The notes beneath the pieces are model-generated. The model had not been told where the DNA came from, made no database searches, and saw only the letters and a program-made list of their open reading frames with translations. Of a DNA stretch of 32,805 nucleotides, positions 1 through 32,805 are shown in pieces (within the stretch, counting starts at the first letter, position 1; every line of letters starts with the position of its first letter). The DNA is taken from NCBI RefSeq assembly GCF_900196725.1, contig NZ_FZMP01000231.1:1-32805 (forward strand). The letters are read 5' to 3'. The DNA is from Candidatus Methanoperedens nitratireducens. Lineage in GTDB: Archaea; Halobacteriota; Methanosarcinia; Methanosarcinales; Methanoperedenaceae. The position numbers and the translations under genes are program-made.

Positions 1-83
1 GATAAGAAAATGCGTTTATACTTTCCTATACGTCAAGTATGGATTGTTATGGCTATATGCAACCGCTGATCTCATGCTAAACA

Positions 84-133
84 CCGCCAACGGCGGCGCT
101 TCCCCAGGGGTCTGGGGTCACAACCCCAGCGCC
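84..133. repeat. Nested inverted repeats downstream of moeA, possible terminator
   Basis: The stretch folds in several ways. CCGCC (84-88) pairs with GGCGG (92-96). CTGGGGT (112-118) pairs with ACCCCAG (123-129) across a CACA loop, inside an outer pair GGCGCT (95-100) with AGCGCC (128-133). The palindrome CCCCAGGGG lies at 102-110. It lies about 70 bp past the stop codon of the last gene of the PHA operon, so it could end or stabilise that transcript. There is no clean T-run, so the terminator role is inferred. No gene is supported in 1-203. Confidence 0.55.
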
Positions 134-203
134 ATAAGGCTAATATTGACCGAAAGTGTTAATAGTACGCTTATCTGCGGTTTTATTTCTCATGATTTTG
201 TAG

Positions 204-2123
204 TTATTTTCGAATCTCACTATAAGGCATTCTGATTATTTCTCCTGTCCTCTCATAAGTCCGTAATCCCGGAGGCAGTTTTTCGCTGAATTCCTGTGAG
301 CGAAGGGCTTCCATGAAGCGCTTAATCCCGCTACTTTCAAGAAGCCCTGGAGGAATAACAAAATCGTATTCTTCATCCGCTATTTTGATGAAATCAAGCC
401 CATTTAATTCCGCAACTGTACGAATCCCGACTCCAACATCCGCTTTTCCGAGCTTTACCGCCGAGGCGATCGCACTGTGGGTTTTTGCTTCCGTATGATA
501 GCCATCTATGTTTTCTGTAAGCCCCTCAAATGATATTCCTCTTTGCAGTGCGATTTCCCTGAGTTTAATATCGGTCAGTACCCGTGTCCCTGAGCCGGTG
601 TTCCTGTTAATAATCCTCGCGCCGATAATATCCTCGAACCTGCTGATTTTGCTATCCTTCCTCACGATCAAACCCTGTTCCCTCAGATAACCTTTGACCA
701 ATACCGCGTCCCTGATACCAAACCTTTCCAGGAATGGGATATTGTACTCCCCTGATTCATCCAGAAGATGCACCCCGGCGATATCAGCTGTTCCGTTCCT
801 TATGGCGCTTAACCCTCCCGAAGAGCCAACGTTAATAACGCGCATCTTCAGGCTGGCAACATCAATAAGGGTATCAAGCCCGAGGCAATGGCTTCCCACG
901 AAAAGCAGGTCAGGGATATCAACTTCACCGAACAATGTTACACTCACAGTCTCCCCTGCTTCTACCATTTCCACTTCGGACGGTATTTCAATGAAACCAT
1001 CAGCTTCTGCGAGCGTGGTTATCGCGCCGGAACCTTTCTCGACAGGATATACCCGTCCCCTGATAACGCCAACCGGAAGAAGCTGGCTTCTCCCTTCCGA
1101 GCGCACCCGCACAGCCATTTTTGCATTGATATGTGTTTTCTCTTCTTTTTCCCCGGTTATTTTCCTGATAAGCGGCGCCACGAATTCATTGAAAATGGTA
1201 AGCGAGGATGTGGGGTAGCCGGGAAGACCGAATACAGGTTTTCCGAACACTTTTCCTATCACCGCGGGTTTTCCGGGTTTTATGTCAATCCCGTGGGCAA
1301 GCACAGTGCCGTTCTCCTCGATAATCCTGTACATCACATCGCCCGAACCGGCTGAGGTGCTGCCTGAAGTGAGAATGATGTCGCAGCGCTCTGCAGCTTT
1401 TTTCAGGACGTTCTTAATTTCGGTTTCATCGTCCCTGACTATGCCGTATCGGATGGGATTTCCGCCGCATTCTTTTACTGCCGAGGCTACGGAAAAAGAA
1501 TTTATATCGTAGATTTTTCCTTCGTTGAGTTTACTTCCGGGCTCTTCAAGCTCGTTTCCTGTAGAGATGATGCCCACATCCAGCCCGTATACTTTAACTG
1601 CCCTCCTGCCTGTCGCAGCAAGTACGCCGATTTCTCTTGTACTGAGAGCTGTTCCCTTTTTTAACACCCGCTCACCCACCATTATATCCGAGCCTGCATG
1701 CATTACATTTTCATTGATGGAAACAGGACGGAAAATGAGCAGGTCTTTATCGGACCTGGTGTACTCTACCATCACCACGGCATCCGCGCCTGCCGGCATC
1801 ACAGCACCCGTCGCGATCTCAGCAGCTTCGCCTCTTCCTACATGGATTTCAGGATTTATTCCTGCCGGAATAGAGACCACGCTCTTAAGGCGTATGGGGT
1901 TGTCCTCCCGCGCCTCATATGTATCGGCAGCATGAACAGCATAGCCATCCATGGAAGCCCTGTTAAAAGGAGGCACGTCCACTTCAGAGACAACATCCTC
2001 TGCAAGAACCCGCCCGGGTGAGTCTTCGATTTTTATTTCAGTTATACCGGGTTGTATATCGAAACTTTCGATTATTTTATTTGCTTCGTCGATTGTGACC
2101 AGTTTCCTGAATTCTTTTCGCAT
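204..2123 (-). CDS. moeA: Molybdopterin molybdenumtransferase MoeA fused to a periplasmic-binding-like domain
   Basis: MoeA inserts molybdenum (or tungsten) into adenylylated molybdopterin, the last step of cofactor synthesis in the cytoplasm. Residues 1 to about 400 form the MoeA core. It shows FNRASMDGYA (53-62), the TGAVMPAGADAVV block (105-117), STGNEL (187-192), the MoCF-fold loop TSGSTSAGSGD (252-262) and GLPGYPTSS (299-307). Residues from about 405 to 639 form a PBP-like domain (SHCLGLDTLI, GTADIAGVHLL, RNTGSGTRVL), the type found fused to or beside archaeal MoeA and in molybdate-sensing regulators. At 639 residues it is far longer than a plain MoeA of about 400. The ATG lies 7 nt after the reductase stop codon, which makes it the last gene of the PHA operon. 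No metabolic link to PHA is evident. The fusion is certain; the ligand of the C-terminal domain is not known from sequence. Confidence 0.93.
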   Translation of the reverse strand: MRKEFRKLVTIDEANKIIESFDIQPGITEIKIEDSPGRVLAEDVVSEVDVPPFNRASMDGYAVHAADTYEAREDNPIRLKSVVSIPAGINPEIHVGRGEAAEIATGAVMPAGADAVVMVEYTRSDKDLLIFRPVSINENVMHAGSDIMVGERVLKKGTALSTREIGVLAATGRRAVKVYGLDVGIISTGNELEEPGSKLNEGKIYDINSFSVASAVKECGGNPIRYGIVRDDETEIKNVLKKAAERCDIILTSGSTSAGSGDVMYRIIEENGTVLAHGIDIKPGKPAVIGKVFGKPVFGLPGYPTSSLTIFNEFVAPLIRKITGEKEEKTHINAKMAVRVRSEGRSQLLPVGVIRGRVYPVEKGSGAITTLAEADGFIEIPSEVEMVEAGETVSVTLFGEVDIPDLLFVGSHCLGLDTLIDVASLKMRVINVGSSGGLSAIRNGTADIAGVHLLDESGEYNIPFLERFGIRDAVLVKGYLREQGLIVRKDSKISRFEDIIGARIINRNTGSGTRVLTDIKLREIALQRGISFEGLTENIDGYHTEAKTHSAIASAVKLGKADVGVGIRTVAELNGLDFIKIADEEYDFVIPPGLLESSGIKRFMEALRSQEFSEKLPPGLRTYERTGEIIRMPYSEIRK

Positions 2124-2130
2124 ATCTATT

Positions 2131-2982
2131 TTAAATGTAGAGTCCCCCGTTTATATCTATTACCTGGCCTGTTATGTAATTCCCATTTTCTGAGACCAGA
2201 TAAGCCACAGCCCCGGCAACCTCTTCCGGCTTCCCCAGTCTTCCGAGAGGTATCTGGGCGAGGATTTTCTCCATTACCTCTTTAGGAACCGTTTTTAGCA
2301 TATCGGTCTCTATAAACCCGGGAGCTACGGCGTTTACGGTTATACCCTTGCCTGCAAATTCCTTTGCCAGTGTTTGTGTAAGAGCTATCATTCCGGCTTT
2401 TGAGGCTGCATAGTTCGCTTGCCCGCGATTACCCATCCTCCCGATAACCGAGGAAATATTCACGATCCTGCCGTACTTCCTCTCAAGCATACCCTCTATG
2501 ACCGCTTTGGTACAGTAGAAAGCGCCATCCAGGTTCACAGATAGGACTTCTGTCCACATCGCGGGTGTCATTTTTACAAAAGATTTGTCCCTGACTATTC
2601 CTGCGTTATTAACCAGAATATCGATTTTACCCAGCTGCTTTACTACCTCGTCCCGCATCCTGTTCACCTGCTCAAAGTCATTGACGTTAGCCTGGACTAT
2701 GCAGGAATGTTTGCCCATGGAATCTATTAATTCGGATACTTCTTTTGCATGCTCTGTTGTTTCCATTTTCTCTATCTTCAGGGATAACCTCTCAAATTCA
2801 TCTATCATTCCCATCTGGTCTATCAGCTTTGATACCTTCTCAGCCTGCTCCTTTGTATACTGGTAATTAATAGCAACATCTGCACCATCTTCTGCAAGTT
2901 GCAAAGCGATCGCTCGCCCTATCCCCCTTGCGCCTCCGGTAACCAGTGCGACTTTACCATCCAATCGTGCCCTCTTTACCAT
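2131..2982 (-). CDS. fabG: Short-chain reductase, FabG/PhaB type, with a duplicated insert
   Basis: This is an NAD(P)H-dependent 3-oxoacyl reductase of the short-chain dehydrogenase family. Beside a thiolase and PhaC its likely job is reduction of acetoacetyl-CoA to 3-hydroxybutyryl-CoA for PHA. It shows the nucleotide loop TGGARGIG (15-22), NNAG (125-128), the catalytic Ser of NISS (near 177), Tyr191 and Lys195 in the YxxxK pattern, and the usual PGFIETDM and GQVIDINGG ends. It has 283 residues against about 247 for the family. The extra length is a charged helical insert after strand 2, where AEKVSKLIDQMG (47-58) recurs as AKEVSELIDSMG (79-90). The ATG has AGAGGTGA five bases upstream. A fatty-acid role is less likely given the neighbours, but substrate and cofactor cannot be read from sequence. 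Confidence 0.9.
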   Translation of the reverse strand: MVKRARLDGKVALVTGGARGIGRAIALQLAEDGADVAINYQYTKEQAEKVSKLIDQMGMIDEFERLSLKIEKMETTEHAKEVSELIDSMGKHSCIVQANVNDFEQVNRMRDEVVKQLGKIDILVNNAGIVRDKSFVKMTPAMWTEVLSVNLDGAFYCTKAVIEGMLERKYGRIVNISSVIGRMGNRGQANYAASKAGMIALTQTLAKEFAGKGITVNAVAPGFIETDMLKTVPKEVMEKILAQIPLGRLGKPEEVAGAVAYLVSENGNYITGQVIDINGGLYI

Positions 2983-2986
2983 CGTA

Positions 2987-4165
2987 TCACCTCTTTACCA
3001 CCATGGCAATGCCCTGGCCACCTCCGATACAGAGGGTCGCAATGCCGTATGCACCTTCCCTTCTTCTTAATTCGTGCACAAGTGTGACCAGTATCCTTGC
3101 GCCGCTCGCTCCTATGGGATGCCCGATCGCTATAGCGCCGCCGTTGACATTAACATTATCAGGATTCAGATCCAGTTCTCTGCTAACAGCTATGCTTTGC
3201 GCTGCAAAGGCTTCGTTGAGCTCTATGAGGTCAAGTTTACCGGCAGTTATGCCAGCACGCTCAATGGCTTTTCTGGCTGCGCAAACAGGACCCATACCCA
3301 TTATTTCGGGAGGAACGCCGCAGGCTGAATAGCTTTTGATTATTGCCATGGGCTCAATGCCTTTTTCTTTTGCTTTTTCTTCGGACATCAAGAGAACTGC
3401 AGCGGCTCCATCGTTGATACCTGATGCATTCCCCGCAGTTACTGTCCCGTCCTTTTTAAATGCAGGTTTTAGTTTTGCAAGTATCTCTTTTGTTGTTCCG
3501 AACCTGGGAAACTCATCCGTATCAAAGAGTATGGGTTCGCTTCTTGGCCGGGAAACTTCTACCGGGACAATCTCTTCCTTGAACTTCCCTGCCTTGATCG
3601 CGACTTGCGCATTATTCTGGCTTTTTGCAGAGAATTCATCCTGTTCTTCCCGTGTAATATTGTACTTTCCTGCTACGTTCTCTGCTGTTACTCCCATATG
3701 GTAGTTGTTGAAAATGTCCCATAATCCGTCATGTATCATCAAATCCACAACTTCATCGTTGCCCATCTTTGCCCCCCAGCGGTTTTTTTTCAGGGCATAC
3801 GGAGCCTGCGACATGGACTCTACTCCGCCTGCAAGTACGACATCAGCATCGCCGAGCATGATGGATTGTGCCCCCAGGGCAACTGATTTCAAACCCGAGC
3901 CGCACACCTTGTTCACGCAATAGGAAGGAACTCCTTCTGGAATCCCCGCACCGATTGCAGCCTGCCTTGCCACATTCTGTCCATGGCCCGCTGAAAGGAC
4001 GTTTCCCATGATGACTTCTTCAACTTCACTTTGCTCAATATCCGCCCTTCCCAGGGCATCTTTCAATACCACAGAACCAAGTTGACCGGGACCGAAATCC
4101 TTCAGACTTCCCCCGAATTTCCCAACTGCAGTTCTTGTAGCTGATACAATAACTACATTATTCAT
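2987..4165 (-). CDS. phaA: Acetyl-CoA acetyltransferase (thiolase)
   Basis: It condenses two acetyl-CoA to acetoacetyl-CoA, the first step of poly-3-hydroxybutyrate synthesis. Counted from the chosen start there are 392 residues with all three thiolase signatures: the acyl-accepting Cys88 in VCGSGLKS, His349 in [10 protein letters not shown], and Cys379 in CIGGGQG. These positions match typical biosynthetic thiolases to within a residue. A GTG codon at 4174 would add three residues, but it lies inside the ribosome binding site AAAGGTGA, which is correctly spaced for the ATG at 4165, so the ATG is preferred. The next gene (FabG type) begins 5 nt after this stop. It could also serve acetyl-CoA-dependent mevalonate synthesis. 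The palindrome 4188-4226 lies just upstream. Confidence 0.93.
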
Positions 4166-4187
4166 ATTTTTCACCTTTTTAACAAAT

Positions 4188-4226
4188 CCCCTGATAGTCT
4201 CCTGAATTAATTCAGGGTCTCAGGGG
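4188..4226. repeat. Nested palindrome between fabG and phaA in the PHA operon
   Basis: The perfect 16-bp palindrome CCTGAATTAATTCAGG (4201-4216) is enclosed by the arms CCCCTGA (4188-4194) and TCAGGGG (4220-4226). It occupies the only sizeable gap in the middle of the operon, just after the upstream reductase stop and just before the thiolase ribosome binding site. A related hairpin sits before the first PHA gene (8378-8397), so a role as a processing, attenuation or protein-binding site is plausible but inferred. Confidence 0.7.
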
Positions 4227-4229
4227 TCT

Positions 4230-4970
4230 TTATATTACTAATCCACCGTCCACACCAAGCACCGCCCCGTTGACAAAGTTTGCCTCATCCGAAGCAAGAT
4301 ACAAATATGCATGTGCGACATCCTCTGCTTTACCCAGCCTGCGCAGCGGAGTTTTTTCTTTCATCACTTCAAGGATTTTTTCGGGTACGTTTGAGGTCAT
4401 TGGAGTCATTATAAATCCCGGCGCTACTGCATTGATTCTTATCCCTTTTTTCCCGAGTTCCTTTGCTAATGTCTTTGTTAAGCCGATTAGCCCTGCTTTG
4501 GCGGCAGAATAATTGGCCTGACCGATATTACCATACAATCCAACAACAGAAGAAGTATTTATTATCACACCGCTTCCCTGACCGACCATAGAATCAACCA
4601 CTGCCTGGATGCAGTTAAAAGCTCCCTTAAGATTGATGTTAATAACCCTGTCCCACTGTTCCTCGGTCATTTTTGATATGAGGGCATCCTGAACAATACC
4701 TCCGTTATTTATCAGCACGTCGATTTTACCGTATTTCTCCAGGGTTTCAATAGCCATCTGTTTTGATTGCCGGTTATTGGATATGTCTAATTTAACAAAA
4801 AACCCCTCGCCTCCTGTGTTCTTAATCTCTGCTACTGTTTCTCTACCGCTTTTATCATTTATGTCGGCTACAACGACTTTAGCCCCTTCTCTTGCAAACA
4901 GGAGCGCAGTCTCTTTACCAATACCGCTTCCCGCTCCTGTAATAATTACAACCTTATTTTCAAGTTTCAT
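4230..4970 (-). CDS. fabG: Short-chain reductase, FabG/PhaB type
   Basis: This is a second NAD(P)H-dependent 3-ketoacyl reductase of 246 residues, the normal family length. It has TGAGSGIG (11-18), the catalytic pair Tyr154 and Lys158 in QANYSAAKAG, the Ser of NTSS near 140, and a canonical C-terminus (PGFIMTPM, GAVLGVDGG). The usual NNAG motif reads NNGG (88-91), a small departure that most family members do not show. Its ATG directly follows the phaC stop (TAAG ATG), and the ribosome binding site AAAGGTGA lies inside the end of phaC, so the two are translationally linked. It is a plausible acetoacetyl-CoA reductase. Two reductases in one operon may differ in cofactor (NADH or NADPH) or chain length, which the sequence does not settle. 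Confidence 0.91.
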   Translation of the reverse strand: MKLENKVVIITGAGSGIGKETALLFAREGAKVVVADINDKSGRETVAEIKNTGGEGFFVKLDISNNRQSKQMAIETLEKYGKIDVLINNGGIVQDALISKMTEEQWDRVININLKGAFNCIQAVVDSMVGQGSGVIINTSSVVGLYGNIGQANYSAAKAGLIGLTKTLAKELGKKGIRINAVAPGFIMTPMTSNVPEKILEVMKEKTPLRRLGKAEDVAHAYLYLASDEANFVNGAVLGVDGGLVI

Positions 4971-4971
4971 C

Positions 4972-6132
4972 TTATTTCACCTTTAACCTACGGTTCTTTC
5001 TTTTTCGTTCAAGCTTCACTTGCCTGGCTTTTTCCGGCTTTCCGTTTCCAGTACCATCCGGAAGAGACCTCGGCTTTAACCACCTGGCAATACCGGGACA
5101 GACCTCTTTCTGTGATCTGGAACCCACGAAGATGCCTATATGTCCTGTAGGGAAAATCAGCGTCTCTTTATCAGAACTTGATACGGCATCATTCAGAGGT
5201 ACACTTGCATCAGTGGGAACCAGATGGTCAAATTCTGCCATGACGTTAAGAAGCGGCATGGAGATTTTTTTCAAATTAACCTTCTTTCCATTAAGCTCCA
5301 TCTTGTTTTTGATAAGCAGGTTCTTCTGGTAGCAGTCTTTCATGAACTGCCTGTAGGCTTCACCTGCCTGGTCGGGACTGTCGAATATCCATTTCTCCAT
5401 TCGGAGGAAATTCTTGACCGTTTCTTCATTGCGAAGTGAGCAGGCAGTATCGTTCGGCTTGCATTCGATTCGTTCGAATATACCTACATACTTGTCAATC
5501 ATAAGCCGGAACGGGTCCGTGAGCAAGAATCCAGAATTTAATAAATCCCCTGGTACTATCCCATAGTAATCCACGATCCTGTCTACGTCCAGGCCCCTTG
5601 CCCATATGTAAAGAAGCCCTTTATCAATATCGAAGTTTACAGGAGTCACCAGGGTAATCAGGTTTTTCACTTTTTCGGGGTGCAGTGCAGAGTACATCAC
5701 AGAAAGAGTACCTCCCTGGCACACACCGAGCAGCGTGATCTTATCCAATCCTGACTTCTCTCTGATGTTATCCACAGCATTATTTACGTAGCCATTCACA
5801 TAATCGTCAATTGTAAGGTATCTGTCCATACCTGTGGGATACCCCCAGTCGATGATATACACATCAAAACCCTCATCCAGAAGTTTTTTTATCACACTTT
5901 TATCGGGCTGGAGGTCCAGAATGTAGTAACGGTTCACAAGTGCGTACACTATGAGTATCGGAACCGGGTGCGGTTTTTCTACAGTTGGAATATAATGGAT
6001 AAGCTTCATCTTATCTTCGCAATAGATTATCTCGGAAGGTGTTGTTCCAACTGAGAAATCGGGGGAGTTCAAAAATAGTTCCATCCCTTGTTTGAATTTC
6101 TTATAATCTTCTATTAAATCAAGCTCGCTCAT
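4972..6132 (-). CDS. phaC: PHA synthase subunit PhaC, class III
   Basis: PhaC polymerises 3-hydroxyacyl-CoA into polyhydroxyalkanoate at the granule surface, and class III enzymes need PhaE. The alpha/beta-hydrolase fold carries a lipase-like box with cysteine as nucleophile (GVCQGG 136-141, Cys138), Asp302 in AEFDHLVP and His331 in PTGHIG, the full catalytic triad. The family motif IIDWGYP is at 93-99. At 386 residues it has class III length (about 355-360) plus a tail: residues from about 353 are a strongly basic, low-complexity extension ending in KRKNRRLKVK. The tail might bind nucleic acid or the granule surface, but that is only a guess. The ATG has AAAGGTG five bases upstream. phaE is directly upstream and a reductase directly downstream. 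Confidence 0.95.
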   Translation of the reverse strand: MSELDLIEDYKKFKQGMELFLNSPDFSVGTTPSEIIYCEDKMKLIHYIPTVEKPHPVPILIVYALVNRYYILDLQPDKSVIKKLLDEGFDVYIIDWGYPTGMDRYLTIDDYVNGYVNNAVDNIREKSGLDKITLLGVCQGGTLSVMYSALHPEKVKNLITLVTPVNFDIDKGLLYIWARGLDVDRIVDYYGIVPGDLLNSGFLLTDPFRLMIDKYVGIFERIECKPNDTACSLRNEETVKNFLRMEKWIFDSPDQAGEAYRQFMKDCYQKNLLIKNKMELNGKKVNLKKISMPLLNVMAEFDHLVPTDASVPLNDAVSSSDKETLIFPTGHIGIFVGSRSQKEVCPGIARWLKPRSLPDGTGNGKPEKARQVKLERKRKNRRLKVK

Positions 6133-6160
6133 GGTACACCTTTCCCAAAAAAAGAATGCG

Positions 6161-6709
6161 CTATTTTTCCTCTGATAGCTCTTTGATCTTACTGGTTAAT
6201 TCTTTTACGGTTTTCTTGAGAGAATACAATTCTTTGTTTATCTCATCGATATCCGTCTTCGTAGGAAGATTCATCGGTTTCAGATAATTCTCTTCAAGCA
6301 TTTCCCGGTTATATTTCTGGAACTCCATGAAGCATGACATGAATTTTCCCATGTCAGAAGCAAAGTGACCTGAGCTCAGGAATTCCTTGAAGGTCTCGCT
6401 ATACGTTTCTACCCAGATCTTGTAAAATTCTTTATAATTTTCAGGATCGGTCTCTCCCTCCATCTCCGCTGCCATCTTTTCTCGCATCCTGCGCATTGCT
6501 TCCATGAAGACGCTCTGGAAGTTAATATTGGAATCCATCCCTGCTGCATAAAGGTTAACACCGATAGAGAACTCCTTCATCAATTTTTCGGATTTCTCAC
6601 GCGCCGGACCCAGGGCAGGCATATCCATTAGCCTGCCATAGGTAGCCTCGTAGTTTTTTAACCAGATATCAAAAAATTCACGGGTGGATTCAAAACCGGA
6701 TTTTTCCAT
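6161..6709 (-). CDS. phaE: PHA synthase subunit PhaE (third copy of the PhaE-like unit)
   Basis: PhaE is the non-catalytic partner of class III PhaC. From the ATG at 6709 the protein has 182 residues and contains two copies of the motif found four times in the upstream gene: FESTREFFDIWLKNYE near the start and NYKEFYKIWVETY in the middle. The C-terminus is a heptad-rich helix (INKELYSLKKTVKELTSKI), a likely coiled coil. An in-frame ATG at 6796 would overlap the upstream gene by 53 nt. Its 29 extra codons re-read a conserved stretch of that gene in the wrong frame, so I prefer 6709, although no strong ribosome binding site precedes either start. The PhaC gene follows after 28 nt. The family call rests on position and repeat pattern, not on a catalytic motif. 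Confidence 0.8.
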   Translation of the reverse strand: MEKSGFESTREFFDIWLKNYEATYGRLMDMPALGPAREKSEKLMKEFSIGVNLYAAGMDSNINFQSVFMEAMRRMREKMAAEMEGETDPENYKEFYKIWVETYSETFKEFLSSGHFASDMGKFMSCFMEFQKYNREMLEENYLKPMNLPTKTDIDEINKELYSLKKTVKELTSKIKELSEEK

Positions 6710-6743
6710 ATTTAAACCGTGCCTGTGGAGCTGGCGTATGATT

Positions 6744-7814
6744 TCACCAGGCTCTTTGATATGCTGTAAATGTGTCCGCGTATATCCTGGTCGCATCCTT
6801 TAATGGCTCAAACATCTCCTTAAACGGGCTGAGCGTGGGCGTGTTCTCAAAGAAGTTATCAAATGCCTTTTCATATGTTTTTGCCCAGAGGTTATGAAAT
6901 TCTTTATATGCCTCCGGATCAGTGGTCTGTTTTGATAATTCCCTGGTCTTCTGTGATAGTTTTTCAAGGGTTGCTATCCAGGACTTGTAGAGGCTAAGAT
7001 TAACATTTGCACTCCGCACGAAGTACTCTAATACGTCCTTTGAATGCCGCATGGATTGAGCATCGAAAAACCTGCCGTAGGTCTCCTGATATGTATTCTG
7101 CCATAAGGTATAAAATTCCTTATAAGCTTCGGGACTTGCATTTCCCCTGGAGATTTCTGACGACTTCGCAGAAAGCTTCAGCATGGAATCAATCCATGGC
7201 TTGTATAGCTTTGCATATGAATCTTTCCATAGTTTTGATATATGCTCAAAGGTATCTGAATAGACATCAGGTGCGCCTGTAAGGTTCTCAAATATCTCTT
7301 TTACATTTTGCCTGAATGGTAGTGCAAGAAGCTCATCGAATATTTTTCCATACGATTTTATCCACATATCATAGACTTCTTTATATTTTGTAGAATCCGG
7401 TTGGCCCTGGAGTACCTCGCGGGTCGCCCTGGAATTCTCCTCTAACTCGGTAATCCATGACCTGTAGATTTTATTCGATTCCTCTGCGCTGACCAGAAGT
7501 TTTTCAAATGTTTCCTTACCTGATTCCAGGGTCGGGATCTGATAAAATTTACCGGAGCTGTTCTGGTAGGCTTTCACCCATTCGTCATAAAATTCCTTAT
7601 ATTTTCCCGGTGCAGCGTCCTTTGAGAGTTCAACTGCCTTCTCAAACAGTTCTCCTGTGGATTCGAGCCAGGGCTTGTATAATTTTAAATAGGAATCCTC
7701 CCACACTTTTGAAACTGCTGTGTAGCTGTCAGTCTGTGTCTTGGGACTTTCTTTCGTTTCTTCGCTCACATCTTTTTTCTCTTCAATTTTTCTTTCTTCA
7801 GTTCTTTTTACCAT
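6744..7814 (-). CDS. PhaE-like protein with two tandem 158-residue units
   Basis: This protein of about 356 residues begins with a charged, disordered leader rich in Lys, Glu and Thr. Two tandem units follow: SKVWEDSYLKLYKPW starts unit 1 (38-52, counting from the upstream GTG at 7823) and SKLWKDSYAKLYKPW starts unit 2 (196-210). Within each unit the motif YKEFYxxWxxxY occurs twice, at about 75, 147, 234 and 306. Being all-helical, aromatic-rich and beside phaE and phaC, it is probably a PhaE paralogue, granule scaffold or phasin-like protein. The ATG at 7814 has GAGTGA upstream and is preferred to the GTG at 7823. The frame ends TGG TGA at 6744, and a third unit continues in another frame in the next gene. 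Confidence 0.8.
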   Translation of the reverse strand: MVKRTEERKIEEKKDVSEETKESPKTQTDSYTAVSKVWEDSYLKLYKPWLESTGELFEKAVELSKDAAPGKYKEFYDEWVKAYQNSSGKFYQIPTLESGKETFEKLLVSAEESNKIYRSWITELEENSRATREVLQGQPDSTKYKEVYDMWIKSYGKIFDELLALPFRQNVKEIFENLTGAPDVYSDTFEHISKLWKDSYAKLYKPWIDSMLKLSAKSSEISRGNASPEAYKEFYTLWQNTYQETYGRFFDAQSMRHSKDVLEYFVRSANVNLSLYKSWIATLEKLSQKTRELSKQTTDPEAYKEFHNLWAKTYEKAFDNFFENTPTLSPFKEMFEPLKDATRIYADTFTAYQRAW

Positions 7815-7860
7815 ATAGTTCACTCTTTCTATTTGTTTTATTCAAACCAGTTCAATGCTA

Positions 7861-8019
7861 TTATAATCCTACCAGCTTTTTGATATCAAGCAATTGGATG
7901 TTATAATCTTTAGATACATCAAATTCAGCCTTGGTCAGTGCTTCACTTCCATCCATACCTGCATGCATGAATTCCAGCTTTCTTTTTGAGATTGCTGTTA
8001 ATACATCAAATATATCCAT
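7861..8019 (-). CDS. Small unknown protein of the PHA operon (52 residues)
   Basis: This short open frame starts MDIFDVLTAISKRKLEF and ends DIKKLVGL. It starts 14 nt after the preceding gene ends and has GGTGG about five bases before its ATG. The stop lies 46 nt before the preferred start of the PhaE-like gene. Its composition is that of a folded helical protein without a membrane segment or cysteines. I do not recognise a family. The tight spacing, ribosome binding site and shared orientation argue for a real gene translated with the PHA enzymes, perhaps as a small partner or regulator. Confidence 0.6.
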   Translation of the reverse strand: MDIFDVLTAISKRKLEFMHAGMDGSEALTKAEFDVSKDYNIQLLDIKKLVGL

Positions 8020-8033
8020 GTGCCACCAGCATG

Positions 8034-8357
8034 TTACTGGGTTTCACCCAGCATTTCCTCTAACAGTTCATCTGTACTTAGCAGGTATCTTGCTCTTTCC
8101 ATGTCTATCTCCTCGACCATCTTCCATGAAGGCCAGTCATGGACAAGTACTTCTTTGGGAAAGATCTTCATGAAATCTGGAACCGACCCCAGCGTCCTCT
8201 CTATATCCCCCAGTGTATTTTCATACAACATATCAATCTTGATGTTGGAATAGATATAATCTGCATTTCCTACATCGACTGCGATATCAGCTAATGACTC
8301 TTCATGACCAATTTGCTGGATGATACCCCCAGGTACACTTATTTCTTTAAACTCCAT
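8034..8357 (-). CDS. Unknown protein, first gene of the PHA operon (107 residues)
   Basis: This is a soluble acidic protein starting MEFKEISVPGG, with AAAGGTGA five bases before the ATG. The middle stretch RTLGSVPDFMKIFPKEVLVH and the following HDWPSW loosely resemble the N-terminal helix of AhpD/carboxymuconolactone-decarboxylase-like proteins. The CxxC catalytic pair of that family is absent, so it would be a fragment or an independent small protein. The C-terminus (MERARYLLSTDELLEEML) is helical. As the first gene after the leader with its repeats and hairpin, it may regulate or help PHA metabolism, but no function can be assigned from sequence. Confidence 0.65.
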   Translation of the reverse strand: MEFKEISVPGGIIQQIGHEESLADIAVDVGNADYIYSNIKIDMLYENTLGDIERTLGSVPDFMKIFPKEVLVHDWPSWKMVEEIDMERARYLLSTDELLEEMLGETQ

Positions 8358-8377
8358 TTAATTCACCTTTTATTAGT

Positions 8378-8397
8378 CCCCTGAACTAATTCAGGGG
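8378..8397. promoter_or_regulatory. Hairpin in the PHA operon leader
   Basis: CCCCTGAA (8378-8385) and TTCAGGGG (8390-8397) form a perfect 8-bp stem with a 4-nt loop, 21 nt before the start codon of the first PHA gene and next to its ribosome binding site. It resembles the palindrome at 4188-4226, and both are followed on the plus strand by the same GTCT. Possible roles are an operator for a PHA regulator or an RNA element controlling translation; this is inferred. Confidence 0.65.
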
Positions 8398-8438
8398 TCT
8401 TACTCCCGGACCCAGTAGTTCTGTTGCTGTTACGTTCT

Positions 8439-8523
8439 AATTAATCCAAGCCATTGCGTCCAGCTAATACAAGCCGATACGTTTTAGTTATTACAAGCCA
8501 TCGGGCTCCAATTATTACAACCC
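8439..8523. repeat. Four direct repeats with about 24-bp period in the PHA leader
   Basis: Related 14-mers begin at 8439 (AATTAATCCAAGCC), 8462 (AGCTAATACAAGCC), 8486 (AGTTATTACAAGCC) and 8510 (AATTATTACAACCC), so the period is 23, 24 and 24 bp. On the PHA-coding strand the core reads GGCTTGTAATAA. They lie between a TATA-like element (8566-8575) and the first gene, so they are probably in the transcribed leader. Regular phased repeats of this kind suggest cooperative binding by a DNA or RNA regulator. Confidence 0.7.
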
Positions 8524-8529
8524 CACAAC

Positions 8530-8727
8530 TTACCATCTTGGGCTATACACTAAATAGTTGCTCTCGTATATAAAGTAGCCTTCAATATTAATCATTATAT
8601 TATGATTAATCGTTAAATTTGATTTATTCCTAAACTTTTCAAGATTATTAAAATCATCCCTGTTTGACAGGCTCTGCGTTTTATCTCTTGACATATAGCC
8701 AAGATGCACATCGGAGACCACGATCAT
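8530..8727 (-). pseudogene. Remnant of a calcineurin-like phosphoesterase
   Basis: Reading from the ATG at 8727, the product begins MIVVSDVHLGYMSRDK and continues LSNRDDFNNLEKF. This is the classic N-terminal metal-binding block (D-x-H) and first helix of archaeal metallophosphoesterases. After about 35 residues the similarity stops, and the frame runs on into unrelated AT-rich sequence with a stop at 8530. The GDxx, GNH and GH metal motifs are absent. It is best read as a truncated gene whose body was lost next to the PHA promoter region. The length falls far short of the family's usual 220 or more residues. Confidence 0.6.
8566..8575 (-). promoter_or_regulatory. Probable TATA box of the PHA operon
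   Basis: On the minus strand the sequence TTTATATACG lies upstream of the direct repeats, and transcription would be expected to begin around 8540. That would give a leader of about 180 nt containing the four repeats and the hairpin. No better TATA-like site is evident closer to the first gene. The assignment rests on motif and position only. Confidence 0.4.
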
Positions 8728-8941
8728 ACCCACACAACCACCACTAAGTATTATTATCTTAAAACACAAAAATATATTTTTGCATAAAAATGTAAACTGC
8801 CGTTTTATAACGTACCGGGATAGAGCACTATATCAATTTCAGTAAGTTTATTAAGGATTGATGCCATTAAGAACACAATCCAATACTTGAAAATCTACAG
8901 GGGATGTGGTATTGGTATATAACATATCGGGGCGTGTTGTC

Positions 8942-10360
8942 ATGAGTAAACTCAGAGAGATATTCAGAAAGAGGGGACCAATCAGGAAAGTCGGTGTAGT
9001 AGGGATGGGGTATGCAGGGATTCCCTCTGCTGCTTTATTTGCCGATAAATTCGATTTTGTATGGGGTCTCCAGCAGGACCCGCGGAGTTCCAGGTATAAG
9101 ATAGAGATGCTGAACAAAGGGCAAAGCCCGCTAAAAGGCGAAGAACCCGGACTTGCGGAACTGATACAAAAAGTAAGAACGGAAGGAAAATTTGAATGCA
9201 CATCCGATTTTTCAAAAATAAGGGAAGTAGATGCAGTAACTGTGGCAATCCAGACGCCATTCAAGGACAGTGCAATTCTTGAGCCGGATATCGGCGCGCT
9301 GGAGGAAGGACTTCGGCAGATAGGCAGGAATTTGCGAAGAGGGATGCTGGTCGTACTTGAATCGACGATTACACCGGGGACTACGAAGGGCATGGCAGCC
9401 GGTATTTTACATGATGAATCCGGGCTTGCTCCCGGAAAGGATTTCGCTCTTGCACATGCGCCTGAAAAGGCAATGGCGGGAAGGCTTATACAAACTATAC
9501 AGGAGCATGACAGGATCGTGGGCGGGATAAACAGGGAAAGCACTGAGAGAGCCGTGGAACTCTACGAACCGGTTCTTACGACAGGTAAAATAATAGCTAT
9601 GGACTCAAATGCAGCTGAAGTGACAAAGGTAGCCGGGGATATGTTCCGCGATTTACAAATAGTTGCGGCAAACCAGCTCGCTCTTTACTGTGAAGCTATG
9701 AGGGTCAATGTTTATGATGTAAGTGCCGGAATAAATAACCTGAAATGTGAGGAGACAACACGGGCGGCACTCTATCCCGGCGCGGGAGGGCATTGTTCGA
9801 CCAAAGACGCATATCACCCGGAAAGAGGCAGTATGCCGGCAGAACCAAAGCCTGATAATCCGCTTGATACCGGGTCGCTCTATGTTCTGGCAAGGCGGAT
9901 AAACGATTTCATGCCGGCTCACATGTATAATCTCACCGCAAGCGGTCTTTCAAGGTTGGGTAAAAGGGTTGAATATTCCAGGATTGCCTTACTTGGCTGG
10001 GATTCTATAAATAACCCGGATGATACAATGAGCACGCCTGCTGCACAATATTACAACATGCTAACAAAAAAAGGCGCTAAAGTTACAATCCACGACCCTT
10101 ACGTCTCTGGGTACAACGGAGTTAAAATATCGAAAAACCTGGTAGATTGCCTGAAAGGAGCATCGGCAGTAGCTATCCTTACAGGGCATAGCCAGTACCA
10201 GGCTCTTAAACCCAGAAAGATAAAAAAGCTGACAGGGTTACAGCATCCTGTAATAGTAGATGGAAAGAATGTTATCGACCCTGATGCCTTTATTAACGAA
10301 GGATTTGTTTACCTTGGCATCGGAAGAGGAGATAAAAACCACCATGATATCAGTAATTAA
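8942..10360 (+). CDS. UDP-sugar dehydrogenase (nucleotide-sugar dehydrogenase)
   Basis: It oxidises a nucleotide sugar (UDP-glucose, UDP-N-acetylmannosamine or similar) to the uronic acid with NAD+, for surface glycans or protein glycosylation. The N-terminal Rossmann domain begins VGVVGMGYAGIP. The middle domain holds the catalytic cysteine in GAGGHCSTKD, and the C-terminal nucleotide-binding domain contains LLGWDSINNPDDTMSTP and TIHDPYVSG. From the ATG at 8942 it has 472 residues, within family range. A GTG at 8906 would add twelve residues that precede the Rossmann strand and do not look native. The family's usual PKD reads STKD here, and the cysteine loop is otherwise intact. The neighbours do not form a sugar cluster, so the exact substrate is open; the WecC/VipA-like subgroup is most similar. 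Confidence 0.88.
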   Translation: MSKLREIFRKRGPIRKVGVVGMGYAGIPSAALFADKFDFVWGLQQDPRSSRYKIEMLNKGQSPLKGEEPGLAELIQKVRTEGKFECTSDFSKIREVDAVTVAIQTPFKDSAILEPDIGALEEGLRQIGRNLRRGMLVVLESTITPGTTKGMAAGILHDESGLAPGKDFALAHAPEKAMAGRLIQTIQEHDRIVGGINRESTERAVELYEPVLTTGKIIAMDSNAAEVTKVAGDMFRDLQIVAANQLALYCEAMRVNVYDVSAGINNLKCEETTRAALYPGAGGHCSTKDAYHPERGSMPAEPKPDNPLDTGSLYVLARRINDFMPAHMYNLTASGLSRLGKRVEYSRIALLGWDSINNPDDTMSTPAAQYYNMLTKKGAKVTIHDPYVSGYNGVKISKNLVDCLKGASAVAILTGHSQYQALKPRKIKKLTGLQHPVIVDGKNVIDPDAFINEGFVYLGIGRGDKNHHDISN

Positions 10361-10383
10361 CAACGGCTTCGGTACTTAATTTT

Positions 10384-10755
10384 TTATTTAATGAGGTCCT
10401 TATCGATGTCTGTGACCAGCTTCTTCATTTTATCGTACCATTCATCTATGTTCCCCATGACCATTTCTTTCATCCTGCAGGGGTCAAGCGGGATATATTC
10501 GTAATAGTATCCGCCTGAACTGATCGTCCTTGTCTCGCGATGGACAAGACCGCATCCTATCAGGTTCTGCAGCGACCGGTAAGCTGTGCTGCGCTCCCTG
10601 TTGAGATGCTCACCGAGCGTCTCGGCGGTCATAGGACCTCTTGCTACAAGCATTTTGTAAGCTTCAATATCGATGCCTTTAAGTCCAAGGATACACTGTG
10701 CGATATCTTCGCATTTGAAATCGCCCCGTATCATTTCAGGTATTGATCTTGGCAT
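10384..10755 (-). CDS. TrmB/MarR-like winged-helix regulator
   Basis: This 123-residue protein has a winged helix at about 28-85: KGIDIEAYKMLVARGPMTAE, the recognition segment LNRERSTAYRSLQNLIGCG, then a wing rich in Gly and Tyr (SSGGYYYEYIP). The pattern of an N-terminal helix, a Ser/Thr-rich recognition helix and a short C-terminal helix (WYDKMKKLVTDIDKDL) matches TrmB-type archaeal regulators lacking the sugar-binding domain. The ATG has GAGGTCA five bases upstream. It is transcribed divergently from the ferredoxin gene, and a palindrome (10783-10803) in the shared 90-bp gap is a good candidate for its operator. The effector is unknown. Confidence 0.8.
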   Translation of the reverse strand: MPRSIPEMIRGDFKCEDIAQCILGLKGIDIEAYKMLVARGPMTAETLGEHLNRERSTAYRSLQNLIGCGLVHRETRTISSGGYYYEYIPLDPCRMKEMVMGNIDEWYDKMKKLVTDIDKDLIK

Positions 10756-10782
10756 GATGACCTCATATTTTACAGTCCGGTG

Positions 10783-10803
10783 TTTTGCACATTTTGTACA
10801 AAA
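10783..10803. promoter_or_regulatory. Candidate operator palindrome
   Basis: TTTTGCAC (10783-10790), a 5-bp spacer ATTTT, and GTACAAAA (10796-10803) match as an inverted repeat at 7 of 8 positions. It lies between the divergent regulator and ferredoxin genes, next to the probable TATA element of the ferredoxin gene near 10810-10832. Its position suits autoregulation by the winged-helix protein. Confidence 0.5.
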
Positions 10804-10845
10804 CCTATCATAATATCTATAAACATAAATACCTTATGAGCGGTA

Positions 10846-11022
10846 ATGACCGGCATTATAATTGTACTTGGATGCAGGAAGTGCGGAAAATGCGACAGTG
10901 TATGTAACACCGGAGCCCTGGAACGCATTGACGGCATCGCAAGGATAGCTCTTGAGAAATGCAACCTGTGCATGCGCTGCGTTGTGATTTGCCCGAACAA
11001 GGCTCTTAAGCTTCTCGATTAA
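10846..11022 (+). CDS. Small 2[4Fe-4S] ferredoxin (58 residues)
   Basis: The frame starts MTGIIIVLGCRKCGKCDS and ends ALKLLD. It contains two complete cluster motifs: Cys10, 13, 16 and 20, and Cys39, 42, 45 and 49 followed by Pro50. Each fits C-x2-C-x2-C-x3-C, the signature of two low-potential [4Fe-4S] clusters. It is a soluble electron carrier of normal clostridial-type length. A TATA-like stretch (ATAATATCTATAAACATAAATA) lies upstream and a weak GAGCGGT precedes the ATG. Its partner is unknown. It is transcribed away from the TrmB-like regulator and may be its target. Confidence 0.85.
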   Translation: MTGIIIVLGCRKCGKCDSVCNTGALERIDGIARIALEKCNLCMRCVVICPNKALKLLD

Positions 11023-11094
11023 CAGGTATCACAATAATTTTATATTACCCTGCTACAATTATACGCTTGAACGCTTTAAGCGTGAGGTGAGAAT

Positions 11095-11577
11095 ATGGCT
11101 TTAGAAAATGCAATAGTAGGGATTATTCAATTAGTTATCGCCATTATACTTGCAGTCGTTGCACTGTATATTGGTTTTAATGTACTGGGAAAGATAACTA
11201 AAGGAATAGAGGAAGAAAAGGAAATTGCCAGAGGTAATGTAGCGGTAGGTATTCTCGTTGCATCTGTATTTATTGCAATAGCAATAGTAGTTCAATCAGG
11301 TGTTGCAGGTGTTTCTATAGGGATATCAAGGGCTCTAGCCGGAGATTTATTTGCTCTAATAGCAAGCATCATTCAATTAATACTTGGAATAATACTTGCT
11401 ATAGTCGCGATCTATCTCGCGCTGAATATACTTGATAAGCTGACAAAAGGAATCGATGAGTTCGAAGAACTCAGGAAAGGAAACGTCGCTGTGGCTCTGG
11501 AGATGGCAAGTGTAATAATTGCAGTTGCAATCATCATCCAGTCAGGCGTACTGGGTATAACTGCAGCATTGATCTAG
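11095..11577 (+). CDS. DUF350 family membrane protein with internal duplication
   Basis: This 160-residue integral membrane protein has four predicted helices in two repeats. The first half contains IIQLVIAIILAVVALYIGFNVLGKITKGI, and the second half contains the matching IIQLILGIILAIVAIYLALNILDKLTKGI. Each is followed by a charged ARGNVAVG or RKGNVAVA loop and a second helix ending VVQSGV or IIQSGV. The NVAVA-like pattern is typical of DUF350 (UPF0719). The ATG has GAGGTGA upstream, and a TATA element is near 11036-11046. The molecular role of the family is not known to me. No partner gene adjoins it; the next gene is convergent. Confidence 0.8.
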   Translation: MALENAIVGIIQLVIAIILAVVALYIGFNVLGKITKGIEEEKEIARGNVAVGILVASVFIAIAIVVQSGVAGVSIGISRALAGDLFALIASIIQLILGIILAIVAIYLALNILDKLTKGIDEFEELRKGNVAVALEMASVIIAVAIIIQSGVLGITAALI

Positions 11578-11591
11578 TTATACCTTTTTTT

Positions 11592-12698
11592 TCAGTAATA
11601 TTTGATTTTTACTATATATTTTTCAGCAAGAGCAAGCACCCTGTCAAGCAATCCATTACTTTCCAACAGGACTTTCTGTTCTCCTTCCATCAATTTCTCG
11701 AAAATTTCCTTTCCCACGATATCATCAAATCCTTCTCTGACCCGGATGATAGCCGACCCAGAAGGCACTATCGCATCCTCAAGTATGCAGTCCAGGTCGC
11801 CGTCCGTTATCCCTATAACGGGGATGCCCAGACGCGCCAGTATGTCTGCGGCTATTGCAGTCGTATCGTCGCCCACTGTTATGACAAGGTTTGCTCCTTT
11901 TATAAGCTCAAACGTGGACTCTGCGCAATGGTCTATCATGGCGACTGTTTTACCCGGTGATTGTGACGGCGCTTTTTTGATCCTCGCTCTGTGCCTTGTC
12001 CGCCTGATGTTCCCTGTCTTGACCTTTGCAGTGAACAGGTCGATTTTCCTGTTCCTGAGTTTTTCAATGCCGTGCAGCTTTATGAGCCCTCCCCTGAGTT
12101 CAACGACCCTGCCACCCTTACATACGATCTCGGGTCCCGGTTGTGTGGCTGTCCCCATGATAATCCCGTTGAGGCGTATGTTCTCACCGGGGAATGCCCC
12201 GGCTATCCTGCGGATGATCGTATCACCATCGATTCTTACGTCCGGCGGCAGGGGGCTGCCGGACTCGATGGGAAGGTCGTAGTTATCATGGCATCCCAGA
12301 ATTCCTTTTACGTACTCTGCGCACTTCTTCGCCCCCGGGCTGTAGTAGATTATTTTTCCGCCATGCCCTGGACTTTCAATATGGATAAATGGCGCCGAAT
12401 CTTCAAGTTTTGATGCCACGATACGCCCGAACTGCTTTCCTGTTTCCGGTGTTTTTCCCTGGTTGAGCAATATCGCAAGGTCGATGCTGTCCTTCAGTGC
12501 GTTGATGGTCTCACTCGGTGTGAGCCCCTGTGAGATATCGATCAAATCTTCAAGTCCGGCGTCCAGGACTGCTGTCCGTCCCATCGTCCCGCCTAGCTTT
12601 ACTACGATATCATGCTTCAGCTTGAATATCCCGATTATACGTTGCGCTGAGCCTGCATCGACGATTTCAGGACCGTGGAGTACGATTCCAATGCGCAT
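11592..12698 (-). CDS. DUF2117 family protein of methanogen-type archaea
   Basis: The protein begins MRIGIVLHGPEIVDAGSAQR and has about 368 residues from the ATG at 12698. An upstream ATG at 12710 would add MVLK, but neither start has a strong ribosome binding site. Recognisable features are KLGGTMGRTAVLDAGLED, a Gly-rich stretch around ESPGHGGKIIYYSPGAKKCAEYVKG, and a C-terminal segment (LVITVGDDTTAIAADILARLGIPVIGITDGDLD) that looks like a Rossmann-type nucleotide-binding fold. This is the DUF2117 family, conserved in methanogens and relatives. Its reaction is not known. The gene is convergent with the DUF350 gene, with only 14 bp between stop codons. Confidence 0.78.
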   Translation of the reverse strand: MRIGIVLHGPEIVDAGSAQRIIGIFKLKHDIVVKLGGTMGRTAVLDAGLEDLIDISQGLTPSETINALKDSIDLAILLNQGKTPETGKQFGRIVASKLEDSAPFIHIESPGHGGKIIYYSPGAKKCAEYVKGILGCHDNYDLPIESGSPLPPDVRIDGDTIIRRIAGAFPGENIRLNGIIMGTATQPGPEIVCKGGRVVELRGGLIKLHGIEKLRNRKIDLFTAKVKTGNIRRTRHRARIKKAPSQSPGKTVAMIDHCAESTFELIKGANLVITVGDDTTAIAADILARLGIPVIGITDGDLDCILEDAIVPSGSAIIRVREGFDDIVGKEIFEKLMEGEQKVLLESNGLLDRVLALAEKYIVKIKYY

Positions 12699-12758
12699 TT
12701 TAAGAACCATTGGAGCTTTCAGGATAAAGATTTAAGCATTAAAAAGAATTATGGGAAT

Positions 12759-12914
12759 ATGAAACTGAGAAATATTATTATTGCAATCATTGCTTTGATT
12801 CTTGCTTATATTGTATTCGGGATAATATGGACTCTTGCATTTTTTATTATAAGAATAGCAGTGATTTTAGTAATCGCATATGTAGTGTACTTGGTTTTGA
12901 AAAAATTATTGTAA
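12759..12914 (+). CDS. Small two-helix membrane protein (51 residues)
   Basis: Read from MKLRNIIIAIIALILAY, the product is almost entirely hydrophobic, with two predicted membrane helices and a basic end (YLVLKKLL). GGGA just before the ATG may serve as ribosome binding site. A longer frame from 12675 would add a hydrophilic stretch reading back over the start of the divergent DUF2117 gene, so I reject that start. Function is unknown. Confidence 0.55.
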   Translation: MKLRNIIIAIIALILAYIVFGIIWTLAFFIIRIAVILVIAYVVYLVLKKLL

Positions 12915-12931
12915 TAACAGGCGCGATATGA

Positions 12932-13120
12932 TTAATCCGAGAATCTTCTTTTTAAGAACTGATGCACCACGAAAATAACGATCCAGAAAACAATAGCGCC
13001 CTGCAACGCCCCCAGCCAGTCAAGATTTCTCCTCTCCAGGAGATATTTCAACAATAAGAATGTGGCAAAATACATTACCGATGCAGTCGAAGCTGTGAAG
13101 AAAGGGCTTTTTTTATTCAT
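12932..13120 (-). CDS. Small membrane protein (62 residues), unknown
   Basis: The sequence MNKKSPFFTASTASVMYFA followed by a Leu-rich stretch gives one membrane helix, and GALQGAIVFWIVIFVVHQF a second. The ends are basic (KRRFSD). There is no Shine-Dalgarno sequence, but a TATA-like CTTATAATAG on the minus strand, about 30 bp upstream of the ATG, would fit a leaderless transcript. No family is recognised. It is convergent with the neighbouring small membrane protein. Confidence 0.5.
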   Translation of the reverse strand: MNKKSPFFTASTASVMYFATFLLLKYLLERRNLDWLGALQGAIVFWIVIFVVHQFLKRRFSD

Positions 13121-13178
13121 TTTTTCAGTCCGAATTACATGCTATTAGGCTATTATAAGAAAAATCTTTCCATGAGCC

Positions 13179-13213
13179 GGGCAGGTACAGCATAATCCGA
13201 ATCAAACCTGCCC
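13179..13213. promoter_or_regulatory. Inverted repeat upstream of the cdhD promoter
   Basis: GGGCAGGT (13179-13186) and ACCTGCCC (13206-13213) are perfect 8-bp inverted arms 19 bp apart, just upstream of the TATA-like AAATATATATG (about 13227-13237). The centre-to-centre spacing of about 27 bp does not suit a simple dimer site, but it could be an operator or hairpin controlling the carbon-monoxide dehydrogenase/acetyl-CoA synthase genes. This is inference from position. Confidence 0.45.
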
Positions 13214-13226
13214 CGAGTAAAACTAA

Positions 13227-13237
13227 AAATATATATG
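13227..13237 (+). promoter_or_regulatory. TATA box of cdhDE
   Basis: AAATATATATG preceded by a purine-rich stretch (AAAACTAA) is a textbook archaeal BRE/TATA arrangement. Transcription would start near 13260, leaving a leader of about 25 nt before the cdhD ATG, with AGGTTG as a weak ribosome binding site. Confidence 0.6.
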
Positions 13238-13285
13238 TAGCCAGCCCTATTTTGGACGATTAATAGTGCTGAATAGGTTGTAATA

Positions 13286-14575
13286 ATGACAAAGAAAATT
13301 AAACTCTCTGAACTAGGAAGCCTCTTCGGGGGTCTTGATATTCAGGCTCTTGAGGGAGTGAAGATAGAAGGTGATGTGGAAATCGATCTCGGGCAGCTGG
13401 GGCTTAACCCGCAGATGGCTTATGCTTTGGGACATGAGACCGCCCAGATCGCTTTTCATCTGGCTAACATTTCCCGGATACTGGGTTATCCGGTTGACCA
13501 GATGCTTGGCGGACAGGCTGCGGCTCCAAAGAGATTATCAAAGCTAATTGATTCAAAATTCAGCGTAGGCAAAATGGAAGAATGGAAAACACCGATACAG
13601 GAAGTGGTGCTTGGTGCCACGTCCTCGGATGGCGGCTCTCGCAAGAGCACAGTGACGCTCGGCGGGGAGAACGCGCTTCCTTATTACTTTGATAATCCCA
13701 TGCCTCACCGCAACTACGTAACTATGGATGTTTTCGATATGCCCATTAACATGGCAAAGGCTGTCAAATCCAATTATGAGGATGTCATCAACAGCCCCGC
13801 AGAGTGGGCAAAGAAAGTAGTAAGGGATTTCGGGGCGGATATGGTGACGATACATCTTATCAGCACAGACCCCAACATCAAGGATACTTCGCCTGCCGAT
13901 GCGGCGAAAACCGTAGAAGATGTCCTTCAGGCTGTGGACGTACCGATCGTAATCGGCGGCTCGGGCAATCCCGAAAAAGACCCGGCTGTGCTTGAGAAAG
14001 CTGCCGAGGCAGCCGAAGGTGAGAGGTGCCTCCTGGCTTCAGCGAGCCTGAACCTTGATTATGCCCGGATAGCCGAGGCGGCAAAGAAATATAACCATGT
14101 TGTGCTTTCCTGGACGCAGCTTGAGATCAACGCGCAAAAGGAGCTTAACCGCAAATTAATGAAGCAGTGCGGGGTCGCGCGGGAGAATATACTGATGGAC
14201 CCGACGACAGCCGCGCTCGGGTACGGGCTTGATTATGCTTACACTAACATGGAACGGATAAGGCTTGCAGGTCTAACGGGCGATACCGAACTAAATTTCC
14301 CGATGTCAAGCGGCACTACAAACGCCTGGGGAGCGCGCGAGGCGTGGATGGTATCTTCGCCCCTGAAAGAGGATTCGGACTGGGGACCGCGTGAGTACAG
14401 GGGTCCGATATGGGAAATTATCACAGGACTGACATTATCGCTTGCAGGGAACGATCTTTTTATGATGATGCACCCTGGCGCAGTCAATGTATTGAAAGAG
14501 ATAACACAGACACTTTACGGCTCAAAGGAAACCGAGCCATTGAACATCGATAACTGGGTATCGGCGGTGTTATAA
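13286..14575 (+). CDS. cdhD: Acetyl-CoA decarbonylase/synthase delta subunit (corrinoid protein small subunit)
   Basis: CdhD is the small subunit of the corrinoid iron-sulfur protein, which carries the methyl group between tetrahydromethanopterin (tetrahydrosarcinapterin) and the acetyl-CoA synthase nickel centre. The 429 residues show the family start ([11 protein letters not shown]), [24 protein letters not shown], the TIM-barrel core ([40 protein letters not shown]) and [23 protein letters not shown]. Length is normal. Its stop overlaps the start of cdhE by one base (TAATG), so the two are translationally coupled. The CODH and ACS subunit genes cdhABC are not in the window, which is unusual compared with Methanosarcina, where cdhABCDE is one cluster. 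Confidence 0.95.
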
Positions 14576-15984
14576 TGAAACTTAACAGCCCGCTTCAGGT
14601 TTATAAGTACCTGCCCCAGATCAACTGCGCCGAGTGCGGGGATGCGACATGCATGGCTTTTGCAGCGCACCTGATTGACCGGTCAAAGAAGCTTGAGGAC
14701 TGCCCTCCGCTTCTTAAAGATGAATTCAAGAAAAAATACATGGAGCTTCAAACGCTTCTTGCGCCTGAGATCCGCCAGATAACAATAGGCGTCGGAGAAA
14801 GTGCCAGGAAGATAGGCGGGGACGATGTTCTCTACCGCCACCAGTTGACGTTCTTTAACCCGACGGCGTTTGCATATGATGTCTGGGATACGATGCAGGA
14901 ATCGGAACTTGTAGAGAGGATCAACAAGATCCAGAACTTCAAGAAATTCTATGTAGGAAAATTCCTGAAAGTCAATATGGTCGCTGTGAGGTGCGTTTCA
15001 GGCGATGCCCTTAAGTTCGCTGGCACGGTAAAAAAGGTCAGCGAGACGACCGGACTTCCCCTGGTACTGTGCTCTTTTGACCCGGCTGCACTGAAAGCAG
15101 CGCTTGAAGTGGTGAAAGATAAAAACCCGCTCATATACGCCGCGACCGAGAAGAACTGGGGCGAAGTGGCGGAGCTTGCAATGAATTACAAAGTTCCGGT
15201 CACCTTGTTCTCACCAGACCTGGACAAGCTTAAGTCACTTGCGGCAACGTTCAATGAAATGGGTATAAAAGACCTTGTCCTTGACCCCGGCACATATCCG
15301 CAGGGGAAACAATTGAAAGAGACGTTCGAGAGATTCTTAAAGCTTCGCCGCGCGGGAATAAAAGAGGGGCAAAAGGATATTGCATATCCGCTCATGGCTG
15401 TTCCACTGGGGGCGTGGCTTATCTACAAGGATGCTGTCACTGCCTCGTACTGGGAAACGGTGCTTGCTTCAGTTTTCATAGTAAGGTACGCGGACGTGAT
15501 GATGCTTCACAGCCTTGAGCCGTATGCCATGCTGCCCGAGGTTCACCTGCGGGATACTATTTACACGGACCCGCGAACTCCAGTTAAAGTTGCTCCGGGA
15601 GTCAATGAGGTTGGCTCGCCCACAAAGGATTCGCCTGTGATTGTCACAACGAACTTCGCTCTTACCTATTACACGGTAGAGAGCGATCTTTCCTCCAACA
15701 AGATCAACTGTTATCTTGCAGCAGTGGATACCGACGGCATAGGGGTCGAGGCAGCTGTTGCCGGCGGACAGCTTACAGCTGCAAAGATAAAAGATACTTT
15801 CCAGAAAGCCAGTTTCGATTTCAAGGAGAAGACCACGCACAGCACATTGATACTGCCTGGTCTTGCAGCGCGGTTGCAGGGCGACGTCGAGGATGCCACC
15901 GGGCTTCGTGTGATGATAGGACCTCCTGACTCTGGACGTATCCCAGGATGGATGGAGAAAAACTGGCCACCTAAGCCAAAGTAA
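14575..15984 (+). CDS. cdhE: Acetyl-CoA decarbonylase/synthase gamma subunit (corrinoid protein large subunit)
   Basis: CdhE is the large subunit of the corrinoid iron-sulfur protein and carries the low-potential [4Fe-4S] cluster that reactivates cobalt. The cluster motif is complete: Cys18, Cys21, Cys26 and Cys43 (INCAECGDATC, then LEDCPPL). A TIM-barrel middle domain and a C-terminal corrinoid-binding domain follow (TTNFALTYYTVESDL, LPGLAARLQGDVEDATG, MIGPPDSGRIPGWMEKNW). The length of 469 residues is normal. In an anaerobic methane oxidiser or methanogen it links C1 carriers to acetyl-CoA, the substrate of the PHA and mevalonate enzymes encoded elsewhere in this window. That metabolic link is inferred. 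Confidence 0.96.
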   Translation: MKLNSPLQVYKYLPQINCAECGDATCMAFAAHLIDRSKKLEDCPPLLKDEFKKKYMELQTLLAPEIRQITIGVGESARKIGGDDVLYRHQLTFFNPTAFAYDVWDTMQESELVERINKIQNFKKFYVGKFLKVNMVAVRCVSGDALKFAGTVKKVSETTGLPLVLCSFDPAALKAALEVVKDKNPLIYAATEKNWGEVAELAMNYKVPVTLFSPDLDKLKSLAATFNEMGIKDLVLDPGTYPQGKQLKETFERFLKLRRAGIKEGQKDIAYPLMAVPLGAWLIYKDAVTASYWETVLASVFIVRYADVMMLHSLEPYAMLPEVHLRDTIYTDPRTPVKVAPGVNEVGSPTKDSPVIVTTNFALTYYTVESDLSSNKINCYLAAVDTDGIGVEAAVAGGQLTAAKIKDTFQKASFDFKEKTTHSTLILPGLAARLQGDVEDATGLRVMIGPPDSGRIPGWMEKNWPPKPK

Positions 15985-16033
15985 GCGCTGTTTTCCCTTG
16001 CCTAGCAATAATATCTATATACTTAAAGGGAGT

Positions 16034-16052
16034 AATTGTGATAGCCACAATT
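16034..16052. promoter_or_regulatory. Perfect inverted repeat in the leader of the first ftsZ
   Basis: AATTGTG (16034-16040), spacer ATAGC, and CACAATT (16046-16052) form a perfect 7-bp inverted repeat. It lies just downstream of a TATA-like stretch (ATCTATATACTTAA, about 16011-16024) and just before the ribosome binding site AAGGAGG. This placement at or after the transcription start suits an operator for a dimeric repressor or a leader hairpin. The second ftsZ does not show it. Confidence 0.55.
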
Positions 16053-16072
16053 TTAGTCAAGGAGGCTATAAT

Positions 16073-17053
16073 ATGGTTAACGAAAAGTTAGCAGAGCTTG
16101 TAAAGACTTCAAAACCATCTGTGGCCGTAGTCGGGCTTGGTGGTGCAGGATGCAATATAACGACTTGGATAGCAGAAAAAGGAATGGCAGGCGGAAAAAT
16201 AATCGCAGCTAACACTGATGTGAATCACCTGAGTACAATGAGTAAAGCTGATAAGCTGATCTTACTCGGCGAAAAATTATGCAAAGGACATGGATGCGGT
16301 GGATACCCTGAGATGGGTTCCCAGGCGACCAAAGAGAACATTTCAGAGATAAAAACAGAACTTGAAGGAACAAACCTCGTATTCCTCGTAGCAGGTCTCG
16401 GAGGCGGAACAGGAACAGGAGCGATACCTGTAGTTGCAGAAGTGACCAGAGAGGTCGGTGCACTTACAATCGCATGTGTTACGATTCCTTTCAAGATCGA
16501 GCAGTTCAGGAGAGAGAAAGCCAGGGAAGCAATCCAGGCGCTCACCGAGAGCTGTGACTCGACAATCGTGATCGATAACTCAAAGTTAAGGGAAGTTGCA
16601 GGCAACCTCCCGCTGAAAGAAGCTCTTGCAGTTGCAAATGCACTGGTAGGAGCCTTTGTAAAGAACATTACCGAAACGATCACCCAGCCGAGCCTTATCA
16701 ACCTTGACTACGCAGATCTTCGCGCAGTAATGGAGCGCGGCGGCATCTCGTCCATAGGCATTGGCGAAGGCGACGGTGAAGAGAGAGTAACGAAAGCAGT
16801 CTCACAGGCGCTTGCAGTACCGCTGCTTGATATCTCCGATATGTCAGCTACATACGGTGTGCTTATTCACATCGTCGGTGGAGAAGACATGACGCTCGAA
16901 GAGGTCGCAGTAACCGGTGAATTGATAATGGACAAGGTCCCCAATACAAAGAGAGTAATCTGGGGCGCAAAGGTCGATGACCAGCTTACCGGAAGAGTAC
17001 GTGTAATGGCAGTCCTGACAGGTGTCAAGAGCCCATTCATGGAAGGTCAGTAA
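16073..17053 (+). CDS. ftsZ: FtsZ-family tubulin-like GTPase, first copy
   Basis: FtsZ polymerises with GTP into the division ring. The GTP-binding glycine loop GGGTGTG is at 110-116, and the nucleotide-binding start GLGGAGCN is at 21-28. The catalytic T7 loop with NLDYADL is at 210-216. The ATG at 16073 has AAGGAGG at ideal spacing; a longer frame from 15998 would only add leader sequence. The protein has 326 residues and ends right after the C-terminal subdomain (VKSPFMEGQ), with no linker and no conserved C-terminal tail. The T3 region reads LCKGHGCGGYPE, where most FtsZ proteins have a TRGLGAGGNPE-like sequence. It is about 78% identical without gaps to the copy at 22676, so the pair arose by duplication rather than being the ancient FtsZ1/FtsZ2 pair. 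Confidence 0.9.
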   Translation: MVNEKLAELVKTSKPSVAVVGLGGAGCNITTWIAEKGMAGGKIIAANTDVNHLSTMSKADKLILLGEKLCKGHGCGGYPEMGSQATKENISEIKTELEGTNLVFLVAGLGGGTGTGAIPVVAEVTREVGALTIACVTIPFKIEQFRREKAREAIQALTESCDSTIVIDNSKLREVAGNLPLKEALAVANALVGAFVKNITETITQPSLINLDYADLRAVMERGGISSIGIGEGDGEERVTKAVSQALAVPLLDISDMSATYGVLIHIVGGEDMTLEEVAVTGELIMDKVPNTKRVIWGAKVDDQLTGRVRVMAVLTGVKSPFMEGQ

Positions 17054-17065
17054 ATTTAATTTCAG

Positions 17066-17088
17066 GTGATGTGAAAATTTCACATCAC
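17066..17088. terminator. Palindromic terminator between convergent genes
   Basis: GTGATGTG (17066-17073), loop AAAATTT, and CACATCAC (17081-17088) form a perfect 8-bp stem that can extend into the loop. It is followed by ACACATTTTTC on the plus strand. It lies between the stop codons of the convergent ftsZ and deoxyribosyltransferase-like genes, so it could serve both directions. Confidence 0.6.
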
Positions 17089-17096
17089 ACATTTTT

Positions 17097-17510
17097 CTAT
17101 TTCTCTAAAAAATCCTGCAGTGTTTCTTCAAGCTGTTTTTTATCCGAGTACGGTATTGCAGTTACGTATTTGCTTGTATTCCCGAGCACCATTGCCGATA
17201 CTTTAGCCCCTTTTTCATACACGCACAGCACGGGTTTTTTGTGAGCCACGGCATGGCATATCTCATATCCCACGCCTGTTGAGGGAACCGTGACCTCTGC
17301 CACGACGCGATCGCTCTCTTCGATCCAGGTCGTATCTTTTTCAAATATCTCCTGCTCGGTCATTTTAGCTTCGGTTTTTTCAAGTACCTGTGAAGCTACA
17401 TGCTCGCTTATGATAGTGCAATCATGCGACTTCAGGAAATCGATGATGTGCAGGTATGTTGGTATTAGCTGTCTTCCGCCCCTTATTGAGCCTGCGAAAA
17501 ATATTCTCAT
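17097..17510 (-). CDS. Nucleoside 2-deoxyribosyltransferase / DNPH1-like nucleotide hydrolase
   Basis: The 137-residue product begins MRIFFAGSIRGGRQ, the substrate-binding loop of the deoxyribosyltransferase fold. It contains SDRVVAEVTVPSTGVGYEI (66-84), with the likely catalytic Glu72. That block closely resembles the AEVTQPSLGVGYE motif of DNPH1 (Rcl), which cleaves deoxynucleoside 5'-monophosphates into base and deoxyribose phosphate. Substrate could be dNMPs or damaged nucleotides (pool cleaning). A TATA-like stretch at 17539-17550 is about 29 bp upstream of the ATG and there is no ribosome binding site, so a leaderless message is likely. It is convergent with ftsZ. Confidence 0.82.
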   Translation of the reverse strand: MRIFFAGSIRGGRQLIPTYLHIIDFLKSHDCTIISEHVASQVLEKTEAKMTEQEIFEKDTTWIEESDRVVAEVTVPSTGVGYEICHAVAHKKPVLCVYEKGAKVSAMVLGNTSKYVTAIPYSDKKQLEETLQDFLEK

Positions 17511-17590
17511 AAATCCAGCGCATCGAGGTACTTAATCGTATTTATTTACTTTGGTGGAAAAAATAGATACTTTAGTTGTGACATCAAAAT

Positions 17591-18313
17591 TTACTTCGTC
17601 TTTTTTGTAATATCGTAGATGCTTTTCCTGGTAGCGGCTATCTCTATGGTAACAGGAATCTGTTTAGGGCAGACCTTCGTACACCACCACCTGGTCTTGC
17701 AGCCCCACACACCATCCTTGTGGTCGAGCAGGGCTAATCTCTCATCATGTCCTTCATCCCTTGAATCGAAGAGATATCTATAACTGCGCACCAGGGCTGC
17801 AGGACCGATGTAGTTCGCCGTCTCCTTCGCCTGGTTGATCGGACATGAGGCGGTGCAGCAGGCACAGAGAATGCAGCGCGTGGCATCCTCGAATTTCTGT
17901 CGCTCCTCAACGGACTGGAGGCGTTCCTTTTCCGGTGGCGGGCTTTTCGTAATGAGATAAGGTCTGATTGAATAGTATCTTTCAAAGAAGGGTTCCATAT
18001 CCACAATCAGGTCTTTGACTACCCTGAAAACCGCAAGCGGCTCGATGAGTATTTCTTCCCCCTCTTTAAAATCCTTGACCACTTTTTGACAGGGCAGCGC
18101 GCTTATACCGTTAACCCTCATACCATCGGACCCGCATATCCCGTGACCGCAGGACATCCTGAAGGATAAAGACGGGTCCTGCTCCCAGCGAATTTTGTTG
18201 AGGCAATCAAGGAGCCTGTCCATGGGGTCAGCATCAACTTCGAAATTCTGGTAGTAAGGCTTCTCATCCTTCCCGGGGTCGTAGCGGAAAATCTTCAAAT
18301 TCAATATCATCAA
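17591..18313 (-). CDS. sdhB: Succinate dehydrogenase/fumarate reductase iron-sulfur subunit
   Basis: This 240-residue subunit carries electrons from the flavoprotein through three clusters. The [2Fe-2S] motif [12 protein letters not shown] with the distal Cys of ALPC uses Asp in one ligand position, as in E. coli SdhB (CGSD). A [4Fe-4S]-type motif [12 protein letters not shown] follows, and the last motif [13 protein letters not shown] supplies the [3Fe-4S] site. Length and order are normal. The gene overlaps sdhA by 4 nt and is the second and last of the pair. No membrane anchor gene (SdhC/SdhD or a CCG-domain SdhE) lies beside it, so direction (succinate oxidation or fumarate reduction) and electron partner are open. 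It lacks the long HdrB-like C-terminal domain of TfrB, the thiol:fumarate reductase subunit. Confidence 0.93.
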
Positions 18314-20034
18314 TACCTCCTCGCTTGCGGCTGGAATCTTGTGACTTTAACTGGCTTATGCTTTACTTCAGGTCCGCTCGCAGTCTGGAAGGCAAGGGTA
18401 TGTTTCAGGTAGTTCCTGTCATCCCTTGCAGGAAAGTCCTCACGAAAATGGGCTCCGCGGCTCTCCTTACGATCAAGGGCGCTTACGAGGATTACTTCTG
18501 AAATGTCAAGCTGGTGTCCCAGCTCGATAGCTTCCATCAATTCGTAATTGAAATTTTTTCCTTTATTTTTGATCCTGATATCCTTGTAGCGTTCCTTAAG
18601 AGATCGGATTTCCTCAATCCCTTTTCTCAGCCCTTTCTCGTTCCTGAAGGATGAACAATGCTCCATCATCAGAGATTGCATCTTCCGCCTGAGCTCGCCG
18701 GGCGTTTCCGCACCCTCCCGGCTCAATAATCCTGTTATTTTTTCCTCCTGTATTTTCAACGGGTCAAAAGAGAGAAGATGATGCATGTATTTTGAAATAT
18801 CTTCTTTCATAGCCATTCCGCTTCTTCGCCCGAACACAAGCAGATCAAGAAGGGAATTGCAGCCGAGCCTGTTCGCACCGTGGACTGATACACAGGCACA
18901 TTCACCTGCTGCATATAATCCCCCGGCAATCGTTCCACTCTCATCAGCCAGGACCCTTCCGTCAATATCCGTAGGTATTCCTCCCATTATGTAATGGCAG
19001 GTGGGCTGGACAGGAACAGGTTCGCGGACAGGGTCGATGCCTAAATAGATCCTCACAAAAGATGTTATTTCCCAGAGTTTCTTCAAAATCTTTTCCTCGC
19101 CGAGATGGGTAAGGTCAAGATGCACGTAATCCTTTCCATCTATCCCTCTGCCTTCCCGGATCTCTGTTAGAATAGCCCTTGAGACTATATCCCTGGGCGC
19201 AAGGTCTTTTACGGTAGGAGCATACCGTTCCATGAACTGCTCTCCCAGCCCGTTACGTAAAATCCCGCCTTCCCCTCTTGCAGCTTCGCTCACCAGGATA
19301 CCTAAAGGATATATCCCGGTGGGATGGAACTGGACGAATTCCATATCCTCAAGAGGAATCCCTGCCTGGTATGCCAGGTTGAACCCGTCACCGGTCGTGG
19401 CAAAGCTATTAGAGGTGGTCTTATATATCCTGCCGCACCCTCCCGTAGCAAGAAGAACAGCTTTAGCGGCAATGAAATGGAGTTCTCCGGTCGGGAGGTC
19501 GCAGGTAACCAACCCAACGCACCTTCCGCTATCAAAGATAAGAGAAAGAACGTAATGCTCAGGGTAGAATTTTATCTTATGGCGCACGCATTGCTCGTAG
19601 AGCGTATCCATACTGACCCTCCCGGTCCGGTCTGAGGCATGGCATGCTCTCTTCACAGGTGCTTTACCGTAGTCCCGGGTATGACCCCCGAAGTTGCGCT
19701 GCGCAATTTTCCCCTGCGCGTTGCGGCTGAACGGGACGCCCATGTGTTCCAGTTCGTAAATAACTCTGGGAGCATCTCTTGCCATGATTTCCACCGCATC
19801 CTGGTCAGCAAGATAATCGCTTCCCTTGGTCGTATCGAACATATGCCATTCCCAGTGGTCTTCTTCTTCGTTGCCTATGGAAGCGGCAATCCCCCCCTGG
19901 GCTGCGCAGGAATGGGAGCGCGTGGGAAAGACCTTGCTAACTACAGCCACATCTGCACTGCCCACACACTCAACAGCCGCCTGAAGCCCGGCAAGACCGG
20001 CGCCTACTATGACGATATCGTGCTGGAAGTTCAT
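18310..20034 (-). CDS. sdhA: Succinate dehydrogenase/fumarate reductase flavoprotein subunit
   Basis: The 574-residue flavoprotein interconverts succinate and fumarate. It has the FAD-binding Rossmann start [14 protein letters not shown] (7-20), and the histidine that binds FAD covalently is His41 in [12 protein letters not shown]. Further on are the capping-domain and active-site stretches: [63 protein letters not shown] and [20 protein letters not shown]. The ATG has AAGGAGG at good spacing. The promoter region is shared with the divergent larE. As with its partner SdhB, the absence of anchor genes nearby is notable. Confidence 0.95.
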
Positions 20035-20275
20035 GCTGGCCTCCTTTTGATATTAAGCAAGTGTATCATATTAACAGCAAAACCTGAGTTAAAAACCCTT
20101 CTCCAACAAGTTATTAGAAGTTGATTATGTAAATAATTAACTATTTTTGTTCCTGAAATTATCAGGTTTAACCTGCACCTGTTATTGGGAACCCGATACC
20201 TTTATCGCGCTCCTCCCAGAGCCGATTCCGGTCCATAGAAACCCTTACATCATCCCGATGCATTGTATGCCTCCC

Positions 20276-21082
20276 ATGTCTGTTAATGATAAGGTACAGT
20301 CAATCACCGAAGCGTTGAAAGAGAGAGGCAGCGCTCTCGTAGCGTTCTCCGGCGGCGTTGATAGCTCAGTACTTGCCGCGCTTGCATACAGGGCGCTGGG
20401 AAAATACGCCGTCGCAGTTACCGCAGATTCGCCGACCCTTGCGCCGGGTGAGCTTGAATGCGCAAAAGGGGTTGCAAAGGAGATAGGGATCAAGCATATT
20501 ATAATAACTTATGATGAGCTCGGTGAGCCTGAATTTGCAAGAAACCCGGTCGATAGATGTTATTACTGCAAAAAAGGCCTTGTCAGGGAATTAAAGAAAA
20601 TAGCAGAGGAACGCGGCATAAATACTATCGTTGAGGGGACAAATCTCTCGGATTTAAAAGGGCACAGGCCGGGTCGCAGGGCTGTCACTGAGGAAGGGGT
20701 ATACAATCCTTTCATCGAATTCGGCGTTGCAAAGGAAGAAATCCGTGAGATTGCGCGCGAGCTTGGGTTGTCGGTCGCAGATAAGCCATCGATGGCATGC
20801 CTTTCCTCGCGTATTCCATACGGGCATGCGATAACCCATGAAGCGCTGGAACGTGTAGGCAAAGCAGAGGCGTATCTTCAAAGCCTGGGATTTAATGTTG
20901 TGCGGGTGCGCGACCATAATGGTATAGCGCGTATCGAGGTTATGCCTGCTGAGATGGCGCGATTTCTGGGGATGCGGGAAGCAGTTACATCCCGGCTTAA
21001 AAGGCTTGGGTTCTCATACGTCACGCTTGACCTGATGGGGTTCAGGAGCGGCAGCATGGATGAGGTATTACAGGGAAGGTGA
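20276..21082 (+). CDS. larE: LarE-like ATP-dependent sulfur transferase
   Basis: LarE supplies sulfur to the nickel-pincer nucleotide cofactor of lactate racemase-type enzymes by sacrificing a cysteine. From MSVNDKVQSI it has 268 residues. The PP-loop ATPase motif SGGVDSS is at 25-31, and NPVDRCYYCKKGL at 90-102 is a family signature. Cys175 in ACLSSRIPYG sits where the sacrificial cysteine of Lactobacillus LarE (Cys176) is found. The N-terminus is uncertain: ATGs at 20267 and 20276 are both possible, neither has a ribosome binding site, and the extended frame back to 20147 looks non-coding. No larB, larC or lactate racemase gene lies in the window. Related archaeal proteins could serve another sulfur-insertion pathway. 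Confidence 0.85.
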   Translation: MSVNDKVQSITEALKERGSALVAFSGGVDSSVLAALAYRALGKYAVAVTADSPTLAPGELECAKGVAKEIGIKHIIITYDELGEPEFARNPVDRCYYCKKGLVRELKKIAEERGINTIVEGTNLSDLKGHRPGRRAVTEEGVYNPFIEFGVAKEEIREIARELGLSVADKPSMACLSSRIPYGHAITHEALERVGKAEAYLQSLGFNVVRVRDHNGIARIEVMPAEMARFLGMREAVTSRLKRLGFSYVTLDLMGFRSGSMDEVLQGR

Positions 21083-21087
21083 ATTTA

Positions 21088-21444
21088 ATGAATCCAGATG
21101 AGTGGACAAAAAGTTACAAAAGTTTAATCCGAAATACAGACGTTAAAGTATTAGAATATGAAAGAAATTAAAAATACAGAAACTAAAACGATGATTACAT
21201 CAAGAAGTGGGTCGTAAAAGCATTAAACGTAGATTTCGGAAAAACCCATAATCTTGAGTTTCTTTTAGAACTCTCCCTTAAACAAGATCCTGATTTTAAA
21301 AATTTGAAAGTTGGTAACCTTTCATTTTATGCGATAGAGATAAGATATCCTGACGAATTTTACATGCCTTCCGTTGCCGAAGCTAAAGAGTGTTTTAACA
21401 TCGCTTCAAAAGCTAAGGATTTCCTATTAAAGAAAATTGGATAG
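21088..21444 (+). pseudogene. Broken HEPN-domain gene
   Basis: One frame runs from ATG 21088 (MNPDEWTKSYKSLIRNTD) through in-frame stops at 21169 and 21184. It then continues DYIKKWVVKALNVDF, KTHNLEFLLELSL, and SFYAIEIRYPDEFYMPSVAE, ending LLKKIG at 21444. The second half closely matches the C-terminal half of HEPN proteins (the KTHDLEFLL and YAVEIRYPDEF-type blocks). The central part with the FHAQQAAEKYLKA-like helix and RNase-type Rx4-6H motif is largely missing, lost to deletion and stops. HEPN genes usually pair with a MNT nucleotidyltransferase antitoxin, but none is seen here. This is a decayed toxin-type gene. Confidence 0.72.
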
Positions 21445-21610
21445 TCAAAAAATAATCCCAGTTGGCAACTGCGGATTATACCCCGGTGATTCCGTGGTGC
21501 GGGTAGAAGATACTGTGGTCGTGACAGAAAAATGGCTCCGCGTGCTTACCAATTATCCAAGGCAACTGAAGAAATAGATATTTGTAGTTCAAGGACAGAG
21601 ATATAATGAG
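21445..21610 (+). other. Intergenic stretch with a possible coding remnant
   Basis: Between the HEPN remnant and the protease gene one frame reads IIPVGNCGLYPGDSVVRVED and then VVVTEKWLRVLTNYPRQLKK, ending in TAG at 21575. It has no start codon and no recognisable family, but its composition looks like the C-terminal end of a real protein. It may be another gene fragment left by the event that broke the HEPN gene. The protease ATG at 21611 follows AGGACAGAGATATAATGAG. Confidence 0.35.
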
Positions 21611-22480
21611 ATGGAACTGAATATAAGCGACCTCCTTAACATCGTATGGATACTACTCCTGCTCCAGTTTTTTCTCCCGTTTTTGCAGAAGCGCATGCTT
21701 ACGGCACGCCGCCTCTCGACGATAAAGAGCCTGGAGAAGAGCCGCCAGTCCAGGGTGATAACGATGATACACAGGCAGGAGACCATGAGTTTCCTGGGTA
21801 TCCCTATCGCCCGCTATATCGACATCGAGGATTCTGAAGCTGTGCTGAGGGCGATACGCATGACGCCACCCGATATGCCCATTGACCTGGTACTGCATAC
21901 TCCGGGAGGGCTTGTGCTCGCCTCAGAGCAGATCGCCTGTGCCCTGAAGCGCCATACTGGCAAGGTCACTGTCTTCATACCTCACTATGCGATGTCGGGG
22001 GGCACTCTTGTTGCAATGGCTGCCGACGATATCGTAATGGACCCCAATGCAGTCCTGGGTCCGGTTGACCCGCAGCTTGGAAGCCAGCAGGGAGCCTACC
22101 CCGCAGTTTCTATACTCAAGGCACTTGAGCAGCCAAATCCCAACCGTGATGATCAGACGCTTATTCTTGGCGATATGGCAGGGAAAGCCATTAATCAGGT
22201 CTATAATACCGTCTATAACCTTCTGCTTGAACACAATACGCCGGAGAAAGCCTCTGAGCTTGCCAGGATGCTGAGCGAAGGCAGGTGGACGCATGATTAC
22301 CCCATAGACTTTGAGCAGGCAAAAGAAATGGGTTTGCCTGTGAATGAGAAAATGCCCATGGAAGTCTACGACCTGATGGAGCTTTATCCACAGTCAGGAA
22401 TGCGCCGACCCTCCGTGGAATTCATCCCAACGCCCTATCTTCCTCCCCCGCGGCAGCCGGGGAAGGGGGGGCACGGGTAA
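21611..22480 (+). CDS. Membrane-anchored ClpP/SppA-fold serine protease (SDH-type, S49-like)
   Basis: This 289-residue protein has an N-terminal membrane helix (residues about 8-26), a basic linker, and a crotonase/ClpP-type core. The oxyanion-type stretch HTPGG (96-100) and the nucleophile Ser129 in PHYAMSGGTLVAMAADDIVMD are clear, as is the AVLGPVDPQLG block that follows. This pattern matches the archaeal serine dehydrogenase proteinase family (PF01972), related to signal peptide peptidase SppA. It likely degrades membrane peptides or membrane proteins from the cytoplasmic face. The proline-rich C-terminus (PTPYLPPPRQPGKGGHG) is probably disordered. The second ftsZ gene follows after 195 bp with its own promoter. 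Confidence 0.85.
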   Translation: MELNISDLLNIVWILLLLQFFLPFLQKRMLTARRLSTIKSLEKSRQSRVITMIHRQETMSFLGIPIARYIDIEDSEAVLRAIRMTPPDMPIDLVLHTPGGLVLASEQIACALKRHTGKVTVFIPHYAMSGGTLVAMAADDIVMDPNAVLGPVDPQLGSQQGAYPAVSILKALEQPNPNRDDQTLILGDMAGKAINQVYNTVYNLLLEHNTPEKASELARMLSEGRWTHDYPIDFEQAKEMGLPVNEKMPMEVYDLMELYPQSGMRRPSVEFIPTPYLPPPRQPGKGGHG

Positions 22481-22636
22481 AAATCGTTCATACAAACGCA
22501 GTTCAAAGAAAATTGCACAAACATATTGATTGTAATAGTTGCAGAATGCAAAAATAAAAATGCTCCCGGTTGGAGGAGGGATTTGCTTTTTGGCGGGGTT
22601 CCCAGTTTTTATTAAATACTTATTAAAAAAAAGGAT

Positions 22637-22646
22637 TTAAATACTA
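22637..22646 (+). promoter_or_regulatory. TATA box of the second ftsZ
   Basis: A purine-rich run (AAAAAAAAGG) leads into TTTAAATACT, about 40 bp before the ATG. The ribosome binding site GGAGG follows shortly before the start (CGGAGGCTGATTATG). The rest of 22481-22636 holds no gene; it contains a G-rich stretch (GGTTGGAGGAGGG) and T-runs that could end the preceding transcript. Confidence 0.55.
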
Positions 22647-22675
22647 ACAAAGCGAGTAATCAGCGGAGGCTGATT

Positions 22676-23788
22676 ATGACTAGAGAAGACTTATTGGAAA
22701 AAGTAAAGACTGCACGACCATCTGTTGCTGTTGTTGGGCTGGGTGGTGCAGGCTGTAACATCGCAACATGGATAGCAGATAAGAAACTGGCGGGCGGTAA
22801 AATAATAGCTGCCAATACGGATGCTGGTCACCTGAGTACAATGACACGGGCGGATAAGATCATGCTGCTCGGTGAGAAACTGTGCAAAGGGCACGGCTGC
22901 GGTGGATTCCCGGAAAGAGGCGCTGAGGCTGCAAGGGAGAACCTGGCTGAAATGAGGGAGGAACTGAATGGCACTAACCTTCTGTTCCTGGTAGCGGGTC
23001 TTGGAGGCGGGTCAGGCACAGGCGCAATACCCATAGTTGCAGGTATAGGAAGGGAAATAGGCGCTCTCACGATTGCGTGCGCAACCATACCGTTCACCAT
23101 TGAAATGACAAGGCGCGAAAAGGCGCGCGATGCCATAAAGGCGCTTGCTGAGGTCAGCGATTCTATAGTTGTCATCGATAACTCAAAGCTCAGGGAGGTC
23201 GCAGGCAACCTGCCTCTTAGGGACGCTCTTGCTGTAGCGAATGCACTTATCGGTTCTTTCGTTAAGAACCTGACTGATACCATAACGCAGCCAAGCCTTG
23301 TGAACCTTGATTATGCCGACCTTCGCGCAGTAATGGAACGCGGCGGCATATCATCGATAGGCATAGGCGAAGGCGACGGTGAAAACCGCGTCGAGAAGGC
23401 AGTCTCACAGGCGCTTTCCACACCGCTGCTTGATATCACCGACGTATCGACCGCGTACGGGGTCCTTATCCATATCGTGGGCGGAGAGGACATGACCCTT
23501 GACGAAGTGGCTGTTGCAGGCGAGCAGATAATGGAAAAAGTCCCCAATACAAAGCGCGTGATATGGGGTGCCAAGGTCGACCAGTCATTGACAGGCAAGG
23601 TGCGCGTGATGGCTGTGCTTACAGGTGTCACATGCCCGTTCCTATCAGGCGAAGTCAAGCAAAAGGCCGCTCCCCAGATACCCAGGGAAGTCGTGAAACC
23701 GCTGCGGCAGGCTATGGAGCACATGATGCAGGCACAGGAATCCCACGAGACGATCTCAAGGGCTGCAGTGTTCAGCAAGGAGAAGTAG
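22676..23788 (+). CDS. ftsZ: FtsZ-family tubulin-like GTPase, second copy
   Basis: This 370-residue paralogue of the protein at 16073 aligns without gaps over the first 322 residues (251 identical by hand count). It keeps GLGGAGCN (21-28), the T7 loop NLDYADL (210-216) and the distinctive LCKGHGCGGFPE. Its glycine loop is GGGSGTG (110-116) rather than GGGTGTG. Unlike the first copy it has a C-terminal extension of about 48 residues (VKQKAAPQIPREVVKP, then a Met/Gln/Glu-rich helix and RAAVFSKEK), which could bind a division partner or the membrane. It has its own TATA element and a GGAGG ribosome binding site. Two such similar copies suggest recent duplication followed by divergence of the tails. 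Confidence 0.9.
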   Translation: MTREDLLEKVKTARPSVAVVGLGGAGCNIATWIADKKLAGGKIIAANTDAGHLSTMTRADKIMLLGEKLCKGHGCGGFPERGAEAARENLAEMREELNGTNLLFLVAGLGGGSGTGAIPIVAGIGREIGALTIACATIPFTIEMTRREKARDAIKALAEVSDSIVVIDNSKLREVAGNLPLRDALAVANALIGSFVKNLTDTITQPSLVNLDYADLRAVMERGGISSIGIGEGDGENRVEKAVSQALSTPLLDITDVSTAYGVLIHIVGGEDMTLDEVAVAGEQIMEKVPNTKRVIWGAKVDQSLTGKVRVMAVLTGVTCPFLSGEVKQKAAPQIPREVVKPLRQAMEHMMQAQESHETISRAAVFSKEK

Positions 23789-23876
23789 GAAGAAACTCCT
23801 GCTTTTTGTTCTTTTTAATCTGCGTTCATCCTCTGATTATTCAATGTTATGCATGACATAGGATAATGAGTTTTAG

Positions 23877-24245
23877 ATGAAAACTATCACGATAAGGGTA
23901 GACGAGGCGATTTTCCAGCAGATAGAAGCCAGACGAGGGGAAGCTTCCAAATCTGATTTTTACAGGAATATCCTGATCGAATACATTTCGAATAAATCTG
24001 AAAATGCCCTGAACAAACCCGAAGACGACCTGGAAAGTTCTGAATACGTTTTGAATATTCGGAAAGAGAACGAGACTCTCAGGACAGACGCATCCCACAA
24101 GGATGCGATGCTTGTACTGAAAGACGACAGGATAAAAGACCTGCAAAACCAGCTCGGGTTTTTGCAGTTCGAGTACCAGAAGCTCTCAAACCAGCTTTAC
24201 AAGCTCCTGCCCGAGCCCAGGAAATGGTGGATGTTCTGGAAATAA
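23877..24245 (+). CDS. Ribbon-helix-helix-like protein with coiled coil and aromatic tail
   Basis: The 122-residue product begins [21 protein letters not shown] and [14 protein letters not shown], the strand-helix-helix pattern of ribbon-helix-helix DNA-binding proteins. A long charged helix follows (residues about 60-108, [29 protein letters not shown]) that should form a coiled coil. The end is strikingly aromatic: PRKWWMFWK. That tail could insert into a membrane surface or bind a partner. I do not recognise a named family. It follows ftsZ in the same direction after 88 bp, without a strong ribosome binding site. A link to chromosome or division control is only suggested by position. Confidence 0.7.
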
Positions 24246-24282
24246 CAATCATTTTATATCTTGCAACATATCAGGGAAGCCT

Positions 24283-26175
24283 ATGAGTCACGACTACAGG
24301 GCGCTCGGATTAAAAGCCGGGCTTGAAATTCACCAGCAGCTCGACACGAAAGAAAAACTCTTCTGCGGCTGCCCCACCCTTCTTCGCGACACAAAGGAAT
24401 CCATCTTTGAATTTTTCAGGTACCTCCGCCCTACACAGAGCGAGATGGGCGTTGTGGATAAGGCTGCACTTGAGGAAGTAAAACTTACGAAAAAATTCAT
24501 CTATAAAGCCTACGACACGACCTGCCTTGTCGAGAACGATGAAGAGCCGCCGCGCGAACTGAACCAGGAAGCCCTGGAGTACTCGCTCGTTATCGCCCGC
24601 ATGCTTAACATGAATATCGTGGATGAGCTTTACACCATGAGGAAAATAGTCATCGACGGCTCCAATACATCGGGTTTCCAGAGAACCGCCCTTGTAGCCA
24701 CAAAAGGCTATCTGGAATCATCCCTTAATCGCGTAGGGATCGATGTGCTCTGCCTTGAGGAAGAGGCTGCGCAGAAAGTGGAAGATAAGGTCGATTCGGT
24801 GATATATTCACTCGACCGCCTGGGTATCCCGCTTGTCGAGATAGGGACCGCGCCGGATATAGTCTCACCTGCGCACGCAAGGGAAGTGGCAGAGAAACTC
24901 GGGATGATACTGCGCTCGACAGGCAAGGTCAAACGTGGACTCGGCACTATACGGCAGGATATCAATATCTCGATAGCGCAGGGCGCCCGCGTGGAAATAA
25001 AAGGCGTGCAGGCGCTTGACTTAATAGAAATTATCGTGGAACGGGAAGCAGAAAGGCAGGTCGCGCTCCTGGAGATAAAAAAGGAACTCCTTAAAAGGGG
25101 AGCCTCGGTATCTGATAAGATCGTCGATGTCACATCGGTGTTCGCCAACACTTCCTCAAAGGTAATATTAAAAGCGTTAAAAGGAGGCGTTGTATTCGCC
25201 ATAAACCTGCCCGGGTTCGCGGGACTTGTGGGCAGGGAGATCCAGCCCGGTAGGCGCCTGGGGACAGAGTTCTCAGACCGCGCCAAAAAATCAGGCGTAG
25301 GAGGCATTTTCCATACAGATGAGCTCCCGAATTACGGCATCACGGAACACGAAATCGATACGCTCAGAAAAGCAGTGGACGCGCAGGAGAACGATTGCGT
25401 CATCATGGTCACCGATGCTAAGGAGAAAGCAAAAGGCGCTCTTGAAGGCGTAATCATCCGCGCGCGGGAAGCCCTCGAATGCATCCCGGAAGAGACAAGA
25501 CGCGCACTCCCAGACGGGAATTCAGCTTATATGAGACCCCTTCCGGGCGCGGCGCGCATGTACCCGGAGACCGATGTTCCGCCTGTAGAGATAACAGGGG
25601 AGCGGCTCAGGAACATAAAGCTGCCAGAACTCATCGAAGAGCGCAAGGCAAGGTACATGAAGCAATTCAAGTTAAACGATGAGCTGGCGGGGCAGATAGC
25701 GCGTTCCCGGAACATGCCGCTTTTTGAAACCATAATGATGCAGGTCCCGGATGCAAGCCCGACCATAGTTGTACGTACGCTTGAAACGACCATGTATGAA
25801 CTTGAAAAAGAGTCTGTGCCTGTAACTAACATAAAAGATGAACATCTTCTCCGGCTTTTCAAACTCCAATCCGGGGGGAAAATTCCGAACGAAGCCATAG
25901 GCAGCGTCCTGAGAGCCGTTGCAGGAAAGCCTGAGCTTACAGTCGATAAGGCTGCCGGTTCCCTGGGTATCGGCGTAGTGGAAACAGGGAATTTAGATGC
26001 TGTTATCGATAAGGTCATAGAGTCCAGGATCGATTTTGTTAAAGAAAAAGGACTTAATGCTGTGGGTCCGCTGATGGGTATTGTCATGAAAGACCTAAGG
26101 GGCAAGGTAAGCGGTCAGGAGATCAGCAGGCTTTTAAAAGAGAAGATCTCAAAAAAATTAGATACGATTAAATAA
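24283..26175 (+). CDS. gatE: Glutamyl-tRNA(Gln) amidotransferase subunit E
   Basis: GatE with GatD forms the archaeal amidotransferase that turns Glu-tRNA(Gln) into Gln-tRNA(Gln). The 630-residue protein opens with [23 protein letters not shown], the kinase/amidotransferase cradle start. It contains [49 protein letters not shown] and [13 protein letters not shown]. The inserted GAD domain characteristic of GatE and bacterial AspRS lies around 290-410, and the YqeY-like tail helices lie at the C-terminus. Length is normal. The ATG has AGGGAAG upstream and a TATA-like TTTTATATC near 24253. gatD is not adjacent, which is common in archaea. Confidence 0.96.
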
Positions 26176-26198
26176 TAGTTTTTCTTTCAGAGGGGATC

Positions 26199-27548
26199 AT
26201 GCAAGACCTCACAAAAAAATTTTTGATAATCCTGATAATATTTGCACTTTCGGAAGTTGCTCTTGGTATCTCGGAAGTTACATTAAACAATGTCAAAAGA
26301 CCCGACGGGGCGATTCTTTTTATCGTTGATGGATTGGGTTCCTCTTATTATTATCCTGAACTTACCCCCCATGCGCTTGATGGCAGCGAGATCTCGAAGG
26401 CAAAAACCATCAACCTTACATTTGGAACAAGGATAATAGATATCAGGACTCCTCAGCCCGTGACCGGCATTGCCCACTCAATCATAGTCACGGGTTACTC
26501 GCAGGCAAACGAAGATATCGCAGGTTATACCGACGCCACTATTTTTGATATCACGCGGCAGCACGGCTTCGTCAACCTGGCAGTGATGGAAAAAGGGGAT
26601 TTCAGGAACATGCGTGAGGAGCAGGACATAATCCTGTTCGCAGAGAACAATTCAATAGATGAACCCCTGATATCGATCCAGGCGAATAAAGCACCTTCCG
26701 GCGTTTATGAATTGATGTACGACTGGAAGATGAGACTCCCTGTATACCTTAACAACCTCTCAGGCAGAGAACAGTATTCAGCTTATAATAAGTGGGGTAT
26801 CGATACCGCCAACGCCGTTGCAACATACATGATCAAAAAACATCCCTCACAGAAATTCCTGCTGACAGTCAACATAGGGGCAATAGACAGCGGTGGTCAT
26901 AATCTTGGTGAAGATGATTACTACTTGCTGATCGAAGATCTTGACAGGGATTTCTATCCTTTATATATGACCGCAAAAGAGAATAACATCGCATTATTTT
27001 TCACGGGCGACCACGGAATGTCATTTGCGACTAAAAACGCAAAAAGAGGCGGGCATGCATCAGAGAAATACTCCAAAATGCAGGAGAGCCTGAGGATACC
27101 ATTAGTCATAATGTCCCCAAATATCGTATCGAGTGTATCAAACGGGGAATATGGACAGGAAGATATAGCGCCGACGCTGCTCAGCGTACTTGACCTTCCC
27201 AACAACCTTCAATATACTGATGGCAGTTCTATCAACATAAAAAATTATGCAAGCATTTTTGTAAAAGCTAATACAGAATACCATGTCTCACTGTGGGATG
27301 CAGGCAGGAAGGTATCGGAAAGCAGGGATTCAGAGCTTATTTTTGCTGGGCTTCCTTTGAATACAAATTATACGATCAAAGCATCCGGCGATGATGGAAC
27401 GCATGAGGAACGTTTGTTCCTTGATTCAGATAAACACTTTAATTTTAAGCCGGAACAGGGATTAAATTACCGCGGGATAGTTGCTATTATTTTAATATCC
27501 ATGGTCATTATAGCCGGACTGGTGCTGATAAAAAGAATAAAGGATTAA
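26199..27548 (+). CDS. Secreted, membrane-anchored alkaline-phosphatase-superfamily protein
   Basis: The 449-residue protein has an N-terminal signal sequence (KKFLIILIIFALSEVALG) and a C-terminal membrane helix (about 427-444) ending in RIKD, so the domain should face outside. The metal sites of the superfamily are visible: Asp44 in FIVDGLGSS, AIDSGGHN, FTGDHGMS and GGHAS, followed by PLVIMSPN and QEDIAPTLLSVLDLP. The fold is that of phosphopentomutase/phosphodiesterase/sulfatase enzymes. The usual nucleophile Thr or Ser is not obvious to me; TGIAHS near 90 is a candidate. Substrate may be a phospho- or sulfo-ester on surface lipids or glycans. GAGGGG precedes the ATG, and gatE ends 23 bp upstream, possibly in one transcript. 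Confidence 0.8.
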   Translation: MQDLTKKFLIILIIFALSEVALGISEVTLNNVKRPDGAILFIVDGLGSSYYYPELTPHALDGSEISKAKTINLTFGTRIIDIRTPQPVTGIAHSIIVTGYSQANEDIAGYTDATIFDITRQHGFVNLAVMEKGDFRNMREEQDIILFAENNSIDEPLISIQANKAPSGVYELMYDWKMRLPVYLNNLSGREQYSAYNKWGIDTANAVATYMIKKHPSQKFLLTVNIGAIDSGGHNLGEDDYYLLIEDLDRDFYPLYMTAKENNIALFFTGDHGMSFATKNAKRGGHASEKYSKMQESLRIPLVIMSPNIVSSVSNGEYGQEDIAPTLLSVLDLPNNLQYTDGSSINIKNYASIFVKANTEYHVSLWDAGRKVSESRDSELIFAGLPLNTNYTIKASGDDGTHEERLFLDSDKHFNFKPEQGLNYRGIVAIILISMVIIAGLVLIKRIKD

Positions 27549-27611
27549 TATTACAATATTTGCGGACAGTTTAGAAATATATATATTAATTCCAATAGTA
27601 GCAGGATGTAT

Positions 27612-27824
27612 ATGAGCATCGAATATACTGCAGTTAATAAGGAGACAGTCGCAGGAGAGATAAAGAACTTTCTTGAATCCTGCCCTGAAGATACTGTATT
27701 TAAGATGGTGATAAGTTCAAAACGGGGCTACCTCAGGATCAAGATAAAAAACGTCAGCAAAAGCCGCATAAAAAAATTGATCTCAAGACTGCGAAGGAAA
27801 AAATCAAATAAGCAGGACATCTAA
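27612..27824 (+). CDS. Small basic protein, unknown (70 residues)
   Basis: The product starts MSIEYTAVNKETVAGEIKNF and ends with a strongly basic helix (SRIKKLISRLRRKKSNK). A strand-helix-strand pattern followed by a basic helix suggests nucleic-acid binding, but I recognise no family. An ATG at 27606 would add two residues; the ATG at 27612 has CAGG at better spacing. A clear TATA-like AAATATATATATT lies at about 27573-27585. Its last codons overlap the end of the convergent gene on the other strand. Confidence 0.6.
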   Translation: MSIEYTAVNKETVAGEIKNFLESCPEDTVFKMVISSKRGYLRIKIKNVSKSRIKKLISRLRRKKSNKQDI

Positions 27825-28004
27825 TGCGATATCCCCGAGCGCATATATAATCAACGCTATCAGGATGCCAATAATTATAAGATGGATATCTTTAGTATGA
27901 TTATAGAATATGGTTTGCAATATTATAATAAGTATCAGCATCCCGGCGGCAATAATGATGCCAAGACCGAGGCGCAGGGCAATATCGTATAACACCTGGT
28001 ACAT
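27804..28004 (-). CDS. Small membrane protein (66 residues), unknown
   Basis: From the ATG at 28004 the product is MYQVLYDIALRLGLG followed by two membrane helices (IIIAAGMLILIIILQTIFY and LIIIGILIALIIYALGDIAL). A GTG at 28046 would extend the frame, but a TATA-like TTAAATATACAA on the minus strand sits about 25 bp upstream of the ATG, so a leaderless transcript from 28004 is preferred. The C-terminal end overlaps the convergent small basic protein by 21 bp. Function is unknown. Confidence 0.55.
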   Translation of the reverse strand: MYQVLYDIALRLGLGIIIAAGMLILIIILQTIFYNHTKDIHLIIIGILIALIIYALGDIALDVLLI

Positions 28005-28087
28005 GCCCAGTGATTGAAAGATTGTATATTTAAGTTTAACTTGCACTTAACAAAAACTATTCAAATAAGTAAACATACTTATACCAC

Positions 28088-28651
28088 ATGAGCAACGAGA
28101 TTATTATAGGCATAAGCGGCGCGTCGGGCATTCAGTACGGGATACGCCTGCTTGAGGCTCTAAAAGACATGAGAGGGTTCGAAACTCATTTAGTTATTTC
28201 GGAATCTGCAAAAAAACTTATCAAAATAGAAACTGATTATTCCGTCCGCGATGTTGAGTCGCTGGGCGACCATGTGTACGGCGATGATGATTTCACCGCT
28301 CCGGTCGCAAGCGGTTCGCACAGGTCAAAAGGCATGATAATTGCACCGTGCAGCATGAAGACGCTTGCATCTGTGGCTGTCGGGATGTCGGATACTCTCA
28401 TCTCAAGGGCAGCGGATGTTTGCCTGAAAGAAAAACGCCCTCTCGTGCTAATGGTGCGTGAAACTCCGTTGAATCTGATCCATATAGAAAATATGGCAAG
28501 AGCTGCGAGGGCTGGTGCTTCGATACTCCCCGCCTGCCCTGCGTTCTATCCGAAGCCGGATTCTATTGAAGATATTACTAATTTCATGGCAGGTCGCGCC
28601 CTTGACCTTCTGGGCATCGGGCATGACATGTACAGGCGGTGGAAGGGATGA
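28088..28651 (+). CDS. ubiX: Flavin prenyltransferase UbiX
   Basis: UbiX attaches a dimethylallyl group to FMN to make prenylated FMN, the cofactor of UbiD decarboxylases. The 187-residue protein has the FMN-binding start IIIGISGASGIQYG (5-18), the loop GSHRSKGMIIAPCSMKTLASVAVG, and the phosphate-binding region RPLVLMVRETPLNLIHIENM, all typical. Length is normal. The gene overlaps the next gene (UbiD type) by ATGA, so cofactor synthesis and the enzyme that uses it are coupled. With aconitase X nearby, it probably supports the anhydromevalonate phosphate decarboxylase of the archaeal mevalonate pathway. Confidence 0.95.
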   Translation: MSNEIIIGISGASGIQYGIRLLEALKDMRGFETHLVISESAKKLIKIETDYSVRDVESLGDHVYGDDDFTAPVASGSHRSKGMIIAPCSMKTLASVAVGMSDTLISRAADVCLKEKRPLVLMVRETPLNLIHIENMARAARAGASILPACPAFYPKPDSIEDITNFMAGRALDLLGIGHDMYRRWKG

Positions 28652-29922
28652 GCTTGCGCAAATTTATAGAGCGACTTAAGGCTGAAGGAAAGCTCAGGGA
28701 GGTCAAAAAACCTCTCTCGCCTGTGTACGGGGTCTCAGCCACGGTCGGAACTGAGCCTGCGCTGTTTACCAATGTTAACGGCTCCAGGGTTATCATGAAT
28801 ATCCTTTCCTCAAAGGAACTTCTTGGCGAGGCTCTCGGAGTGGCACCCGACAGCATAATAAAATATCTCTCTTCGCGCCCGCCTGAAGGTGAAGTAAAAC
28901 TCGCAGGGGATTCACCTGCCAAAGAAGTTATTGAAAAACCCGACCTTTCAAAGCTCCCCATACTCACGCATTTTGAAGGCGACGGCGCCCCGTATATTAC
29001 CGCCGGTGTCGTGGTATCAGAATACGGGGGAGTAATGAACGCCTCTATCCACAGGCTCAGGGTAATAGGGAAAAACAGGCTTGCGGCACGGCTTGTTGAG
29101 TTCCGGCATACGTATAATCTTCACAAAAAAGCAGCTGAAAAAGGTGAGCCGCTGCCCATTGCGATAGTTATCGGCATGGACCCGGTAACGCTATTTGCCG
29201 TCTCAACCCGCGTGCCTGAGGGAAAAGAGTTCGAATATGCCTCGGCGCTAAAAGGCGAGCCTGTTGAACTGTTCGAGTGCGAGAACGGCATAAAAGTCCC
29301 GCATGCTGAGATAGTGCTTGAAGGTTACATACATCCCACGGAAGTCGCGGATGAAGGACCTTTCGTGGATATCAGCGGCACATACGACCTGGTAAGGAAA
29401 CAGCCTGTCATTCACCTGACAAACATGATGCACAGGCGCGATCCCATCTATCATGCCCTGATGCCGGCAGGGAGCGAGCACCATATATTAATGGGAGTTC
29501 CGTACGAGCCGCTGATATATAACGAAGTGAAAAAGGTCGCAGATGTCAGGAACGTGGCTCTCACGCCCGGGGGATGTTATTATTTCCATGCAGCCGTGCA
29601 GATACACAAGAACAGCGATGACGATGCGAAGAAAGCCATCGAAGCGACGTTCGCCGCCCATAAGAGCCTGAAGCACGTTGTTGTCGTGGATGAGGATATC
29701 AATATCTTTGACCCGAATGATATCGAGTTCGCGATAGCTACCAGGGTAAAGGGAGATGAGGACATATACATATATCCGAATGTCAGGGGCAGCACACTTG
29801 ACCCGCGCTCTGAGAATGGTATCGGGACCAAGGTTGGGTTTGATGCGACGATGGATATGAGCAAGAAATGGAAATTTGAGAGGGTGCCGAGACCTAAAAT
29901 AACCGCAGATGAATGCAGATGA
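28648..29922 (+). CDS. UbiD-family decarboxylase, probable anhydromevalonate phosphate decarboxylase
   Basis: This enzyme uses prenylated FMN to decarboxylate its substrate. In archaea of this type the partner of aconitase X is trans-anhydromevalonate 5-phosphate decarboxylase, giving isopentenyl phosphate. The 424 residues show the UbiD blocks: ITAGVVVSEYGGVMNASIHRL, IAIVIGMDPVTLFA, EIVLEGYIHPTEVADEGPFVDISGTYD (with the catalytic Glu and acidic cluster) and KHVVVVDEDINIFDPNDIEFAIATR. The ATG at 28648 overlaps the ubiX stop. The final residues KITADECR are encoded by a dispersed 30-bp repeat (29901-29930), so the natural C-terminus may have been altered. The function is inferred from ubiX and acnX as neighbours; a different UbiD substrate cannot be excluded. 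Confidence 0.88.
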   Translation: MSLRKFIERLKAEGKLREVKKPLSPVYGVSATVGTEPALFTNVNGSRVIMNILSSKELLGEALGVAPDSIIKYLSSRPPEGEVKLAGDSPAKEVIEKPDLSKLPILTHFEGDGAPYITAGVVVSEYGGVMNASIHRLRVIGKNRLAARLVEFRHTYNLHKKAAEKGEPLPIAIVIGMDPVTLFAVSTRVPEGKEFEYASALKGEPVELFECENGIKVPHAEIVLEGYIHPTEVADEGPFVDISGTYDLVRKQPVIHLTNMMHRRDPIYHALMPAGSEHHILMGVPYEPLIYNEVKKVADVRNVALTPGGCYYFHAAVQIHKNSDDDAKKAIEATFAAHKSLKHVVVVDEDINIFDPNDIEFAIATRVKGDEDIYIYPNVRGSTLDPRSENGIGTKVGFDATMDMSKKWKFERVPRPKITADECR

Positions 29923-29930
29923 ATGCAGAT
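29901..29930 (+). repeat. Left inverted repeat of the nuclease cassette
   Basis: A 30-bp sequence starting AACCGCAGATGAATGCAGAT carries three GCAGAT units. It matches the reverse complement of 31167-31196 at 27 of 30 positions. It overlaps the last codons of the UbiD-type gene and ends right before the ribosome binding site (AGGAGA) of the nuclease gene. Sequences of this GCAGATGAACGCAGAT type are widely dispersed repeats in many prokaryotic genomes. Confidence 0.8.
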
Positions 29931-29938
29931 AGGAGAAT

Positions 29939-31156
29939 ATGACAAAGATAAAAAGTCTATATGATGCTATAAACTATCAAAAACCAGAGAACCAATGCAC
30001 AAATTTTTTGGCTTTTCTTCTTGAAAAATTACCAAATAAAAAAATAATTGATGGTATATGCAAAAACTCAGGGTTAACTATTAATGAAGATATGCTTAGT
30101 GTAAAGGTTCAGTATCCATTAAAAGATGGTATCAGTATCCCAGATGCAATAATAACATTTTCAAACCGAAAATACCTAATAATCGAAGCAAAAATGTCTG
30201 ACGGAGGTTTTAAAAAAACCCAATTTATAAATCATTTCAACGGCGGTAAAGAGGAGTTTGGGGGAAAAGAAAACATATGGATGTTATTCTTGTCTGGAGA
30301 TGATTATATCCCGAGCGAATTAAATGAATTCAAGAAAAATCATCCAGAACGAATCGGCTTCTTATCTTGGCATTCTCTGTTAACATTACTTGAGGAATAT
30401 AAGGCATCTCTTGGCGAAAGATATGAAATAATAATAGAAGAATTTTCAAAATTCTTATCACATAATGGAATTAGGAAGGTAATACCAATGGATAATAAAG
30501 AATTAGAAAATTTTATTGAGAACTATCCCAACGAAGAAAAAAAGAAAAGGGCATCATTGGAAAAGTTTTCCAAAACAATTAATAAAATACAAGAAAAAAT
30601 CATAACCGATTTTGAAGATGTGGAACCAAAACATGACAAAACCGATTTCCCTTGCTTTTATAGATGTCTAAAGATCGCTGGTTGGCATTTTGATTATTCA
30701 AGTTATATATTTTTAGATATTATATCAAAAAAGATAGGGGTCGTATTAACAGGATATGAAGATATAGATGAGTATAGTAAGGGTCAAAATAAAGAAATCA
30801 AGGAAGAATTTCTAGGAAATTGGGATGAAAAGTATAAGGATAAATATAAAGTTGATAGTGAATTATGTGCTTTAACGTGGTTTCAGAATTATGAAGATGA
30901 TGATGAATATCCAATTAAAGCCGCCCATTTTAAAATAATAGAAGGAACAAGCGGCAAACCAATTAAACCCGGGAATTTGCCAGCATTTGATATTCGTTTT
31001 TATTTTGGATATGTTCATGAACTTGAAATCGAAAAATTGAATTCGTATCCTGAAATAATTGCGAAGGATTTTAATAAATTATTTAATAATTATATAAAAA
31101 GTAATGAATTAACAAGAAAGTCTAAGAAAGCCACTTTCGCCAGAAAAGGAAATTGA
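29939..31156 (+). CDS. PD-(D/E)XK-type nuclease-like protein, probably acquired
   Basis: The 405-residue product has a nuclease-like core near its N-terminus: IPDAIITFSNRKYLIIEAKM (about residues 67-86), where Asp and the ExK motif fit the PD-(D/E)XK active site. LKDGISIPD precedes it, and FINHFNGGKEE with IWMLFLSGDDYIPSE follows, as in restriction-like nucleases of the PD-(D/E)XK type. The C-terminal half (FPCFYRCLKIAGWHFDYSSY, ALTWFQNYEDDDEYP) has no family I recognise and could read a target or partner. The gene is much richer in A and T and in Lys, Asn and Ile codons than its neighbours. It sits between inverted repeats in the middle of a mevalonate cluster, which indicates transfer. A defence or mobile-element role is plausible. 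AGGAGA directly precedes the ATG. Confidence 0.72.
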   Translation: MTKIKSLYDAINYQKPENQCTNFLAFLLEKLPNKKIIDGICKNSGLTINEDMLSVKVQYPLKDGISIPDAIITFSNRKYLIIEAKMSDGGFKKTQFINHFNGGKEEFGGKENIWMLFLSGDDYIPSELNEFKKNHPERIGFLSWHSLLTLLEEYKASLGERYEIIIEEFSKFLSHNGIRKVIPMDNKELENFIENYPNEEKKKRASLEKFSKTINKIQEKIITDFEDVEPKHDKTDFPCFYRCLKIAGWHFDYSSYIFLDIISKKIGVVLTGYEDIDEYSKGQNKEIKEEFLGNWDEKYKDKYKVDSELCALTWFQNYEDDDEYPIKAAHFKIIEGTSGKPIKPGNLPAFDIRFYFGYVHELEIEKLNSYPEIIAKDFNKLFNNYIKSNELTRKSKKATFARKGN

Positions 31157-31166
31157 AAATGCGGGT

Positions 31167-31196
31167 ATCTGCGTTCATCCGCGTTCATCTGCGGTT
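31167..31196 (-). repeat. Right inverted repeat of the nuclease cassette
   Basis: This 30-bp sequence beginning ATCTGCGTTCATCCGCGTTC is the reverse complement of the left copy with three mismatches. It starts 11 bp after the nuclease stop codon. Together the two copies enclose the gene almost exactly, leaving only a ribosome binding site at one end and ten bases at the other. Confidence 0.8.
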
Positions 31197-31205
31197 AATA
31201 ATCAG

Positions 31206-31472
31206 CTCACCTCAAAGAACGCAGAGAACGCAAAGTGAGGCGGTAACCCCCTGGTATGGAAAAGCAACAGCGTGGCGAAACGGAACACGGATGACACGGA
31301 TTGGACGGATTTTCACGGATACGAAATCCGTGAGCATCCGTGTCACCCGTGCAATCCATGTTCTATCGCGATTACTCCGGATTGAAAAACTATTGCAGGA
31401 TTTCTTCTTTATTTCCTTCTATGAACCGCAGTTCATGGCTGACTTTGCGAACTTTGCGCCCTCTGCGGTGAG
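31206..31472. repeat. Nested imperfect palindromes filling the gap before acnX
   Basis: This 360-bp intergenic stretch holds no credible gene. An outer pair (31206-31240, starting CTCACCTCAAAGAACGCAGA, and 31441-31472, ending CTGCGGTGAG) is inverted. Inside it lies a long imperfect palindrome (31284-31364) with arms of about 38 bp made of CACGGAT-type words (GAACACGGATGACACGG on the left, ending CCATGTTC on the right). Such GCAAAG, CACGGAT and GCAGAT words belong to dispersed repeat families that give spurious Thr/Arg/Met-rich translations. The DNA could extrude cruciforms or, as RNA, form stable hairpins before acnX. Confidence 0.75.
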
Positions 31473-31518
31473 ATTTTTACATTACACTTGTCACAGCTCA
31501 TCGGTCACGGAGGCATAG

Positions 31519-32676
31519 ATGTATCTCACGCCTGAAGAAGAGGCTATCTTCAATGGAGAACGCGGCGCCACATACCAGAAAGCCATCGAAATACTCGCGG
31601 CTCTTGGCGACATCTACGGCGCAGACAGGCTTATCCCCATAAAAAGCGCCCAGATCGCCGGAGTTTCCTACAAGACCATAGGCGAGGCTGGGCTTGAATG
31701 GATATCCGACTTAAAAGGCAAAGTGGCAGTACCTTCCATACTCAACCCCGCAGGAATGGACAGGGAATGCTGGAAAGAGATGGGTGTAAGCCAGGATTTT
31801 GCTGATAAACAGCAGAAGATAATCAGGGCATATGAGGCGCTAGGCGTAAGAACTGAATGCACCTGCACGCCGTACAGCATCTTTGACAACCTTGCAGGTT
31901 TGGGCGACCATGTGGCATGGAGCGAATCATCAGCCATCTCATATGCCAATTCGGTCATCGGGGCGCGAACGAACAGGGAGGGAGGACCAAGTGCTCTCTC
32001 GGCTGCGCTGATAGGGAAGACGCCAAATTACGGGTTTCATTTGGATGAGAACAGAAAACCCGATATTTTGATCCGGGTCGATGCGGCTCTACACAATTCA
32101 GACTATGGGGCGCTGGGGTATATCGTCGGTGAGATGGTGGGAGATAAAGTTCCTTTTTTTAAACTTAAATCCGCACCATCGAAGGACGAACTTAAATCTC
32201 TTGGGGCTGCAATGGCTGCCTCGGGTGCAGTTGCGTTATATCATGTTTCCGGTATCACTCCTGAAGCCGGCAAATACGACCCGCCTGAGGAGAAAATCAT
32301 GATCGAGCAGGGGCAGATAAAAGAGGTTTACTCATCAGGCGAGCCGGATTTAATAGCGTTCGGGTGTCCCCATAGCAGCGTTGAAGAGCTTGTGGGACTG
32401 GCGCGGCTTTTAGACGGCAAAAAGGTTAAAAAAGACGTATGGATATGCACCTCGCGCGCCATCAAGAAAAAGCATCCCGAACTTGTAAAGCAAATCGAAA
32501 GAAGCGGCGCGAAGGTTTTTTGCGATACCTGCATGGTAGTGTCTCCTGCAAGTGAGAGGTTTAACTGTATGATGGTGAACTCCGGGAAGGCGCATAAGTA
32601 TGTGCCGAACCTGTGCGGGGTGAAGAGTATTATGGCGACGACGGAGGAGTGTGTTAAGGCGGCTGTGAGAGACTAA
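31519..32676 (+). CDS. acnX: Aconitase X catalytic subunit, probable phosphomevalonate dehydratase large subunit
   Basis: Aconitase X of archaea dehydrates mevalonate 5-phosphate to trans-anhydromevalonate 5-phosphate, just before the UbiD-type decarboxylase step. The 385-residue protein shows the DUF521 blocks MYLTPEEEAIFNGERG, ADRLIPIKSAQIAGVSYKTIGEAGLEW, ILNPAGMD and CTCTPYSIFDN. They are followed by GDHVAWSESSAISYANSVIGARTNREGGPSA, and Cys residues in FCDTCMVVSP and NLCGVKS likely hold the iron-sulfur cluster. Length is normal. GGAGG lies seven bases before the ATG. The small (DUF126) subunit gene is not seen in the remaining 130 bp of the window. ubiX and ubiD lie upstream, separated by the nuclease cassette. 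Confidence 0.92.
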   Translation: MYLTPEEEAIFNGERGATYQKAIEILAALGDIYGADRLIPIKSAQIAGVSYKTIGEAGLEWISDLKGKVAVPSILNPAGMDRECWKEMGVSQDFADKQQKIIRAYEALGVRTECTCTPYSIFDNLAGLGDHVAWSESSAISYANSVIGARTNREGGPSALSAALIGKTPNYGFHLDENRKPDILIRVDAALHNSDYGALGYIVGEMVGDKVPFFKLKSAPSKDELKSLGAAMAASGAVALYHVSGITPEAGKYDPPEEKIMIEQGQIKEVYSSGEPDLIAFGCPHSSVEELVGLARLLDGKKVKKDVWICTSRAIKKKHPELVKQIERSGAKVFCDTCMVVSPASERFNCMMVNSGKAHKYVPNLCGVKSIMATTEECVKAAVRD

Positions 32677-32805
32677 ATAAAGAAATATACAGCAAATAGA
32701 TGTATAGATAACATTAATCCTTAACTCCGCTGATTTTAAGTAATATGTAATTTACCCAACTTTACCCCTGCTTATAGGACAACAATAATCAAAAATGCGT
32801 TTTTT
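32677..32805. other. AT-rich end of window, nothing recognised
   Basis: The last 129 bp contain TATA-like words and no open frame of note. The sequence ends in a run of T that could be part of a terminator for acnX. The missing small subunit of aconitase X could start beyond the window. Confidence 0.4.

Follow-up and report, generated by a model that had tools for sequence, protein, structure and literature searches.

A putative PD-(D/E)XK nuclease gene between the arms of a dispersed palindrome in the ubiD-acnX gap of Candidatus Methanoperedens

UbiD and AcnX catalyze successive steps of the mevalonate route in archaea. In the stretch of Candidatus Methanoperedens DNA analyzed here (the window, 32,805 nt; genome G000), their genes are separated by a gene with inverted copies of one short repeat on either side, which raises the question of how a gene comes to stand inside such a frame. 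The two arms (29900-29931 and 31166-31197) are 32 nt long, identical at 29 of 32 positions and spaced 1234 nt apart, an arrangement with a window-wide chance expectation of 4e-6 if equal base frequencies are assumed. The left arm supplies the final codons and the stop codon of ubiD, and the framed ORF lies 7 nt from the left arm and 9 nt from the right. A previous sequence-only reading had noted inverted copies bounding an AT-rich gene; both observations are upheld, the arms now extending to 32 nt and the GC content of the ORF being 0.297 versus 0.462 for the window. The features of the locus are as follows (genomes are designated by G numbers, contigs and fetched loci by L numbers).

28088-28651, UbiX (Pfam)
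28651..29922, + strand, UbiD-family decarboxylase, left neighbor (Pfam)
29900..29931, + strand, left arm of the GAT palindrome, TAACCGCAGATGAATGCAGATGAATGCAGATA, overlapping the 3' end and stop codon of ubiD
29939..31156, + strand, putative PD-(D/E)XK-type nuclease gene, 405 aa (motif in three homologs, Foldseek)
31156..31161, + strand, AAAATG, probable relic of a lost MntA start codon (comparison with contig L030 of G009, by eye)
31166..31197, - strand, right arm of the GAT palindrome (inverted-pair match)
31206..31472, no strand assigned, GAG palindrome, a second family, with arms at about 31206-31239 and 31443-31472
31519..32676, + strand, AcnX (aconitase X), right neighbor (Pfam)

The GAG palindrome of the window is split by an insert bearing a GGAT hairpin (31286-31351), unlike its counterparts in G005 and G007, which are tight hairpins. 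Two more palindrome families, GAG and GGAT, are present between the right GAT arm and acnX.

By its motif and a weak fold match, the framed protein is PD-(D/E)XK-like, the class first proposed for it. Residues E17, P68-D69, E83-x-K85, and Q95 are invariant in three homologs, and P68-D69 with E83-x-K85 presumably constitute the PD-(D/E)XK signature. The AlphaFold model has an overall pLDDT of 51, with most ten-residue blocks of residues 31 to 160 at 60 to 81, and its predicted core (blocks at pLDDT 53-81) follows the order alpha-beta-beta-beta-alpha-beta, as in the PD-(D/E)XK superfamily. Foldseek analysis of this model returned no match at E ≤ 0.001; the best matches were a NucS-like protein (2vld, E 1.4e-3), MspJI, and LlaBIII, with Card1, Can2, and EcoO109I lower down. 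We take the top matches to be PD-(D/E)XK nucleases by fold class. Comparison with Pfam and NCBIfam left all families below the cut-off, and PADLOC gave a single, weak match to PDC-M15A (E 0.0062). Homologs were detected in 3 of the 149 genomes searched, the window's own included: the G009 homolog occupies the same ubiD-acnX site, and the G023 homolog lies elsewhere, without GAT arms. A search of genome_contigs yielded 1 record of a relative, and there were none among the viral contigs, plasmids, or phages searched. The protein probably serves in defense, like many of the genes that share its niche.

What, then, are the arms? With up to 3 mismatches allowed, the 27-nt core of the repeat occurs at 15 places in the genome of the window, compared with 0 for a reversed-core control. 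All 31 genomes of the genus have the repeat, with 1 to 84 places per genome, as do 20 of 294 genomes (9 of 108 genera) in a sample of the phylum. The genomes are assemblies, many comprising over 100 contigs, with some contig ends close to repeats. Arms of approximately 30 nt pair as hairpins, with loops of 7 to 13 nt, mostly 12 to 13 nt, in the 15 tight hairpins measured. When folded, a tight pair from the window's own genome (C88) forms a hairpin around a 13-nt loop, with a z score of -12.95. Orientation was counted for consecutive arm pairs in 11 genomes, a subset of the 31, drawn as two sets: the first comprised 149 places (an overlapping place in G014 was dropped and 25 of the 28 places in G017 were used) and the second all 133 places. 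Convergent order was seen for 24 of 25 pairs less than 60 bp apart and for 13 of 16 spaced by 60 to 500 bp (1 of 4 when the second set is taken separately). It was seen for 5 of the 15 pairs with a spacing of 0.5 to 2 kb, a class that includes the pair of the window, and for 5 of 21 with a spacing of 2 to 10 kb; the convergent excess is thus absent beyond 500 bp in these genomes. Because near pairs converge and a tight pair folds as a hairpin, we interpret the GAT repeat as a dispersed palindrome. It is a dispersed, hairpin-forming inverted doublet with an intergenic position (by eye, at the loci read), and in this the repeat, though not the framed nuclease, is REPIN-like. Many arms stand alone: 104 of 141 distinct arms in the fetched loci have no partner within 17 nt, and 17 of these 104 keep loop-like sequence, compared with a mean of 0.7 upon shuffling and 1 and 2 of 104 in positional controls. 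The 15 copies, the hairpin nature of the repeat, and the two extra palindrome families before acnX go beyond the earlier description of the locus. Phage-like viral contigs L135 and L136 carry GAT and GAG hairpins between genes, which suggests that viral genomes acquire the repeats as well.

The ubiD-acnX gap is itself an exchange hotspot. We found acnX in 30 of the 31 genomes, and ubiD and acnX on one stretch at 20 loci in 19 genomes, including the window and two G009 contigs; in the 11 other genomes, no ubiD was present within the stretch fetched around acnX. Measured from where the ubiD alignment ends, and so counting the stop codon, the gap before acnX ranges from 3 nt (G001 and G015) to 7607 nt (G025), in contrast to the alignment ends of ubiX and ubiD, which are only 3 to 9 nt apart in 15 loci. 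In G001 and G015, acnX directly follows the ubiD stop codon with no gap, and this empty-site comparison bears out the proposal that the window carries an insertion between the two genes. The gap of the window holds the nuclease, and that of G009 (contig L030) holds the nuclease, MntA, and a HepT relic. HicB-type cargo is present in the second G009 contig, G014, and G024 (named by eye in G009 and G024). The closest relative, G005 (acnX 94%), has a DEAD helicase, PLD, MntA, and the relic at this position; G007 has PIN, HNH, MntA, and the relic; G006 has DUF2254, MntA, and the relic; G025 has Cas3, Cas8, and Cas7; G027 has DUF433, DUF5615, and the relic; and G016 has YhcG, with further cargo types at other loci. 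The name MntA rests on an NTP_transf_2 match of the G005 copy and was extended to the rest by likeness (by eye), and the HepT/HEPN names at this locus were likewise assigned by eye. The HepT-like toxin gene is truncated at the repeat in G005, G006, G007, G009, G024, and G027, preceded in each except G027 by an MntA-like gene, of which the G024 copy looks defective. In L030, the ORF identified as ubiD by eye (3908-4984) has 358 aa, versus 423 aa in the window; the second G009 contig has a full-length ubiD.

Arms recur in this gap around changing contents. A left arm stands behind ubiD in 7 of the 20 loci (by eye), namely in G000, both G009 contigs, G025, G026, G027 (degenerate), and G022 (split by an insert). 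The right arm was recognized in 9 of the 20, plus two fragments (by eye). Both arms are present in G000, G009, G025, and G027, where they enclose different cargo. The left arm is absent in G005, G006, and G007, and consequently the cargo of these genomes is unframed. A tight GAT hairpin was found at this gap in none of the genomes compared. Similar short MITE-like inserts with an inner hairpin (CACGTATTGC..GCAATACGTG) occur in L087 (G022) and L064 (G014), in each case within a GAT arm, and in a different arm in each genome.

Comparison with G009 suggests an order of events for the window. There, the nuclease stop codon overlaps the MntA start, and the HepT relic that follows extends as far as the right arm and into it. 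The window has an identical AAAATG, overlapping the final base of the nuclease stop codon as it does in G009, but joined straight to CGGGT and the right arm (by eye); CGGGT (31162-31166) is at the inner edge of that arm and matches the end of hairpin loops. The tight framing in the window is therefore best read as the product of a deletion; most simply, it looks secondary, through loss of MntA and the HepT relic. The sequence-only reading had seen, in the near-lack of other sequence between the arms, what looked like a minimal mobile unit or a repeat-mediated insertion, perhaps with the repeat as its target. The variable insert, the class of the protein, the cargo framed elsewhere, and the repeat as target all find support in the wider comparison, but the minimal mobile unit does not: the right junction is best read as a deletion, and the nuclease with its arms was found at no second locus in the 149 genomes. 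Loop-like sequence is kept on the inner side of the right arm in G005, G007, G024, and G027 (by eye), and in G027, AGAT precedes this loop; together, these remnants suggest that the two arms were formerly one hairpin.

Arms also enclose unrelated cargo at other sites, as had been anticipated for the repeat. At a site between a gyrB-like gene and an MNT gene (both names by eye), G009 has an 883-aa ResIII-HNH (helicase-HNH) protein between arms 61 and 22 nt off, and G017 has a TPR protein between arms with loop-like sequence kept. The same site in G000 consists of a left arm, the loop, and three right-arm bases, that is, a near-empty site, and in G005, the GAT arm is absent and 600 bp of other sequence is present instead. 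This near-empty orthologous site and the retained loops are what speak for the repeat as a possible target. At a site in the cob cluster (named by eye), G022 has a type IIG enzyme and a GxxExxY protein between arms, and G028 a PDC-M11A protein and a small ORF. One orthologous site in G014, G024, and G017 has three contents and a common right arm, with no left arm in G014. At the position of a tight hairpin in G007, only its left arm is present in G000 and G005, broken at the edge of the loop (by eye). Framed contents unrelated to the nuclease thus include helicase-HNH, TPR, Cas3/Cas8/Cas7, and DUF433 with DUF5615 proteins.

We favor, at a probability of roughly 55%, the explanation that the framed nuclease is cargo inside a split dispersed palindrome at an exchange hotspot, which would have entered at the loop edge and been trimmed by a later deletion. 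A hairpin would once have stood behind ubiD; foreign DNA (the nuclease, MntA, HepT, and others, according to lineage) would have entered at the edge of its loop; and in the lineage of the window, a later deletion would have removed MntA and the relic of HepT, so that the nuclease alone came to stand close between the arms. Most likely, the process would be triggered when the hairpin tip is cut or a template switch occurs there and DNA is captured, and the cutting enzyme could be the nuclease itself. The genus-wide copies, the same arms with different cargo, the near-empty site, and the loop remnants at arm edges are the observed parts of this scheme. Since convergent order is not in excess above 500 bp, some framings may be coincidence. 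The unframed cargo of G005, G006, and G007 and the lack of a tight GAT hairpin at ubiD-acnX in any genome compared likewise count against the scheme. Non-homologous end joining was rejected as the agent, as we found no Ku match in the genome of the window, and so was a RAYT, as the flanks fetched for the Y1 genes of this genome contain no GAT arm.

A different explanation was suggested by the GxxExxY proteins (PF13366), whose genes occur in 25 of the 31 genomes of the genus. Ten of 30 fetched PF13366 loci of the genus contain GAT arms (18 arms versus 0.7 expected), and in five loci, the gene lies between convergent GAT arms in units of 469 to 622 bp, one of which holds an additional small insert. 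It was speculated that GxxExxY proteins and, separately, the nuclease family of the window could be palindrome-homing enzymes that recognize and cut dispersed hairpins at the loop edge, their genes being copied into the cut loop by repair, such that each palindrome is a homing site and the repeats serve as genome-wide docking sites for taking up and exchanging defense genes, a nuclease-driven counterpart of REPIN/RAYT. We scored framing blind to palindrome family, as inverted repeats of at least 20/24 nt within 400 bp; this threshold predates the PIN control but was chosen when framing was already known from some loci. Of 60 GxxExxY loci fetched, 39 were tested (full-length or nearly so, with flanks present), the other 21 being fragments or at contig ends. 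GxxExxY genes are framed in 10 of 18 tested Methanoperedens loci and in 7 of 21 from other Halobacteriota, by arms from several palindrome families, compared with 0 of 300 random sites and 0 of 27 PIN genes (27 of 30 PIN loci were tested, and three were left out for short flanks); the difference between 10 of 18 and 0 of 27 gives a Fisher p of 1.4e-5 if kinship is ignored. Outside the genus, PF13366 is present in 17 of 19 GAT-positive genomes (all positives of the phylum sample except the window's own genome) versus 6 of 20 GAT-negative genomes (from the 29 GAT-negative genomes of that family in the sample), with a Fisher p of 2.4e-4, kinship again ignored. Homing is also favored by the N-terminus encoded by an arm in L223 and by loop-like remnants beside the arms of L187, L188, L206, and L208 (by eye).

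However, Cas, TPR, and helicase genes are framed as well, plasmid-borne bacterial GxxExxY genes are framed in 0 of 3 cases, and PIN genes, too, have an excess of GAT arms in their vicinity (5 arms versus 0.8 expected across 30 loci), although never as frames. The sample contains related loci, L188 and L207 being one orthologous site with L189 as its third copy, and L187 and L206 having 733 nt in common that extend past the arms. Profile comparison of the window nuclease with GxxExxY gave a probability of 0.4%, that is, no detectable similarity, and so the nuclease would represent another family sharing this niche. Altogether, we regard homing as unlikely, for GxxExxY and for the nuclease family alike. 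The counts nevertheless hint at a link, so far undescribed, between hairpin repeats and nuclease genes; in open-access full text, the GxxExxY name or accession was found as single mentions only. In L210, L211, and L215, from other Halobacteriota, the N-termini of GxxExxY proteins (for example, FTAENAESAE) resemble a translated GAG repeat, and this repeat may therefore supply start regions.

Less likely again is that the arms are the terminal inverted repeats of a non-autonomous, MITE-like transposon, with the nuclease as a passenger moved in trans and the hairpins as internally deleted copies. A unit of 187 to 190 bp with GAT ends does occur at different loci (L091 and L094, and one-armed in L173), and GxxExxY units are present at several loci (L187, L206, L208, and the cob locus), as such an element would predict. 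Against it, an arm persists at orthologous sites while the content changes, loop-like sequence is kept beside the cargo, no consistent target duplication was seen (by eye), and the four Y1 transposase genes of its genome lack a GAT arm in flanks of up to 1.5 kb. Two independent repeat insertions on either side of the gene, in a hotspot tolerant of insertions, would fit the near-random orientation of distant arms, the GAG and GGAT palindromes also collected at the ubiD-acnX locus, and the frequency of partnerless arms, but we consider chance framing improbable given that the positions of the left and the right arm are shared by loci with different cargo and that the retained loop and the AGAT of G027 point to one former hairpin.

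Many prokaryotes have dispersed short palindromes, often of unexplained origin. If their loops were entry points for defense genes and a nuclease family homed there, the repeats would be explained, as would the turnover of small defense cargo without a transposase; the homing explanation also yields a claim about GxxExxY proteins that can be tested directly. P2- and P4-like phages reportedly have defense hotspots in which a single site holds exchangeable antiviral cargo; unlike these, the site described here is a gap in an archaeal chromosomal operon and is bounded by palindrome arms in part of the species. REPINs are described as dispersed intergenic inverted doublets of REP sequences, hairpin-forming and presumed mobile within genomes (PMC3116915). 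The GAT repeat resembles them in being a dispersed, intergenic, hairpin-forming inverted doublet, but differs in that cargo genes of up to kilobases lie inside the doublet, that GAT arms are absent from the flanks fetched for the four Y1_Tnp matches of the genome, and that the family associated with the repeat consists of PD-(D/E)XK genes rather than a RAYT. PF13366 (GxxExxY, PDDEXK_3) genes are PD-(D/E)XK genes likewise tightly framed by the same arms, but with no relation to the window nuclease detectable by profile comparison. IS621, of the IS110 family, uses a palindromic REP element as its insertion target (PMC11208160); a palindromic repeat as target is the shared trait, and the nuclease unit lacks a recombinase gene. 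Searches of open-access full text brought up neither the sequence strings of the repeats nor, among the papers listed, a description of cargo framed by palindrome arms.

Two further repeats were observed in the window, away from the framed gene. Positions 6401-7616 contain 51-nt direct repeats (five copies), probably encoding a repeat protein, and two 300-nt blocks (16072-16371 and 22675-22974) are 70% alike and probably belong to paralogous genes.
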